Origin: Methanolobus mangrovi
GTDB lineage: Archaea > Halobacteriota > Methanosarcinia > Methanosarcinales > Methanosarcinaceae
NCBI RefSeq assembly: GCF_031312535.1
Contig: NZ_CP133594.1
Coordinates: forward strand, 1,550,001 to 1,614,000
Direction of reading: 5' to 3'
Length of the DNA: 64,000 nucleotides
Shown: positions 1-64,000 of the stretch, one piece after another
How positions within the stretch are numbered: the first letter of the stretch is position 1
How the letters are laid out: the number at the start of each line of letters is the position of its first letter
Notes under the pieces: model-generated
Database searches by the model: none
Told to the model about the DNA's origin: nothing
Seen by the model: the letters and a program-made list of their open reading frames with translations, nothing else
Program-made: the position numbers and the translations under genes

Positions 1-452
1 CAGACCTTTTTGACCTTATAGAGTTTGCAAATGTTCAGGTCTTTGAACTGCGTTATTATGACAGGGAACTGAGCAGGAGCATGGAAAAAATGTACGATGA
101 CATCGCCCTTGCAGACAAACTCCCTTTTTTCAAAAGAAGACACCTGTACAGGACGATTATGACTCAGCTCATGCAGGACAATGCTGCCCTTTCCGAGGTC
201 ACCGAAAAGGTCAACAACCTTATCAAAGTCACTGAGGACGTTTACTATGCAAGGGTATATGCCACCGTCCTGAAAACACTGAGAAGCGAACAGTGGAGCG
301 AGAGCGTAAACCATAAAATAGACATTATCAGGGACAATTATTCAATGCTCTCTGATGAGGTAAGAATCCAACACTCCAATTATCTTGAATGGATAATTAT
401 TGTGCTGATCGCGATCGAGATTGTGATGGCGGTTGTTGAGAGGATAGTTTGA
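1..452 (+). CDS. DUF155 / RMD1 family protein, C-terminal part (partial at window start)
   Basis: The reading frame is open from the first bases (first full codon at position 3), so the start lies outside the window and the Met at 81 is probably internal. About 149 residues remain. They are helical and charged and end with a hydrophobic segment that begins near LEWIIIVLIAIEI and is followed by a very short tail. This matches the C-terminal end of the RMD1/YagE (DUF155, COG1723) family, whose eukaryotic members are mitochondrial membrane proteins; the archaeal role is unknown. The family assignment rests on remembered sequence character. A hairpin followed by T-rich sequence lies downstream at 509-535. 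Confidence 0.7.
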   Translation, partial: DLFDLIEFANVQVFELRYYDRELSRSMEKMYDDIALADKLPFFKRRHLYRTIMTQLMQDNAALSEVTEKVNNLIKVTEDVYYARVYATVLKTLRSEQWSESVNHKIDIIRDNYSMLSDEVRIQHSNYLEWIIIVLIAIEIVMAVVERIV

Positions 453-482
453 GCTTGTGTTTTTTGCTTTAATTTTAGTTTG

Positions 483-535
483 CTTTACTTAGAATGAGGG
501 ATGAATCCTAAGTAAAGGAAGCTTTACTTATTTTT
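483..535 (+). terminator. Three-arm alternative hairpin with T tract
   Basis: CTTTACTTAG (483-492) is complementary to CTAAGTAAAG (508-517), which in turn is complementary to CTTTACTTA (522-530), immediately followed by TTTTT (531-535). The second pairing is a perfect 9-bp stem with loop GAAG and a U tract, shaped like an intrinsic terminator. The first pairing would compete with it. It probably ends the DUF155 transcript; the proA TATA box is downstream of it. Confidence 0.55.
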
Positions 536-598
536 AAATCCTTCAACCCTTACGTCATAATCGACAAATTTAAAACCAAAGAACTATGTGCAATACCA

Positions 599-644
599 CT
601 ATAATATATAATCTGACATCACTCTTTTAAAAAACCCAAGGTGG
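599..644 (+). promoter_or_regulatory. proAB promoter and ribosome binding site
   Basis: An archaeal TATA-like run, ATAATATATAA, begins at 601. It would place transcription start near 630, giving a leader of about 20-25 nt. AAGGTGG at 638-644 is a good ribosome binding site for the ATG at 653 and argues against the in-frame GTG at 641 as start. Confidence 0.55.
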
Positions 645-652
645 TTTATTTC

Positions 653-2008
653 ATGGTTCTGGAAATTGAAGAAAAGGTCATTGAAGCAAAGAAGGCATCC
701 ATTATCCTCGCAAGTGTCAGCACAGACACAAAGAATGCTGCTCTTGAAGCAATGGCACAGGCACTTGACGATAATCGCGATAAAATACTTGAAGCAAACC
801 AGAAGGACGTTGAGACTGCTGAAAAGCTGAAAAGGAAAGGAGAACTTTCCCAGGCTCTTGTGGACAGGCTCAAGGTCAGCGACAGTAAGATCAGCGGAAT
901 GATAGACGGTATACGTGACGTAATAAACCTTGAAGACCCCGTGGGCAAGACCATGGAGGCACTTGAACTTGATCAGGGTCTTGAACTCTACAAGGTAAGC
1001 TCCCCTATCGGACTCATCGGAGTAATATTTGAAGCACGTCCTGATGTCGTACCACAGGTCATGTCCCTCTGTCTTAAAAGTGGGAATGCCACCATATTCA
1101 AAGGCGGTAGCGAGGCACTCAACTCCAACCGCGTGATCTTCAATCTCTTAAATGAAGCAGCTGAATCCGTAAAAGGAATGCCTGAAGGTGCATTCCAGCT
1201 AATGGAAACAAGGGAAGAGGTCAATGACATTCTCAGCATGGACGCATATATCGACCTGCTTATCCCAAGAGGGTCCAACGCATTTGTAAAATACATGCAG
1301 GACAACACAAAGATACCTGTTCTCGGACATGCAGACGGTATCTGTCACGTATATGTTGACGATGAAGCAGACCTTGGAAAAGCATATGATGTATGTTTTG
1401 ACTCAAAAGCCCAGTATCCTGCGGTCTGTAATGCAATGGAAACACTGCTGATCAACGAAAAGATAGCCGATAAATTCCTTCCTAAGATGGCAAGGATGTA
1501 TGGCGATGCAAATGTAGAAATGCGCTGTGATGACAGCTCCTTTAAGATACTTGAGGAAATAGACTTCCTCCAAAACGTAAGCAGAGCCACTGAAGACGAC
1601 TGGAAGACCGAGTACAACGACCTGATACTTTCTATAAAGATAGTCGGGTCTATGGAAGAGGCCATTGAACATATCAACAATTATGGTTCCCATCACACAG
1701 ATGCCATCATAACGGAAAGCGACCTCAAAAAGAAGAGATTCACTGAACTGGTAGACTCATCAAGCGTGATGATCAACGCATCCACACGATTCGCAGATGG
1801 TTTCCGCTATGGAAAAGGCGCAGAAGTCGGCATCAGCACTAACAAGATACACGCACGTGGTCCTGTTGGCATGGAAGGACTCCTTATCTACAAATACATA
1901 CTCGTGGGCAATGGCGACAAAGTTGCAGATTATGCAGGACCCGATGCGAAGAAATTCACACATCGCAGACTCAACAAGACAGCAGCAAATGCTCTTTCCA
2001 GAAAATAA
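653..2008 (+). CDS. proA: Glutamate-5-semialdehyde dehydrogenase (gamma-glutamyl phosphate reductase)
   Basis: Second step of proline synthesis: NADPH-dependent reduction of gamma-glutamyl phosphate to glutamate-5-semialdehyde, in the cytoplasm. The 451-residue protein is an aldehyde-dehydrogenase superfamily member of normal ProA length. It carries IGVIFEARPDVVPQV near residues 122-136, FKGGSEA near 149 and the nucleophile in QYPAVCNAMETLL (Cys about 259). I chose the ATG at 653 because AAGGTGG lies 8 nt upstream; the in-frame GTG at 641 overlaps that site. proB follows 39 nt downstream on the same strand, so the two steps are probably one operon. No proC is seen in the window. Confidence 0.95.
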   Translation: MVLEIEEKVIEAKKASIILASVSTDTKNAALEAMAQALDDNRDKILEANQKDVETAEKLKRKGELSQALVDRLKVSDSKISGMIDGIRDVINLEDPVGKTMEALELDQGLELYKVSSPIGLIGVIFEARPDVVPQVMSLCLKSGNATIFKGGSEALNSNRVIFNLLNEAAESVKGMPEGAFQLMETREEVNDILSMDAYIDLLIPRGSNAFVKYMQDNTKIPVLGHADGICHVYVDDEADLGKAYDVCFDSKAQYPAVCNAMETLLINEKIADKFLPKMARMYGDANVEMRCDDSSFKILEEIDFLQNVSRATEDDWKTEYNDLILSIKIVGSMEEAIEHINNYGSHHTDAIITESDLKKKRFTELVDSSSVMINASTRFADGFRYGKGAEVGISTNKIHARGPVGMEGLLIYKYILVGNGDKVADYAGPDAKKFTHRRLNKTAANALSRK

Positions 2009-2047
2009 CTGACACAAAAAGCGGAAGAAAATACAGGAGCATCACTT

Positions 2048-3172
2048 TTGAACGACAGGAAAGAGCTCTTTAAAGATGTGACAAGGATAGTTGTAAAAAT
2101 AGGCACATCATCCATCAACACCGAAGACGGTAAGCTGAACCGTCAGTTCATGGACAATATGGCTGCACAGGTTGCTGAACTGCACGAAATGGGTAAAAAG
2201 GTCATCCTTGTAAGCTCAGGTGCCATCGGCATAGGGATAGACATACTGGACTTTGACAGCAGACCAAAGGAAATACCTGTCAGGCAGGCATGTGCCGCAG
2301 TGGGTCAGGGTGTGCTCATGCAGGAATGGAGCAATTCCTTTGCAAAACATAACCTGAAAGTAGCCCAGATACTCCTCACTTATGAATCATTCTCAAACCG
2401 ACTGACCTATCTCAACCTCAGGAACAGCATATCTACCCTCCTGAGCTATGGTGTTATACCAATCATCAACGAGAATGACACTACATCTGTTAACGAGATA
2501 GAAGCAACGTTCGGTGATAACGATAAACTTTCCGCAATGGTTGCCAGCAAGACAGAGGCCGACCTTCTCATCATTCTTTCCGACATTGATGGCCTTTATG
2601 ACAAGAACCCAAAGCGAAACCATGATGCAAGACTCTTGAGCCTTGTGGAAGAGATCACACCTGAAGTCGAAAGTTACGGCGGGAATCCTACAAGCATGAA
2701 AGGTGTAGGCGGCATGAGAACCAAGATAGAGGCTGCAAAGATATGCCACATGTCAGGATGTTACCTTATCATCACTAACAGTGCTATCGAGAACGTTGTG
2801 ACGAAAGTACTTGGTGGTGACAATATCGGAACACTTTTCCTCGCTAACCAGGATGTTCATAAGAACAGGATACGCTGGATACTGCTATCAAAATCATGTG
2901 GCTCCATCGAAGTCGATGCCGGTGCCAGGGACGCAATACTCAACAGCATGAGCCTGCTACCATCTGGAGTTGTATCCGTTGACAGAGACTTTGACAGGGG
3001 AGAAATTGTTGAGATAGTATGCGAAGGACATGTCTTTGCAAAAGGAATCACAGACTACACATCCGAAGAACTGGAAAAGGTCAAAGGCCAGCACACCGAC
3101 ATGATAGCTGACATACTTGGCTACAAGAACTACAACCATGTCATAAAAAAAGAGAATATCGGAATTTGCTGA
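2048..3172 (+). CDS. proB: Glutamate 5-kinase with PUA domain
   Basis: First step of proline synthesis: ATP-dependent phosphorylation of glutamate. The 374 residues comprise an N-terminal amino-acid kinase domain (about 1-260; VKIGTSSI near 17, VSSGAIGIGIDIL near 57, INENDTTSVNE near 140) and a C-terminal PUA domain (about 275-360; VDAGARDAI, PSGVVSVD, GEIVEIV), the usual bacterial-type layout. The start is a TTG at 2048 with GGAG at 2036-2039, 8 nt away; no ATG fits the conserved N-terminus. It lies directly behind proA and is probably cotranscribed. Feedback control by proline is known for the family and cannot be judged here. Confidence 0.94.
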   Translation: MNDRKELFKDVTRIVVKIGTSSINTEDGKLNRQFMDNMAAQVAELHEMGKKVILVSSGAIGIGIDILDFDSRPKEIPVRQACAAVGQGVLMQEWSNSFAKHNLKVAQILLTYESFSNRLTYLNLRNSISTLLSYGVIPIINENDTTSVNEIEATFGDNDKLSAMVASKTEADLLIILSDIDGLYDKNPKRNHDARLLSLVEEITPEVESYGGNPTSMKGVGGMRTKIEAAKICHMSGCYLIITNSAIENVVTKVLGGDNIGTLFLANQDVHKNRIRWILLSKSCGSIEVDAGARDAILNSMSLLPSGVVSVDRDFDRGEIVEIVCEGHVFAKGITDYTSEELEKVKGQHTDMIADILGYKNYNHVIKKENIGIC

Positions 3173-3260
3173 TTTCTTCTTGAATTATTTTTATCTGACA
3201 GCAACTTTCATTACTTTGTAATACAATTCCATATACTGTATTTCAAACTCAAGATCAAAA

Positions 3261-4607
3261 ATGACACTGGAAGAACAGGTTCTTGAAAGGATTAAACCCA
3301 GTCCTGAAGAAAAGAAAAAACTTGAAGAGATAGCTTCAGAGCTGCTTCAAAAGGTAAGTGATGCAGCAAAACTTCTTGGAATCAACGGTATCACGCCCAA
3401 ACTTGTCGGTTCTGCTGCAAGGAACACATGGATATCCGGCACCCACGACCTTGACGTTTTTATCGCATTTCCCGAGAGCACCAGCCGTGAAGAACTGGAA
3501 AACAACGGACTCCTCATTGCCAGGGAAGTTGCAAAGGAAGGACAGAATATTGAGGAACGCTATGCAGAACATCCCTATCTTAACATTGAGTACAAAGGAT
3601 TCGATGTTGACCTCGTACCATGTTTTGCCGTAGACTCCGCATCCAATATCAAATCTGCAGTTGACAGGACACCTTTCCACAACGAATTTATCAAAATGAG
3701 CATTCCAGGCCGTGAAGATGATGTACTTATCATGAAACAATTCATGAAAGGCACTGGCACCTATGGTTCCGAACTCCGGACACAGGGGTTCTCAGGTTAT
3801 CTTACAGAAATTCTTATCATACACTACGGTTCGTTCCGGAACACGATCCGAAATGTCTGCAACTGGAAACCAGGACTTACCATCGACATGCTGGAACATG
3901 GAATCCTCAAGCATGATGATCCACTTGTTGTCATCGACCCAACTGATCCAAAAAGAAATGTTGCCGCTGCACTTTCCCCTAACCAGTTTGCAAAGTTCAT
4001 CGATGTATGCAGATCATATACAGAAAAGCCTTCTGAAGAGTTTTTCTTCCCCAGGGAAAAAGAACCTATGCAGAAAGAAGAGATCATCGACATGATGAAC
4101 TCAAGAGGAAGTTCCTTCATTGCCATAGTTTTTGAGGCTCCTGACCTTGTAGACGACATCCTGTATCCACAGCTGGACAAGATGGAACATTCGGTCCGTG
4201 CTTTGCTCGCGGATTATGACTTCCAGATACTGAATTCCGGATACTGGGCAAAAGAAGATGCTGTTATTCTGGTAGAACTCATTTCATCCGAACTTCCTGC
4301 AGTTAAAAAACATATGGGACCACCTGTATGGGTAAATGAACACGCAAGGGGCTTCAAACAAAAATATGAGAATTCCGATGAACTATTCTCAATGTATATC
4401 GAGGAGGGATTCTACGTTGCCGACATCAGACGAAAGTTTCCAACTGCAAAAGAACTTCTGGTTGAGAGAATGAGAAGTTGTTCACTTGGGAAGCATCTCT
4501 CAAAAGCAGTTGCAGATGGTTTTACAATTATTGAAGGTGCCGACATAACAACAATCGAGGACCCCGATTTCAGGAGATTCCTGAGAAAATGGGAGCAGGG
4601 GAAGTAA
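3261..4607 (+). CDS. cca: CCA tRNA nucleotidyltransferase, archaeal class I
   Basis: Adds or repairs the 3'-terminal CCA of tRNAs without a template. The 448-residue length is typical of archaeal class I enzymes. The nucleotidyltransferase signature is visible as GSAARNTWISGTHDLDVF at residues 50-67, with catalytic carboxylates Asp63 and Asp65, and a third strand at FDVDLVP (about 114-120). The remainder matches the archaeal central, body and tail domains, including AVSPNQ-like ALSPNQFAKF near residue 237. It has its own short upstream gap (88 bp) with a TATA-like CATATACTG and converges with the glycosylase gene downstream. Confidence 0.95.
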   Translation: MTLEEQVLERIKPSPEEKKKLEEIASELLQKVSDAAKLLGINGITPKLVGSAARNTWISGTHDLDVFIAFPESTSREELENNGLLIAREVAKEGQNIEERYAEHPYLNIEYKGFDVDLVPCFAVDSASNIKSAVDRTPFHNEFIKMSIPGREDDVLIMKQFMKGTGTYGSELRTQGFSGYLTEILIIHYGSFRNTIRNVCNWKPGLTIDMLEHGILKHDDPLVVIDPTDPKRNVAAALSPNQFAKFIDVCRSYTEKPSEEFFFPREKEPMQKEEIIDMMNSRGSSFIAIVFEAPDLVDDILYPQLDKMEHSVRALLADYDFQILNSGYWAKEDAVILVELISSELPAVKKHMGPPVWVNEHARGFKQKYENSDELFSMYIEEGFYVADIRRKFPTAKELLVERMRSCSLGKHLSKAVADGFTIIEGADITTIEDPDFRRFLRKWEQGK

Positions 4608-4634
4608 TATATTTAACCTGCTTTTCCCTTTGAA

Positions 4635-5489
4635 CTAGACCCCTTCAAGCCTTTTCTGATAGAAGAAATACTGCTGTGCATAGCCGCAGTAATGTCCGAA
4701 ATACATACGACCCCAGTTACCGATCTTACTCTTGGTAGCATTCCCTTTAAAGAAATCATGGTGACCGTAGACAGTCTTCACGACTTTCTCAACATGCGTA
4801 TCCACAGGGAAAGCTTCCATTTTTTCAAATGCAAATAGAAGTATGCAGTCAGCAACCTTCTCCCCGATGCCTTCAAGGAACATCAGTTTCTGTTTTGCAG
4901 CATTGTAATCCAGATTGAAGATCTCGTCAAGTACAAGATTTCCTTCTTCCACATGCCTTGCAGCCTTAATAACACGGCCTGCCCTGAAACCAAGCTTACA
5001 GCCACGCAGGTCATCATCACAGGCATGAACAAGTGAATGTGGCTCTGGAAAACTGTAGTAACCTTCCTCAATCTCTTCCCCGTAGCTGCTGCACATCATG
5101 GAAATAGCCCTTTTGATGTTTGGAATACTCCAGGCAGTTGCAAGCATATAGGATATCAAGCATTCCCAGGGTTCCTGCCTGATAAGGCGCAATCCCATGT
5201 ATTTTCTTATGGCTTCATCCATGAATTCATCCTTGTTGACCTCATTCAGGATAGCATCAAGATCATCATCAAAACGGAAATAATTCTCAAAAAAACTCTT
5301 TGGCAGCTTCGAATCCACCAGAACCTCACCGCTTTTACCGTCCTGCTGCAAGCGTGCAACATGACCATTCACAACCCCGGTCCACCATTCATCGATGTAA
5401 TTCCACCGGAATACCTGACCACAGTCAAGGGTGTAGTCCAGATTGAAGTTCTCTGAGAAAAGAGTATACATGTCAGAAGTTGAGTTCAA
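4635..5489 (-). CDS. OGG1-type 8-oxoguanine DNA glycosylase/AP lyase
   Basis: Excises oxidised guanine and nicks the strand. The N-terminal OGG_N-like fold (LDCGQVFRW, residues 21-29) is followed by a helix-hairpin-helix-GPD domain. The catalytic lysine of the GIGEKVADC motif is Lys211 and the catalytic aspartate of FPVDTH is Asp230, so both key residues are intact. The start is uncertain. TTG at 5489 overlaps the upstream kinase by 17 nt but has its GGGAG site only 1 nt away; ATG at 5471 has that site 19 nt away. It is the last gene of the kinase operon, an unexpected partner. Confidence 0.88.
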   Translation of the reverse strand: MNSTSDMYTLFSENFNLDYTLDCGQVFRWNYIDEWWTGVVNGHVARLQQDGKSGEVLVDSKLPKSFFENYFRFDDDLDAILNEVNKDEFMDEAIRKYMGLRLIRQEPWECLISYMLATAWSIPNIKRAISMMCSSYGEEIEEGYYSFPEPHSLVHACDDDLRGCKLGFRAGRVIKAARHVEEGNLVLDEIFNLDYNAAKQKLMFLEGIGEKVADCILLFAFEKMEAFPVDTHVEKVVKTVYGHHDFFKGNATKSKIGNWGRMYFGHYCGYAQQYFFYQKRLEGV

Positions 5490-6825
5490 GCTCCCTTAAA
5501 AAAATAGCGGCTGAGATTGTGTCCCCAAGTCCTACAGTTGATATCGGCTCGACGCAGATGCGGGTCGGAACTATAGCCACCTGATAAGACATATGCTGCC
5601 CGCATGCCGTACTGCACTTCCAGTCTTCGTCCATGTGTTTTACAAGTCTTAATGATTCTGCTTTCCCAAACTCACTTTTCGGTATCTCAGATGCTATATC
5701 CAGCAGAGTTTGCCTGTCAGAAAGCTTACCGGAGCATGCAAATGCAGCTGCACATGAAGCTCCGAAATTCATTGCTTCGATAATCATTTCAGGGTCGTCT
5801 TCTTTCCTGCAAGAAACAGAAACTACGAATTCCCTGGTATGCACAAGCATCCTGCAGAGTCCGAAATCACCACAAAGCCTTATGGCTGCTTCGACAATGG
5901 CCACAGAATCCATTGCAAGTATAGGTTTTGGATCCATACCATTTATGCTGGCAAGCATGGCAAGCTCATCTTCATTCATTCCTATACGGTCAACTATAGA
6001 AGATAGAATTGAAAATGCATATGATGCTATTTTTCCAGATGAGAAATGTCCGAATTCAACATGGATATGCAGGTTTTCCCTTACTTGTTTCCAGCTTTGG
6101 AGCTGTTCAAGAGCCATATCCAGTCTTTCTTCATAACCATATTTTCCGGAACCATCTTCCTGCAGCATATGAAAACCGGAAACAATAGCACCATCCATTT
6201 CCCCTGCATGTTTCAGGGAATAATCCCGGAAATGCTCATCAATGTAAAGCTGGAAGTTTAAGGGGTCGTAGGTTGCTATGAACCTGTTCTCTCTTGGAAC
6301 TGAAATGGTTTCACCTGAAAATCTAACAATGTCATCTTTTTTGAAATCGAATACAAAGTGAATGAGTTCCGGCCTGTTATTCCCGGCTGGCAGGATATTT
6401 CCTATTTCCCTACTGCTGTACAGCTTTCCATTATAAGGATGAAAGATTGCCTTATGAGAAAAAAAGGAAGCTTGTAGCTTTGAGAGACTTGCAACATTAG
6501 GCACCACCTTTGAAGCGCCAAGTTCAGAGAGAACATTGGCCATTATACCCATGTTACCACCCATCCTCATCAGGGAATCGTTGAAGAACGTCAGTCTTAG
6601 CCATTCAAAAACTTCTGCATCATGGATCAGCCATTCAGCACCGGTACCATCACGCATACATAAAAGCAAGCCTGCAAAAAAGTCTGATTTAGAGGATATG
6701 GAACCTGGAGGATTTTCCAATTTTGCCTGAATATCCGTATTCCCTCCGAGCATTCGGGAAAGTTCCTCACAATCAATGTGGACTATGGAATCTATATTTG
6801 CATTGTAGGCACAGAGGATATTCAT
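5473..6825 (-). CDS. ADP-dependent sugar kinase (phosphofructokinase/glucokinase family), paralogue A
   Basis: Member of the archaeal ADP-dependent glucokinase/phosphofructokinase family, which uses ADP rather than ATP as phosphoryl donor in the modified Embden-Meyerhof pathway. The 450-residue protein begins MNILCAYNANIDSI and ends shortly after TVGLGDTISAA, whose GD aspartate (about Asp435) is the family's catalytic base. I chose ATG 6825 because AAAGGAG lies 8 nt upstream; a longer frame would overlap the preceding gene. It is 4 nt downstream of paralogue B and more divergent than it, with a very short tail after the GD motif. Substrate (glucose or fructose-6-phosphate) cannot be told from sequence alone. 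Confidence 0.88.
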   Translation of the reverse strand: MNILCAYNANIDSIVHIDCEELSRMLGGNTDIQAKLENPPGSISSKSDFFAGLLLCMRDGTGAEWLIHDAEVFEWLRLTFFNDSLMRMGGNMGIMANVLSELGASKVVPNVASLSKLQASFFSHKAIFHPYNGKLYSSREIGNILPAGNNRPELIHFVFDFKKDDIVRFSGETISVPRENRFIATYDPLNFQLYIDEHFRDYSLKHAGEMDGAIVSGFHMLQEDGSGKYGYEERLDMALEQLQSWKQVRENLHIHVEFGHFSSGKIASYAFSILSSIVDRIGMNEDELAMLASINGMDPKPILAMDSVAIVEAAIRLCGDFGLCRMLVHTREFVVSVSCRKEDDPEMIIEAMNFGASCAAAFACSGKLSDRQTLLDIASEIPKSEFGKAESLRLVKHMDEDWKCSTACGQHMSYQVAIVPTRICVEPISTVGLGDTISAAIFLRELELNF

Positions 6826-6829
6826 CCGG

Positions 6830-8317
6830 CTACTCCTTTTCCTGACATATATTGAATTTTGGCATTTTGGCAAGCAGGGCAATAAAAGCACCTGCAGATA
6901 TGGCATCACCGATGCCCACGGTTGCAACAGGGTCCTTTACGATTTTGGAAGGAATGATTATAAGATCGTGGCCATCTGCACTTATGCAGCCATCTTCGAA
7001 ATCCTCGGCAGTACAGATGCCTCTTCTCACAAGATATTTTTCAAGTTCTATAAGGTCATCATGCCCCTGACCGTAAACAGGCACTTCCAGACCCGCGGAA
7101 ATATCATCAAGACTTCTTACAGAACCAAGTGTTGCCTGTGTTGCTGCAAGTGCTGAAGCAAAAAGCAATGCCTGCCTGTGAGAATCTGCATCAAGAGGAT
7201 GATCCTTTGATACCACACAGATATAGTACCCCAGTGAGTGAATGTGCACCCTCTGCAATTCAAGTTCTTTGAGAAGCCTGACTGCGCCTTCATAGAGAGA
7301 AACAATGCTGTTCTCACCTTTATTGATAACAGAGTATGCCAGTTCCTCATATCCAAGTACGTTGAGGGCGTTTGCAACTTCAACTGTATCAAGACCAAGT
7401 GAAGTTACGTGCTTTTTCACGATATCGGTAAGCAGGGCTTTACGGATGACCTTGTTCTGTATGGATGTGAATTCCACATGTATGCGCATTTTAGGATTAC
7501 AGCCTTTCAGGCGTTCTATAACATTGACAGCCCTTGCGACATAATCAAGATAGGTAGTACCATCCTCATATTCTTCCCTGATCATCTGGTATCCGGAAAG
7601 TATCGCACCGTCTATATCTTCCCTGATGTCTGAGAGCTGCTCATACATTTCAGGACTCATGTCTATCCGTATCCATTGGGGCCTGGAGGATATTATCAGG
7701 CGGTTGTCCCTTGGAACTGCGTATTCCTCGCCTGCACACTTGAATTTAATGCCTTTGGAGAATTCGATTATCCAGTTGATCTTTGGTTTTTGTTCAGGGT
7801 TATATGCTTCCTTTGGATGCTTCAGAATAAGTTTCCCATCCTCTATAACAGGGTGCAACAAGCTGGAAGAATCTACAAAATACTCTGCCTGCTCTCTTGA
7901 AAGCCATGGAACATAGGTGATGACATTCTTCACACCAAGGTTTGCCAGAAGATTGGATATGATACCTGCCTGTCCGCCCATACGTGCGGAGTCGAAAACA
8001 AGGTTGTCCATTAACCATTCATGAATGTCAGTAGTATAAGTTGGAACTTCAGCGGCCTTCCCATCCCGCATGGCTATGATGAGACGAGCCATGAAATCTA
8101 CAGGGTCCCTGATCTCCCTTGGATACTCCACTATCCTTTCATGTATCTTTTCGCATCCAATAATTCCAATGAGTTTTTTTATCTCCGCTTCTTTGATATG
8201 TTTCATGGCATCAACATTACTGTTATAAGCCACGAATACACCCCGTACATTTTCAAGCTGCCCCTTTACATTAGAGACTGCTTCTGAATACCGTTTTTCC
8301 CAATCAGCAATGTCCAT
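6830..8317 (-). CDS. ADP-dependent phosphofructokinase/glucokinase, paralogue B
   Basis: First gene of the kinase operon, 495 residues, normal length for the family. Visible features are the N-terminal sugar-binding strand VFVAYNSNVDAMKHI, the MGGQAGI motif (about 114-120) and the C-terminal PVATVGIGDAISAGAF with catalytic Asp near 471. The ATG at 8317 is preceded by GGGTGA at a good distance; the in-frame TTG at 8329 overlaps that site. In Methanosarcinales such enzymes are known as ADP-PFK with variable glucokinase activity; which activity applies here is inference. It is followed by paralogue A after 4 nt. Confidence 0.92.
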   Translation of the reverse strand: MDIADWEKRYSEAVSNVKGQLENVRGVFVAYNSNVDAMKHIKEAEIKKLIGIIGCEKIHERIVEYPREIRDPVDFMARLIIAMRDGKAAEVPTYTTDIHEWLMDNLVFDSARMGGQAGIISNLLANLGVKNVITYVPWLSREQAEYFVDSSSLLHPVIEDGKLILKHPKEAYNPEQKPKINWIIEFSKGIKFKCAGEEYAVPRDNRLIISSRPQWIRIDMSPEMYEQLSDIREDIDGAILSGYQMIREEYEDGTTYLDYVARAVNVIERLKGCNPKMRIHVEFTSIQNKVIRKALLTDIVKKHVTSLGLDTVEVANALNVLGYEELAYSVINKGENSIVSLYEGAVRLLKELELQRVHIHSLGYYICVVSKDHPLDADSHRQALLFASALAATQATLGSVRSLDDISAGLEVPVYGQGHDDLIELEKYLVRRGICTAEDFEDGCISADGHDLIIIPSKIVKDPVATVGIGDAISAGAFIALLAKMPKFNICQEKE

Positions 8318-8352
8318 TGTTTCACCCAATGGATGTAAATTATGTTTAGAGA

Positions 8353-8366
8353 GTATTTATATACGA
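8353..8366 (-). promoter_or_regulatory. TATA box of the ADP-kinase operon
   Basis: On the minus strand the sequence reads CGTATATAAATAC, a near-consensus archaeal TATA element. Its distance predicts transcription start about 15-20 nt before the ATG at 8317, so the leader would just contain the GGGTGA ribosome binding site. Confidence 0.6.
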
Positions 8367-8392
8367 TGGATGAGGAGAAAAACAAAATTAAT

Positions 8393-8414
8393 CCAGCAGT
8401 AGCTGCTGGCTTTT
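8393..8414 (-). terminator. Terminator of the arginine operon
   Basis: CCAGCAG (8393-8399) and CTGCTGG (8403-8409) form a perfect 7-bp stem with a 3-nt loop. On the minus strand it is followed by ATTAATTTTGTTTTTC. It lies about 95 nt beyond the argC stop and just before the kinase TATA box, separating the two units. The plus strand also has CTTTTC after it. Confidence 0.6.
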
Positions 8415-8503
8415 CATAAGCACAATATGCCCTCAGAGAAATTGTATGTATTTCCCTGCGATCATTGTATGGAAAAAAAATTATTGAAATAACTTAGCCG
8501 GCC

Positions 8504-9445
8504 TCACAGGAGACCGGTTGTTTCATCCATGCCAAGCATGATGTTCATGTTCTGTATGGCTGCACCTGATGCACCTTTCCCGAGATTGTCCAGACGGGAG
8601 ATCACCTGTATCTGGTCCTCGTTGCCGTAAATGTAGAGGTCAAGATAGTTGGTATCATTGCTCCCCTGCACATCAAAGGCATTGTCCACCAGATCATCCG
8701 CCTCATCCGCTTTATGAACGCGGATGAAAATGGAATCCTTGTAGTATTCCTGATAAAGCTCATACAGGTCGTTCTTTGTAACGGAACTTCCCAGATCCTT
8801 AACAGACAAAGGTAATGTTGCTGCAAGTCCTCTTGGGAAATTAGAAACCACTGGCATAAGAATTGGTTTCACATTCAGGCCCGAATGGACCATAATCTCA
8901 GGCACATGCTTATGGGTCAGGCCAAGAGCATACTGCCTCGGAGCTTTGTAGGCTCTCTCTTCTGTGGTCTCATATGTTTGTATCATCTGTTTTCCGCCAC
9001 CGGTATATCCGGTGATCGAGAACAATGGAACCATTGTATCTCTGGAGATGATACCTTCCTCCACCAGCGGATAAAGAGCTACAATGGAAGCCGTGGCATG
9101 ACAGCCCGGATTGGATAACCTGCTTGCTCCAACAATCTTCTCCCTGTGTCCGGCAGAAAGTTCAGGCAATCCGTAAGCCCATGCTTCATTTATACGATTC
9201 GCAGTGGATGCATCGATGATCTTTGTATCCGGATTGGTGATCAGACCCACCGTATCCTCGACCGCTTCATCCGGCAGGCACAGGAATACCAGGTCCGCCT
9301 CGTTGAGCAGTTTTGTCCTCAATTCCCTGTTGTGACGCTCCTCATATGGAATCTCAAGGATCTCAACCTGTGGATGTTTTGCCAGGCGTTCATTTACCAG
9401 TAAGCCGGTCGTTCCGTGTTGACCATCTACGTATATCTTGTACAT
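8504..9445 (-). CDS. argC: N-acetyl-gamma-glutamyl-phosphate reductase, short (type 2) form
   Basis: Third step of arginine synthesis: NADPH-dependent reduction of N-acetylglutamyl phosphate. The 313-residue protein has the short-form signatures DGQHGTTGL at the N-terminus, SNPGCHATAS with catalytic Cys about 115, ITGYTGGGKQMI, LTHKHVPE and RLDNLGKGASGAAIQNMN near the C-terminus. These resemble the type 2 ArgC known from proteobacteria rather than the longer type 1 form usual in archaea (recalled family knowledge). ATG 9445 is preceded by GAGG; the TTG at 9457 is less likely. It follows argJ after 26 nt, so the two are in one operon. Confidence 0.93.
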   Translation of the reverse strand: MYKIYVDGQHGTTGLLVNERLAKHPQVEILEIPYEERHNRELRTKLLNEADLVFLCLPDEAVEDTVGLITNPDTKIIDASTANRINEAWAYGLPELSAGHREKIVGASRLSNPGCHATASIVALYPLVEEGIISRDTMVPLFSITGYTGGGKQMIQTYETTEERAYKAPRQYALGLTHKHVPEIMVHSGLNVKPILMPVVSNFPRGLAATLPLSVKDLGSSVTKNDLYELYQEYYKDSIFIRVHKADEADDLVDNAFDVQGSNDTNYLDLYIYGNEDQIQVISRLDNLGKGASGAAIQNMNIMLGMDETTGLL

Positions 9446-9471
9446 TATCTTCCTCAAATGATCAATAAATA

Positions 9472-10656
9472 TCAGGTTGTATACTCAGCATTGATCCTGA
9501 CATAATCGTATGTCAGGTCACAACCCCATGCAGTGGCACCCTCATGTCCCATGCCGAGATCGGTTATGATGACTACCTCATCCTGAGACATGATGGACTT
9601 TAGCTGTGACAATGCTTCCTCGTCGTTTCGGACCACTTTGCCGTCTTTTACCAGTTCCACGACCTCGGTACTGGCAGAGAAGGACAGGGATATCTTTGTC
9701 TGGTCCATGTCAGCACCTGAATATCCGGCTGCTACTACGATACGGCCCCAGTTAGGATCCTGACCGAAGATGGCGGACTTGACAAGAGGGGAGCGGACTA
9801 TCGCTTTGGCTACAAGACGGGCATCCTCTGCTGTGGCTGCACCGGTGACTTTGGATTCGATTAACTTGGTGGCACCTTCGCCGTCAATGGCTATCATCTT
9901 TGCAAGTTCGGTAAGAACCAGATCAAGACCAGCCTGTAGGTCGGAGATTTCCGGATGGATGCCGGACTGACCGGTAGCTGTTACCAGAACCATGTCGTTG
10001 GTGCTTGTGTCACCATCAACCACTATCATGTTGAAACTCTTGTCCACTGAAGCGGTAAGGCATGACTGTAACATCTCTGAAGGGACGTCTGCATCGGTGT
10101 ACACAAAGGAAAGCATGGTGCCCATATTAGGTTCTATCATACCTGAACCCTTGGCGATTCCTGCTATGCGGATGCCACAGTCCATCTCGATGGCTATCTC
10201 CTTGGGAACGGTGTCAGTGGTCATGATGGCACGTGCTGCCTTCATGCTGGCATCGGCATCCTCACCCATGGAATCCAGAGCCTCGGCAAGATGGGAAGTT
10301 ATCCATCCGGTGTCAAGTTTGCGTCCGACAACACCTGTGGAAGCAACACCTATCAGTTCCTCGTCAACTCCTAATTTTGATGCAAGCGCAGATGCCATTA
10401 TTCTTGCATCAGCAAGACCCTGCACACCTGTGAAAGCATTTGCATTGCCGCTGTTAACGATAACCCCGGCAAGCCTTCCGGTTCCGTTGATATGTTCCCT
10501 GGTAACTACCAGTGGAGCTGCAATGACCTTGTTCCTGGTATAGGCTCCGGCAGCGTTTCCTTCTGCCTGTATGACTGCAATTCCCATCTTTCCGGGTTTA
10601 ATGCCACCGGCACGCACGCCTTTTACAGCACAGATACCGCCTTCAATGAATTTCAT
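9472..10656 (-). CDS. argJ: Glutamate N-acetyltransferase / ornithine acetyltransferase
   Basis: Transfers acetyl from N-acetylornithine to glutamate, recycling the acetyl group in arginine synthesis; some family members also use acetyl-CoA. The 394 residues include MTTDTVPK (about 145-152), the self-cleavage segment EPNMGTMLSF with the Thr nucleophile at about 180, and DGDTSTNDM. The residue before the Thr is Gly here. Family members are self-cleaved into alpha and beta chains. It sits between the CBS-protein gene (11 nt upstream) and argC (26 nt downstream), consistent with one transcript. Confidence 0.95.
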   Translation of the reverse strand: MKFIEGGICAVKGVRAGGIKPGKMGIAVIQAEGNAAGAYTRNKVIAAPLVVTREHINGTGRLAGVIVNSGNANAFTGVQGLADARIMASALASKLGVDEELIGVASTGVVGRKLDTGWITSHLAEALDSMGEDADASMKAARAIMTTDTVPKEIAIEMDCGIRIAGIAKGSGMIEPNMGTMLSFVYTDADVPSEMLQSCLTASVDKSFNMIVVDGDTSTNDMVLVTATGQSGIHPEISDLQAGLDLVLTELAKMIAIDGEGATKLIESKVTGAATAEDARLVAKAIVRSPLVKSAIFGQDPNWGRIVVAAGYSGADMDQTKISLSFSASTEVVELVKDGKVVRNDEEALSQLKSIMSQDEVVIITDLGMGHEGATAWGCDLTYDYVRINAEYTT

Positions 10657-10667
10657 AATATTCCTTC

Positions 10668-11135
10668 TTACAATTGTCCAAGACCGTAAATGATGTCCCC
10701 GCGTGTGATTATACCTACAAGTGTACCGTCCTCATACACTACAGGAAGGCGGTTTATCTTGTGTTTAGTGATAACTGCAGCTGCATCCTCGATGGAGGCA
10801 TCAGGACCTATTGCGTAAACGCTTTTTGTCATTATTTCCCTGATTGGTTTTGAACCCACATCCTCAAGCATGTTCTTGGTTTCTTCCCAGTTGAGCAGCT
10901 CGCGGATAGGAACTTCAATAACCTCGAACGGACTTGGCAACCAGAGTCCGCCATGTTCTGGAACTGTCAGCAACTTCAGGATATCTCCCTCGGATACAAT
11001 ACCGACTACCTTGCCCTCATCCACAACAGGAATACCACTGACACTTTTCTGTTTCATGAGTTGTGCTACCTCTCTTATCGGAGTATCCAGAGAGCAGGTA
11101 ACAACGTTCGGGTTCATTACATCTTTTACGTCCAT
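10668..11135 (-). CDS. CBS-domain pair protein
   Basis: A 155-residue protein made of two CBS domains (about 1-60 and 90-150), starting MDVKDVMNPNVVTC, with the typical GIPVVDEGKVVGIVSEGDIL and RLPVVYEDGTLVGIITRGDI. CBS pairs bind adenine nucleotides or S-adenosylmethionine and act as sensors; the ligand here is unknown. It is the first gene of the unit with argJ and argC, so a role in gauging energy state for arginine synthesis is possible but speculative. A TATA-like element, AATATTATAG on the minus strand, lies close upstream near 11150-11165. Confidence 0.9.
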   Translation of the reverse strand: MDVKDVMNPNVVTCSLDTPIREVAQLMKQKSVSGIPVVDEGKVVGIVSEGDILKLLTVPEHGGLWLPSPFEVIEVPIRELLNWEETKNMLEDVGSKPIREIMTKSVYAIGPDASIEDAAAVITKHKINRLPVVYEDGTLVGIITRGDIIYGLGQL

Positions 11136-11706
11136 GATTATACCTTACTTTACTATAATATTTCAGGATTTGCACCCTACGGGAAGGTTGCAGTGTGACC
11201 TTACCTCTTCTGAAGTACGATTCTGGAACTAAATGCCCAGAAATCCCCCGCCGGTGTATCCCATGCACCGATAATTCCTGCACTTATCATAGTTATCGAA
11301 TTATTATCAAATATAAGAAGGAGAAGTGATTGTATTGCTATAATGGTTACGCTTTGGTGGTGGAAAGAGATGGAAAGGAATTTTGCTGACCCCATATAGA
11401 TAAAAAGAAAATAAGATTTAGAACAATGTTCAGTAATAAAAAAAGATCCTTGCAAATCAGATGTCATTTCTGATAACGATATATTAGAATAATTGGTATA
11501 CGTTGAGAAAGGTATATTTTTATCCATCTGACTTTACTAGCTATTTTTCAATTTACAGATCAGTAGTAAGATTCAGCAATTAAGATTCCAAAAGTATATT
11601 GTTTTGAAAACAAAGTATGGGATATAAACAATATGTGCACATTCGTTTTATGTTATTTTGTGGGGATAACAAGGAAAGAAGGTTTTTGTCAGTTAGGGGG
11701 TTTGCC
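11136..11706. other. Intergenic stretch between the arg operon and a small membrane protein
   Basis: Holds the divergent control regions. A 15-nt palindrome TTGTTTTGAAAACAA lies at 11599-11613, and a plus-strand TATA-like GGGATATAAAC lies near 11620-11630, both upstream of the small gene at 11707. A GC-richer patch at 11170-11280 contains short hairpins (for example CGGTG/CACCG near 11254-11270). The one long minus-strand frame here does not look like a protein. Confidence 0.5.
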
Positions 11707-11889
11707 ATGAGATATGAAAAGATTTTCAAGAAAGAGTTTTCTCCAATAATTCCGGTAATGATATTAATCATATGTATATTATGGCTGATAACTAAATTTC
11801 AAATAATGAAAATCGATATTCCATGGTTTTCCATTATTTTAATAATTATTGGAATTATTGTAATCAAAGACATTTATAAAAAAACATAA
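11707..11889 (+). CDS. Small two-helix membrane protein, hypothetical
   Basis: A 60-residue frame starting MRYEKIFKKEF and ending IYKKT. It has a basic N-terminus, two hydrophobic segments (about 13-28 and 36-52) separated by a short polar turn, and a lysine tail: the form of a small integral membrane protein. AGGGGG lies about 6 nt before the ATG and decides this start over the longer in-frame Met at 11617. Similar small hypotheticals are common in methanogens, but I do not recognise a family. It stands alone beside the RNA-like region, and no function is inferred. Confidence 0.5.
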   Translation: MRYEKIFKKEFSPIIPVMILIICILWLITKFQIMKIDIPWFSIILIIIGIIVIKDIYKKT

Positions 11890-12139
11890 CGTTTTCTGTT
11901 CTACAGAGCAAGGTATTTTTTGAATAAATTAAACAAAAAAGAACAATACAAAAATTAAGTCGACACAGTGTGTTTTTGTATAACATTTTTGCATAATGTT
12001 TGTATCAAACAAAGTTATTGAAATAATATGACAATTATGTCCTATAGTTGTGTTTTTATTCAAATTATAATGGCATTGAAATTAATATTGACCTATTAAA
12101 TTAACAAAAGGTTATGTCATATATTATAAACTCATGGGA

Positions 12140-12265
12140 TATTGTAGGGTTTACTATATGGGAGTGGAACCTCATAAAACACCAGCTTTCGAGTTGATGT
12201 TTCAGCTTATAGCCTGATAAGGTAAGAATCTTATACCAACCAACCTTGTCTTCATCAGGCTATAA
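12140..12265 (+). ncRNA. Candidate structured RNA, copy 1
   Basis: A TATA-like CATATATTATA (12118-12128) would start transcription near 12145-12150. A G-rich box TGGGAGTGG (12159-12167) is followed after 8 nt by a hairpin, AACACCAGC (12178-12186) with GTTGATGTT (12193-12201), which pairs except for one C-A mismatch. A second perfect 12-bp stem, TTATAGCCTGAT (12207-12218) with ATCAGGCTATAA (12254-12265), follows. The first half is homologous to copy 2 at 12690. No start codon follows the G-rich box, so it is not an obvious small gene. Confidence 0.45.
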
Positions 12266-12424
12266 TTCTTATCCCTAGACGGACACTTTAACCTGCGTAG
12301 GAATATGTCTGGATTTCGTAATCTCTGTTAAAGGCATGGGTACCATACTTCTTGTATAAATGGAAATATTGTTGAATTTTTATAATAACGCTAATGCATA
12401 TATACTATAGTGATAATTAGGAGT

Positions 12425-12500
12425 TAAATCTGCGGGGGAACTATTTTCAAATAAATTACCCACTCCCACCAAACCCCACTCCCCAAATCCCCCGCACAAG
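12425..12500 (+). ncRNA. Candidate small RNA with C-rich loop
   Basis: A perfect 8-bp stem TGCGGGGG (12431-12438) / CCCCCGCA (12489-12496) closes a 50-nt loop whose second half is almost only C, A and T, with CCACTCCC occurring at 12460-12467 and 12476-12483. A TATA-like CATATATA (12397-12404) lies 25-30 nt upstream and T-rich sequence follows near 12525-12540. The loop could pair with G-rich ribosome binding sites or with the G-rich boxes of the flanking elements. Function is inference; the structure is visible. Confidence 0.45.
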
Positions 12501-12689
12501 ATTATAATTTTAATATTGGTATTCTTTTCTGTAAATTTTTGTGTGACTTATATAAGTACAAATCAAATAATATTAGCTATTGAAAATTATGCCATCGAAA
12601 TTTTTGCTGTCATTAAATATTCACTTCTATAGCCCTATTAAGAAACATTTATGTTATATGTCAAAAATTCATATATACACATAGAGTTT

Positions 12690-12767
12690 TTAATTATTGG
12701 GGTGGCATCATCTAAAACACCGGCATTAAAGCTGGTGTTCTCCTTTTCATCTAATATTTCATTAGAT
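12690..12767 (+). ncRNA. Candidate structured RNA, copy 2
   Basis: A TATA-like CATATATAC (12670-12678) would start transcription near the G-rich box TGGGGTGG (12698-12705). After 8 nt follows AAAACACCGGC and the hairpin AACACCGGC (12716-12724) / GCTGGTGTT (12731-12739), fully paired with one G-U, then CTCCTTTTC. A second small stem ATCTAAT (12749-12755) / ATTAGAT (12761-12767) follows. Order, spacing and loop length equal those of copy 1, and the stem differences preserve or improve pairing. Confidence 0.45.
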
Positions 12768-13086
12768 TGATATGTATATTAATTATACACTGTATATTAA
12801 TAATTCGTGGATAATGGTTTAGTATAATCGAATAATTTATTCTTCCTTTTTTGCGTAATTGACTCATAAAATACTTTGATAATTTAACACCTAAGTTCGG
12901 TTTTTTGAGCATACATAGATTCGCACCCTACCGTGCAACAGAGTTAATTTGAACAAAAAATATGCATTTTTAATTATGTAGAAGATTAACATAATCATCA
13001 AAATATGGATAAAGATATTTCTTTAGTAGTAGAGTCAGATTTCCCCAAAACAAAAAAACACATAATTATTCCAAAAATGAAAAACA

Positions 13087-13105
13087 GATGGTCAGCCAGA
13101 CCATC
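13087..13105 (-). terminator. Terminator hairpin of the secreted-protein gene
   Basis: GATGGTC (13087-13093) and GACCATC (13099-13105) form a perfect 7-bp stem with 5-nt loop. On the minus strand it is followed by TGTTTTTCATTTTTGG, about 16 nt after the stop at 13121. Confidence 0.65.
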
Positions 13106-13120
13106 CTTTAAATCAATCCA

Positions 13121-13579
13121 TCAAAATCCAAACAATGATGATACTTTCATTACCACATTTGCAACGGTGTATTTGACAGTATTTATAATACCCACAGGCT
13201 CTATCACAATCTCCCCATTGTCTTTTGCAGCAATGAACTCCGCCAGTGGGTCTGATGATCTGATTATGGTTCGTACTGTAGCTTCATTTGCTCCTACGAT
13301 CATCGTTGCGTCAAACTCTGTATCTTCATCGACTTCTTCAAAAGTGGTTACGTATGCGTCTTCTGTGATTGCTTTTATATATTTCTCTTCGCCATCATCA
13401 GTAACGATTACAAGCTTGATAACCTCATTTCCCAGAAGGGATTCAAGATAGGAAGGCACATATTCAGCGTACTGGTTGTATTCATTGACTTTGAGATTGA
13501 GATCATTGACTATGTCGGCACTTGCCACCGGCATAAGCATCGTTAGTAATAACATTAAAAAGACTGGTATTTTTTTCAT
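13121..13579 (-). CDS. Small secreted protein, hypothetical
   Basis: 152 residues starting MKKIPVFLMLLLTMLMPVASA, a clear signal peptide with likely cleavage after ASA. The mature part is acidic and about 130 residues long, with FDATMIVGANEATVRTII and a segment DPLAEFIAAKDNGEIVIE that is faintly like the end of SCP2-type lipid-binding domains (weak guess). The start is fixed by GGAGG 6 nt before the ATG; longer frames lack support. It is monocistronic, with a hairpin terminator beyond its stop. No function is assigned; it probably acts outside the membrane. Confidence 0.7.
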   Translation of the reverse strand: MKKIPVFLMLLLTMLMPVASADIVNDLNLKVNEYNQYAEYVPSYLESLLGNEVIKLVIVTDDGEEKYIKAITEDAYVTTFEEVDEDTEFDATMIVGANEATVRTIIRSSDPLAEFIAAKDNGEIVIEPVGIINTVKYTVANVVMKVSSLFGF

Positions 13580-13830
13580 CCACTTCCTCCATTTAGAATT
13601 TATCTTCAATAACATAGCTCTGCGAAAAAGTGATGCAGAGCAATTATGCAATTATGCAATCATTCAGGTATCCCCTAACCTCAAATATGACATGATTTTA
13701 ATTATAGTTTTTTGTATTTGCACCTAAAATAAATCGAATGTGATATTATTGAAATTGCCCATATATCTGATACTTTATCCTGATATCATAGAACACAAAA
13801 AGCATGATGCTAAAAAATAAACTCAAAAAA

Positions 13831-13849
13831 GATGGTCAACTGAACCATC
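13831..13849 (-). terminator. Terminator overlapping the ACR3 stop codon
   Basis: GATGGT (13831-13836) and ACCATC (13844-13849) pair around a 7-nt loop. On the minus strand it is followed by TTTTTTGAG. The TGA stop of the exporter gene (13836-13838) lies at the stem-loop junction, so the last codons also encode the terminator. It closely resembles the hairpin at 13087. Confidence 0.65.
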
Positions 13850-15017
13850 CCTCTGTCCTCAGACATATCCTGACAAGCATGAGCATCACAGGCACTTCTA
13901 TAAGAACTCCCACAACAGTTGCAAGAGCAGCACCGGATGAAAGTCCGAACAGTATGGTAGACGTGGCGATAGCCACCTCAAAATGGTTCGATGCCCCGAT
14001 CATTGCAGAGGGAGCAGCATCCTGATAGCTCAATTTAAGGAGCTTTGCAAGAACATATCCAAGTGTGAAGATGAACACCGTCTGAATGAAAAGCGGAACT
14101 GCTATCCACAGAATTGTCAGCGGCTGTGACAGTATGACCTCACCCTTGAAACTGAACAGCAGGACCAGTGTGATGAGAAGAGCCGTGATCGTGACCGGTG
14201 TCAGCAAATGGACAAAACTTGTCTTGAACCATTCCTCACCCTTTGTCCGGATTATCAGTTTCCTGGAAACATAACCCGCAGCCAGTGGAAGTGCCACATA
14301 TATACCGATTGACAGGGCCAGTGCCTGCCACGGAACAGGAAGTTTTCCAACTCCAAGCAGGAAACCTCCGAGAGGACCATAGAGGAAAAGCATCGTCAGG
14401 GAGTTTATCGCAACCATCACAAGCGTATGGCAGTCATTTCCACGTGCAAGATATCCCCATACAAGCACCATTGCAGTACATGGAGCAATTCCCAGAAGGA
14501 TACAACCTGCAAGGTAACTTCTCCACAATGGGACCTCCAGCATCTTGACACCATCCTGAAGAACAACGGTTCCTTCACCATAACTCGCACCTACGGGAAG
14601 GTCTAGTCCAAAAGGCATCTTCACAAGGTCTGTTGCTTCCGGTCCAATGAATCCGAGAAACAGAGTACCCAGGAAGAAAATGGATATCAGGTACATGGTG
14701 AACGGCTTGATAGCCCAGTTGATGAACAGTGTAAGCCCTACAGGTTTTATGTTCTGTCCGGCCTTGAGCACTTCACCGAAATCGATCTTCACCATGATAG
14801 GATACATCATGAAGAACAGACAGATAGCAATCGGAATTGAAACCACAGGTGCTTCATTAACATAAATTGACAGGCTGTCAAGATAAAGTGCAATGCCCGG
14901 TGCAAACCTTCCAAGCAGGATTCCACCGATGATACAGAGAATTACCCATACAGGAAGATATTTCTCAAAGAAAGCAAGACCCTGCGGCTGCTTTGTAATA
15001 CATGCTTTTGTTGCCAT
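13836..15017 (-). CDS. ACR3-family arsenite efflux transporter
   Basis: Integral membrane carrier of the ACR3 (BASS superfamily) type, which exports arsenite (and antimonite in some) with the proton-motive force. The 393 residues form about ten hydrophobic helices. The conserved Cys is in [12 protein letters not shown] (Cys180), and [11 protein letters not shown] and the [10 protein letters not shown] helix are typical. A longer than usual loop of about 40 residues (125-168) precedes that helix. ATG 15017 is preceded by GGGGAT; the longer frame upstream is not membrane-like and is rejected. No ArsR or arsenate reductase lies beside it; a TauE-family exporter is upstream on the same strand. 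Confidence 0.92.
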
Positions 15018-15338
15018 AGAACTTATCCCCACTGACGTTCTTTTTGCGATGCCATGAATACGAAGTTGGCATATGTAGCTTTTTGACCCGAAACATTCCC
15101 TTTCAGAAATGTTTTTCAAATACATTTAAAATAATGAGTTTGAAATTTATAAGGGTTGTTCTAAATCCAAAAAGTGAAAAGTGAACGATTAAAGGAAAAG
15201 AATTCATCTTATTTGATAGACATATAAACTTTTTACTTTGTAGAAAGTATGCCATCAAAGACGTAGAAAAAGAATTAGAATTGATGCTGATTCTAAAATA
15301 CAGCATCATTCACTGAAAATTCCAAAGACATTGATCCA
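15018..15338. promoter_or_regulatory. Leader and promoter region of the ACR3 gene
   Basis: On the minus strand a TATA-like CCTTATAAATTT lies near 15146-15157, giving a leader of about 100 nt. Just inside it is an inverted repeat, AAACATT (15091-15097) with AATGTTT (15108-15114). The remainder up to the TauE-gene stop is AT-rich, with nothing else recognised. Confidence 0.4.
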
Positions 15339-16091
15339 TCACATCAATCCTGATACTATTTTCACAGCCATTATCCACAGGACCACACCAAACATCTGCT
15401 TGATAGTCTTTGATTTCATTTTACTGTGCATCAGGTGTGAACCTACCTGCCCTCCAATGAATGCAGCCAGAGCTGTGTAAGCCATAAGTGTCAAATCCAG
15501 ATGTCCTGTACCCAGATGACCGAAGAATCCTGAGAATGAAGAGAACAACACGATAAAAGCCGAAGTGGCTGAAGCACGTTTTGTCTCATAGCCCAGTGCG
15601 ATCAAAACAGGTACGATAAACACACCGCCACCTAGTCCGAGAAGTCCGGCGAAAACACCGATCACAAATCCAAGACATATGCCTATTATGAATCTCTTTT
15701 TCCCGCCTACAGACTCATTATTAGCCTCTGTGTCCTTATTTCCAGACAACAACATCCGTGCTCCCGCAAGTACCAACACAACGCTGAGTATCCACAGCAG
15801 TGTTCCAACAGAGACAAACTTTGTGAAATAAGCACCAATAGGAGCACCAACGGTAGAAGCCAATACAAACGGAGCTGCCATATGCAGATCGATCATTTTT
15901 TTCCTGTAGTATGTGATCGCTGCTGAGCTTGACGTTATACCATTAAGTAGCAATGCTGTGGGGATGGCTACCAGCATATCGATACCCAGCCAATAGAACA
16001 ATGGCACATATACCAGAGAACCACCAAGACCCAGCATTGAGAATATGATAGCCAGGAAAAAGATTATAACTGCAACAAAGATTGGGTCCAT
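15339..16091 (-). CDS. TauE/SafE-family anion exporter
   Basis: 250-residue membrane protein with about eight hydrophobic helices in two related halves. The half-repeat signatures are LGLGGSLVYVPLFYWLGI (about 20-37) and GLLGLGGGVFIVPVLIALGY (about 145-164), as in the TauE/SafE family. Family members move sulfite, sulfonates or other organic anions; substrate here is unknown. It begins MDPIFVAVIIFFLAI and ends KIVSGLM. It is 60 nt downstream of the FmdE gene on the same strand and may share its transcript, which could tie it to sulfur or metal handling, but this is only context. Confidence 0.88.
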   Translation of the reverse strand: MDPIFVAVIIFFLAIIFSMLGLGGSLVYVPLFYWLGIDMLVAIPTALLLNGITSSSAAITYYRKKMIDLHMAAPFVLASTVGAPIGAYFTKFVSVGTLLWILSVVLVLAGARMLLSGNKDTEANNESVGGKKRFIIGICLGFVIGVFAGLLGLGGGVFIVPVLIALGYETKRASATSAFIVLFSSFSGFFGHLGTGHLDLTLMAYTALAAFIGGQVGSHLMHSKMKSKTIKQMFGVVLWIMAVKIVSGLM

Positions 16092-16151
16092 TTGTACCAG
16101 TCCTGATGTTTAAAAATACAGGAGGAATAAAGAAAAGTGGTGCTATTGCAC

Positions 16152-16766
16152 CTACAATTTATGAACCTCTTCCAGACATGACCTGCAGACTATCTTGTCG
16201 TCGAGTACATGAGCATACTTCTCGATCACCATTTCATTGCAGCCGGAACATTTTACACGCTTGAATTGCACAACAGGAGAGTCAAGCTCATAGTCAAATA
16301 CATCGCTTACTTCAATGAAAGCTGAATCAGGCATTGACATTACCATATCTATTGAAGGTTGTGAGATCTCACAGGATACCTGAGATGCCGGAACTCCGGA
16401 CTTCCTTTGTTGCATAAAAGGAGACTGCTCCATCTTTGCGAAGAATTCAGGCACTACGTATGCTCTGACCGCTTTGTTGTTATTGCGAGATATAAGGGTC
16501 ATTGCTATTTTTCCGTAATGGGTCTTTTTTATGTTGCCTTTTCCCACCGTACATCCTGTGGCAATCTGTACTCCATCTCCAAAGCAACCTGCACAGTGAG
16601 CATCTCCAGTCTCAATAAGGGCTACAAGTTCACCATCTTTGGCTCTTGACACACCAAGTTTCTCCATGGCTGCCCAGGCAACCCTTAGTCCAAGAGGCAT
16701 TCCAGGACAACGATGTCCGTGAAATTTGAATCCGAGATCAAGCATTTCTTCTTTTGTCATTTCCAT
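16152..16766 (-). CDS. FmdE-family protein with C-terminal zinc ribbon
   Basis: 204 residues. The N-terminal FmdE domain has the HGHRCPG motif (16-22) and a second Cys cluster, GDAHCAGCFGDGVQIATGC (about 53-71). A C-terminal zinc ribbon (CSGC about 173-176, CRSC about 196-199) follows. FmdE was named for its place in a molybdenum formylmethanofuran dehydrogenase operon, but its role is unclear and no fmd/fwd gene is near. ATG 16766 follows GGTGATATAA, an excellent ribosome site. A minus-strand TATA-like ACTTTATATTC lies near 16829. Confidence 0.9.
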   Translation of the reverse strand: MEMTKEEMLDLGFKFHGHRCPGMPLGLRVAWAAMEKLGVSRAKDGELVALIETGDAHCAGCFGDGVQIATGCTVGKGNIKKTHYGKIAMTLISRNNNKAVRAYVVPEFFAKMEQSPFMQQRKSGVPASQVSCEISQPSIDMVMSMPDSAFIEVSDVFDYELDSPVVQFKRVKCSGCNEMVIEKYAHVLDDKIVCRSCLEEVHKL

Positions 16767-16949
16767 TTATATCACCTTAATAAGCTGGTTTGTGTGGTTT
16801 TGCCAGTATTGCACAAGACCCATATTAGAATATAAAGTAGTGATACTTAAACATAGCGGTTTCAAATATATTTGAAACACCCGCCAAAAACAATATCTAA
16901 AAATCTGTTATTGAACAGTAACAGAGAAATTGTAGAAAAATGAAAGGAT

Positions 16950-17007
16950 GGTCGAATGACCGCCTACCTTGTAGACGGTCCACCGGCCATTCACCTTGTG
17001 GATGGCC
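16950..17007 (-). terminator. Two tandem related hairpins at the end of the DUF2148 gene
   Basis: Two stems of the same design, 10 nt, a 3-nt loop, then 10 nt, lie at 16985-17007 (GGCCATTCAC / GTGGATGGCC) and 16958-16980 (GACCGCCTAC / GTAGACGGTC), 4 nt apart. Their differences at three pairs are compensatory. The first contains the stop codon. A minus-strand run CATTTTTCTAC follows. An extra GGTC at 16950-16953 could compete for the last GACC. Confidence 0.6.
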
Positions 17008-17539
17008 TGTCAAAGAAGATGTTCTTGCCCTTGACACTCAACGGAACAGCCATTGCAACATCTGCATCTATCATATCAAAATAACATGCAGCAGCACCTG
17101 CTGAATACAGCACTCTGTTATCGATACACAGGTCCTTTGCCTTAGCCACCGCGGAGCCGACAGCAATACCAAGGTCCATGTATTTTATCATGCAATGCGG
17201 ACCAGTGAACTCTACCTTGACCTTCTTGTGCTCAAGCATTTCCTTGCATGTCTTAAATCCGCATGCTCCACAGTTAAGTGAACTTACACCGGAGGATTTC
17301 AGACCGATAAGAACCAATAGATCAGCATCCCTGACATTCTTTGCATCCCGTATCAGGAACTTCATATCCTTGATTTCACTGAGCTCCTCCATTTTATCTG
17401 CAAGGTCCATTCTTTCATCATCATGCACCAGAAAGGTAACTATGTCATCGACACCTTTTCCCTTGGGTGCGGTCCTTGCAGCTACAAGGATTGTCTTTGC
17501 AAGTGATTCAAGTACCTCGAGTTCAGGATTTTGTTTCAT
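16991..17539 (-). CDS. DUF2148 ferredoxin-domain protein
   Basis: 182-residue protein of the DUF2148 type, a small methanogen and anaerobe family thought to hold a 4Fe-4S cluster. Cys90, Cys93 and Cys98 lie in NCGACGFKTC and a fourth Cys (116) in GPHC. The N-terminal half (LVAARTAPKGKGVDD) resembles a nitroreductase-like segment found in the family. The start has no ribosome site; instead a TATA-like GATAAATAT at about 17561-17569 lies roughly 26 nt before the ATG, so the message is probably leaderless. The function is unknown; a redox or metal-cluster role is inferred from the cysteines. Confidence 0.85.
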   Translation of the reverse strand: MKQNPELEVLESLAKTILVAARTAPKGKGVDDIVTFLVHDDERMDLADKMEELSEIKDMKFLIRDAKNVRDADLLVLIGLKSSGVSSLNCGACGFKTCKEMLEHKKVKVEFTGPHCMIKYMDLGIAVGSAVAKAKDLCIDNRVLYSAGAAACYFDMIDADVAMAVPLSVKGKNIFFDRPSTR

Positions 17540-17584
17540 GGAAATAGAGATGTTTCAATGATATTTATCTATTGAGATGAAAAG

Positions 17585-17604
17585 CAGGAACTATTAGTCC
17601 TGCC
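17585..17604 (-). terminator. Terminator of the CobW-family gene
   Basis: GCAGGA (17585-17590) pairs with TCCTGC (17599-17604) around an 8-nt loop, followed on the minus strand by TTTTCATC. It lies 15 nt beyond the stop and separates this gene from the DUF2148 promoter. Confidence 0.55.
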
Positions 17605-17619
17605 ATGAAACCATTTCAT

Positions 17620-18672
17620 TCAGATATCCAGAGTTATCAGATTAGGTTCATCATGTACCTGGAAACTGATCTTCTCAAATGAAATGCCTTCCTTTTCCAG
17701 AATCTCCTGGATGCATTCATCAACGATCTCCACAAGTTCTTCCTTCTGGACTTTCGTTACCGCACTCAGGAACTTGAGATGCTCTTCTCCATCGCCCTTT
17801 TCATCAAGGATCTCAACAACCGGTTCACCTTCGGATGATGTCAGGCTACCCTTGATAAGACCATCCTTGAACTTGAAACTGATCTTAACATGACCTATGA
17901 AATCAGGATTGATCTGTTTTACTTTATCCCTTATATCCATTAAAATATGGACCAGCATTGTTGTGATATTATCAGGATGCAGAGCTTCTGACTTAATGGA
18001 ATACTCACCTGCATAGGCACCCACACCTGAAACTTCCATAGAGTTCAGGTCCTCGCGTTCCTGTCTTATCTCACTTTCACCTGTCAGAAGGTCCATGAAT
18101 CTCTCGAATTTCTCATCTGCATTCTTTGCTGAGAATTCAACAACAATTGCATCAGGATTTATTCCAAGGACCATCTGAGTTGAAGTTGCAATAGCTTCAC
18201 TGTCCACAAGGTCTATCTTATTGATACAAACGATCTCAGATTCCTTTATCTGGCTCTCAATGAACTTTGGGATCTGCTTCCATTCAACACCGAACCTGCT
18301 GGCATCGACAATTGAGACCACAGGAGCAAATGAGACTTCACCCAGATCCATGAGTTCTATATGTTCCTTTATCTGGAGAGGGAAAGCAATTCCTGTCGGC
18401 TCGATAATAATAACATCCGGTTCATAATCCTCAATAATCGTTTGCAGGGTGAATTCCATGCTGATCTTAAGAGAGCAGCAAATACAGCCACTCGTCAGCT
18501 CTTTTGTTACAAGGCCACTGCTTGATATGGTCTCACCATCTACCCCCACCTCACCAACCTCATTGACAATTATGGCAATTTTGTGCCCTTTATCAATAAA
18601 ATGTTTACCAAGATTCCTTAAAGTAGTTGTTTTTCCGCTGCCGAGAAAACCGCCTATGATTATCACTTTCAT
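17620..18672 (-). CDS. CobW/COG0523-family metal-chaperone GTPase
   Basis: 350-residue P-loop GTPase of the G3E/COG0523 group (CobW, HypB-like), which delivers metals such as zinc or cobalt to target proteins. Walker A is GGFLGSGKTT (7-16); the metal-binding CxCC motif is GCICC with Cys63, Cys65 and Cys66; NKID lies near 170. The C-terminal domain (about 200-350) is longer and more acidic than in bacterial CobW. ATG 18672 is preceded by GGTGA. Methanogens depend heavily on corrinoids, so cobalt is a plausible cargo, but the sequence does not show which metal it serves. Confidence 0.88.
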   Translation of the reverse strand: MKVIIIGGFLGSGKTTTLRNLGKHFIDKGHKIAIIVNEVGEVGVDGETISSSGLVTKELTSGCICCSLKISMEFTLQTIIEDYEPDVIIIEPTGIAFPLQIKEHIELMDLGEVSFAPVVSIVDASRFGVEWKQIPKFIESQIKESEIVCINKIDLVDSEAIATSTQMVLGINPDAIVVEFSAKNADEKFERFMDLLTGESEIRQEREDLNSMEVSGVGAYAGEYSIKSEALHPDNITTMLVHILMDIRDKVKQINPDFIGHVKISFKFKDGLIKGSLTSSEGEPVVEILDEKGDGEEHLKFLSAVTKVQKEELVEIVDECIQEILEKEGISFEKISFQVHDEPNLITLDI

Positions 18673-18814
18673 TTTTTCACCATGAATTAGCAGATATGAG
18701 AATTATTGCCTGAGCAAAGATGCAATCCTGACTAATTATCAGCTCTTATACCATACACCTATACTAAAAGGACTTACAAATAAATAGCCATTGACGTTCA
18801 GCCGTACTGAAGAA

Positions 18815-21800
18815 CTACTGATTCAAAGGAAGACGAATGTGCATTGTTGTCCCTTTTCCCTCTTCACTTGTGGCATGGATATCACCCTTGTGATCCTCAA
18901 TTATCTTCTTGCAGATATAAAGACCAAGCCCGGTGCCACCATACCTTCTTTTCACAGACGAATCCACCTGATAGAAGCGTTCGAAGAGCTTAGGGATCTT
19001 GTCTTTGGGGATACCGATACCGGTATCCTCCACGTTGACATAAAGAGAATCTTCTGTGGTGTGTGCTGTAATAGTTACTTTTCCATTCTGTGGTGTGAAT
19101 TTAATAGCATTATCGACCAGGTTGACAAAAACATCCATCATCTTGTCACGGTCAGCAGTTACAATGGGAAGGTCTGAGGGAATATCCTTCACAAGTTCGA
19201 TGCCCTTCCCTTCTGCCTGAAGTGCAAGATCCTGCATTGAATTATCAATAACATCCGATAGATTGATGTTCTCAAATGAATAATTCAGCTTTCCGGACTG
19301 TGCCCTGCTAAGATACAACAGGGAATCCACAAGTCTACGCAGACGCTCAGAGTTCCTGATAACAGTGTCCACAGCCTTTTTCTGCTGCTCATTAACAGAA
19401 CCCAGAGTCTCATCCCCTATCAACTGGCTATATCCCTGAATAGATGTAAGAGGAGTTTTAAACTCATGACTTACATTGGACAGGAAATCATCCTTCATCC
19501 TGTCAAGTGATTTCAGTTCCTCGTTGGCTGAGGAAAGTTCTTCATTTGCCCTTGATAATTCGGTATTGACCCTGGAAAGCTCATCAGCATACTCCCGAAG
19601 CGTATCCTCTGCTCTTTTACGCTGTATAAGTCTCCACATGCCTTCCATGAACAATGTAAGTTGCCTGACATCGGATTTATCGTATTCTTCTTCTTTGTTT
19701 CCGACACCTGCAGCACCAACTATTTTCTTGCCATCGAATATGGGAATGTTCATGTAACGTTTCAGCCTTATATGCCCTTCCGGATAACCATGTTTAACCA
19801 GGTCAGGATCATCAAAATCATTTATAACTATAGGTTTTTTCTGCCGAATGGACTCTCCCCACAGACCCGTTTCCCCAAGTGGATATTCCAGCTTCTTTCC
19901 ACTTACCCTACATTCCTTCATTATATTCTTTGACCAGGAATACACAGTAAGGACAGTTCCTTCATCATTCAGGAAAGCGAGATAACCGATCTTACTCTGG
20001 GTAAGCCTGACAGCCTCCTCCTGTACAAAATCTGCTATATCTTTAAGGGAAGTATCGGTCAGCTGGTTGATCTTTAAAAGGGCTTCAAGTCTTGATTCAT
20101 CTAGGCGTAAAGCCTCCTCTGCCTTTTTACGTACAGAGATATCTCCGAAGATACCGATGCCTCCAAGGAAAGTACCGTCATCCGCAATATTTGGACTGTA
20201 ATCAGCCTTGAGGTAGACATCCTTTCCACTGACGACTGTATGATATTTTCCTTCAAAATGACCGGTTTTTCTGGACAGAGCATCATTAATGGCCTTTTTC
20301 ATCATTTTGTCAGTGATTTGTGTAACCATGTTAAAGCCGATGATATCTTCCTTATTCTGCAGACCTATTATCTCCAGAAACTTCTCATTACAGTGAGTTA
20401 CGATTCCTTTATCGTTGAACTGAAATATTCCTAGTGGAGAATTCTCAAAAATAAGTCGGTATTTCTTTTCAGCCTGATGGACAGCTTCTTCAGCCTTCTT
20501 ACGTTCTGTGATATCCTGTAATGCTCCGGTGACATTCACAACTTTACCATCTTCCATTATTGGATTTCCAATTGTTCTAACCCATTTATGCGTACCTTTA
20601 GCTGTGATCAATTCCAGTTCAAGGTCGTAAGGTTCACCTTTTTGTACAGCATCATTAACAGCTTTTTCAATAAGTTCTCTTGAACCCGGTGGGTAGAAAC
20701 TTAATCCCAATTCAACATCTGCAGGGGTTGAAGGGTCTAATTCATGGATCCTTGCAATTTCAGGTGTCCACGTACCCTTGCCAGTTGATGCATCAAATTC
20801 CCAGCCGCCTATTTTGGCGATCCTGCTGACCTCAGTAAGAAGAGCTTCACTCTTAAGCAGTTTTTCTTCAGCAAGTTTGCGCTCAGTGATATCCTGAAAA
20901 ACCCCGACTCCGCCAAGAAATGTGCCATCTATTGCTATATTTGGACTGTAATCAGCCTTGATGTAGATCGTAATATCGGTTGAAACTGTGTGGTATGCTC
21001 CTTCAAAATGGCCTACCTTCCTTGAAAAAACATCAGAAACAGCTCTTTTCATTTGCTTATCTACGATTGAGGCAACAAGATCGAAACCGATTATATCCTC
21101 TTTCTTCTTAAGTTGCATTATTTCCAGGAACTTCTCATTGCAGTGGGTAATGATACCCTTTTCATTGAAATGAAAGAGCCCAAGCGGAGAATTCTCAAAG
21201 ATCATACGATATTTTTTCTCGGACTCCAGAGCAGCTTCTTCAGCTTTTTTCCTTTCTGTGATATCAATGATGATACCCTGATAATATGCAGGGTCGCCTT
21301 TTTCATCCCTTATAAGGTACGACCTCTCCGTAACCCAGCGCACTTCCCTGGATTTTGTTAGCAAACGATACTCTTTTGAAAAGAACATCTTACCCTGAAC
21401 TTCAAGCTGGGAAACATCTGTCCTTACATAATACAGATCATCCGGATGAATGATGTCGCCATATCTTATTTTACCTGATATCAGATCATCGGCACTGTAA
21501 CCGAACTGGGAAATATTCTCGGAAACAAAAACTACTGGCCAATCATCTTCGGCACTCCAGAGGAAAGCGACAACCGGACTTTTTCGGTAAATATCCTCCA
21601 GTTTTTGAATAGATTTGAACTTGTCCCGCAGGGTTTTATGATTTATCTTTTGCTCCACGAGCTTACCAATGGTACCAAGCATACCCCCATAGTTACCTTC
21701 ATCATCCGTTAATGGAAGCAGAAAACCACTGTGATATATGAACTGGCCGTCTGGTTTGATGAAAGGGAAAATATCATAACTCCTTGAGTGGAGATTTTCC

Positions 21801-22636
21801 TTTGCCATCTGGAAAATATCTATAAAAGTTAACTCCCCCTCACCTGCATGAGGAGGTATGAAACTGACCAACTTCTTCCCGAACACGTCACCTTTTGACA
21901 GACCGGAAATAGATTCCATGCCCTTGTTGAAGTAGACGATATTATCATTCTTATCCACAGCCCAGACACCTGTCCAGACATTCTCAAGCATGTCATCGGG
22001 GAAATGTGTCTCTTTCAGGATTGTCTTGCATGATGATGAGCTTTGAAGCAGAGTCCACCTATCATTCTTATTTATGACAGTGCCATCATGCAGACCTATG
22101 ATCTCAATTATCTCTGACCGTGTACGTGCTTCAAGTAAAAAAGCGAATAAACCAACAATGCCTTTCGTTTTGATAAATTCCATAGCTTTTTTTTCGTATT
22201 CAACGAACTGTTGCCAAGCATCTTCCCCTACAATGGTGAACTTATCGACTATTCGCAGACCATCATACCCTTCGGCTATTGCAATGTCATAGATTTCCTG
22301 CCATTTTTTCAGGTCGTGTTCCGAAACTGCGCCTTCACCGGCAATGTAACACTCATTACAGGTGGTTAGCATGAGCTGGCCGCTTTCCAGATACTTATCT
22401 ACGTCCAGACCCGTATCCTTTAGCATGTTTTTTGCATTATCAGTATCAAGCTGGCCTGAAACTCCCCACAGGCAACACTCATTATTACTGAAACCGGCAT
22501 CAAAGAATGAAGCCACGACATCAACAAACTCTTCCGTTTTCTCGTAAAGCAGGGAAAAAGAACTTCCCCGCGTCATATCTTCTATGAAATCAATTTCTGA
22601 ATTGATGGTCTGGATGCTGATATTATAACCCCGCAT
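18815..22636 (-). CDS. Multi-PAS sensor histidine kinase with N-terminal MEDS domain
   Basis: 1273 residues, no membrane segment, so cytoplasmic. Order: MEDS (methanogen/methylotroph DcmR sensory) domain about 20-200, five PAS domains about 205-840, GAF domain about 850-1000, a coiled coil rich in ELSRANEEL-type repeats about 1005-1045, HisKA with phospho-acceptor His1057 in SNVSHEFKTPL, and HATPase_c with the EDTGIGIP and GGTGLGLYI boxes. PAS domains three and five are near copies (both contain ENSPLG, HCNEKFLEI and YIKADYSPNI or LKADYSPNI). No response regulator is adjacent. MEDS domains are linked to one-carbon or methylotrophic sensing; the ligand is unknown. Confidence 0.92.
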   Translation of the reverse strand: MRGYNISIQTINSEIDFIEDMTRGSSFSLLYEKTEEFVDVVASFFDAGFSNNECCLWGVSGQLDTDNAKNMLKDTGLDVDKYLESGQLMLTTCNECYIAGEGAVSEHDLKKWQEIYDIAIAEGYDGLRIVDKFTIVGEDAWQQFVEYEKKAMEFIKTKGIVGLFAFLLEARTRSEIIEIIGLHDGTVINKNDRWTLLQSSSSCKTILKETHFPDDMLENVWTGVWAVDKNDNIVYFNKGMESISGLSKGDVFGKKLVSFIPPHAGEGELTFIDIFQMAKENLHSRSYDIFPFIKPDGQFIYHSGFLLPLTDDEGNYGGMLGTIGKLVEQKINHKTLRDKFKSIQKLEDIYRKSPVVAFLWSAEDDWPVVFVSENISQFGYSADDLISGKIRYGDIIHPDDLYYVRTDVSQLEVQGKMFFSKEYRLLTKSREVRWVTERSYLIRDEKGDPAYYQGIIIDITERKKAEEAALESEKKYRMIFENSPLGLFHFNEKGIITHCNEKFLEIMQLKKKEDIIGFDLVASIVDKQMKRAVSDVFSRKVGHFEGAYHTVSTDITIYIKADYSPNIAIDGTFLGGVGVFQDITERKLAEEKLLKSEALLTEVSRIAKIGGWEFDASTGKGTWTPEIARIHELDPSTPADVELGLSFYPPGSRELIEKAVNDAVQKGEPYDLELELITAKGTHKWVRTIGNPIMEDGKVVNVTGALQDITERKKAEEAVHQAEKKYRLIFENSPLGIFQFNDKGIVTHCNEKFLEIIGLQNKEDIIGFNMVTQITDKMMKKAINDALSRKTGHFEGKYHTVVSGKDVYLKADYSPNIADDGTFLGGIGIFGDISVRKKAEEALRLDESRLEALLKINQLTDTSLKDIADFVQEEAVRLTQSKIGYLAFLNDEGTVLTVYSWSKNIMKECRVSGKKLEYPLGETGLWGESIRQKKPIVINDFDDPDLVKHGYPEGHIRLKRYMNIPIFDGKKIVGAAGVGNKEEEYDKSDVRQLTLFMEGMWRLIQRKRAEDTLREYADELSRVNTELSRANEELSSANEELKSLDRMKDDFLSNVSHEFKTPLTSIQGYSQLIGDETLGSVNEQQKKAVDTVIRNSERLRRLVDSLLYLSRAQSGKLNYSFENINLSDVIDNSMQDLALQAEGKGIELVKDIPSDLPIVTADRDKMMDVFVNLVDNAIKFTPQNGKVTITAHTTEDSLYVNVEDTGIGIPKDKIPKLFERFYQVDSSVKRRYGGTGLGLYICKKIIEDHKGDIHATSEEGKGTTMHIRLPLNQ

Positions 22637-22721
22637 ATCTGAAAGTGATTAGCGATCAATAATTTGAATCCCTATAAGTAAGAGTATTCAACTCTTATAT
22701 TTAATTAATTACACAAGGTGG

Positions 22722-23918
22722 TTAACCTGTGTAATATATCCTGTATATCATTCCTGCATTGTCATCACTGACAAAAAGCGAGCCATCATCCGCAACGATC
22801 ACATCAACAGGCCTGCCACTGATAGTCACGTCACCAAGCCATCCGGTTGCAAAGTCATTGACAGTGCGAGTATCCATGTCAATATTGACTATCTTGTATC
22901 CTGTTGGCTCCTTACGGTTCCATGAGCCGTGGAAACAAACAAATAGGTCACCCCGATATGCTTCAGGGAAACTTTCGCCATCGTAGAATGTCAATCCCAG
23001 CGGTGCTGAATGTGCCTGCAGATCCACAAAACTTGGGATCTTTCCTGTATCGTTGCACGGATTACCTGTATATTCACTATTGTTAAAATCGGTGTCAAGG
23101 ATATTCTTACCATAACAGTCCGGCCACCCATAATCTCCACCTTCTATTATGAGATTTATCTCATCCGGTGGCAGGTCATCTCCAAGCCAGTCCCTCCCAT
23201 TATCTGTGACATACAGATCCCCGGTGAGCGGATGGAATGCCAGTCCAACTGAATTGCGAAGCCCCTTTGCAAATACCGTGAGATTGCTGCCATCAAGATT
23301 GCTCTTTGAAATAGCAGCCCTTCTTTCATTGGTTTCATAACAGGCATTACATGATGAACCCATTCCCACGTAGAGCTGTCCATCATGGATTTTTACCGTT
23401 CTTGTATAATGTCCACCTTTTGGAAGATTGTCAATAACCACTTCCAGGCTTCCCTCATCTGCAACAAGGTCAACATCATCATCCTTTACTCTGATGACCC
23501 TGCTTTCCTCTGCAATGTAGAACCAGCCATCATAATAATCAATTCCATGAGGATAATCCAGATCCGAGATAAAAACCTCTACCTCATCTGCAACATGATC
23601 TTCGTCCCGGTCCGGTAGTACAGCTATCAATCCTTTATTAGGAATTGAAACAAAAAGAAAATCATCTTTTACCATCATCATGCGAGGACCTGGAGACGGA
23701 CCACCAAACGAAAGCAACGTGCTGCCCAGATCATCTGCATAGGCATCAATTGCAAAACCCTCAGGCAGAACGATACCGTCAACTCCACCACCGGTAACCG
23801 TAGGTCTTACACCAAAATAATTTGCCGCGAATACCACAAGAAGGATTATTACTATAAAAACGACAGCTAACCACCAAATTTTAAGACCTAGCGATATTCT
23901 TGACATATGAAAACCCAT
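22722..23918 (-). CDS. Membrane-anchored glucose/sorbosone dehydrogenase-like beta-propeller
   Basis: 398 residues. One N-terminal helix (WWLAVVFIVIILLVVFAANY, about 15-34) anchors a large extracellular domain with the fold of the PQQ-dependent sugar dehydrogenases (COG2133). Motifs include YPHGIDYYDGW, GLRNSVGLAFHPLTGDLYV, GGDYGWPDCYG and CFHGSWNRKEPTGYK. Methanogens are not known to make PQQ, so a true dehydrogenase role is doubtful and binding or another cofactor is possible. The first ATG has a TATA-like CTTTTAT about 25 nt upstream, which suggests a leaderless message; Met5 is the alternative. It lies between two sensor kinases. Confidence 0.85.
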   Translation of the reverse strand: MGFHMSRISLGLKIWWLAVVFIVIILLVVFAANYFGVRPTVTGGGVDGIVLPEGFAIDAYADDLGSTLLSFGGPSPGPRMMMVKDDFLFVSIPNKGLIAVLPDRDEDHVADEVEVFISDLDYPHGIDYYDGWFYIAEESRVIRVKDDDVDLVADEGSLEVVIDNLPKGGHYTRTVKIHDGQLYVGMGSSCNACYETNERRAAISKSNLDGSNLTVFAKGLRNSVGLAFHPLTGDLYVTDNGRDWLGDDLPPDEINLIIEGGDYGWPDCYGKNILDTDFNNSEYTGNPCNDTGKIPSFVDLQAHSAPLGLTFYDGESFPEAYRGDLFVCFHGSWNRKEPTGYKIVNIDMDTRTVNDFATGWLGDVTISGRPVDVIVADDGSLFVSDDNAGMIYRIYYTG

Positions 23919-24340
23919 AAATTGTTGAGTATGGAAGGATAAAAGGATTTGGGATCTGACAAAATCAATTAAAATCGATTAAAGTATCTGTTTCTAACTA
24001 AAATTGCAGCTTTACAGAATTAATTCTACAGTTGTATACTATTTTGTCAAACATGGACATATGTAGTTCACATAAGTACACATGTTATTTTTTTTCATAT
24101 ACTAAAGGCAAATATATAAGAATAAAGTAATATAATTTTAACTAGTACTATACATACAATTTATTTGTGAATTATAGTATAATATTCATTGATACCGGCA
24201 CGTATAAATATTAGAGAATATGAAAAAGTAGTGTATATACAGAAAAATTATTTAGTTAGACCACAAATATTGTTCACCTTTGCACTAAAACATGTAAGAA
24301 AACCAGTGAAAAACAGAAAATATTTACTTTCCAGAAACAG
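23919..24340. promoter_or_regulatory. Divergent control region between propeller gene and sensor kinase
   Basis: On the minus side a direct repeat of ten bases, AAAATCAATT (23961-23970) and AAAATCGATT (23971-23980), sits just upstream of the probable TATA of the propeller gene. On the plus side ACGTATAAATATT near 24200-24212 is a good TATA box, giving a leader of about 100 nt for the kinase gene. The rest is AT-rich, with nothing else recognised. Confidence 0.4.
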
Positions 24341-26995
24341 GTGAGATACATTAGTTCCAAAACAAAAGCTGGCAATACTCCTGAAAAAGAACAAAGCTCC
24401 AGGAGATGTGAACTTGCTGATATCAACAAGCTTAGTTTCCAGAAAATTAATTGGACTGAAAGAGAAATAACAATTGAACTACTTAATCTATTCAATAAAA
24501 GTAATCATCTGGAGGATATTATCTGCTCGGTGATCGAGCTTTTGAAAAACTGGTCCGATTGTGAAGCTGTTGGAATCAGGCTTAAGGATGGGGATGACTA
24601 CCCTTATTATCAGACACAAGGATTCCCGGATAGCTTTATAACTTCGGAAAATTCACTCTGCGTACACGGCATAAACGGACAGATTCTGAAAGATAAAATT
24701 GGCAATCCCGTTCTTGAATGCATGTGTGGGAACGTAATTAGTGAAAGAACAGATCCGCAAATGTCTTTTTTTACCCAGATGGGAAGTTTCTGGACAGGAT
24801 CCACTTCTGAACTGCTGGCAAACACAAGTGAAGAAGAACGACAGGCACGCACACGTAACCGTTGTAATGGTGAAGGATATGAATCAGTGGCATTGATCCC
24901 ACTCCGTGCAGATAAAGTCACTTTTGGCCTTATCCAGCTGAATGATCACCGCAAAGATGTATTCACAGCAGAAAGTATCGCTTTATTAGAGTGCATTGCA
25001 GACAGCATAGCCCTTGCACTAACACAGAAAAAGGCAAAGGAAGAACTGCAATTGAGTGAGCAAAGACTGAAAAGTATATTCAAAGTTGCACCTGTTGGCA
25101 TTGGTGTTGTATCCAACCGCATACTCACAGAAGTCAATTCACTTGTATGTGAAATGACAGGATATACTGGAGAGGAGCTTATTGGTTCCACCTCCCAGAT
25201 ACTCTATCCTACACAGGAAGAATTTGAATTCGTGGGAAAAGAAAAGTACCAGCAGATCAACAAAAAAGGTACCGGAACCGTTGAAACCAGATGGAAAAGA
25301 AAAGATGGCACCATTATCAATGTTTTGCTGTCCTCAACTCCGATAGATGTTTCAGACCAATCAAAAGGAGTGACATTTACTGCACTGGATATAACCGAGC
25401 GCAAGCAGGCAGAAATAAGCTTGCGGGAAAGTGAGGAAAAATTCAGGGAACAGGCAGAAAAGAACAGGGCTATAATCAATACCATACCTGATATGTTGTT
25501 TGTTATTGACAAAGATGGATATTATAGAGAATATTATTCAAATGACAGGACAAAAATATCATACATCCCTGAAAGGATAATCGGTGCTAACATATCTGAT
25601 ATTTATCCTGTTGAAGAAGCCATTAGGCTAATCAAAGCATGCAGGGAATGCATCAGTACCAATAAATTGCAGACCATTGAATATCAATACCAGAACAAAG
25701 GGAAAAAGATGTTCTTTGAAGCCAGGCTGAGTCCAATATACAATAATCATGCATTGGCTGTTGTCCGTGATATAACTGAAACTAAGAATTCTCAAGAGAC
25801 GCTGAGAACCATTGCTGAAACAGGGGTTTCTTCCGAAGAAGATATTTTCCGCATTCTTGTTCGTCAACTAGCTGTTTCACAAAACATCCGTTATTCGATT
25901 CTTGCAGAGATCCATCCGGAAGATCCGAACACAGCCCATACTATTGCTGTTTGGAACGGGGATGAATATGCTGAGAACTTTAGCTATGAACTTAAGAATA
26001 CCCCATGCAAAGATGTTACTCATAAAGGGTCATGTTTCTATCCTTCAAATATTCAGGAACTTTTTCCTGATGACCATTTACTAAAAGAGATGGAGGCTGA
26101 AAGTTACTGGGGAACACCCTTGAAAGATTCCGCAGGAAGAAGCATTGGACTACTGATAATTCTTGATGACAGACCAATGGAACACTCTGCAAATACCCAT
26201 TCCATGCTCAAAAGCTTTGCTGCACGTGCAGCAGCTGAACTGGAAAGAAGGCGAACTGAAGAAGCCTTACTGTACTCCAAGATTGTGGCAGATGATATAA
26301 ACCGCATTAAAAGTGAATTCATGAAGAATGTGTCTCATGAACTCAGGACTCCCTTAACGGCAGTGATCGGGTTTTCAGATGTTTTGCTGAACCATAACTC
26401 TGAAGGATTGAGCGAATCACAAAAGACCCATATTAACCATATCCACAACAGCGGACAAAATCTTCTGGACCTGATCAACAAAATACTCGATTTCTCGAAA
26501 TATGAGATCGATGATCTGGAAACTATCAGCCTCAAAGAACTTTCATTGGATTCACTCATCAGTGAAATTATGATGTTGATGTCCCAAAGGGCTTCAAACA
26601 AGAATATTAATATCTCATTTAAAAGAAAAGACTCCATTGGCATATTCTATGCCGATGAAGACAAGTTAACCCAGATAATACATAACCTTCTGGATAATGC
26701 AGTTAAGTTTACAAAGGAAGGTGGTTCCGTGAGCATCGAGACGAGAACCCATAATAAAATGCTTCAGGTATCCATAGTTGATACTGGAATTGGAATTGAG
26801 AAGGAACATATTAATAGTATATTCAAACCCTTTGTCCAGATAGATGGCTCAATTGCCCGTAAATATAACGGTACTGGAATAGGCTTGGCACTGACAAAGA
26901 AGTTTGTGGATTTACATGGTGGCAATATATGGGTCAGCAGCGAACCTGGAAAAGGCAGCAATTTTACTTTTGAGATACCAATTGATCCTAACTGA
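24341..26995 (+). CDS. GAF/PAS sensor histidine kinase
   Basis: 884 residues without membrane segments. Order: GAF domain (about 45-225) with a Cys-rich stretch (ENSLCVHG, ECMCGNVI), PAS (about 240-360, ending ITERKQAE), PAS (about 370-480), second GAF (about 485-625), HisKA with acceptor His in KNVSHELRTPL (about 660), and HATPase_c (VDTGIGIEKEHINSIF, GTGIGLALTKKF). The GAF type with these cysteines is common in methanogen kinases. The start is uncertain: GTG at 24341 has no clear ribosome site and no ATG fits. No response regulator is adjacent. It is transcribed away from the propeller gene. Confidence 0.9.
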   Translation: MRYISSKTKAGNTPEKEQSSRRCELADINKLSFQKINWTEREITIELLNLFNKSNHLEDIICSVIELLKNWSDCEAVGIRLKDGDDYPYYQTQGFPDSFITSENSLCVHGINGQILKDKIGNPVLECMCGNVISERTDPQMSFFTQMGSFWTGSTSELLANTSEEERQARTRNRCNGEGYESVALIPLRADKVTFGLIQLNDHRKDVFTAESIALLECIADSIALALTQKKAKEELQLSEQRLKSIFKVAPVGIGVVSNRILTEVNSLVCEMTGYTGEELIGSTSQILYPTQEEFEFVGKEKYQQINKKGTGTVETRWKRKDGTIINVLLSSTPIDVSDQSKGVTFTALDITERKQAEISLRESEEKFREQAEKNRAIINTIPDMLFVIDKDGYYREYYSNDRTKISYIPERIIGANISDIYPVEEAIRLIKACRECISTNKLQTIEYQYQNKGKKMFFEARLSPIYNNHALAVVRDITETKNSQETLRTIAETGVSSEEDIFRILVRQLAVSQNIRYSILAEIHPEDPNTAHTIAVWNGDEYAENFSYELKNTPCKDVTHKGSCFYPSNIQELFPDDHLLKEMEAESYWGTPLKDSAGRSIGLLIILDDRPMEHSANTHSMLKSFAARAAAELERRRTEEALLYSKIVADDINRIKSEFMKNVSHELRTPLTAVIGFSDVLLNHNSEGLSESQKTHINHIHNSGQNLLDLINKILDFSKYEIDDLETISLKELSLDSLISEIMMLMSQRASNKNINISFKRKDSIGIFYADEDKLTQIIHNLLDNAVKFTKEGGSVSIETRTHNKMLQVSIVDTGIGIEKEHINSIFKPFVQIDGSIARKYNGTGIGLALTKKFVDLHGGNIWVSSEPGKGSNFTFEIPIDPN

Positions 26996-27119
26996 AATTA
27001 AGAATTGGTTCTGAATCCACCTTCAAACTTTTATTTATATTATTTTCACCCCGCTTACAACACTATTATTAACCAGACTGACAATATAGGTTCCTCTTAA
27101 TTTAAGGGATGGAATAATA

Positions 27120-27548
27120 ATGGATGGTAAAAAACAGATCTATTTAGCAGGGCCGCTTTTTTCACAGGCAGAGAGGGATTTTAATGTACTGCTCAGGGAC
27201 AGGCTGGTAGAGATGGGGTTCTCAGTGTTTCTTCCACAGGAGGATGGGAACGATACTGAATCAAGTCGTCTGGAGGACAGGCAGAGAATTATTTTTGAGA
27301 ACGACGTCCGCGGAATTGATGAATCTGATATTGTGCTGGCAGTACTTGATGGTGGTAGCGACGTGGACTCTGGAACTGCATGGGAAATGGGATATGCTTA
27401 TGCTAAAGGAATACCGGTCCTTGGACTTAAAACAGATTTCAGGACATTCGGAGATGAAGGCATCATCAATCTCATGATGGAAATATCTATTGATACACTG
27501 CAAAGAGATGTTGAGGATATTCTCAAAGTGCTTGAAAACTATCTTTAA
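27120..27548 (+). CDS. Nucleoside 2-deoxyribosyltransferase family protein
   Basis: 142 residues, the normal length. The family transfers or hydrolyses the deoxyribose bond of nucleosides or nucleotides for salvage or clean-up. Visible are IYLAGPLFSQAERDF (7-21), NDVRGIDESDIVLAVLD (about 61-77) and GTAWEMGYAYAKGIPVLGL with the presumed nucleophile Glu in the WEMGYA motif. Subfamily specificity (transferase or DNPH1-like hydrolase) cannot be told. The gene is short and stands alone, converging with the AMMECR1 gene, with a small TAAGCC/GGCTTA hairpin between them. Confidence 0.88.
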   Translation: MDGKKQIYLAGPLFSQAERDFNVLLRDRLVEMGFSVFLPQEDGNDTESSRLEDRQRIIFENDVRGIDESDIVLAVLDGGSDVDSGTAWEMGYAYAKGIPVLGLKTDFRTFGDEGIINLMMEISIDTLQRDVEDILKVLENYL

Positions 27549-27580
27549 GTAAAGAAAAATGTAAAAATAAGCCAGGAGGC

Positions 27581-28216
27581 TTACTCACTTGAGCAAGCCT
27601 TATCGTTGAAATCCTTTTCAACGATTTCCCCGTTTGGTTCTTTTTCTGAGAATATCTGACCTTCAAATGAGTATACTTCCGCACCTGTCACCCAGGCATC
27701 ATGAGGCAGACCTGCCTTCATACATGTGTGATTCAGGAACTCAATTTCATCAAAATCGTTTTCCGGTGCCACCTGTGGCAAAAGCAGACCCTGCCTGTAA
27801 CCGCTTTTGACTATGAGACCATGTTTTCCTATCTTAATAGAAGATGGAAGGTCCTTTGGCGGAACATCAACGAGTTCAGGTTTCGTCAGAACAGTCACCT
27901 CCACTAAAATATTATCCATCTCAGAAATACCTACAGGAGGAAAACGAGGGTCCCTCAGGGCAGCGGAGAGAGCAGAATCAGTGATGGCGTACCTGAGCGG
28001 AGAATCAGCATAAGGATGACCGATACACCCGCGCAGATCCCCGTTTATTGTAAGGGTCACAAAGACTCCCCTAACCTCATCAAAGATTTCCGGCAGCTGG
28101 ATCTCAGAGCCATCCAACATTTCGCCTGTTCTCAAATAAGTTTCAATGGCATCCCTGGCAAGCTGAACAGCTGCCTGACCTTCGGTATATGATAGCAATT
28201 TTACCCCTTCACTCAT
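27581..28216 (-). CDS. AMMECR1-domain protein (AmmeMemoRadiSam system protein A type)
   Basis: 211 residues covering one AMMECR1 domain (COG2078), with [22 protein letters not shown] (in two blocks about 49-70), the [20 protein letters not shown] segment and [11 protein letters not shown]. In many archaea and bacteria this domain occurs with Memo-like and radical SAM proteins in a little-understood RNA or protein modification system; neither partner is in the window. ATG 28216 is preceded by GGAG. It is 37 nt downstream of pgk on the same strand and is probably cotranscribed. The C-terminus ends in a lysine- and glutamate-rich tail. Confidence 0.88.
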
Positions 28217-28253
28217 AGCAACACTCCTGTATCCTATACAGGAATTTATTATC

Positions 28254-29486
28254 TTATCTGTTAAGTCTGTATCGTATGGCTGCGGTCTTCAAAGCTTCTA
28301 TTCCCGGGAGAGCATCACCTGCAAGATAATCTATACAAGCGCCTCCACCTGTGCTTAAATGTGAAAATTCATTCTCATAACCAAGGTTCCTTATCTCCGC
28401 AGAGATATGTCCGCCACCTGCGATAGAATACTCTGAATTAATTGCTGCCCTGATTATCTCATGTGTTCCAAGAGCGAATGGCTCTACCTCGGACAGACCT
28501 GCCGGACCATTGAGAACAACAGTTTTTGCATTCTTGATCTCTTCAGAAAAAGCAACGATGGTCTCAAGACCAATGTCGTTTATTGGAAGGTTACCATCCG
28601 GCAGCTCACTCACAAGAACTTCAACTCGTTTACCACCATCATTAAAAGCAACATCAATAGGATAACCAATCTTTCCATCAAACTTATCCAGAACCTGCTT
28701 TGCCCTTGCTATCTGGTCCGTATAACCCTGCGACTCGATGAAATCCAGATTTACCTTACCAATATCCACACCTGCAGCTGCAAGCATGACATTTGCAACA
28801 ACGCCGGTAACAAGCACCCTGTCAGCACCACCATTGATTAGTACATGTTCTGCGACTTTCAGGGAGTCATCAACCTTTGCACCTCCAAGAACAAAGATGC
28901 ATGGCCTTTCGCCACCTTTGATACCTCTGTCAAGAGAGCTTATTTCCTTCTCCATTACCCTGCCGGCACCTGTTGGTAGGATCTCGGTAAAGCCCATGAT
29001 AGAAAGATGGCTCCTGTGTGATACTGCAAACGCATCATTAAGGAAAATATCGAGCAATGGAGAAAGTTTGCGTACCATGTGTGTAGTTGCATGAGCACTG
29101 GCAGGTCTCTCTATGCTTTCTTCGGAGTAGAACCTCACATTCTCGAGCAATATTACATCGCCTTTTTCCATTGATTCAATAGAAGACCTTGCATAAGTGC
29201 CAAAAATATCATCAACGTACTCTACTTCTTTGCCAAGATACTGGGACATCCGCTGAGCATGGGGTTTCATGGTTGTGAAATCATTTTTTCCTGCCCTGCT
29301 CTGATGAGCCATCAGTACGACTTTCGCATCCTCAAGATCCTTTATAGTAGGTATGTGGCTCTTTATCCTCATATCATCGAGAATATTACCGTCCATATCC
29401 ATCGGAGTGTTCAGATCCACCCGCACAAGTATGGTTTTACCGTCAACATCAAAATCATCAATAGTAAGATAGTCCCTGCTAGTCAA
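28254..29486 (-). CDS. pgk: Phosphoglycerate kinase, TTG start
   Basis: Interconverts 1,3-bisphosphoglycerate and 3-phosphoglycerate in glycolysis/gluconeogenesis. 410 residues, normal for archaea. Visible: [10 protein letters not shown] near the N-terminus, HQSRAG and [34 protein letters not shown] and the C-terminal [13 protein letters not shown]. The start is a TTG at 29486 ([12 protein letters not shown]): GGTGAT, a perfect match to the archaeal anti-Shine-Dalgarno, lies 6 nt upstream, inside the longer frame that begins at ATG 29522 and has no ribosome site. Homologues also begin near this point (recalled). AMMECR1 follows. Confidence 0.95.
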
Positions 29487-29674
29487 AATTCCATCACCGC
29501 TTCTTTTAACCTGAATGACCATTGATCAATATATAAAATTATTAGTAAGTATGTTAATGAGCCTTGTAGTTTAAGTTTTTTGTCTAAATGAACTAATCTT
29601 ATTATACCTTTTCCATGAAGGTACAAAAGCCAAAAACTAATATCCGTTGCACTCTATTCCAGAGTGGTGATCAT

Positions 29675-30238
29675 ATGAAGATACTTGGAATATCAGGAAG
29701 CCCTAAAGCTGGCCAAAATAACGATACATTGATAGAGAAATTACTGGATATCGCAAGCGAGAGAGGTTTTGAGACAGATGCAGTATTCATATCCTCATCC
29801 AAAATAGCTCCTTGTACCGCATGCGGGGTTTGTGCCACTGGAGAGAAATGTGTTATTGATGATGATATGCAGCCAGTTTATGACAAACTTGTTGAAGCTG
29901 ATGCTATTATTGTATCATCACCCGTTTACTTCGGAACCATGACAGCCCAATTAAAAGCTCTCTGTGACAGGAGTGTCGTACACAGGAGACAGGGATTCAA
30001 ACTCAGCAACAAACTGGGCGCTGCAATGGCAATTGGCGGCTCAAGGAACGGCGGACAGGAGAAAACCATCCAGACAATACATGAATGGATGCACATCCAT
30101 GGAATGATAGTAGTAGGCGATGGCGGACACTTTGGTGGCATACTCAAAAAACCGGCTGTTGAAGATGAAGAAGGTATGAAGACAGCAGTTGACACCATCA
30201 ACAAGGTCTGTGACGTTCTCGAAATGATGAAGAAATAA
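29675..30238 (+). CDS. Iron-sulfur flavoprotein (Isf-type NADPH-dependent FMN reductase family)
   Basis: 187-residue flavodoxin-fold protein starting MKILGISGSPKAGQNNDTL, the FMN phosphate loop. The compact cysteine motif of methanogen Isf proteins is present at Cys47, Cys50, Cys53 and Cys59 (C-x2-C-x2-C-x5-C) and binds a 4Fe-4S cluster in the studied family member. SSPVYFGTMTAQLKALCDR is the second flavin motif. Isf proteins are linked to electron transfer from ferredoxin and to oxygen or peroxide reduction in Methanosarcina; the role here is by analogy. GGTGATC just before the ATG fixes the start. A terminator follows at 30269. Confidence 0.9.
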   Translation: MKILGISGSPKAGQNNDTLIEKLLDIASERGFETDAVFISSSKIAPCTACGVCATGEKCVIDDDMQPVYDKLVEADAIIVSSPVYFGTMTAQLKALCDRSVVHRRQGFKLSNKLGAAMAIGGSRNGGQEKTIQTIHEWMHIHGMIVVGDGGHFGGILKKPAVEDEEGMKTAVDTINKVCDVLEMMKK

Positions 30239-30268
30239 ATTATTATTTAGGCTCTTAGTCTCTTTTTG

Positions 30269-30296
30269 AGGGTCTTAGCACCCTTCCTTTTTTCTA
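30269..30296 (+). terminator. Terminator after the flavoprotein gene
   Basis: AGGGT (30269-30273) pairs with ACCCT (30280-30284) around CTTAGC, followed by TCCTTTTTTC. It lies about 30 nt after the stop at 30238. Confidence 0.5.
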
Positions 30297-30382
30297 TCTT
30301 ATTTATACCAACATGACAAACCATATAAACAAATTGATATAATCATATTACAGGAATATTTTTCCTTTATGTGGGTGCTATC

Positions 30383-32329
30383 ATGGGAGAAAACACAGAC
30401 CAATCTCAAAAAAATATAACCGGATTCAGACCACCGGAAGATTTTGCCAGGAATGCCATCGTCAACGACCCTGATATATACGGGAGAGCTGAGGATGATC
30501 CTGAAAGTTTCTGGGAAGAGAATGCAAATGGCATTGAATGGTACCGGAAATGGGACAATGTACTGGAATGGGAACCCCCTCTTTCAAAATGGTTCATTGG
30601 TGGAAAACTCAATGCATGTTATAACTGCCTTGATGTAAACCTCAAGCAGCGTGCTGATAAGACCGCCATTATATGGGAAGGCGAAAGTGGAGACATCCGT
30701 AAATACACTTACAAGGAGCTGCTGGAAGAGGTTTCCAGTTTTGCAAATGTCCTCAAGGGCACAGGTGTGAAGAAAGGGGATATCGTAACCATATATCTTC
30801 CAATGATACCGGAAGTCGTCATCGCCATGCTTGCATGTGCACGTATTGGAGCTCCACACAGCGTCGTTTTTGCTGCATTCTCCGGAGAATCACTTGCCAC
30901 ACGCATAGGGAATGCGAACAGTAAGGTACTCATAACCTGTGACGGATATTCGCGCAGGGGAAAGGTGGTGGAGCAAAAGAACAAGGTCGATGAAGGCATC
31001 CGTTCCTGTGGACTTCTGGACAAGGTCATTGTTATGAAGCACTATGGAAATGACGTTTCCATGACAGAAGGAAGAGATGTATGGTGGCATGAGGTAATGA
31101 AAGATTCAGAGAGCTCATGCGAACCCGAGGTAATGGACTCAGAAGACATGCTGTTTTTGATGTATACCAGCGGTACCACAGGAAAACCAAAGGGAATCGT
31201 ACACACTACAGGCGGTTATATGGTAGCAACCCATACCACCACAAAATTCGTGTTCGACCTTAAGGAAGATGATATCTACTGGTGTACTGCCGATTGTGGC
31301 TGGATCACAGGACATTCCTACCTTGTATACGGACCCCTTTCCAACGGTACAACACTTGTAATGTATGAGGGTGCTCCGGATTATCCCGATAAGGACAGGT
31401 ACTGGGACATAATCGAGAGACATAAGGTAACGATCCTTTACACCGCACCTACAGCGATCAGGACATTCATGAAATGGGGGCCATCGTGGCCACAAATGCA
31501 CGATATATCCACACTAAGACTTATCGGTTCTGTTGGAGAACCAATTAACCCCGGTGCATGGCTGTGGTATCATGAGAACATAGGACTTGGAAAATGCCCA
31601 GTGGTCGATACATGGTGGCAGACTGAAACCGGAATGATAATGATATCACCGCTGCCGGGAATCACAACAACCAAACCCGGGAGTGCCACCATGCCAATGC
31701 CCGGCATCAAGGCTGCTGTCCTGGATGAGAAAGGTAATGAAGTTCCACCGGGACAGGATGGATACCTTGCAATCCTTAAACCCTGGCCCAGCATGGTCCG
31801 TACGGTATTTGGGAATGAGGAACGCTTCATTGAGACCTACTGGAGCAAGTGGGACAACAAGACTTACTTTGCAGGTGACGGCGCTAAAAGAGACGAAGAT
31901 GGTTATTTCTGGATAATCGGACGTGTGGATGATGTTATCAAAGTTTCAGGACATCGTATCGGGAGTGCAGAATTCGAGAGTATACTAGTCTCACATCCGT
32001 CAGTAGCAGAAGCAGGTGTTGTGGGAAAGGAAGACGAACTCAGAGGTGAAGTTATATACTCTTATGTAACCCTCAAATCAGGTGTTGAGGAAAGCGATGA
32101 GCTTAAAAGTGAACTCACTTCCTATGCTGCAAAGAATATCGGACCTTTTGCACGTCCCAAACAGATAATCTTCTCAGATGACCTTCCGAAAACAAGAAGT
32201 GGAAAGATTATGAGAAGAGTGCTCAAAGCAATTGCCAATAATAAGGACCCTGGGGATGTAACCACTTTGCAGGACCCTGCAGTTGTGGAAAACCTGAAAG
32301 AGAAAACAAGAATTCTGGACTCTGATTAA
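30383..32329 (+). CDS. acs: Acetyl-CoA synthetase, AMP-forming
   Basis: Activates acetate to acetyl-CoA with ATP giving AMP and pyrophosphate. The 648 residues match the family length. Visible: the N-terminal ACS domain with WYRKWDNVLEW, the P-loop YTSGTTGKPKGIVH (about 258-271), TWWQTETGMIMISP, YFAGDGAKRDEDGYFWIIGRVDD (in blocks) and the C-terminal PKTRSGKIMRR, whose lysine is acetylated in bacterial enzymes. ATG 30383 is preceded by GGGTG; GTG 30371 is less likely. It converges with the DRTGG/acyl-CoA synthetase operon through a shared terminator. Its close relatives also accept propionate. Confidence 0.94.
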   Translation: MGENTDQSQKNITGFRPPEDFARNAIVNDPDIYGRAEDDPESFWEENANGIEWYRKWDNVLEWEPPLSKWFIGGKLNACYNCLDVNLKQRADKTAIIWEGESGDIRKYTYKELLEEVSSFANVLKGTGVKKGDIVTIYLPMIPEVVIAMLACARIGAPHSVVFAAFSGESLATRIGNANSKVLITCDGYSRRGKVVEQKNKVDEGIRSCGLLDKVIVMKHYGNDVSMTEGRDVWWHEVMKDSESSCEPEVMDSEDMLFLMYTSGTTGKPKGIVHTTGGYMVATHTTTKFVFDLKEDDIYWCTADCGWITGHSYLVYGPLSNGTTLVMYEGAPDYPDKDRYWDIIERHKVTILYTAPTAIRTFMKWGPSWPQMHDISTLRLIGSVGEPINPGAWLWYHENIGLGKCPVVDTWWQTETGMIMISPLPGITTTKPGSATMPMPGIKAAVLDEKGNEVPPGQDGYLAILKPWPSMVRTVFGNEERFIETYWSKWDNKTYFAGDGAKRDEDGYFWIIGRVDDVIKVSGHRIGSAEFESILVSHPSVAEAGVVGKEDELRGEVIYSYVTLKSGVEESDELKSELTSYAAKNIGPFARPKQIIFSDDLPKTRSGKIMRRVLKAIANNKDPGDVTTLQDPAVVENLKEKTRILDSD

Positions 32330-32332
32330 AAG

Positions 32333-32356
32333 AGGAGATATTAAAATCTCCTTTTA
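32333..32356. terminator. Bidirectional terminator between acs and the DRTGG gene
   Basis: AGGAGAT (32333-32339) and ATCTCCT (32346-32352) form a perfect 7-bp stem with loop ATTAAA. Plus-strand TTTACTTTTCCCTTTT follows it, and the minus strand also runs into CTTTTAATC. It serves both converging genes. Confidence 0.65.
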
Positions 32357-32366
32357 CTTTTCCCTT

Positions 32367-33443
32367 TTATTTCAGTTCAACCCCGATACTCTCTGCGATT
32401 GCAGGAATATCAAGATGATTTTTCAGAAGCTCAACGACCCTGTCCAGTTTGACCTGCTGTTTTATGTGGGCATGTCCTATGAGATTCTCCATTCTCTCGA
32501 TAGTGTTCATAGTATCGCCACGCACAAGAATCACCGGGATCTCTGCTTCCTCAGCACTTGCAAGGACAGCACCGCTTGGACGCATATTACCTGTCAGTAT
32601 GAGGCACTTGACCCTTGATTCGATGGCAGCCATCTGTAGATCCGCCCTGTCACCACCTGTGATAACTGCGCTGTTAGGCTGGCGCCTGAAATACTTGATA
32701 GCAGAACCGACTTCCATTGCGCCTACCAGATAGTGCTCTACAAGCTGGTCCAGTTTGTGAGGTGCAACAAGAACCTCTGCATGGAGATCCTCAACGATCT
32801 CAGAGATAAATACCGAACGCAGTGTATCATCTTCATGAATGGTACCAAATACCTTTATGCCTTTTTTCTCCAGGAATGGAACCACAAGGTCGGATACCCT
32901 GTCAGCCATATTCAGCGGAACCTCATTGAGTATAAGCCCTGTGAGCATCTCATTATTCCCGATTATGCGCATGTCGCACAAAATCCTGTCTACTGCAGAG
33001 ATCGAATCAAATCTTGTCACAAGAAGCATCTTTGTTTCCAGTTTGGAAGCAATTTCGGGATCAGAAAGTCCATACATGGAACCTCCGCCAATGCCACCGG
33101 TGCCTTCTATAAAGACAATATCCTTGTCTTTGGATACCACCGAATATGCTTCTACCAGTCTCTCATCGAGGTCTTTTTCCACACCCTTGAGAGCATCATC
33201 TATGAGACTGTCCGTAAGATGAACCGGAGTTATGTACTTGGCCGGGTCTTCTATTCCAAGCAGTTTTTTGATGCCCTCTGAATCTTCATCCGTGAGGGAG
33301 CCATGCACATCGATAAGGAGATTTCCCACAGGTTTCATGTAACCCACTTTCAGACCGCTGTCCTGGAAGATCTTCCCCAAACCCATACATATAGAACTCT
33401 TACCTGAGTACTCTTCTGATGAACTGATCAATATTGAAACCAT
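32367..33443 (-). CDS. BioD-like/DRTGG-domain protein (phosphotransacetylase N-terminal type)
   Basis: 358 residues. An N-terminal dethiobiotin-synthetase-like P-loop domain (ISSSEEYSGKSSICMGLGKI, 6-25; IEGTGGIGGG near 113) is followed by a DRTGG domain (about 215-325; SAVITGGDRADLQMAA). This is the layout of the regulatory N-terminal part of long phosphotransacetylases (COG0857), here as a free protein lacking the transferase domain. AAGGAG lies 8 nt before the ATG. It follows the acyl-CoA synthetase gene after only 20 nt, so an operon is nearly certain, and a role in sensing metabolites at the acetyl-CoA node is inferred. Confidence 0.88.
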   Translation of the reverse strand: MVSILISSSEEYSGKSSICMGLGKIFQDSGLKVGYMKPVGNLLIDVHGSLTDEDSEGIKKLLGIEDPAKYITPVHLTDSLIDDALKGVEKDLDERLVEAYSVVSKDKDIVFIEGTGGIGGGSMYGLSDPEIASKLETKMLLVTRFDSISAVDRILCDMRIIGNNEMLTGLILNEVPLNMADRVSDLVVPFLEKKGIKVFGTIHEDDTLRSVFISEIVEDLHAEVLVAPHKLDQLVEHYLVGAMEVGSAIKYFRRQPNSAVITGGDRADLQMAAIESRVKCLILTGNMRPSGAVLASAEEAEIPVILVRGDTMNTIERMENLIGHAHIKQQVKLDRVVELLKNHLDIPAIAESIGVELK

Positions 33444-33463
33444 ACTATCATCTCCTTAAACTC

Positions 33464-35557
33464 TTAACTTTCCAGGGTGAACCTGATATCCATTGCAACA
33501 CAACCCTCACCTTCGGGCATAACCATTAAAGGATTAATTTCAAATTCCAGTATCTCCGGGAAATCCGTGACCAATTGTGAAACCTTCAGAAGGGTTTGAA
33601 CAATCGAGTCAATATCTGATGCGGTTTCACCCCTCACACCTGCAATGAGAGGGTAGGTCTTGATGGATGAGACCATGTGCTTTGCCTCTGCAACAGTTAT
33701 AGGGGCAACTGCGAACGAGACATCCTTCAGGAACTCGACATACGTACCACCCAGACCGAACATTAACAAAGGACCGAACTGCGGATCCCTGTCCATACCT
33801 ATGATTACCTCTTTACCTCCGCCTATCATCTTCTGGAGTTGAACACCTGTAACTGCAGCCTCAGGCATGTAATGCCTTACATCTGACATCATGGAATTAT
33901 AGGCACGCTCAACGTCATCCGCATGTTTCAGATTAAGACGGATACCCCCTACATCAGTTTTATGTGAAATATCAGGAGAGAGAATTTTCATGACAACTGG
34001 ATAGCCCATACCCTCTGCTGCTTTTATCGCTTCGGGAAGTGTCTTTGCAATTCTCGAATCCACAACAGGAATATCGTAGGCTTTCAGTATATCCATTGAC
34101 TCAAGGCCATGTGTCCTTCTCTTTTCCGAGGATGCACGGTTTATGAATGAACGGGCAAATTCCGTGTCGGAACTCAATTTTTCAGGCTGTTCCTGCTTAC
34201 GGTTCTTTATAGTATAATAATTGCAGAGAGCATTCATGCTTGCAACTGCCCTTTCGGAAGATGAGTAATTAGGAATACCATAACTGTTGAGCACATCTTC
34301 ACCTGCAGCTATCCGGCTGCCGCCTGCAAAATTGCACAGTATCGGCTTCTTTGACTTCTTTATCTTCTCTGCGACCTTTTCAGCAATACCCGGTACATCC
34401 GTCATTGATTGCGGGGACACCAGAACAATTGCGCCATTTACATTGATATCTTCCAGAACAACATCAAGAGCATGTTCATATAGATCAGCACCAGCATCTC
34501 CAAGAACATCTACAGGGTCATAGAAGTTAGCTGCAGCTGGAAGCTTTTCCCGTAATCGCTCAATTGTATTCTCTTCAAAGGAAGCTATTGAAAGCCCTGC
34601 ATTGTAACATGCATCGGCTGTGAGGATACCTAAGCCTCCGGCATTAGTGATTATAGCGATATTCCTGCCCTCTGGTAATGGGCAGACAGAAAATGCACGA
34701 CTGTAGTCCAGCATTTCTTCCAGCGAATCAGCCCGTATGACCCCTCCTTGCTTGAAACCTGCATTGTAGGCTGCATCCGAGCCCGCCAGTGTACCTGTAT
34801 GTGAGGATACGGCCCTGGAACCAACCGAGGTACGGCCTGACTTGACAATTATGATCGGTTTTGAACGGGACACACGCTGTGCTATTTTTATGAATTCGGG
34901 GCCATCCTTTACACCCTCAAGATAAGCTGCGATAACTGCTGTTGAGGGGTCATTTTCAAACAACTGCAAAAACTCGTTCTCTGCCAGCACTGCCTTGTTA
35001 CCAAGACTTATAAATTTTGAAAAACCTGCACCAATCCTCTCAGCCCAATCAAGAGTGACCGTGCATATTGCACCTGACTGGGACATCAATGCAATGTTTC
35101 CTTCATAAGCTACATTAGCCGCAAAGGATGCATTAAGACCTGAGGCAGTATCGATGATACCCAGACAATTGGGCCCTATCATCTTCATACCATACTGCTC
35201 GCAAAGTGATATGCACTCACGTTCAAGACGCGCACCCTCAACGCCAGCCTCTTTAAAGCCAGCTGAGATAACAATAACATTTTCCACCCCTGCCTGACCG
35301 CATTCATCAATAGACCCGGGCACCATCTTTGCCGGAACTACTATTACTGCAAGGTCCGCTTTTGCTTCACCCGGAACATCTATTATATTAGGATAACAGG
35401 GAAGTCCAAGTATTTCGTCAACGTTGGGGTTTATGGGTATGACCTTAAGCTCTGAATTTTGCATCAGGTTTTCAAGTACGGCTCTCCCTACTTTGCCTTT
35501 TGTCCTGGAAGCACCTATTACGGCTACAGAATTAGGATTGAACATTTTTTCCAGCAT
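33464..35557 (-). CDS. ADP-forming acetate/acyl-CoA ligase, fused alpha and beta subunits
   Basis: Converts acyl-CoA plus ADP and phosphate to acid plus ATP, or the reverse. The 697 residues fuse a CoA-binding domain (about 5-130, AVIGASRTKGKVGRAVLEN), a succinyl-CoA-ligase-like domain with the phospho-accepting His253 in SSHTGTLAGSDAAYNAG, and an ATP-grasp domain (about 470-697; PVVMKILSPDISHKTDVGGI, VTGVQLQKMIGGGKEVIIG). Fused forms are known in archaea and bacteria; the substrate may be acetate or other acids. GGGAG precedes the ATG. It heads the operon with the DRTGG protein. Confidence 0.92.
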   Translation of the reverse strand: MLEKMFNPNSVAVIGASRTKGKVGRAVLENLMQNSELKVIPINPNVDEILGLPCYPNIIDVPGEAKADLAVIVVPAKMVPGSIDECGQAGVENVIVISAGFKEAGVEGARLERECISLCEQYGMKMIGPNCLGIIDTASGLNASFAANVAYEGNIALMSQSGAICTVTLDWAERIGAGFSKFISLGNKAVLAENEFLQLFENDPSTAVIAAYLEGVKDGPEFIKIAQRVSRSKPIIIVKSGRTSVGSRAVSSHTGTLAGSDAAYNAGFKQGGVIRADSLEEMLDYSRAFSVCPLPEGRNIAIITNAGGLGILTADACYNAGLSIASFEENTIERLREKLPAAANFYDPVDVLGDAGADLYEHALDVVLEDINVNGAIVLVSPQSMTDVPGIAEKVAEKIKKSKKPILCNFAGGSRIAAGEDVLNSYGIPNYSSSERAVASMNALCNYYTIKNRKQEQPEKLSSDTEFARSFINRASSEKRRTHGLESMDILKAYDIPVVDSRIAKTLPEAIKAAEGMGYPVVMKILSPDISHKTDVGGIRLNLKHADDVERAYNSMMSDVRHYMPEAAVTGVQLQKMIGGGKEVIIGMDRDPQFGPLLMFGLGGTYVEFLKDVSFAVAPITVAEAKHMVSSIKTYPLIAGVRGETASDIDSIVQTLLKVSQLVTDFPEILEFEINPLMVMPEGEGCVAMDIRFTLES

Positions 35558-35659
35558 AATTTCTCCCTGAGAATATTCCCTGTATATTAATACTGTTCAA
35601 TAATAGATAAAATTAAGTGATGAAAGAGAAAAACAAGGAAAGTGTCAAATAGAGCATAT

Positions 35660-38600
35660 CTACTGTTTTTGCCTTTCCTTTATCTCAGTAATTTTTTTCT
35701 GACACAGGATCCTGTAATCTGCAGACCTGATAGTCTTCAATTTTTCGGAAATAACTGTATAATCCTTATGCATAGAATCTGAGCTCAATTTATACATCGG
35801 CCATTTTGCAGCATTTCTCACAGAAGCTGAAACTGCATATAATACATTATAGTATCTGGAAAGAACTACGGATTCATTCCTTGACTTGTAACCCAGTACA
35901 GAACCAATGGTAATAATTCCGATGATTCCCATGAAGACTATACCAATATCCACAGGATGTGCTGACCTAGGCTCCAATGCTGTGTTCATTATAGCTGCCT
36001 CAGAATCTGATTCAGTGGACTCAAGTCTTGTATCAGCATCATAACTGTATTGCACGTTTTCAACTGTGCTCTTCACTGCAGTGTTCACAGAAACTGGAAT
36101 TGACCCTGTACTTACAATGGAGAATGGAGAGAATCCGGGCGTTTGAGCCTTGTAGTAATAATATTTGGCATCCATACCTATCCTTGAAGTTTTCAGTTCA
36201 TTCCAGGAACCACCTGAATACCTGTACAGCCTTATATATGAAGGGTCTGCATTATTGTCAGTAAGCCACTTTTTCTCAACCTTAAAGCTGATCTCTGCCG
36301 ATGACATATAACCAGCAGAATTAAATTTGGCATCCCCCACCCATATATTGATATTACGATAGACATCTCCTGGTGGGTTGCTGCTGACAAGAGTTGAACG
36401 CTCCTTTAGTATCTCAATTATTGCTTTTACCTGACCTGCCGCCTTTACTGCATGGAATTTCACATACTCAAGATCATTTTCCGCATTTGGGAATTCGAAT
36501 ACTATATCCATGCCTTGTGTTACGTATTTTATGGAGTAGTCCTTATATGCGACATTATCATAATCCTCAGCACCGCTTGATGAGCCACCTCCCGAACTGC
36601 CACTGCTTGATGTCTCGAATCCGCTAAAATCTGCAATATTACGTAAATCAACGTCATAAACTCTGATGGATACAGCCTCTGATGCATTCAGTTCCCCATC
36701 TGTGACCTGGAATTCAACTGAATAGGTACCAGACTGAGTGTAACTTGGTTTCCACGTGAATTGTCCTGTTGATGTGTTAAAAGACGCACCCTTTGGCAAT
36801 CCACTGACGGAGTAAGTCAGGGAATCATTATCCCCGTCTGTGGCTTCCACAAAGAATTGCAAAGTATTGTTTTCATATACTGAATATGAACCCATGTATT
36901 CTATTTTTGGTGGCATGTTAGTCTGATATACCTCCACATGAACCGTAGTGTTGTCTGTCAGATAGCCGTCAGTAACTTTAAAATCAAGATCGTAATCACC
37001 ACTGTCATAATAGCCTGGTGTCCAGGTAAATGTATTACCTATAACCTTTCCATTTTTAGCAGTTGTTGAAAAAGTCATAGAATCACCGTCCGGGTCACTT
37101 GCATCGAGATGTATCACCAATGTCTCGGTCTCATTTACAGTATGCGTGGGAATTGAATCAAATACCGGTGCACGATTGACATTCTCCACTTTTATTACAA
37201 CCGCATCAACTGCAGGGTATATCCCATCAGAGACCATGAGCTCCACCGTATAGGTGCCGGCCTGCTCATATGTAGGAGTCCAGGTGAAGGTTCCGTTCGT
37301 ACTTTCAATATTAGCCCCAGCAGGTAGTTCTGAGCATGAATATGTCAACGTATCATTATCGACATCAGAAGCATTCAAAGTGAAAGTCAGCATTTCGTTT
37401 TCCCTTACCTGTTGAATTCCCGTATGTATTATTACAGGAGGAATATTGGTGTTACCAACTGCAATGATGGCAAGCTTTGAATCAGAAAGCTGGCCGTCAG
37501 ATACTGTAAATAGTATTTTGTGGATATCGTTATCGTTTATACCAGGAATCCATGTAAAGATATTACCTGAGATGGATCCATATTCCACATCCTTTGAGAA
37601 TTCCAGTTCGTCATCATCAATATCAACGGCTGTGAGGTTAATGGTTACAGTTTCAAGCTCGTTGACCAGTATAAGCGATGTGAAATTAATTACTGGTGGA
37701 GAGTTGGTATGTGTGACATTAATGGTCAGTGTTTTACTTACCTTGAACTCAGCATCACTTACAGTGAATGTGACAGAATAGGCACCCTCATCTTCATACC
37801 CGGGTTTCCATGAAAAGACATCTTCCTGCAAAGTACCAAAAGATACATCCTTTGAGTACTCGAGAATATCATCGTCCGGATCCGAAGCATTCAAATCCAG
37901 AATCAAAGTTGAGTTCTCTGGAACATTAATCGGCTCCTGAATGTTAAGAACAGGTGGTCTATTGACATCGTTTACTGTGACGGTTACATTTTCTGTGTCT
38001 TCCAGCTGTCCATCTGAAACTACGAACCTGATCAGGTAGCGTCCATCCTGCTCATACGTTGGTGTCCAGGTAAATATACCCGTAGATTCATCTATTTCCG
38101 AACCTGATGGAGAGTCTACTACAGAATAATAAAGTGTGTCGTCATCGTCATCCGTTGCAACCGGAGTAATTGTAAGGGGTTTATTTTCATCTACGGATTG
38201 AGGACCTATCACCATGAGTATGGGTTCACGGTTGACATCCACTACATTTATGTTGATGATCTCTGAATCAGGAACACCGTTAGCTGTTGCAGTGAACTCC
38301 ACTTCATAAATGCCGGCACCATCATATCCGGGAGTCCAGCTGAAGAAACCGGTACGGGAATCAAGGCTAGCAGAGTCGGGAAGAGTAGAAGAGGAATAGG
38401 AATAACTTACAATGTCACCGTCAGGATCGATTGCAGAGATAGTAAAACTAAGAAGACTGCCCTCATCTACGTTCTTGTTGCCAATGGCTGAGAGTTCTGG
38501 TGCTCGGTCAACTCCACCAACAGTAATGATAATGGTCTCTGAATCAGGAACACCGTTAGCTGTTGCAGTGAACTCCACTTCATAAATGCCGGCATCATCA

Positions 38601-41479
38601 TATCCGGGAGTCCAGCTGAAGAAACCGGTACGGGAATCAAGGCTAGCAGAGTCGGGAAGAGTAGAAGAGGAATAGGAATAACTTACAATGTCACCGTCAG
38701 GATCGATTGCAGAGATAGTAAAACTAAGAAGACTGCCCTCATCTACGTTCTTGTTGCCAATGGCTGAGAGTTCTGGTGCTCGGTCAACTCCACCAACAGT
38801 AATGATAATGGTCTCTGAATCAGGAACACCGTTAGCTGTTGCAGTGAACTCCACTTCATAAATGCCGGCACCATCATATCCGGGAGTCCAGCTGAAGAAA
38901 CCGGTACGGGAATCAAGGCTAGCAGAGTCGGGAAGAGTAGAAGAGGAATAGGAATAACTTACAATGTCACCGTCAGGATCGATTGCAGAGATAGTAAAAC
39001 TAAGAAGACTGTCCTCATCTACGTTCTTGTTGCCAATGGCTGAGAGTTCTGGTGCTCGGTCAACTCCACCAACAGTAATGATAATGGTCTCTGAATCAGG
39101 AACACCGTTAGCTGTTGCAGTGAACTCTACTTCATAAATGCCGGCATCATCATATCCGGGAGTCCAGCTGAAGAAACCGGTACGGGAATCAAGGCTAGCA
39201 GAGTCGGGAAGAGTAGAAGAGGAATAGGAATAACTTACAATGTCACCGTCAGGATCGATTGCAGAGATAGTAAAACTAAGAAGACTGTCCTCATCTACGT
39301 TCTTGTTGCCAATGGCTGAGAGTTCTGGTGCTCGGTCAACTCCACCAACAGTAATGATAATGGTCTCTGAATCAGGAACACCGTTAGCTGTTGCAGTGAA
39401 CTCTACTTCATAAATGCCGGCATCATCATATCCGGGAGTCCAGCTGAAGAAACCGGTACGGGAATCAAGGCTAGCAGAGTCGGGAAGAGTAGAAGAGGAA
39501 TAGGAATAACTTACAATGTCACCGTCAGGATCGATTGCAGAGATAGTAAAACTAAGAAGACTGTCCTCATCTACGTTCTTGTTGCCAATGGCTGAGAGTT
39601 CTGGTGCTCGGTCAACTCCACCAACAGTAATGATAATGGTCTCTGAATCAGGAACACCGTTAGCTGTTGCAGTGAACTCCACTTCATAAATGCCGGCACC
39701 ATCATATCCGGGAGTCCAGCTGAAGAAACCGGTACGGGAATCAAGGCTAGCAGAGTCGGGAAGAGTAGAAGAGGAATAGGAATAACTTACAATGTCACCG
39801 TCAGGATCGATTGCAGAGATAGTAAAACTAAGAAGACTGTCCTCATCTACGTTCTTGTTGCCAATGGCTGAGAGTTCTGGTGCTCGGTCAACTCCACCAA
39901 CAGTAATGATAATGGTCTCTGAATCAGGAACACCGTTAGCTGTTGCAGTGAACTCTACTTCATAAATGCCGGCATCATCATATCCGGGAGTCCAGCTGAA
40001 GAAACCGGTACGGGAATCAAGGCTAGCAGAGTCGGGAAGAGTAGAAGAGGAATAGGAATAACTTACAATGTCACCGTCAGGATCGATTGCAGAGATAGTA
40101 AAACTAAGAAGACTGTCCTCATCTACGTTCTTGTTGCCAATGGCTGAGAGTTCTGGTGCTCGGTCAACTCCACCAACAGTAATGATAATGGTCTCTGAAT
40201 CAGGAACACCGTTAGCTGTTGCAGTGAACTCCACTTCATAAATGCCGGCACCATCATATCCGGGAGTCCAGCTGAAGAAACCGGTACGGGAATCAAGGCT
40301 AGCAGAGTCGGGAAGAGTAGAAGAGGAATAGGAATAACTTACAATGTCACCGTCAGGATCGATTGCAGAGATAGTAAAACTAAGAAGACTGTCCTCATCT
40401 ACGTTCTTGTTACCGATAGCTGAGAGTTCTGGTGCTCGGTCAACTCCACCAACAGTAATGATAATGGTCTCTGAATCAGGAACATTGTTAGCTGTTGCAG
40501 TGAACTCTACTTCATAAATGCCGGCATCATCATATCCGGGAGTCCAGCTGAAGAAACCGGTACGGGAATCAAGGCTAGCAGAGTCGGGAAGAGTAGAAGA
40601 GGAATAGGAATAACTTACAATGTCACCGTCAGGATCGATTGCAGAGATAGTAAAACTAAGAAGACTGTCCTCATCTACGTTCTTGTTACCGATAGCTGAG
40701 AGTTCTGGTGGTTGATCCAAAATTGCTTCGTTTACGGTAATATTGGCATGTGTAAAGTCAACTGCAAAACCATCTGAAACTGAAAAATTAGCATAATATA
40801 TGTCCGAATCACCTATCGCCGGTGTCCACATAAAGAATCCTGTTGTAGAGTTAAAATCATACCCAGAAGGTAAGCCTTCAACATTATAAGAAAGTGCATA
40901 GTCATCTACGTCACTTGCAGATACAGAAAAAGACAATTCTGAACCTTCGTTAACTGTCTTATCAGCAATATAATCAATCTTTGGAAGATGATTGACCCTG
41001 ACAGAGCCATTGAATACGAACAGCGCAGGATACAACATAGTATTATTTTCAAGAGAAACATTCTCTGCTATAATATCTGAATAACCACTTGCCAGAGCAC
41101 TGAAGAGAATATCAGCAACATGGAATTGTTCTTCTGCTGTTACATCTACAGAACTCAGGGTCATATTAGCAAAACCCGTGGAATTATTCAGATAATATGT
41201 CAGCTCAGACCCTGACAATGTATCATTTGCAACTATGCTGTCAACAGATAACAAAGACGAGTCAAATATCAAATCCATAGATAACGAATTCATATTCGTT
41301 ACATTTTTAACAAATATTGGTAATGAAAATGAACTATCAGGATTCGCGACAGTGTTTCCTATTACTATTGTTTCATTAGAATCTGCACTGACAAGTGCAG
41401 GCAATACGGTTATCAACAAAGCTATGCTTATCAAAAGACAAGTTACTCTTATACATTTTTTAGTCCCACTAAGAAACAT
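35660..41479 (-). CDS. Giant surface protein with cohesin-like domain, 16 cadherin-like repeats and PGF-pre-PGF domain
   Basis: 1939 residues. Signal peptide about 1-32 (CLLISIALLITVLPALVSA); cohesin-like domain about 33-165; one divergent cadherin-like repeat (about 170-255); nine almost identical 92-residue repeats (about 256-1083), each with IDPDGDIVSYSYSSSTLPD and GFFSWTPGY; six divergent repeats (about 1084-1625); a Ser/Gly linker; a PGF-pre-PGF-type domain (about 1640-1790, ending QTPGFSPFSIVS); a membrane helix (about 1841-1861) and a basic cytoplasmic tail of about 75 residues. Such Ig-like repeats with acidic DPDGD loops usually bind calcium and act in adhesion. GGGGGT precedes the ATG. 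Confidence 0.9.
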   Translation of the reverse strand: MFLSGTKKCIRVTCLLISIALLITVLPALVSADSNETIVIGNTVANPDSSFSLPIFVKNVTNMNSLSMDLIFDSSLLSVDSIVANDTLSGSELTYYLNNSTGFANMTLSSVDVTAEEQFHVADILFSALASGYSDIIAENVSLENNTMLYPALFVFNGSVRVNHLPKIDYIADKTVNEGSELSFSVSASDVDDYALSYNVEGLPSGYDFNSTTGFFMWTPAIGDSDIYYANFSVSDGFAVDFTHANITVNEAILDQPPELSAIGNKNVDEDSLLSFTISAIDPDGDIVSYSYSSSTLPDSASLDSRTGFFSWTPGYDDAGIYEVEFTATANNVPDSETIIITVGGVDRAPELSAIGNKNVDEDSLLSFTISAIDPDGDIVSYSYSSSTLPDSASLDSRTGFFSWTPGYDGAGIYEVEFTATANGVPDSETIIITVGGVDRAPELSAIGNKNVDEDSLLSFTISAIDPDGDIVSYSYSSSTLPDSASLDSRTGFFSWTPGYDDAGIYEVEFTATANGVPDSETIIITVGGVDRAPELSAIGNKNVDEDSLLSFTISAIDPDGDIVSYSYSSSTLPDSASLDSRTGFFSWTPGYDGAGIYEVEFTATANGVPDSETIIITVGGVDRAPELSAIGNKNVDEDSLLSFTISAIDPDGDIVSYSYSSSTLPDSASLDSRTGFFSWTPGYDDAGIYEVEFTATANGVPDSETIIITVGGVDRAPELSAIGNKNVDEDSLLSFTISAIDPDGDIVSYSYSSSTLPDSASLDSRTGFFSWTPGYDDAGIYEVEFTATANGVPDSETIIITVGGVDRAPELSAIGNKNVDEDSLLSFTISAIDPDGDIVSYSYSSSTLPDSASLDSRTGFFSWTPGYDGAGIYEVEFTATANGVPDSETIIITVGGVDRAPELSAIGNKNVDEGSLLSFTISAIDPDGDIVSYSYSSSTLPDSASLDSRTGFFSWTPGYDDAGIYEVEFTATANGVPDSETIIITVGGVDRAPELSAIGNKNVDEGSLLSFTISAIDPDGDIVSYSYSSSTLPDSASLDSRTGFFSWTPGYDGAGIYEVEFTATANGVPDSEIININVVDVNREPILMVIGPQSVDENKPLTITPVATDDDDDTLYYSVVDSPSGSEIDESTGIFTWTPTYEQDGRYLIRFVVSDGQLEDTENVTVTVNDVNRPPVLNIQEPINVPENSTLILDLNASDPDDDILEYSKDVSFGTLQEDVFSWKPGYEDEGAYSVTFTVSDAEFKVSKTLTINVTHTNSPPVINFTSLILVNELETVTINLTAVDIDDDELEFSKDVEYGSISGNIFTWIPGINDNDIHKILFTVSDGQLSDSKLAIIAVGNTNIPPVIIHTGIQQVRENEMLTFTLNASDVDNDTLTYSCSELPAGANIESTNGTFTWTPTYEQAGTYTVELMVSDGIYPAVDAVVIKVENVNRAPVFDSIPTHTVNETETLVIHLDASDPDGDSMTFSTTAKNGKVIGNTFTWTPGYYDSGDYDLDFKVTDGYLTDNTTVHVEVYQTNMPPKIEYMGSYSVYENNTLQFFVEATDGDNDSLTYSVSGLPKGASFNTSTGQFTWKPSYTQSGTYSVEFQVTDGELNASEAVSIRVYDVDLRNIADFSGFETSSSGSSGGGSSSGAEDYDNVAYKDYSIKYVTQGMDIVFEFPNAENDLEYVKFHAVKAAGQVKAIIEILKERSTLVSSNPPGDVYRNINIWVGDAKFNSAGYMSSAEISFKVEKKWLTDNNADPSYIRLYRYSGGSWNELKTSRIGMDAKYYYYKAQTPGFSPFSIVSTGSIPVSVNTAVKSTVENVQYSYDADTRLESTESDSEAAIMNTALEPRSAHPVDIGIVFMGIIGIITIGSVLGYKSRNESVVLSRYYNVLYAVSASVRNAAKWPMYKLSSDSMHKDYTVISEKLKTIRSADYRILCQKKITEIKERQKQ
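38230..40712 (-). repeat. Nine tandem 276-bp coding repeats
   Basis: Nine units of 276 bp in frame inside the giant surface gene, almost identical at DNA level including synonymous positions. Recurrent variants are Asp/Gly in GYDDAG or GYDGAG, Asp/Gly in NVDEDS or NVDEGS, and a synonymous T/C in the EVEF codons. In N- to C-terminal order the first variant reads D, G, D, G, D, D, G, D, G, which suggests duplication of two-unit blocks and recent homogenisation. Confidence 0.95.
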
Positions 41480-41717
41480 GCTTTACCCCCATAAAGCATT
41501 CAGAAAGAAGAATTAAATCTCTCTCTGATCAATCGTATGACCACTTGGAGTAGTTTATATCGTAGACTGAAGTAATACCACCCGCTACAATAAGCGTTAT
41601 ATCTGATAGGTAATAAAATTATTCAATCACAGTAATATAATAAAAATAAGTGACCTTTTAAAATCGCATCTGGGTCTGAAAAAATAAAAATGTGCTCTGG
41701 AAAGGACATTCCAGTTT
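41480..41717. other. Gap between the two surface-protein genes
   Basis: AT-rich gap holding the control region of the giant gene and the end of its neighbour. Its strong G-rich ribosome site (GGGGGT) sits next to the ATG. No further structure was recognised. Confidence 0.3.
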
Positions 41718-43421
41718 TCACTTCTTTATACGCCTGTACCTTTTACCATCAGGATTTCCTATTTGCATGTACAGTTTTTCATAGTAAAACCTGCCCTTGT
41801 AACCAAATGCTCCGATAAACACTAAACCAACCAGTGCTATGATATACATGAATGGAAGCGTTGATCTACTCTCTTGGGATGTGTCAGTTGTTGATTCAAC
41901 TGAAACTGCATCCTCAGTAGACATAACCATATCTTCCGTATCAGAAGAACTGGATACAGCCTCTTCAGCCGTGGACTCCTCTGCTATTAAAGACGGATCA
42001 ATGCTTGAAATAGCAAATGGTGAGAAACCAGGAGTTGTTGAAGTGAAATAGTAATAAGATTCATCTTCTCCTGTCATCTCAGTTGGTAACTGATCCCAAG
42101 CACCACTGGAGTACCTGAAAAGTGTAATTGTGGAGAGATCAAACTTATTATCATCGGTCCAGCTCTTTTCCACCTTGAAATTGATCTTTGAATTACCTAT
42201 GACATCTGCCCCAAGTTTTGTATCTACATATATATTCATATTCTTGTAAACATTGCCCGGTGCACTGGAGCTTACCTGTGATGAAGTACCCACCAGCGTT
42301 TCAACTACTGCTTTTACCTGCCCACCATTAAGCTTTGAAGTAAAACTTACCGAAACAATACTGTTGTCCTCCTTGTAAAAGGAGAAAACTGTTTCAGTAT
42401 CTTTTACAACTGCCTTCAGGACATAATCCTTGAAAGCAATATTCTCATACTTTTCACCGGAAGAAAGGGAGCCTCCACCACCGCCACCTGAACCGGATGT
42501 GGATGTTGTAGTTGAGACTGCATTTACAGTAATTAACTGGCTAGTACCCAGACCACTTGTATGACTAATGGTTACTGTGCCGTCCTCAGTACTAAGTACA
42601 GTACCATTGCCAGGATCAGTTGAAAGGCCATTCGAATCAAACGCACTAAACTCAATTTCCTCCACAGTGGAATCAGATTTAGTAATGTTGACTACAAGAC
42701 CGCTAAGATCCAGAGAATCGCCTTCATAATAGACAGTATTTGTTGGTGCAGTATTTACTGAAATACCGGTTACTGCAACTGTATTAACTGTAATTGACTG
42801 GCTAGTACTCAGACCACTTGTATGAATAATGGTTACTGTGCTGTTCTCAGTACTAAGTGCAGTACTATTAGCAGGATCAGTTGAAAGGCCATTTGAATCA
42901 AACGCACTAAAATCAATTACCTCCACAGTGGAATCAGATTTAGTAATGTTGACTACAAGACCGCTAAGATCCAGAGATTCGCCTTCATAATAAACAGTAT
43001 TTGCTGGTGCAGTATTTACTGAAATACCGGTTACTGCAACTGTATTAACTGTAATTGACTGGCTAGTACTCAGACCACTTGTATGAATAATGGTTACTGT
43101 GCCGTTCTCAGTACTAAGTACAGTACTATTAGCAGGATCAGTTGAAAGGCCATTTGAATCAAACGCACTAAAATCAATTACCTCCACAGTGGAATCAGAT
43201 TTAGTAATGTTGACTACAAGACCGCTAAGATCCAGAGATTCGCCTTCATAATAAACAGTATTTGCTGGTGCAGTATTTACTGAAATACCGGTTACGGTTA
43301 CAGGTACTGCACTTACAATAATCATAGGATTAAACATAGAAAGAACAATCAATATCGACAATGCTGCCCTTGTATACTTCAATATAGCGTTTTGTGTACT
43401 GTTTTTCATTAAGGGATGCAT
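41718..43421 (-). CDS. Surface protein with three Ig-like repeats and PGF-pre-PGF domain
   Basis: 567 residues. Signal sequence (ALSILIVLSMFNPMIIVSA, about 20-38); three near-identical 87-residue Ig-like repeats of the bacterial Ig-like (Big) kind, each starting VTGISVNTAP and containing YYEGESLDLSGL or YYEGDSLDLSGL (about 42-303); a Ser/Gly linker with GGGGGG; a PGF-pre-PGF-type domain (about 325-475) alignable to that of the giant neighbour, again ending TTPGFSPFAISS; an acidic stretch; a helix near 530-550 and a basic tail. ATG 43421 is preceded by GGGTGAG; the longer frame is not supported. The two neighbours probably share the same surface anchoring mode. Confidence 0.88.
   Translation of the reverse strand: MHPLMKNSTQNAILKYTRAALSILIVLSMFNPMIIVSAVPVTVTGISVNTAPANTVYYEGESLDLSGLVVNITKSDSTVEVIDFSAFDSNGLSTDPANSTVLSTENGTVTIIHTSGLSTSQSITVNTVAVTGISVNTAPANTVYYEGESLDLSGLVVNITKSDSTVEVIDFSAFDSNGLSTDPANSTALSTENSTVTIIHTSGLSTSQSITVNTVAVTGISVNTAPTNTVYYEGDSLDLSGLVVNITKSDSTVEEIEFSAFDSNGLSTDPGNGTVLSTEDGTVTISHTSGLGTSQLITVNAVSTTTSTSGSGGGGGGSLSSGEKYENIAFKDYVLKAVVKDTETVFSFYKEDNSIVSVSFTSKLNGGQVKAVVETLVGTSSQVSSSAPGNVYKNMNIYVDTKLGADVIGNSKINFKVEKSWTDDNKFDLSTITLFRYSSGAWDQLPTEMTGEDESYYYFTSTTPGFSPFAISSIDPSLIAEESTAEEAVSSSSDTEDMVMSTEDAVSVESTTDTSQESRSTLPFMYIIALVGLVFIGAFGYKGRFYYEKLYMQIGNPDGKRYRRIKK
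42515..43297 (-). repeat. Three tandem 261-bp coding repeats
   Basis: Three in-frame units of 261 bp (87 residues) in the smaller surface gene. The first two (N-terminal) differ at very few bases; the third is more diverged (PTNTVYYEGDSLD, EEIEFSAF, DPGNGTVLSTEDGTVTIS). Confidence 0.92.
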
Positions 43422-43765
43422 ACTCTCACCCTTGACAATAATTTGTAACTTTAGTCCGATTATCTGCCAAATATCTAAGTTACACACAAGTCAGTATACA
43501 GCTAACGCTGATTACTTTTACGGACATACAGTATTATCACTGATGTCCCCACATTACTCCACAACTTCCATTATACAATAATCTATTATAAATTTATTTA
43601 ATTTTGATGGATTTATAAATTCAGGTTGATTAATTTAGTATATGATTTGGAAATAAACAGGGAAACTACCCGAAAAGAATCATGCAGACATATGCCATCA
43701 ATTCAAAAAATATATCTAGCATGTAAATGTTAAACCTGCCACTTAGTAATTAGAGATGAAACTTC
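43422..43765. promoter_or_regulatory. Divergent control region of surface protein and ClC genes
   Basis: An inverted repeat GGACAT (43522-43527) / ATGTCC (43543-43548) lies about 100-130 nt upstream of the surface-gene ATG. Toward the ClC side, AT-rich TATA-like sequences occur at 43590-43620 and AAAATATATC near 43708-43717. I cannot assign exact starts. Confidence 0.35.
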
Positions 43766-45511
43766 TTGGATGGAAAAACAGCTTTTAAAAACGTCAAGCA
43801 AAATTTGCTCCAATGGTTGCAGACAGAGTCATTGATATCTAATTCTCTGGCACTTGTTGTAGGTGTCCTGACAGGACTCACCATAGTTTTCTATGACCGT
43901 TTACTAGAATTCAGCCATGATTCCTTCCAGGGAATACTTCCAGAATCCCCTGGCTATTTTATAATATTGCTGCCTGCTCTTGGTGGGCTCATCGTCGGTA
44001 TAATAGTTCACTTTTTCATACATACAAGACGCTATGATATTGAAGAGGTCATTGAGGCAACTGCCCTGCATGGCGGCAGAATGTCAGCGAGAAATGCATT
44101 CCTGGAAGTTGTTGCATCTATCGTGTCTATCGGTTCCGGCGGATCAGTAGGAAAAGAAGCACCCGTGGTTCTTGCAGGTTCAGGTGTAGGATCCACACTC
44201 TCACAGATACTCAAAATACATGGCAACAGGGTGAAGATACTGATTGGATGCGGCGCCTCTGGAGGAATAGCAGCAGCCTATAACGCACCTCTTGCAGGAG
44301 TCGTATTCGCAGTGGAGGTAATACTTGGTGAACTTGAAGCAAGTTCATTCATACCCATTGTCATTTCTGCAGTCTTTGCAACACTTGTTTCAAGCGTTAT
44401 ATTCGGCGTTCAAACAATAGAAGTGTCCTCATATCGACTTGTAAATCCTTTTTTTGAATCCATCCTCTATCTGTTACTTGGAGTACTGGCCGGAGTAGTA
44501 TCTGCAATTCTAATGCGTGCCCTTTTTGGAACACACAAAGTATTTGATTCCCTGAGCATACACCCGGTAATCAAACCTGCCTTAGGTGGCCTGTTCGTGG
44601 GTCTGATAGGATTCTTCTACCCACAGGTATTCGGTGTAGGATACGATGTTATTACTGATGCCCTGAACAACGGACTAGCACTAAAACTCATGCTGGCACT
44701 CATATTTCTGAAAATCATCGCATTCTCCTTCACAATGGGATCAGGGGGATCAGGGGGATCAATTGTACCTTCACTTTTTGTCGGTGCAATGCTTGGTGGC
44801 GCCTACGGTTCCATCGTTCACGGTATGTTTCCAATGGTCACAGCAGAATCAGGCGCATATGCCCTTGCAGGTATGGGAGCCGTATTCGCGGGAACAAGCA
44901 GGGCACCTCTGGCATCCATCCTTGTTCTTTTTGAACTTACACGTGACTATAACATGATACTGCCGATAATGCTTGCATGCGTGGTCAGCAATGTAGTTTC
45001 AAGTTCCATTTACTCTGAGTCCATATTCACAGAAGGACTACATCGAAGGGGCTTCACTATCAGAAAAGGCAGGGAAATCGACATCATGGAATCCCTGCTT
45101 GTTACAGATGCAATGAAACACAACATTCAGACGGTATCGGAAAACAAGAACGTAGGAGCATTGATAGCTCTCATGCAATCAAGCAGGCATGCAGGATTCC
45201 CGGTGCTTGATTCAAACGGAAATCTATCTGGTATTGTTACGCTTAAAGATGTCAGGGACAAAGTAGGCCATGACGAACTTAATAAGACAATCAATGAGAT
45301 ATGCACTAAAGACGTTGAAGTGGCATACCCTGAAGAAACCTTGAACACAGTATTAAAGCGCCTTGCTGCTAAAGATATTGGAAGACTCCCCGTTGTCTCA
45401 AAAACAGACAACAAAAAACTGCTTGGCATAATAACACGCAGTGATATCGTGAAACTGTATGACAAGAAGATTCTGGATAAAGTACAGAGACTACAAAAAG
45501 AAGGACCTTAA
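43766..45511 (+). CDS. ClC-family chloride channel/transporter with C-terminal CBS pair
   Basis: 581 residues. A ClC membrane domain (about 25-425) has the selectivity motifs GSGGSVGKEAPVV (the gating glutamate is kept in GKEAP), a glycine-rich GSGGSGGSIVPSLFVGA and the GMGAVFAGTSRAPL helix. Two CBS domains (about 455-575) follow and may bind adenine nucleotides. Family members are channels or chloride/proton antiporters. The start is uncertain: TTG 43766 follows an in-frame stop at 43757 by two codons, and no ATG precedes the first helix in this frame. It converges with the methylthiotransferase gene. Confidence 0.92.
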   Translation: MDGKTAFKNVKQNLLQWLQTESLISNSLALVVGVLTGLTIVFYDRLLEFSHDSFQGILPESPGYFIILLPALGGLIVGIIVHFFIHTRRYDIEEVIEATALHGGRMSARNAFLEVVASIVSIGSGGSVGKEAPVVLAGSGVGSTLSQILKIHGNRVKILIGCGASGGIAAAYNAPLAGVVFAVEVILGELEASSFIPIVISAVFATLVSSVIFGVQTIEVSSYRLVNPFFESILYLLLGVLAGVVSAILMRALFGTHKVFDSLSIHPVIKPALGGLFVGLIGFFYPQVFGVGYDVITDALNNGLALKLMLALIFLKIIAFSFTMGSGGSGGSIVPSLFVGAMLGGAYGSIVHGMFPMVTAESGAYALAGMGAVFAGTSRAPLASILVLFELTRDYNMILPIMLACVVSNVVSSSIYSESIFTEGLHRRGFTIRKGREIDIMESLLVTDAMKHNIQTVSENKNVGALIALMQSSRHAGFPVLDSNGNLSGIVTLKDVRDKVGHDELNKTINEICTKDVEVAYPEETLNTVLKRLAAKDIGRLPVVSKTDNKKLLGIITRSDIVKLYDKKILDKVQRLQKEGP

Positions 45512-45556
45512 CCGGAGTTAAAGCCAATATTTGATGAGATTACCGGTTTAATTTAC

Positions 45557-46834
45557 TTAAACTACAATCCTTCCCAGGAAATAGCCCGGTGTTGCATCAT
45601 ATATGTGTACACGACAGGTAGTTCCCGGTTCAAGATCACATTCCGGAATAACCACTGGTTTGTATGAGTCAGTACGTGCCATCATACCTTTCTGTTTTGC
45701 AGGCTTGGAGAGGAAAACATCAACTTCCCTGCCAATCATACAATCTCTTGATTCAAGTTTAACAGATTCACAAACCTCATGCATCTCATTGGACCTGTTC
45801 ACGATTATGCGGGAATCTATCTTCCGCAGAACCCAGGCTTTGGTATGTGGTCTTGGAGTAAAACGGGATATGTTGACTTTTTCAGGTTTATACGCTTTCA
45901 CCCATTCAACGGTCTTTTTAAGATCCTCATCAGTTTCACCCGGATAACCTACAATGATATCCGTGAAAATAGTCATGTCAGGAAACCGAGACCTGAACTT
46001 ATCAACAATTGTATTAGCTTCTGAAATCGAATGATACCTGTTCATAGCTTCCAGAACGCTATCAGATGCGGATTGTATAGGCAGGTGAAGAAATTTGTAT
46101 ATCTTCTCATTTTTAAAAGAATCCAGCAGATCATCAAGAATAGGTGTCACTGAAAATGGATTCATCATCCCAACCCTAATTTTGAACTGACCAGGTATCT
46201 TGCATATCATATCAAGCAATTGCGGTAGTAAGACCTCTTTATCGGTTCCATACTGGCCATTGTCCTGAGAGGTCAGCCAAATCTCGCGGCAACCTTCTTT
46301 AACCGCCCTTCTGACATCATCCACGACCTCATCCGGCTCAAATGAACGCAGGCTACCACGTGCAATGGTCACTATACAATATGCACAGGCATAGTTGCAG
46401 CCCTGTGATAGCTGACTGATATGGATATTAGAATTGAAACGTATCCTTGGAACACTCTGGAAACCCTCTGGCTCCGGCAGGAATACCTTAACACTGCCAT
46501 TTGCAGAGTTCATGGAATCGAGTACCTGACCCAGTCGAGATATAGAGTTCACACCAAGTATGTGGGCATTGGGATTCTGGTGCATGATATCATCAAGCTG
46601 TACTTCAGGCATACAGCCAGTGACTATAACTTTTATGCCTTTTTCACCCAGCTCTCTGATTTTGTAAAGAATCTTCTGCTCAGTAGTATACTTCACAGTA
46701 CAGGTATTGATAACAACGACCTCAGCATCTTTTTCAGGGACCAGCTCATGTCCGCAGTCCCTGATACTTGCCTTCATTATCTCAGCTGATGCCTGGCTTG
46801 CAGAACAGCCGTATGTAGAGATATGTACTTTCAT
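45557..46834 (-). CDS. tRNA t6A37 C2-methylthiotransferase (e-MtaB/CDKAL1 type)
   Basis: Radical SAM enzyme that converts N6-threonylcarbamoyladenosine at tRNA position 37 to its 2-methylthio form. 425 residues: N-terminal UPF0004 domain with Cys10 (TYGC), Cys45 (NTCTV) and Cys74 (TGCMPE); radical SAM CxxxCxxC at Cys146, Cys150 and Cys153 (QGCNYACAYC); C-terminal TRAM domain (about 362-425). ATG 46834 gives the conserved start MKVHISTYGC. It follows glpX by 18 nt. The KEOPS subunit Cgi121, needed to make the t6A substrate, is encoded just beyond glpX on the same strand. Confidence 0.92.
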   Translation of the reverse strand: MKVHISTYGCSASQASAEIMKASIRDCGHELVPEKDAEVVVINTCTVKYTTEQKILYKIRELGEKGIKVIVTGCMPEVQLDDIMHQNPNAHILGVNSISRLGQVLDSMNSANGSVKVFLPEPEGFQSVPRIRFNSNIHISQLSQGCNYACAYCIVTIARGSLRSFEPDEVVDDVRRAVKEGCREIWLTSQDNGQYGTDKEVLLPQLLDMICKIPGQFKIRVGMMNPFSVTPILDDLLDSFKNEKIYKFLHLPIQSASDSVLEAMNRYHSISEANTIVDKFRSRFPDMTIFTDIIVGYPGETDEDLKKTVEWVKAYKPEKVNISRFTPRPHTKAWVLRKIDSRIIVNRSNEMHEVCESVKLESRDCMIGREVDVFLSKPAKQKGMMARTDSYKPVVIPECDLEPGTTCRVHIYDATPGYFLGRIVV

Positions 46835-46852
46835 TTTACAGATCAGTAACAC

Positions 46853-47944
46853 TTATATGAATCTCAGGGGAGTTTTCTCGGTGTCATGGATATAGATAGT
46901 ATCTGAGAATTTGACAACACCGGAACTACCCATGGTAATACTGTGAACCCTTGCGTCGCCGTCGCCGAAAAGATTGACACCCCTAAGCAGTAATCCGGGT
47001 GTGACACCTGTAGCAGAGAATATAATATCTTTTCCAGGAGCCAGTTTCTCAGTATCCATTACATCGTTGATGTTTTCTTCTGTGATGCCCATCTTCTCAA
47101 GTCTTGGCATTTTTTCAGCCTTTTCCTTTGCTATCTCTTCAGGTGAACCGCCATTTGCCACGGTAGGGAGAACAAGCCTTGCAAGTACCTTACCACCAAG
47201 TATCTTAATTGCAGCTGCTGTAAGCACAGCTTCCCCGGAACCACCTGCACCAAGTACCATGTGTACACCTGAACCACGAATAGCAGTTGCTACACCTGGC
47301 ATAAGATCACCATCGGTTATCAGATTCACCCTGGCACCTGTTTCCCTTATCTCCTTTATTTTATCCTTGTGCCTGTCCCTTTCAAGAATAACTACCACAA
47401 GCTCATCCACAGTCCTGTTGAGAGCCTTTGCAACTATCTGGAGATTATGGAGTACCGGTGCATCAAGGTCTATTTTTTCATCCGGATGTGCTTTCTCATA
47501 TTTTACGACTTCCGAACCGACAACTATCTTGTCCATATAAATATCCGGACCATGGAACAGCCCACCCCTCTCAGCCATAGCCATAACAGATATGGCACCA
47601 GGGGTTCCGTTCGCTGCCAGGTTGGTTCCTTCCAGAGGGTCTACTGCAATATCGACTTCCAGGTCACCTTCGCCGGTTCCCACTTCTTCACCGATGAAAA
47701 GCATAGGTGCTTCATCGCGTTCTCCTTCCCCTATCTTGATCATACCTTTCATATCAAGACAGTTCAGCATTCTACGCATGGCTTCCACAGAAACCTGGTC
47801 TGCATAATTCTTATCGCCACGGCCCATCTGGTAGGAAGCTGCAATTGCTGCTGCTTCTGTGACATGTAATAATCGGGGCAAAAGGGAACACTCGATAGGT
47901 CCCGCACATTTAATCATCTCTTCAGCGGTTTTAGGGTGAGGCAT
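46853..47944 (-). CDS. glpX: Class II fructose-1,6-bisphosphatase (GlpX type)
   Basis: Hydrolyses fructose-1,6-bisphosphate to fructose-6-phosphate in gluconeogenesis, a lithium-sensitive phosphatase fold with divalent metals. 363 residues. Visible: KIGEGERDEAPML (metal-site strand, about 70-82), DIAVDPLEGTNLAANGTPGAISVMA in two blocks (DPLEGT about 104-109), ITDGDLMPG and LGAGGSGEAVLTAAA. This class is usual in bacteria; archaea mostly use other FBPases, so lateral origin is likely (inference). Start: Met4 of the longer frame (47944) with AGGA 10 nt upstream, or the ATG at 47953. It is placed between the t6A genes. Confidence 0.92.
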   Translation of the reverse strand: MPHPKTAEEMIKCAGPIECSLLPRLLHVTEAAAIAASYQMGRGDKNYADQVSVEAMRRMLNCLDMKGMIKIGEGERDEAPMLFIGEEVGTGEGDLEVDIAVDPLEGTNLAANGTPGAISVMAMAERGGLFHGPDIYMDKIVVGSEVVKYEKAHPDEKIDLDAPVLHNLQIVAKALNRTVDELVVVILERDRHKDKIKEIRETGARVNLITDGDLMPGVATAIRGSGVHMVLGAGGSGEAVLTAAAIKILGGKVLARLVLPTVANGGSPEEIAKEKAEKMPRLEKMGITEENINDVMDTEKLAPGKDIIFSATGVTPGLLLRGVNLFGDGDARVHSITMGSSGVVKFSDTIYIHDTEKTPLRFI

Positions 47945-48044
47945 AATTATCATTTCCTGAATTGTTTCTTATGAAGAATTTGATGGCACATGTATTAATG
48001 GTTTCTATATTAGAGTTTCGCGGGTTCATTCTTTAATTACCAGG

Positions 48045-48554
48045 CTATTTTAAAACATCAACCAGAGCCACCCTTTCCAGAACAAGTGACGGTATCATCT
48101 CTTCACCTGCTGCCTGAATCTCTTTATCAGTTATAGAAAACTGCCCGATCAAAGCCGCTCTTTTAGAAATGGTATATCCCATTACAGCTGTTTCTTCAAT
48201 GAGGTCCTTTAAGTCCCGGACAGATTGTTCCACTTCTTCTTTTTCACCAAGTACCACAAATACCACATCCATCTGCCCATCATGAACACCCATAGAAAAT
48301 GCTTCCTCAATCTGTTTTTTTCCTGAAGCATATAGCATTATCTCTATGCCCATATCACGTGCAATACAACAATTATTCGTTTTTGCACGTAGAGCTTTCC
48401 GGACAGAAAAAAGAAGGTGTTCTTCACCTGCGATCTTGCCAGCATCCATTGCCTGGATAATAGTGTTATAATTAGAAGAGACAGACCTTACCGTCTTAAG
48501 AAAATCAGGCACACTGTCTATGTAGATAGATCCACCTGTCATCTTGAATTCCAT
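48045..48554 (-). CDS. cgi121: KEOPS complex subunit Cgi121
   Basis: 169 residues matching archaeal Cgi121, the KEOPS subunit that binds the tRNA CCA end and helps Kae1/Bud32/Pcc1 to form t6A37. Visible: a mid-sequence IQAMDAGKIAGEEHLLFSV (about 34-52), NCCIARDMGIEIMLYASGKKQI in two blocks (about 75-96; the ARDMGIEIMLYASG core is diagnostic) and C-terminal ERVALVDVLK. The start could be Met1 or Met5. It lies about 100 nt upstream of glpX on the same strand and two genes from the t6A methylthiotransferase. Other KEOPS genes are not in the window. Confidence 0.88.
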   Translation of the reverse strand: MEFKMTGGSIYIDSVPDFLKTVRSVSSNYNTIIQAMDAGKIAGEEHLLFSVRKALRAKTNNCCIARDMGIEIMLYASGKKQIEEAFSMGVHDGQMDVVFVVLGEKEEVEQSVRDLKDLIEETAVMGYTISKRAALIGQFSITDKEIQAAGEEMIPSLVLERVALVDVLK

Positions 48555-48671
48555 GTACCATGATACAAGGTTCCTTGAGAATAAGTATATCGGTCAGATA
48601 GCTAGCTCATTATGTAACCAGTTAACTTTATCAACCCATAGACCAACTAACCAAGTAGAGCACGGGAGATT

Positions 48672-48824
48672 ATGAACAAACAATATGATATACATCAAAA
48701 TAAGCGTTATAAATGCCATAACTGCGGTTATGCCAGAGAAGTGATTGTTCCTTTTAATAACTATGGAGAAGGAGATTTAGTGTGTCTTTTCTGTGGAGAG
48801 CAAATGACAAGAAATTGGGAATGA
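48672..48824 (+). CDS. Small zinc-ribbon protein, 50 residues
   Basis: A short frame that starts MNKQYDIHQN and ends MTRNWE. It has CHNC at residues 15-18 and CLFC at 38-41, two CxxC pairs 19 residues apart, the pattern of a rubredoxin-like or ribbon zinc site. GGGAG at 48664-48668 lies 3 nt before the ATG. It is divergent from Cgi121 and upstream of leuS on the same strand; a perfect ATGGTTT/AAACCAT hairpin at 48867-48884 follows it. Function unknown; such ribbons bind nucleic acid or protein. The tight spacing and coding bias make it believable. Confidence 0.6.
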   Translation: MNKQYDIHQNKRYKCHNCGYAREVIVPFNNYGEGDLVCLFCGEQMTRNWE

Positions 48825-49120
48825 TCTACCCGGAATACATCATAAAATATGAATACTGCTTCTGAAATGGTTTATTCAAACCATCGATAATTGCTTTTCC
48901 GTGTGTTTTATGTAGGTTGTTATTTATTACCACATAAAACACTACTGAACAGGCAATTGATGTATCACCTGAAGCTTCTTACGGTAATCTCCGTATGTCC
49001 GATACAAAGGATATAGGATAACTTCATTTCAGGATGAATACAGAAACTTAATATTTGACCTGAATGAGTTTATTTAATGAACTCTTGCGGTTATTTATGT
49101 CCGGTGTAGAGGTGCTAACA
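48825..49120. other. Region upstream of leuS with two stem-loops
   Basis: Contains the hairpin ATGGTTT (48867-48873) / AAACCAT (48878-48884), followed by T-rich sequence and likely ending the zinc-ribbon transcript. It also contains a long inverted repeat GTGTTTTATGT (48903-48913) / ACATAAAACAC (48932-48942) with an inner GGT/ACC pair. GAGGTG near 49109 is the leuS ribosome site. Confidence 0.45.
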
Positions 49121-52009
49121 ATGGAACAGGATTACGATGCACAGAGAATAGAGAACAAATGGCAAAGCCGTTGGAATGAGAGCAGGATATTCGAACCTGA
49201 GCCTGATGAAAGGGAAAAATTCTTTATTACTATCCCTTACCCATACTTAAACGGCAATTTACACGCCGGGCACACAAGAACATTCACCATCGGAGATGTC
49301 ATAGCCAGGCACAAGAGGATGCTCGGATATAATGTCCTGTACCCTATGGGATTCCATGTAACAGGAACACCTATTGTGGGACTTGCAGAACTGATTGCAA
49401 ACAAGGACCCCCAGACAATAGATGTTTATTCCCGTCTGCACAGGATACCTGATGACATACTTGAAACACTTACAACTCCTGAAAAAATAGTAGAGTACTT
49501 CAGTGTGGAAGCGGAAAAAGCCATGCGTTCTATTGGTTATTCAATTGACTGGAGACGTAAGTTCACAACTACCGATGATACATATAAGAAATTCATCGAA
49601 TGGCAGTTCAATCTTCTTCATGACAAAGGACTTATCGTAAAAGGCGCACACCCTGTAAAATGGTGCCCTAATGACAATAACCCTGTAGAAGACCATGATA
49701 TCCTCCACGGAGAAGAGGCTACGATCGTTGACTTTACCCTGATGAAGTTCAGGTATGACGGAATGGTGCTGCCATGTGCAACGCTCAGGTCTGAGACTAT
49801 TTTTGGTGTTACTAACCTCTGGGTGAACCCGGACATAGAACATGCTAAAATAAAGGTTACAAAGGACGGTCGTGAAGAGATATGGATAGTAAGTCAGGAA
49901 GCTTACAGGAAACTAACCTTCACCGACAGAACCATTGAGTTCATAGAAAACATTCCTGGAAAAGACCTTATAGGCATCAAAGTAAAGAATCCGCTTTCAG
50001 GAAATGAAGTAATTACCCTGCCTGCATCCTTTGTTAAAGCAGAGAACGGCAGTGGAATAGTTATGAGTGTTCCCGCACATGCGCCTTATGATTATCTGGC
50101 ACTCAAGGATCTCTATGACAAAGACCTCTCTGAATATGGCATTACAGAAGACCTCAGAGACATCAAACTTATTTCCCTTATACAAGCTAAGGAATTCGGA
50201 GAATATCCCGCAGTTGAAGCTGTTGAGCAAATCGGTGTAAAGGACCAGAAAGACCCTAAAGCTGAAGAAGCAACGAAAATGGTATACCGCCGTGAATTCC
50301 ATGGTGGTGTCCTGAAAGAGAATACAGGTAAATATGCCGGTGTTGCAGTCTCCAAGATAAAGGACATACTCACACGAGACCTAATTGAACAGGGAATCGG
50401 AGAAGTGTTCTATGAGTTCAGTGAACCCGTTGTTTGCCGCTGCGGAACCCCATGTGTGGTAAACATGGTCAAAGGACAGTGGTTCCTCAATTATTCTAAT
50501 CCGGAGTGGAAAGATAAGGTCTACAAATGCATTGAGAACATGGACATTATCCCTGAGGAACTAAGGGTTGAGTTCAACAACAAGGTAGACTGGTTAAAGG
50601 ACAAGGCTTGTGCAAGGAAAAAAGGACTTGGAACTAAACTTCCGTTCGATCCTAACTGGCTCATCGAATCACTTGGCGATTCAACAATATACATGTCATA
50701 TTATATCACAAACAAGTTCTTTGCGCAGGGCATCGATGTAGAGCAACTTACACCTACACTCTTTGATTATGTGCTTCTTGGCAAAGGATCCGTGCAGCAG
50801 ACAGCAATTGATACCGGACTTCCTGAAGCACTTATTGCAAACATCAAGTCAGATTTCGACTACTGGTATCCAGTGGACCTGAGATCCTCCGGAAAGGACC
50901 TTGTACCAAATCACCTTTTGTTCTTCCTGTTCCACCATGTAGCTATATTTGATGAGGACAGGTGGCCACGTGCCCTTGCAGTAAATGGATTTGTGTCCCT
51001 GGAAGGACAGAAGATGAGCAAATCCAAAGGCCCGATACTTACGCTCAGAGAAGCTGTTGACACATATGGAGCTGATGTCTCACGTATGTACATCCTTTCA
51101 AGTGCAGAACAAACACAGGATGCTGACTGGAGAAATTCAGGAGTAGAAACGTCAAGGAAGCAGGTGGAAAGGTTCTACAAACTTGCAAATGAGATTATTG
51201 ATTCCGGTGCAACATCCGGTATTGAAGGAGAACTTAAACTCATTGATCGCTGGATGCTTAGCAGGCTTCAGCAGTGTATCAGGGAAACTAATAACGACAT
51301 GACATCCATCCGTACAAGGAGTGCGCTTCAAAATGCATTCTTCCTGCTCTACAACGATGTAAAATGGTATCAAAGGAGAGGTGGAACCGCACTTCTCTAT
51401 GATGTACTCGATACATGGGTACGTCTGATGGCACCATTTACACCACATATAAGTGAAGAACTGTGGGCTGCAATGGGTCACAAAGATGGTGATTTTGTAT
51501 CGCAGGCAGCATATCCCATATTCTCTCCAAAGTTCGTCGATAACGATGCTGAGCTTGCAGAAGAATTGATATGCAGCACACTTTCAGATATCGAGGAGAT
51601 CATAAAGGTCACCAAGATAACACCGAAAATGGTGGCCCTTTACACTTCCCCGCAATGGAAAGTGAAGGCTTTCAAGATGGCACTTGAAATGAAGAACGAA
51701 GATGACCTCAATCCGGGAAAACTAATTAAAACGCTGATGGCAGACCCGGAGAACCGCAAGTATGGGAAGGAGATTCCAAAATATGTCCAGAAACTTGTGC
51801 CGGACATTTCCAGCATGAAGACCGAAAGATTTGAGATGCTGCTTGGAATGAATCTTGATGAAATGATAATTCTTCAGGAGAATATCGGCTGCCTTTCAAA
51901 CGAAATTGGTTGCACTATACAGGTTTATACTGCTGATGAACCCGAATATGATCCCGAGAACAAGTCAAGGTTTGCAGCTCCCCTCAGACCTGCAATTTAT
52001 CTTGAATAA
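49121..52009 (+). CDS. leuS: Leucyl-tRNA synthetase, archaeal type
   Basis: Class I synthetase that charges tRNA-Leu. 962 residues, archaeal/eukaryal form. The HIGH motif is HAGH at residues 48-51 (PYLNGNLHAGHTRT) and the KMSKS loop is at about 631-635 (GQKMSKSKGP). The CP1 editing domain (about 150-500) contains TLRSETIFGVTNLWV. The start is ATG 49121 (MEQDYDAQRIENKWQ), with GAGGTG 7 nt upstream; the longer frame from 49064 adds an unlikely leader. A clear terminator follows. It is the only aminoacyl-tRNA synthetase in the window. Confidence 0.96.
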   Translation: MEQDYDAQRIENKWQSRWNESRIFEPEPDEREKFFITIPYPYLNGNLHAGHTRTFTIGDVIARHKRMLGYNVLYPMGFHVTGTPIVGLAELIANKDPQTIDVYSRLHRIPDDILETLTTPEKIVEYFSVEAEKAMRSIGYSIDWRRKFTTTDDTYKKFIEWQFNLLHDKGLIVKGAHPVKWCPNDNNPVEDHDILHGEEATIVDFTLMKFRYDGMVLPCATLRSETIFGVTNLWVNPDIEHAKIKVTKDGREEIWIVSQEAYRKLTFTDRTIEFIENIPGKDLIGIKVKNPLSGNEVITLPASFVKAENGSGIVMSVPAHAPYDYLALKDLYDKDLSEYGITEDLRDIKLISLIQAKEFGEYPAVEAVEQIGVKDQKDPKAEEATKMVYRREFHGGVLKENTGKYAGVAVSKIKDILTRDLIEQGIGEVFYEFSEPVVCRCGTPCVVNMVKGQWFLNYSNPEWKDKVYKCIENMDIIPEELRVEFNNKVDWLKDKACARKKGLGTKLPFDPNWLIESLGDSTIYMSYYITNKFFAQGIDVEQLTPTLFDYVLLGKGSVQQTAIDTGLPEALIANIKSDFDYWYPVDLRSSGKDLVPNHLLFFLFHHVAIFDEDRWPRALAVNGFVSLEGQKMSKSKGPILTLREAVDTYGADVSRMYILSSAEQTQDADWRNSGVETSRKQVERFYKLANEIIDSGATSGIEGELKLIDRWMLSRLQQCIRETNNDMTSIRTRSALQNAFFLLYNDVKWYQRRGGTALLYDVLDTWVRLMAPFTPHISEELWAAMGHKDGDFVSQAAYPIFSPKFVDNDAELAEELICSTLSDIEEIIKVTKITPKMVALYTSPQWKVKAFKMALEMKNEDDLNPGKLIKTLMADPENRKYGKEIPKYVQKLVPDISSMKTERFEMLLGMNLDEMIILQENIGCLSNEIGCTIQVYTADEPEYDPENKSRFAAPLRPAIYLE

Positions 52010-52017
52010 TTTCTGCT

Positions 52018-52047
52018 GCTGGCTCTGAAAGCCAGCTTCCTTTTTTT
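52018..52047 (+). terminator. leuS terminator
   Basis: GCTGGCT (52018-52024) pairs with AGCCAGC (52030-52036) around CTGAA, followed by TTCCTTTTTTT. It begins 9 nt after the leuS stop, and is the clearest intrinsic-type terminator in the window. Confidence 0.7.
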
Positions 52048-52157
52048 AATTGTGGATTCTGTCCATGCCCCTTACATAATTTGTTGCGATAAATATAAAT
52101 TTAAGTTGTATAAAATAAGAATAGCATATCACACATCCAACAAATGGAAGAATTACA

Positions 52158-53813
52158 ATTCATAACCAAATCAGGATAAAACACGTCAATTCATTCCTTA
52201 AAGTCCTTATTGCCACCTTAATATTCAGTTCACTCCTTACCTCCTGCGCATATGCAAATGAGGTAAAAGTAGGAATATACCAGAATGAACCACTCACCTA
52301 CTTAAATAAGGACGGAACAGCCGAAGGTCTGTATATTGAAATACTGGAAAGCATAGCTTTGAAAGAAGGATGGGAACTGCAATTTATCCAGGGCACTCTT
52401 GAAGAGTCACTTGAGAGATTGGATAATGGCAGTATAGACATTCTGCCTGCTATCCCATTCACACCTGAAATGGATGAACAATATATGCTGACGACTGAGG
52501 CAGCATTCACTGACTGGGGACTTGTTTACACATACAGAGGTTCAGGCATAAGTTCCACTAGTGACATTGGTGGGAAAAAAATAGCCGGTCAGAATGATCT
52601 CTTTTTTGATAACTTCAATGCAAGTCTGGGCACTTCTAACACCAGCTACGTATTTGTAGCGGCTGATAATTACATGGATGTCTTTGAACTGGTACAGAGC
52701 AGAGAGGCGGATGCCGGGATAATCGCAAGGTCCTACGGTGAAAGACATGAAGCACAATATGACGTGGAAAAAATATCTTTTGTTATATCCCCCACTGACA
52801 TGGTTTTCGCATTACCCAAAAATACTGACAATGAAATTGCCAGGATTATCGATGAAAATATTGCCCAGATGGTAATTGAAGATGGGAATATATCTTATGT
52901 GCCAGCCCAAACAAGCAATCCTGACCTGACCACGTGGGAGAGTCCTTCGTGGCTTAAGTTGTCTGTTGGCGTTGGTGGCAGTTTGCTATTATTATTTGTT
53001 ATATTGAGCCTGACCCTGCGCAACAAGGTGGACGAGAAAACATCAGAACTTAATTCAAAGAACAGGGAACTGGAAGTTGAGATAAGGGAGAGAAAAATAG
53101 CTGAAGAAAAATTGAAACAATACTCCCTTGAACTGAAGAACTCAAATGAACTCAAAGACCTCTTTACCGACATACTCAGGCACGACCTCATAAATCCTGC
53201 CACTGTAATCAAGGGTTATGTGGAATATCTCATTGAACTGGAGAACGAGGATAAGCGAAAAGACGCACTAAAGGCAATTGAAAGGAATAACAAGAAGCTG
53301 ATCGACCTCATCGAGAATGCTGCCAATCTTGCCAAACTCGAGAACATGGATGAGCTTGATTTTGAAGCCATGGACCTGAAAGAGATAATCAAAGAGATAA
53401 TTGATAATCTCAAGCCAAAACTGGATGGAAAAGCAATGAATATTACTTTTGAACCCACTGGCGAATATCCGGCTGATGTTAATACTACTATAGAGGATGT
53501 GTTCTCAAACCTCATAGGAAATTCTATCAAGTACAGTCCTGCAGGAAGCACCATTACAATAAATATCGATGATCTGGATGATGAATGGGAAGTATCAATC
53601 ACCGATGAAGGAGAAGGAATCCCGGATAAAGATAAACCCCACATCTTTGACAGGTTCAAGCGGGCACATAAAGTAAATGTAAAAGGATCAGGCCTTGGAC
53701 TTGCTATCGTAAAGCGTATAATAGACCTGCATGAAGGAACAGTGGAAGTACAAGATGGGACTGATGGAAAAGGAACCACTTTCAAAGTCACTCTTCAAAA
53801 AGCAAAGAATTAA
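52158..53813 (+). CDS. Histidine kinase with periplasmic solute-binding domain, start codon unusual
   Basis: About 551 residues: signal sequence (FLKVLIATLIFSSLLTSCAYA), extracellular solute-binding (SBP_bac_3-like) domain (about 35-250; VGIYQNEPLTYLNKDG to IGGKKIAGQND), membrane helix LSVGVGGSLLLLFVILSLTL, coiled coil, a HisKA-like helix pair with acceptor His in DILRHDLINPATVIKGY, and HATPase_c (ITDEGEGIPDK, GSGLGLAIVKRI). It should sense an external amino-acid-like ligand. The frame is open upstream only to a stop at 52122 and contains no ATG, GTG or TTG before the TTG at 52359, which is inside the binding domain. ATT 52158 with GGAAG 7 nt upstream is my best guess. A TATA-like ATAAATATAAAT lies near 52089. 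Confidence 0.85.
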   Translation: MHNQIRIKHVNSFLKVLIATLIFSSLLTSCAYANEVKVGIYQNEPLTYLNKDGTAEGLYIEILESIALKEGWELQFIQGTLEESLERLDNGSIDILPAIPFTPEMDEQYMLTTEAAFTDWGLVYTYRGSGISSTSDIGGKKIAGQNDLFFDNFNASLGTSNTSYVFVAADNYMDVFELVQSREADAGIIARSYGERHEAQYDVEKISFVISPTDMVFALPKNTDNEIARIIDENIAQMVIEDGNISYVPAQTSNPDLTTWESPSWLKLSVGVGGSLLLLFVILSLTLRNKVDEKTSELNSKNRELEVEIRERKIAEEKLKQYSLELKNSNELKDLFTDILRHDLINPATVIKGYVEYLIELENEDKRKDALKAIERNNKKLIDLIENAANLAKLENMDELDFEAMDLKEIIKEIIDNLKPKLDGKAMNITFEPTGEYPADVNTTIEDVFSNLIGNSIKYSPAGSTITINIDDLDDEWEVSITDEGEGIPDKDKPHIFDRFKRAHKVNVKGSGLGLAIVKRIIDLHEGTVEVQDGTDGKGTTFKVTLQKAKN

Positions 53814-53821
53814 AGAGAATT

Positions 53822-54613
53822 TTAGTATATATCAGACCTTCTGTCATCGAACACCGGAATCGTTTTTCGTACATTAACAGTCTTTTCAAGTTCAAGGAGA
53901 TGGGAAATTACAGTTTCCTTATCCCCTGCTTCTTCTTTGACCTCGCCCAGAGCATCAACTATTATTGAACCTCCGAAGAATGATGAATCCGGACCATCCC
54001 CCACACGATTACATGCGATATGTGGTATCTGGTTCTCAATTGCACGTGCGATTGCAAGGGATTTCCAGATATGACCCCGCGGAGAAGGAAACTCAGCAAT
54101 TGTCACAAGAATATCAGAGCCTTCAAGAGCTAATTTTCGGGCAACCTCAGGAAATCGTATTTCATAACATATCTGAAGACCAATTACCAGATCCCTGTTC
54201 ATGAGCCTGATTGGAACAATCTCATTTCCCGCAGAAAAATACTGTTTTTCTTTTTTGAAAGGATGGGTTTTACGATATAACCCTGCAATCTCTCCGTCCT
54301 CAATGCAGATACCAAGATTATAATAATCAGGACCTTTTACACCATCCTTTCTTTCGATTATAGAAAAGATGAGTATGCATTCATGTTCTTTAGAGAAATC
54401 ACACATCCTCTTTACAGTTTCACCAGGCATATGCTCCGCAGAATCCACCATGTTTTCATAGCAGAATCCGGTTGAAAACACTTCAGGAAATACCAGAAGC
54501 TCAGCACCTTCTGACACAGCTACGTGTGCCATAGTAAGGGCTTTTACTATATTCGTTTCCTTTTCGCAGTTGAGTATATCCATCTGGATACAGGCTACCT
54601 TTATGCTGTTCAT
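53822..54613 (-). CDS. Nitrilase-superfamily carbon-nitrogen hydrolase
   Basis: 263 residues. The family hydrolyses amide or nitrile C-N bonds with a Glu-Lys-Cys triad; here Glu44 (VFPEVFSTGF), Lys115 (YRKTHPF) and Cys149 (LQICYEIRFPE) are all present. The subfamily looks like the omega-amidase/NIT2-like branch, but substrate is not certain. The ATG has no ribosome site; a TATA-like CCTAAAAATAG lies about 25 nt upstream on the minus strand, so the message may be leaderless. It converges with the preceding kinase gene, 8 bp apart. No pathway partner is adjacent. Confidence 0.9.
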   Translation of the reverse strand: MNSIKVACIQMDILNCEKETNIVKALTMAHVAVSEGAELLVFPEVFSTGFCYENMVDSAEHMPGETVKRMCDFSKEHECILIFSIIERKDGVKGPDYYNLGICIEDGEIAGLYRKTHPFKKEKQYFSAGNEIVPIRLMNRDLVIGLQICYEIRFPEVARKLALEGSDILVTIAEFPSPRGHIWKSLAIARAIENQIPHIACNRVGDGPDSSFFGGSIIVDALGEVKEEAGDKETVISHLLELEKTVNVRKTIPVFDDRRSDIY

Positions 54614-54683
54614 AGAAACAAAACCTTTTGATCTATTTTTAGGCCCAGTGTACGTTTGGCATCAAGAACCTGGAAGGATATAC

Positions 54684-55295
54684 TTATTCAAAATCGGTGA
54701 TTGTGGTAGATTTTGTTTTAGGTATCAAGCCACTTATATCAATGGAACTCCTGACTATCTTGATAAGTATACAATTGGAATGTTTTATGATAACTGGGTT
54801 CACGTTTTTAAGCTCATAGGCAGGCCCTTCAGGAGCGATCTTTATCTTAGTGATACCTGTAACGTATTCTTTTGGAATTTTGTCTGCCAGCGTAATAGCA
54901 CAATTTGCTGATGCAAGATAATCTGTCAGGCTTTTGGCACTAAAACCCATTTTAATGAACTCTTCCTTAAATACCGGCCTATCAAGCGTTCTTGATAAGA
55001 CATAAACAGCAACAGGGATCATTAAGGAGGATTCTACCGATTTTATGTATTCAGATATAAATGAATATATGTCACCACTTTCGTTTTGCCCGGCCTCTAC
55101 AATACTGTATACCTTGGAGGGAGGAATCTCAACTTCATTTAACTTTTTGAGATCCTTGAGAGCACGCAGGTAACCGGTCATTACAAGACGATGCTCATCT
55201 ATTCCCTTATCTTTCAGCTCACGCGTTACGCCACTGATAGAAAGCTGTCTACCCTTAAGAATTTCCTTGATAAGTAGATAGATGTTTGCAGACAT
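54684..55295 (-). CDS. Hypothetical protein with winged-helix-like N-terminus
   Basis: 203 residues, not recognised. The N-terminal 70 residues (ILKGRQLSISGVTRELKDKGIDEHRLVMTGYLRALKDL, split over helices) look like a small helix-turn-helix or winged helix, followed by a helical middle and a C-terminal strand-rich part (EYVTGITKIKIAPEGP, CILIKIVRSSIDISG). It has no signal or membrane segment. A TATA-like CTAAATATATC about 30-40 nt before the ATG on the minus strand, without a ribosome site, suggests a leaderless or nearly leaderless message. Possibly a DNA-binding regulator, but no family or ligand is claimed. Confidence 0.6.
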   Translation of the reverse strand: MSANIYLLIKEILKGRQLSISGVTRELKDKGIDEHRLVMTGYLRALKDLKKLNEVEIPPSKVYSIVEAGQNESGDIYSFISEYIKSVESSLMIPVAVYVLSRTLDRPVFKEEFIKMGFSAKSLTDYLASANCAITLADKIPKEYVTGITKIKIAPEGPAYELKNVNPVIIKHSNCILIKIVRSSIDISGLIPKTKSTTITDFE

Positions 55296-55660
55296 AGTAA
55301 CTGCATCATGATTGGTAACAAACCTGATATATTTAGCGGTTCCTTTTAAAAAAATTCAGTTTAAAAACAGGTAGATTTAAAAGTAATAATGACGTTATAA
55401 GAGTCCCTCATAAGCTGAATGGAAACTATACAATAGTAACCCACTCAATGTTAAGTTGGCGTATAAAAAACTGTTCCCTGTTGCGATGGAATGATCATAA
55501 CATCATTTTGAATCCACACATCTGATTCTATGAAATTATTTTGATCGATAAACCTTGTGTACCCTGGAATATCTGAAAGCCATTAATATTGCAACATCAT
55601 TTATATCTATAAGGCAAAAATTGAACTTAATTTCAGTTTGTGACACTTTCGGAGGATTGA
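55296..55660. promoter_or_regulatory. Divergent control region before deoxyhypusine synthase
   Basis: Holds the minus-strand TATA of the hypothetical gene (55323-55335), a plus-strand TATA-like GCGTATAAAAAAC near 55455-55468 without an obvious gene behind it, and ATTTATATCTATAAG near 55602-55617, which is the likelier promoter of dys. GGAGG/ATTGA precedes the ATG. Confidence 0.4.
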
Positions 55661-56695
55661 ATGCGTTTACCTACATTTACCCAAAACCCCACCAGACCAG
55701 TTGAGATCAAAGACAGGTCTGTTAGTGATCTGATGGATGCAATGCAATATACCGGATTTCAGGGAAGGAAACTTGCTGAGTCCGTAAAAGCATGGGAAAA
55801 TATGCTGAAAGATGAAAATGTTACTATTTTCATGGGACTTAGCGGAGCAATGGTACCTGCCGGAATGAGAAAGGTCATAACCTACCTTATAGAAAATCGC
55901 CTGATCGATTGCCTTGTAAGTACAGGAGCAAATATATTTCACGATTGTCATGAAGCCCTTGGCCTGAAACATTACGTAGGGTCGCATATGGCTAATGATG
56001 AGGAACTCTTTGAGCATGGCGTAGACAGGATATATGATGTTTTTGCATATGAGGAAGAATTCAGGAATACGGACCATTTCATAGCAGATTTTGCTAAAAG
56101 GCATGATGGAGAACAATACTCTTCAAGGGAATTCATTCGCCTCCTAGGCAAGGAGATCTCTGAAAGAGGCGATAGTCAATCCATTATTGCCAGTGCCTAT
56201 AAGCACAACGTACCTATCTTCATACCCGCTCTCTGTGACAGTTCAATAGGAATCGGCCTTACCATTGCAAGAAGGTTTGGCTGTAATGTCAATATCGACC
56301 AGATAAAAGATGTTGATGAAATTACGCAGATGGTGGAACTTTCAGAAAAGACCGGAGTTATCTATGTTGGAGGAGGAGTCCCAAAGAACTTCATCCAGCA
56401 GACCGAGGTCGTTGCTTCAATCATGGGACATGAGGTCGCAGGTCACGAATATGCAATCCAATATACTGCCGATGTCCCTCACTGGGGCGGGCTGTCAGGA
56501 TGTACATTCGACGAAGCAGTCTCATGGGGCAAAATTGCAAAGGAAGCAAAAAAAGTCCAGGTCTTTGCGGATGCTACAATAGCACTTCCAATTGTGACCC
56601 AGGCACTGTACGAAAAGACAAAAGATCAGGTACGAAAAACACCTTCATTCAACTGGGAAGAAGGACAGGCAAATATCTATTTCGAAACATTATGA
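55661..56695 (+). CDS. dys: Deoxyhypusine synthase
   Basis: Transfers the aminobutyl group of spermidine to a lysine of translation factor aIF5A, an essential archaeal/eukaryal modification. 344 residues. NAD-binding Rossmann motifs are visible (MGLSGAMVPAGMRKV, VSTGANIFHD), with DSSIGIGL (about 191-198) and the active-site Lys in SWGKIAKEAKK (about Lys291). GGAGG precedes the ATG. It is monocistronic as far as seen; the aIF5A gene is not in the window. Some archaeal homologues act instead as homospermidine synthases, but the key active-site segment is of the deoxyhypusine kind. Confidence 0.93.
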   Translation: MRLPTFTQNPTRPVEIKDRSVSDLMDAMQYTGFQGRKLAESVKAWENMLKDENVTIFMGLSGAMVPAGMRKVITYLIENRLIDCLVSTGANIFHDCHEALGLKHYVGSHMANDEELFEHGVDRIYDVFAYEEEFRNTDHFIADFAKRHDGEQYSSREFIRLLGKEISERGDSQSIIASAYKHNVPIFIPALCDSSIGIGLTIARRFGCNVNIDQIKDVDEITQMVELSEKTGVIYVGGGVPKNFIQQTEVVASIMGHEVAGHEYAIQYTADVPHWGGLSGCTFDEAVSWGKIAKEAKKVQVFADATIALPIVTQALYEKTKDQVRKTPSFNWEEGQANIYFETL

Positions 56696-56839
56696 AATCA
56701 CAACACCTTTATTAAGTGTAACCTCCATATTATAGGTACTAAAATAGACAACACGTGGGCAATACATTTCCACATGAACAACTAAGAAGTTCAAATGTAG
56801 CTATTTTTACCAGGTACGTTGACAAGATGAGGTAATTAA

Positions 56840-57355
56840 ATGAGTAAACGAACAAGAATTATTAATGATCCTTCCGAACTCGTACCTCTGCTCCAGGTTT
56901 TTGGATCCCATAGACACAAAAAAGTATTTGATTCACTTCTGAACCTATGGATGACAAAGGAAGATCTTGAGGAGCTTTTAGGCACTGACGTAACTAAAAG
57001 CATTACTATACTCAAAAAAAGCGGTTTGATCGAAAGCCAGTGGCACATGCCAGAACCTGGCAAGACTCCTGAAAAAGAATACCGTTCATCCTATTCTAAA
57101 GTCCAGACAAATTTCCAATGTTCTTTTGAAGACATGAGTGACATCATTATGCTCACCTTCATGCCTTATGAAGATGTGAAAGATGCCATTGAAGAACTTG
57201 AGAAGTTAGTTGAACAGGGAAACGATTCCATGAGCAGTCTTACAAGAGCATTGAACAAGAGTCCACTATACATTCGTGCGGTTGCCCGCAGGTCTGATAA
57301 ACTCACAGTCATGGGACAAAGACTCAAGGTACTTCTGAATGGAGAAACAGAATGA
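56840..57355 (+). CDS. ArsR-like winged-helix regulator
   Basis: 171 residues. The N-terminal winged helix (LLQVFGSHRHKKVFDSLL, LTKEDLEELLGTD-like WMTKEDLEELLGTD, ITILKKSGLIESQWHMP; about 15-75) is typical of archaeal ArsR-type regulators. The C-terminal helical part (LVEQGNDSMSSLTRALNKSP) may mediate dimerisation or ligand binding. It has GAGGTAATTAA before the ATG. Its stop overlaps the start of the next regulator gene by 4 nt (ATGA), so the two are translationally coupled. The ligand is unknown. Confidence 0.82.
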   Translation: MSKRTRIINDPSELVPLLQVFGSHRHKKVFDSLLNLWMTKEDLEELLGTDVTKSITILKKSGLIESQWHMPEPGKTPEKEYRSSYSKVQTNFQCSFEDMSDIIMLTFMPYEDVKDAIEELEKLVEQGNDSMSSLTRALNKSPLYIRAVARRSDKLTVMGQRLKVLLNGETE

Positions 57356-58140
57356 TAGAACTTCTTCATAGCAAAAGTGGTATCACAAAATTCCAGATAC
57401 TGATCGAAGTGGCTGCGCACCAACCTAATGTACGACAAAAAGAAATTGCTGAGAAGATAGGAGTTACTCCCCAGGCAGTATCCGAGTACATTAAGGAACT
57501 TGTTGCAGAAGGTTTGGTCTATTCGGAAGGAAGAGTACGCTATAGAATCACAAAACTTGGTGTTGAATGGGTACTTGAGAATGCCGCAGATATGAAGAGA
57601 TATGCACGCTATGTAATGAGCGATATAATCAGCCATGTTTCTACCTGGACTGCAATTGCTGAGGAAGACCTTGAAGAAGGAAAAGAGGTCTACCTTAATA
57701 TGGACAAAGGCCTGCTATATGTAAGCACCACCGGAGTTACAAACGCAACCGGAACAACGATTTCAAGCGCAAAGAAGGGCGAAGATGTTGGAGTTACGGA
57801 CTTGATGGGCCTTATTGATCTTGAAAATGCAAGTATTACTATTTGCAGGATACCAAGAGTTGAGCGGGGCGGATCACGCAATGTTGATGTGGAACGATTG
57901 AGGGCTCTTGCTAAATCTAAAGCATATATTGCAACAGTAGGTGTGGAGTCACTTATAGCTCTGAAGAGAATTGGCCTGGAACCACATGTTATGTTCGGAG
58001 CAAAGGAATCAGTCATAGAGGCTGCTTATCACGGACTTTCATCACTGGTGCTGGCAATCGACGAAGAAGTACCATCCATTCTAAGCAGGCTTGAAACAGA
58101 GAACCTGGAATACGAGCTTGTTGACCTTAGTATACAATAA
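57352..58140 (+). CDS. Winged-helix regulator with C-terminal ligand-like domain
   Basis: 262 residues. The N-terminal winged helix (about 10-75; VRQKEIAEKIGVTPQAVSEY and YSEGRVRYRITKLGVEWV) is MarR-like. A C-terminal domain (about 100-262) has GVTNATGTTISSAKKGEDVG and ARALAKS-like RLRALAKSKAYIATVGVESL, which resembles the archaeal predicted regulators grouped as COG1497 (recalled, not checked). It overlaps the ArsR-like gene by 4 nt and precedes the phosphodiesterase gene by 18 nt. The pair may form one regulatory unit that controls an unknown gene or itself. Confidence 0.82.
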   Translation: MIELLHSKSGITKFQILIEVAAHQPNVRQKEIAEKIGVTPQAVSEYIKELVAEGLVYSEGRVRYRITKLGVEWVLENAADMKRYARYVMSDIISHVSTWTAIAEEDLEEGKEVYLNMDKGLLYVSTTGVTNATGTTISSAKKGEDVGVTDLMGLIDLENASITICRIPRVERGGSRNVDVERLRALAKSKAYIATVGVESLIALKRIGLEPHVMFGAKESVIEAAYHGLSSLVLAIDEEVPSILSRLETENLEYELVDLSIQ

Positions 58141-58158
58141 TCGGACAAAGATGATTGC

Positions 58159-58692
58159 ATGAAAATCATATTGGTATCGGACACCCATTTGGAAACAGAC
58201 AGTATTCCAGCTTACCTTTCTGATGTTTTCGACCAGTATGATATGATAATTCATGCCGGTGATTTTGATTCACTGTCTTTTTTCAAAGCCCTTGATGCAA
58301 CAGGTAAACTAAAAGCCGTACACGGCAATTCAGATGAACCTGCTGTAAAAGAGCTACTCCCTGAAAAGCTGGTCTTTGAAGTAGAAGGAGTTAAGATCGG
58401 AGTCATCCATGAAGCGTCACTCTCAATAGTTGACAATACTGCAACAAGATACATGGCTCTGGAAATGGGAGTAGACATTCTTGTGTTCGGACATTTACAC
58501 AGACCAATTATCGAAAAAAGTGATGTGCTTCTTATCTGTCCCGGATCACCTACAAAACCGAGGATGTCCGATCCATGCGCAATTGAACTACAAATCAAAA
58601 ACGGCACGATCGAGACAAATATTATTCCGATAACGGGTCAATCCTGTGGATATATTGACTTTTCCCGCAAACTTGGTGAAGACAATAAGTAA
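58159..58692 (+). CDS. YfcE/MJ0936-type metallophosphoesterase
   Basis: 177 residues of the calcineurin-like phosphoesterase family, of the small MJ0936/YfcE kind. Metal ligands are all visible: Asp8 and His10 (SDTH), Asp36 (HAGDFD), Asn57 (GNSD), and histidines of GVIHEA and FGHLHRP. Such enzymes hydrolyse phosphodiesters in vitro; the physiological substrate is unknown. The ATG overlaps no other frame and lies 18 nt after the regulator stop, so the gene probably belongs to that transcript. It converges closely with the 77-residue gene. Confidence 0.88.
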   Translation: MKIILVSDTHLETDSIPAYLSDVFDQYDMIIHAGDFDSLSFFKALDATGKLKAVHGNSDEPAVKELLPEKLVFEVEGVKIGVIHEASLSIVDNTATRYMALEMGVDILVFGHLHRPIIEKSDVLLICPGSPTKPRMSDPCAIELQIKNGTIETNIIPITGQSCGYIDFSRKLGEDNK

Positions 58693-58697
58693 AAGGC

Positions 58698-58931
58698 CTA
58701 ATTCTGGCCATTGATAGTTTCTGTTTTAAACATCACACCAGTGCCTTTCAATGTCATCTGAATTCTATCAGTGAATAGAAGGATCTCATCCAGATCCACA
58801 TTGTCGCCCCAGTCATAAACATAGTCATAATTTCCCTGTACCTGTTTGAATCCAAGAGACATCAGACTTCGGTTTATTTCAGAAGGCATTGCGCCGTTAC
58901 TGTTAAACCAGAGAACCAGATAAGTTTTCAT
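58698..58931 (-). CDS. Small conserved-looking hypothetical protein, 77 residues
   Basis: 77 residues starting MKTYLVLWFNSNGAMPSEINRS in two pieces (MKTYLVLWFNSNGAM, then PSEINRSLMSLGF). GAGGGTG precedes the ATG. The pattern strand, helix, strand, helix, strand is compatible with a compact ferredoxin-like fold (inference), and there is no signal or membrane segment. I do not recognise a family. The gene converges with the phosphodiesterase gene and lies downstream of the RPA pair, from which it is separated by a clear terminator at 58998-59017, so it is its own unit. Confidence 0.6.
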   Translation of the reverse strand: MKTYLVLWFNSNGAMPSEINRSLMSLGFKQVQGNYDYVYDWGDNVDLDEILLFTDRIQMTLKGTGVMFKTETINGQN

Positions 58932-58997
58932 GTAACACCCTCAAAAATCACAATGCTTACGTTACATATGGCACTTTTGGTCGATAAAAGAGTAGAA

Positions 58998-59017
58998 AAG
59001 GGCAAGAATATGCCCTT
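58998..59017 (-). terminator. Terminator of the RPA operon
   Basis: AAGGGCA (58998-59004) and TGCCCTT (59011-59017) form a perfect 7-bp stem with loop AGAATA; on the minus strand TTCTACTCTTTT follows. It lies 13 nt beyond the RPA-partner stop. Confidence 0.65.
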
Positions 59018-59029
59018 GAATACGGGTAT

Positions 59030-59596
59030 TTAATATGTTTCTTTTAAGGATCTCAAAGCCTGAGCAACCATTGAAGAATAGTGCTTAGCATCAGGACTGT
59101 AGTATTCCTTTGCACGCTGTGTATTGGCAGACGTACTCTCAAGATTCTTGATCCTATCCAGAGTACATTTTGCAGTTTCTATTACCCACATATCCCTGGT
59201 TTGTCCATCAACTATATAGAGTGACTCAGGACGTACAGAAGTAATAACATCACCTTCGCCCGTAGTATAAGTACTTGGTTTGCCGACTACTGCAACAAAA
59301 GCAGGAGTTTCACATTCAGCAAGCACCTGGGCAGCTTCAGGCTGATATTGCCCGGCATATATAAGGAAAGAACCGGTAGGATCTGTAACACGGCCGCGCC
59401 AATATTCTGAATCAGTACCTATATCCTCTTTTTCAATGAGTGTACCGACAATGAATATACGATTTACCTTGGCACCTGTTGGAGTGAGGAGATACTGCGG
59501 AGCATATTGGTCATCACCATCCTTGAAACTAAGATTGGACTCCCTGAACTCCTGGGCAAATACTCTTCTGGCAACTTCTCTTGTGTATCCGGCCAT
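59030..59596 (-). CDS. RPA-associated OB-fold protein (COG3390 type)
   Basis: 188 residues beginning MAGYTREVARRVFAQEFRE. It is the small partner that accompanies archaeal RPA genes (RPA-associated protein, COG3390). An OB-fold-like middle (about 40-140; VNRIFIVGTLIEKEDIG, WRGRVTDPTGSFLIYAGQY in blocks) is visible. AGGTGATC, an excellent ribosome site, is embedded in the end of the RPA gene, whose stop is directly next to this ATG (1 nt boundary), so the two are translationally coupled. By analogy with haloarchaea the two form a single-strand DNA-binding complex in replication and repair. Confidence 0.85.
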   Translation of the reverse strand: MAGYTREVARRVFAQEFRESNLSFKDGDDQYAPQYLLTPTGAKVNRIFIVGTLIEKEDIGTDSEYWRGRVTDPTGSFLIYAGQYQPEAAQVLAECETPAFVAVVGKPSTYTTGEGDVITSVRPESLYIVDGQTRDMWVIETAKCTLDRIKNLESTSANTQRAKEYYSPDAKHYSSMVAQALRSLKETY

Positions 59597-60526
59597 TCAG
59601 ATCACCTCTGCTGCGGCTATTAGTGCATCCAGTTCAGACATTTCGAATGAGAATATCGGAGTTATGGAATCTGCAAGCAGATATCGTTCGATTTTGGACC
59701 CACTTACAAGGTAATATTTACCCACAAGTAGTTTTTTCATTTGCTCAAGGACAACTCCCTGATCAAGAGCATCTGCCGCAAGGGCAATTGAATTTTCAAG
59801 CGTCATGCCAGTGATCTCTTCGACAAGATCTCTTTTCAGTATAGTATCCTGTATGAAAGCACCATTATCCATAACAGCTTTTATGCGAAGATCATAGACA
59901 CCATCCACCTTACCGTGCTCCATGCAGGCTCCCTTTGTCAATGCACGATTGCACTCAGGACACCTTTTTATTAAGCCTGAACCGGACTGTATGTCCACCA
60001 TGGCACCTTTGAACTCCACGGCCGTAGTTCCTACCTCGATCTCCTCATCAATGGATTCAATGGAACTGCTCTTATTGACATTCAACTGGAATTTACCATT
60101 CCACTCATTTACGACTACGTTTTTGAATACGTAGCTTTTACCTTCTTCCACCAGAGGTGCTCCGGCACTTTCCCAAAGTGTGAATTTGATGGTTCCGGAT
60201 TCATCCCCCACAAGCCCCACCTGAGAAATGGATTCATGAGAATTGTCCCATAGCTGGACAATTTTCCCCCTCACATTAACCCACTTCCCGTCTACCGTTA
60301 TATCAGATATGGCTACAGTTGGTGATTCTGACTGACCGGTGTAGAACTCACCCCTATTGATATTGTATGATTTTAAAAAGTAGTTTACGACGCTTCGGCG
60401 TGCTTCTTCCTTTGGAACCTTGAACTTCATTATCATTTTGTCAAGACGTTCTTCGATATCCTCAATAGGAATCTCCACCCCAAGTTCATGGAACCTGCCA
60501 CTAATTTCCTGTGCTAATTGTTTCAT
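59597..60526 (-). CDS. rpa: Replication protein A (single-stranded DNA-binding protein) with zinc finger
   Basis: 309 residues. An N-terminal helical segment (LAQEISGRFHELG) and an OB fold (about 60-170; WVNVRGKIVQLWDNSHESISQ in pieces, VGDESGTIKFTLWES) lead to a zinc finger: CPEC, then Cys and His in CMEHG (C-x2-C-x8-C-x2-H, about 190-210). It is a euryarchaeal RPA. The ATG 60526 is chosen because GAGG lies 8 nt upstream; the TTG at 60532 is the alternative. It is directly followed by its partner gene. It binds single-stranded DNA in replication, recombination and repair. Confidence 0.9.
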   Translation of the reverse strand: MKQLAQEISGRFHELGVEIPIEDIEERLDKMIMKFKVPKEEARRSVVNYFLKSYNINRGEFYTGQSESPTVAISDITVDGKWVNVRGKIVQLWDNSHESISQVGLVGDESGTIKFTLWESAGAPLVEEGKSYVFKNVVVNEWNGKFQLNVNKSSSIESIDEEIEVGTTAVEFKGAMVDIQSGSGLIKRCPECNRALTKGACMEHGKVDGVYDLRIKAVMDNGAFIQDTILKRDLVEEITGMTLENSIALAADALDQGVVLEQMKKLLVGKYYLVSGSKIERYLLADSITPIFSFEMSELDALIAAAEVI

Positions 60527-60668
60527 ATTCAAATCCTCAAGCCCCTTGTTTGTATCATCTTGAGAGGCAATTTATCTGTATGCTCCAACCCTATATAATT
60601 AAGTTGTAAGCTAAGTGAAAGTAATATATAAAGAGTTGATAGTTCAGAGAACTACCACAATAGAGAAC

Positions 60669-62510
60669 TTATCTATGAAGAATATCTGCAACTTCTTTTG
60701 CCGCATCATCCTCTCCAATAACAGTAACAAGGTCATCATACTCCAGGACAAGGTTGCCATTGGCGATATGTGACTTATCACCCCTCCTTATCATCAGCAA
60801 CAAACTGTTCTCAGGAAGTGTCAACTCCTTTATGGCTTTGCCTGCAACCTTCGGGTTTGTGACCCTAACCTCAAGCATCTCCCCTTCTTCCCCGACCTCA
60901 CACATGGAGAACATAGAAGGTTTTCCTACCATGTTATCAAGAACAAGGGCAGTGGTCATCTGTGGACTCATTGAACGTATCGAGAGATCCCAAAATGCAT
61001 GCAGATTCTCCACATTGTTGACCCTTGCAACTACCTGATCCTCCTTCAGGTTGAACTTGCTCTTTGCTATCTGGGACACTAAGAGATTTGTATTATCCTG
61101 ATCGGTAGTAGCAACCACATACTTGGCTTTCTCTATGCCTGCAGCCTTTAGAACGTTGATATCCTCAGCATCCCCGTGAACCACACGTATACCCTGTTTC
61201 AACAGGCGCTGACATTTCTCTTCAGAATTGTCAACTACAACTACATTCTCGCCTCGCTTCTCAAATCTCTCGGCCAAGATCCTACCGACCTCGCCCCCTC
61301 CGATAATAAGGATTTCCATAGGTATAACTCCTAAAAGATTAGCTACTCTTCTTGCTAAAGTACCGGTTGTTATGACTGTGATAATAACTGTCAGGAATAC
61401 AAGTCCCACCAGCATCTGACCACCAAGGATATTGAAAGAATCCAGTTTAATTGCAAAATAGGTTGCAATGGATGCCGGTACAACACCCCTTGGACCTATG
61501 AATGATATGAACAATTTCTCATTTCGCCTAAGATGGGAATTCACTGTAGAACCAAATACCGCCAGAGGACGAACCAGAATTATCAACAGCAAGACCACTA
61601 TGATACCATTCACACCGATTCCGATAATGTCCTCGAACTTGAGCATAGCTGCAAGAAGGATGAATATAATAGACAACATCAGCATCACAAGATCAGATTT
61701 AAACTCTTTAAGAGCCTGCTTGTGAGGGATGTTGGATGTACCGGTGACTATTCCAAAAACTGCAACTGCAAGGATACCTGATTCATTGCCCAATACCTCA
61801 GATAGAACATAGGCTGTTATTACCAGTGTTAAAGTAAAAAGACGGGCAGTCTGATCAGTTACAAGAGAACCACTTGAAAGAAAACGTTTCAGGATGGTTC
61901 CGCTTACCATACCTATAACGATACCTATTATAAGCCTCTGCAGAATAAAGACCACAGCACTGAATCCCGTAAGCTGGGAAACTATCCATTCGAACATGAA
62001 TGCTGCAAGGATGACGCTGGCTGCATCATTAAAAACGCCTTCAATTTCAAGTATCTTACTTACTTTATGATTGACATGTATGTTCCTTACAAGAGGCGTT
62101 ATCACTGTCGGACCCGTTGCAGCCACTAGGGCTCCGAAAAGTGCTGCAAGTTTTAAGGGAACGTCTAACAGGGAATACGTAACCAGCGTTGCCCCGATGA
62201 AAGTTATCAGAACACCGATAGTAGTTAATTTTAAAGCAGTCTTCTGTATAGGTCGAATGCTTTTAACATCAATATGCAGACCGCCGTCAAATACTATTAC
62301 AGCAACCGAAAGAGATACAATCGCCGTAAGACCGTCACCGAACATGTTCGGATCGATAAAATTCAGTACTTCAGGGCCAACAAGTATCCCTTCCAGCAGA
62401 AGGAACATAATAACAGGTACTTTGAAGTACTTACTAAGTGTCTGGGCGACCATGCTCATGAAAAGCACAGAAACCACTATTTCCAGAAGGTATATCGAAT
62501 CCACAACCAT
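60669..62510 (-). CDS. CPA-type Na+(K+)/H+ antiporter with TrkA-N and TrkA-C domains
   Basis: 613 residues. An N-terminal membrane part (about 1-395) with about twelve helices (FDGGLHID, ATGPTVITPLV, GVFNDAASVILAAF, ISFIGPRGVVPASIA) is of the NhaP kind. Then comes a TrkA-N nucleotide-binding domain (GGGEVGRILAERFEKRGENV, about 400-420) and a TrkA-C domain (about 525-610), which bind NAD(H) or similar ligands and gate transport. The ATG at 62510 (MVVDSIYLLEIVVS) is preferred over the GTG at 62558; GGAG is only 1 nt upstream, so the start is not certain. It works in ion and pH homeostasis. Confidence 0.88.
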   Translation of the reverse strand: MVVDSIYLLEIVVSVLFMSMVAQTLSKYFKVPVIMFLLLEGILVGPEVLNFIDPNMFGDGLTAIVSLSVAVIVFDGGLHIDVKSIRPIQKTALKLTTIGVLITFIGATLVTYSLLDVPLKLAALFGALVAATGPTVITPLVRNIHVNHKVSKILEIEGVFNDAASVILAAFMFEWIVSQLTGFSAVVFILQRLIIGIVIGMVSGTILKRFLSSGSLVTDQTARLFTLTLVITAYVLSEVLGNESGILAVAVFGIVTGTSNIPHKQALKEFKSDLVMLMLSIIFILLAAMLKFEDIIGIGVNGIIVVLLLIILVRPLAVFGSTVNSHLRRNEKLFISFIGPRGVVPASIATYFAIKLDSFNILGGQMLVGLVFLTVIITVITTGTLARRVANLLGVIPMEILIIGGGEVGRILAERFEKRGENVVVVDNSEEKCQRLLKQGIRVVHGDAEDINVLKAAGIEKAKYVVATTDQDNTNLLVSQIAKSKFNLKEDQVVARVNNVENLHAFWDLSIRSMSPQMTTALVLDNMVGKPSMFSMCEVGEEGEMLEVRVTNPKVAGKAIKELTLPENSLLLMIRRGDKSHIANGNLVLEYDDLVTVIGEDDAAKEVADILHR

Positions 62511-62795
62511 GCTCCGTGAGTATGCAAAATTATGCTTACGTGATTTTAATATATGCACTATGTATTTTATTTATCTGATAGGACTATAGATATAAAACCC
62601 TGATGCAGGGAATAAAATGATAATTCCAGACCAATATATGTTATGTGGTATCGTAGTTTGCCATTGATAAAAATGTATTTGTCGAAATCATATACTTTCC
62701 TCCAGCCACACAATGATTAAAATAGAAAAACATGATTAAGGGTAGGTAGGAAACAAAACGCTTATTGAATAACATTTTAAACTCGAGTGATTAAA
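62511..62795. other. Gap between antiporter and aldolase genes
   Basis: About 285 nt, AT-rich, holding the divergent promoters. GAGTGAT at 62785-62791 is the aldolase ribosome site. No clear stem-loop or repeat was found. Confidence 0.3.
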
Positions 62796-63719
62796 ATGGT
62801 CTTAATAAAAGAAGAAGACATCAAAGTCCCATTAGATGTGCCGCAGGAAGCACGTGAGACATACATTAAGAATTACATGGAGATTACCCGCGAAACCGGC
62901 AGGTTGATGCTATTTGCAGGTGACCAGAAAGTCGAACATCTGAATGATGATTTTTTCGGAGAGGACATACCCTCAGATGACAACGATCCTGAGCACCTTT
63001 TCAAAATTGCTGCAAATTCAAATATAGGAGTCTTTGCCACCCAGATGGGACTCATTGCCAGATATGGCATGGATTACCCTGATGTCCCATACCTTGTAAA
63101 GGTCAACTCCAAATCCCACCTTATTAAAACAGAGCAGGATGACCCATTCAGCAATCAGTGGTATGATATGCACCAAGTGGCACAGTTCCGCGACAACAGT
63201 GGTCTGAAGATACTTGGTATTGGATACACAATATACCTTGGAAGCGAGTATGAAGCTGAAATGCTGCATCAGGCTGCACAGCTGATCTATACTGCACATA
63301 AGTATGGCATGATAACAGTACTCTGGATATATCCAAGAGGAAAAGCTGTTGGAAATGAGAAAGACCCACATCTTATAGCAGGTGCAACAGGTGTTGGAGC
63401 ATGCCTTAATTCAGACTTTGTGAAGGTCAATTATCCAAAAGCAGAAGGTATGAAGTCAGAAGATGCATTCAAGGAAGCAGTCCTTGCTGCAGGAAGGACA
63501 AAGGTCGTTTGTGCAGGCGGTTCCAGCGATGATCCTGAAGCTTTCCTCAAGAAACTCTATGCACAGATTCATGTCAGCGGTGCAGAAGGTAATGCAACAG
63601 GAAGGAACATACACCAAAGATCACTTGACGAAGCTATTAGGCTATGCAATGCCATCTATGCTATTACCATTGAGGATGCACCTGTTGAAGATGCATTGAA
63701 GATCTACAAAGGTGAATAA
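62796..63719 (+). CDS. Class I fructose-bisphosphate aldolase (archaeal DhnA/COG1830 type)
   Basis: Condenses or cleaves fructose-1,6-bisphosphate by a Schiff-base lysine. 307 residues, TIM-barrel type. Visible are DQKVEHLNDDF near the N-terminus, TVLWIYPRGKAVG, and NSDFVKVNYPKAEG with the presumed Schiff-base Lys of VKVNYP, and the C-terminal GNATGRNIHQRSLDEA phosphate-binding segment. Several methanogen members have aldolase or related activities; the substrate is inferred. ATG 62796 is preceded by GAGTGAT; GTG 62787 overlaps it. It may act with the FBPase, Pgk and ADP-kinases also in the window. Confidence 0.88.
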   Translation: MVLIKEEDIKVPLDVPQEARETYIKNYMEITRETGRLMLFAGDQKVEHLNDDFFGEDIPSDDNDPEHLFKIAANSNIGVFATQMGLIARYGMDYPDVPYLVKVNSKSHLIKTEQDDPFSNQWYDMHQVAQFRDNSGLKILGIGYTIYLGSEYEAEMLHQAAQLIYTAHKYGMITVLWIYPRGKAVGNEKDPHLIAGATGVGACLNSDFVKVNYPKAEGMKSEDAFKEAVLAAGRTKVVCAGGSSDDPEAFLKKLYAQIHVSGAEGNATGRNIHQRSLDEAIRLCNAIYAITIEDAPVEDALKIYKGE

Positions 63720-63729
63720 TTATTAAGAT

Positions 63730-63784
63730 AAGAGGGAAACACTGGCCTTGCCATGTTGCCCTCTTTTAACTGACTTTTTTATTT
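63730..63784 (+). terminator. Aldolase terminator
   Basis: AAGAGGG (63730-63736) pairs with CCCTCTT (63759-63765), followed by TTAACTGACTTTTTTATTTTC. It lies 11 nt after the stop. Confidence 0.55.
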
Positions 63785-63913
63785 TCAATTTTTTCATGAT
63801 CTGGAATTTTACTGTGTTATACTTTCCACTCTGCTCGCCTCTGAAAATTGTTAAATATTTGCTTAAAATACAATATTTATCTGATTAACAAGAACAGGCA
63901 TATATAGAAAGGA

Positions 63914-63927
63914 GGAAATATATTTCC
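63914..63927. promoter_or_regulatory. Palindromic operator-like TATA element
   Basis: GGAAATATATTTCC is a perfect 14-bp palindrome containing the likely TATA box, 24 nt before the ATG at 63952. A repressor bound here would block TBP; this is inference from position. Confidence 0.4.
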
Positions 63928-63951
63928 GGATATAACTAGGATAAGCCGGTC

Positions 63952-64000
63952 ATGGATGAAAAATCAATAAACACACGAAAAGAAATTATCCATAGGAGAA
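63952..64000 (+). CDS. Start of an unknown gene (partial at window end)
   Basis: ATG at 63952 opens a frame reading MDEKSINTRKEIIHRR and continuing past the window. The palindromic TATA-like element lies about 25 nt upstream with no clear ribosome site, so a leaderless message is likely. The few residues do not identify a family; the basic and acidic start would suit a transcriptional regulator, but this is only a guess. Confidence 0.35.
   Translation, partial: MDEKSINTRKEIIHRR

Follow-up and report, generated by a model that had tools for sequence, protein, structure and literature searches.

Two homologous noncoding units, copy 1 and copy 2 of a family that we name T1, lie in the window (the whole analysed stretch of 64,000 nt of the Methanolobus mangrovi genome), and they are members of a wider group of RNAs whose G-rich and C-rich boxes are complementary. 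Judged by sequence, the T1 units would be small noncoding RNA genes with putative transcripts, and we hold with about even confidence that these RNAs act in trans and that copy 1 is an antisense or decoy partner of a conserved RNA with a C-rich loop. The hairpin of this C-loop RNA, T2 (12429-12498), is situated between the two copies and had been overlooked in the original prediction. T2 and its complementary pairing with T1, both of them predicted, constitute the main interest of the locus.

Copy 1 (12092-12208) and copy 2 (12634-12748), correctly described as about 540 bp apart, have promoter-proximal sequence, a G-rich box, an 8-nt spacer and a 3' hairpin in common. The single elements were found where they had been placed (Table 1): CCTATTAA at 12092 and 12634, then AACA and GTTAT..GTCA, the TATA-like runs, and the G-rich boxes, each followed by the spacer and AAAACACC. 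The positions of the two 9-bp hairpins stood as well, but the copy 1 stem contains a C.A mismatch, leaving 8/9 pairs. Likewise, the stem differences had been said to keep pairing; all three are one-sided between the two copies, so that two copies alone offer no true compensation, which does appear with 14 homologues.

Table 1. Features of the T1/T2 locus (window positions)
Feature	Position	Strand	Sequence and remarks
Copy 1 promoter region	12092..12131	+	CCTATTAA..AACA..GTTATGTCA; TATA-like ATATATTATAAAC at 12119-12131; putative start near 12147
Copy 1 antisense segment	12147..12167	+	GGGTTTA at 12147-12153, G-box TGGGAGTGG at 12159-12167; complement of the C-loop RNA loop
Copy 1 hairpin	12178..12201	+	AACACCAGC-TTTCGA-GTTGATGTT, one C.A mismatch
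Second hairpin T4, just after copy 1	12208..12264	+	stem TATAGCCTGAT..ATCAGGCTATA, loop with CCAACCAACC; overlooked in the original prediction
C-loop RNA T2	12396..12498	+	TATA-like box 12396-12405; stem TGCGGGGGA 12431-12439 / TCCCCCGCA 12488-12496; C-boxes 12459-12470 and 12474-12484
Cassette of copy 1, second hairpin and T2	12098..12520	+	second occurrence in own genome at about G000:175.64-176.06 kb
Copy 2 promoter region	12634..12680	+	CCTATTAAGAAACA..GTTATATGTCA; TATA-like runs at 12654-12680; putative start near 12684
Copy 2 small RNA	12684..12748	+	G-box TGGGGTGG at 12698-12705; hairpin AACACCGGC-ATTAAA-GCTGGTGTT at 12716-12739; U-rich end

Copies 1 and 2 reached a Smith-Waterman score of 40, compared with a maximum of 33 in 2000 dinucleotide shuffles. 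The fold of copy 2 surpasses that of its shuffles (z -3.3); copy 1 alone shows no such excess (z -1.2). By DNA search, copy 2 has counterparts in two relatives, G004 (83% over 102 nt, E 1e-24) and G024 (82% over 59 nt, E 4e-9), and the G004 orthologue carries TTTATATATC at the same place in the promoter region. The covariance search that had been suggested (model R1) recovered five full-length T1 loci in the own genome (G000; at 175.7, 812.2, 813.1, 1562.1 and 1562.7 kb) and showed that at least five Methanolobus species have relatives, with matches in G004, G014, G022 and G024 and weak ones in G002 and G003. R1 detected no T1 in G026, and among 53 genomes outside the genus it gave a single marginal match, under strict filters that make this absence soft; T1 was thus found only in some Methanolobus. 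Flanking genes differ between the T1 loci. Two T1 clusters, in G000 (L067 4727-6701) and G024 (L070 4929-6129), are located near a regulator-like ORF (VKKRLLDVAFASDKRK and MKAELISTVFLSEKRK, respectively), and these neighbourhoods also have the short ORF LDISIAILKIAMHGAKKTHIVY in common.

Across 14 T1 sequences the hairpin is conserved, with 93.7% of cells paired, four pairs changed on both sides and a covariation of 0.258 versus at most 0.12 for slid pairings. The G-box varies among homologues (GGGAGTGG, GGGGTGG, GGATTGG, GGGATGG) or is lost while the hairpin is kept, the latter in two relatives from G022. It had also been stated that no start codon follows the G-box; GTG in fact overlaps each box, and the 3' arm of copy 1 contains an ATG. 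None of the frames is conserved, however, since stops or indels interrupt them in several of the 14 homologues. A small mRNA or leader peptide was rejected since no conserved frame runs through T1. Hardly credible, too, is a Shine-Dalgarno mimic, with which T1 would bind the 16S rRNA 3' end or lead a very short ORF: GGGAGTGG and GGGGTGG do look like archaeal ribosome-binding sites, with GTG overlapping the box, but the broken frames speak against it, and T1 pairs with the 16S 3' end GGATCACCTCCT at -9.5 to -15 kcal/mol, versus -23 to -30 kcal/mol for copy 1 and its 175.7-kb sister with T2. We further consider it very improbable that the hairpins represent no more than terminators, or repeats arisen by chance in AT-rich intergenic DNA; although a hairpin with a U-rich stretch is terminator-like and the intergenic stretch has 29% G+C, the similarity reaches about 100 bp upstream of the hairpin, conservation includes the 5' part, and orthologues occur at unrelated loci.

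The proposal of two paralogous small RNAs therefore agrees with homologues at unrelated loci, compensatory changes in the hairpin, lack of a conserved frame, TATA-like boxes, and a U-rich stretch after most hairpins. As in trans-acting archaeal sRNAs, T1 is intergenic, has promoter-like sequence and a structured noncoding body, and is kept in relatives. The units had not been recognised as any known RNA, and a scan of the window with Rfam 15 (gathering score or E <= 1) returned no match; C/D boxes were not evident in copy 2.

T2 has a G-poor loop of about 45 nt with two C-rich boxes (CCCACTCCCACC and CCCCACTCCCC); the corresponding match of its model, R2, is G000:1562429-1562498. In 44 distinct sequences 83% of cells are paired, double changes occur in 10/11 pairs, and covariation is 0.575 versus at most 0.09 for slid pairings; fitting the alignment to the model favours the structure, but the stem changes can be seen in the raw sequences as well. 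Stems are rewritten (TGCGGGGG, GTGAGCGGG, GCACGGGTGG, GAGGCATGTGG, GGGCAGG) while ACTAACCCCCACTCCCC-like boxes are kept in the loop; at one locus (L224, G007:C1:1702100-1703400) the loop has three C-boxes instead of two, so that box number varies. R2 matched 64 of 80 relatives, G026 among the genomes with T2, and 106 of 238 genomes of the class (E <= 0.001), including 27/27 Methanolobus and also genomes fitting Methanosarcina. Clean hairpins, mostly with TATA-like boxes, occur in several families of the order, and a scan of genome contigs named Methanolobus, Methanomethylovorans and Methanococcoides. Six T2 loci compared with Rfam 15 (gathering score or E <= 1) gave only an unrelated HEARO RNA (RF02033), which lies near a T2 gene of G036 (L216 70-309, minus strand). 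T2 is, in consequence, a structured RNA that recurs across the order without an Rfam entry.

Since T2 exists in many genomes without detectable T1, it must have another main function. A role as anti-Shine-Dalgarno RNA found no convincing support: pairing with the canonical Shine-Dalgarno sequence is weak (-7.4 to -8 kcal/mol) and ACDS sites are unconvincing, T2 reaching about -5 to -18 kcal/mol with the ribosome-binding sites of ACDS genes in no consistent pattern. A search for mRNAs with a T2 complement gave matches that were not clearly above control or were accounted for by T2 antisense. T1 is narrowly and T2 widely distributed, which speaks for T1 being the younger antagonist.

Two blocks of copy 1 (GGGTTTACTATATGGGAGTGG), GGGTTTA-N5-TGGGAGTGG, match the reverse complement of the T2 loop, and two blocks of the 175.7-kb unit (GGGGTTACCATGCGGGAGTGG) are likewise complementary to T2 loops. 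With the four T2s of its own genome, copy 1 pairs at -24.9 (T2w), -23.3 (176 kb), -24.0 (T2A) and -27.9 kcal/mol (T2B). Dinucleotide shuffling of copy 1 gave p 0.005-0.015 for all four; when copy 1 was kept fixed and the partner shuffled, p was 0.015 (T2w), 0.020 (176 kb), 0.109 (T2A) and 0.005 (T2B), so that pairing with T2A does not clearly exceed what composition would give. The 175.7-kb unit pairs at -26.4 to -30.3 kcal/mol (p <= 0.010 whichever partner is shuffled). Both units thus have the complementarity of a sponge or anti-sRNA, more weakly so for copy 1 with T2A; being recent paralogues, they amount to about one independent observation. Genome-wide, the pattern GGGNTTN{3,14}GGGAGTGG, drawn up with both sequences in view, matched only copy 1, the 175.7-kb unit and the antisense of all four T2s, with none for the reversed control, and the complement is present in at most 0.23% of shuffled T2 loops. 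The longest exact complement between T1 and C-box RNAs was not significant against dinucleotide shuffles (p 0.17), and we therefore rely only on the energy test and the two-block match. Extension of pairing beyond the G-box alone was marginal for copy 1 (best p 0.054, T2B) and had p 0.002-0.042 for the 175.7-kb sister with the four T2s.

The remaining units behave differently. Copy 2 pairs with T2 and with T3, a C-box plus hairpin RNA, no better than shuffles (p 0.09-0.65), which gives it no sponge-like complementarity to them, and its match to other C-box RNAs is just 7 bp and not significant. Nor is pairing of the 812.2-kb unit with T2 or T3 above shuffles, and the 813.1-kb unit reaches p 0.055 at best, with T3a. 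In G004 and G024, copy 2 relatives have a 10-base match to the T3 C-box (GTACCACCCC; p 0.003 against simple base shuffles only). Because the two G022 relatives lost their G-box, pairing with T2 does not hold for the whole T1 family. These results bear on an alternative that we judge unlikely, namely that T1 RNAs are ordinary trans-acting sRNAs with a variable 5' seed for mRNAs, the T2 match being a by-product of G-rich seeds and C-rich loops. It would account for G-boxes that vary or vanish over a kept hairpin and for the chance-level pairing of copy 2 with C-box RNAs, but not for the two-block pairing of copy 1 and the 175.7-kb unit with T2 beyond composition, nor for the adjacency of T1 and T2 in three genomes.

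Such adjacency, with T2 within about 220 bp of T1 on the same strand (model coordinates), was observed at six T1 loci: copy 1, copy 2 and 175.7 kb in the own genome, 579 kb and 1202.9 kb in G004, and contig C14 of G022. G014 has a degenerate C-rich hairpin similarly placed near T1. A shared strand, a gap of 122-125 nt from T2 to the following T1 in G004 (two loci) and G022, and one of 187 nt from T2 to copy 2 would suit a single longer transcript containing both RNAs, or pairing in cis between the T1 G-box and the T2 C-loop of one molecule. We regard this as quite improbable, as each unit has its own TATA-like box, T2 stands alone in most genomes, T1 precedes T2 in the duplicated cassette, and the G022 arrangement is kept despite the lost G-box.

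Other RNA-like elements surround these genes. T4 belongs to a covarying Methanolobus hairpin family with CCAACC-type loops, its stem being 95.2% paired with double changes in seven pairs (42 distinct rows, matches on both strands counted); clusters of T4-type hairpins (GCCTGATAAG..CTTATCAGGC) with CCAACC or TAACCC loops were seen at G001:C1:850063-850424, G019:C1:3100085-3100435 and G006:C2:3202944-3203295. An intergenic island in the own genome (L066, G000:805000-820000, at 6800-9100) holds two T1-like and two T3 units, the latter consisting of a C-box (GTACCACCCCCAA-CCCCCACAC) followed by a ATCGGTGTTC hairpin and occurring in other Methanolobus too, together with units having G-rich loops (GTGGGGGTTG, GGGGGTTAGG). 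Next in L066, at 9304-10156, an AT-rich stretch of about 850 bp without a long ORF, 67-78% identical in many Methanolobus genomes and upstream of an MFS transporter-like ORF, is possibly a long noncoding RNA or leader. A palindromic box, AACANTGTT, was noted upstream of several units (L040 1708-1718, L049 1599-1609, L006 2170 and 2661, L012 1561) and dropped, given that it is not enriched genome-wide and lies mostly elsewhere.

For the preferred reading, with copy 1 as antisense or decoy partner of T2, we infer transcription of T1 and T2, their RNA ends, pairing in the cell, the direction of regulation and the target of copy 2. Each T1 RNA would be about 65 nt or longer, with a mostly unpaired 5' part bearing the G-box and then the 9-bp hairpin; transcription of copy 2 probably ends in the U-rich stretch after the hairpin, and the copy 1 transcript probably continues through the second hairpin. 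The T2 hairpin would keep its G-poor, C-rich loop open, and both G-blocks of copy 1 and its 175.7-kb sister would pair in trans with both C-blocks of T2 loops; the T2 encoded alongside may be a partner too. Acting as an antisense decoy, T1 may titrate or destabilise the C-loop RNA, and copy 2 probably acts alike on other C-box RNAs (T3, GTACCACCCCC). More tentatively, Methanosarcinales and near relatives might share an undescribed T2 family presenting a G-poor, C-rich loop, to which some Methanolobus added an adjacent G-box antagonist, T1. The resulting archaeal sRNA/anti-sRNA network would extend to other loop classes, namely CCAACC-loop hairpins and C-box plus hairpin RNAs.

The pair yields a concrete prediction, two complementary blocks that can be mutated on either side (GGGAGTGG / CCACTCCC). 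T2, which lacks an Rfam entry, is conserved also in genomes fitting Methanosarcina, and since genetic tools exist for this genus the function of T2 is directly testable. If transcripts confirm the antisense decoy, T1 and T2 would represent a new kind of archaeal RNA pair. To our knowledge, few archaeal small RNAs have known targets, and antagonism of one small RNA by another RNA is not known in archaea.

Our literature searches, which covered the main text of openly readable articles, returned no description of T1 or T2 RNAs, and a search for archaeal sponge RNAs returned bacterial systems only; the sponge RNAs known to us are likewise bacterial. As in bacterial anti-sRNAs and sponges, one small RNA would titrate another by base-pairing, whereas here the partner loop is C-rich and encoded by a separate gene beside the antagonist. 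Alphaproteobacterial "cuckoo" RNAs are short hairpins with C-rich CCUCCUCCC loops, often repeated in the genome; they resemble T2 as C-rich-loop hairpins, but belong to another domain of life and have another loop sequence, and we claim no homology. Closer in phylogeny, Methanolobus psychrophilus R15 was reported to have 195 intergenic sRNAs, including nine conserved ones that are induced by cold and have an upstream box in common (PMC5378194); these cold-induced sRNAs, compared here by description, come from the same genus as T1 and T2. In Methanosarcina mazei, sRNA41 and sRNA154 are trans-acting intergenic sRNAs, of which sRNA41 and loop 2 of sRNA154 were reported to mask ribosome-binding sites, the ACDS operon being the reported sRNA41 target (PMC5867862). 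T1 and T2 are similarly small, intergenic and from the same order, and a C-rich loop could mask ribosome-binding sites as well. In contrast to sRNA41, compared by description, most ACDS ribosome-binding sites are not notably complementary to T2, and, unlike both M. mazei RNAs, T1 was found only in some Methanolobus.
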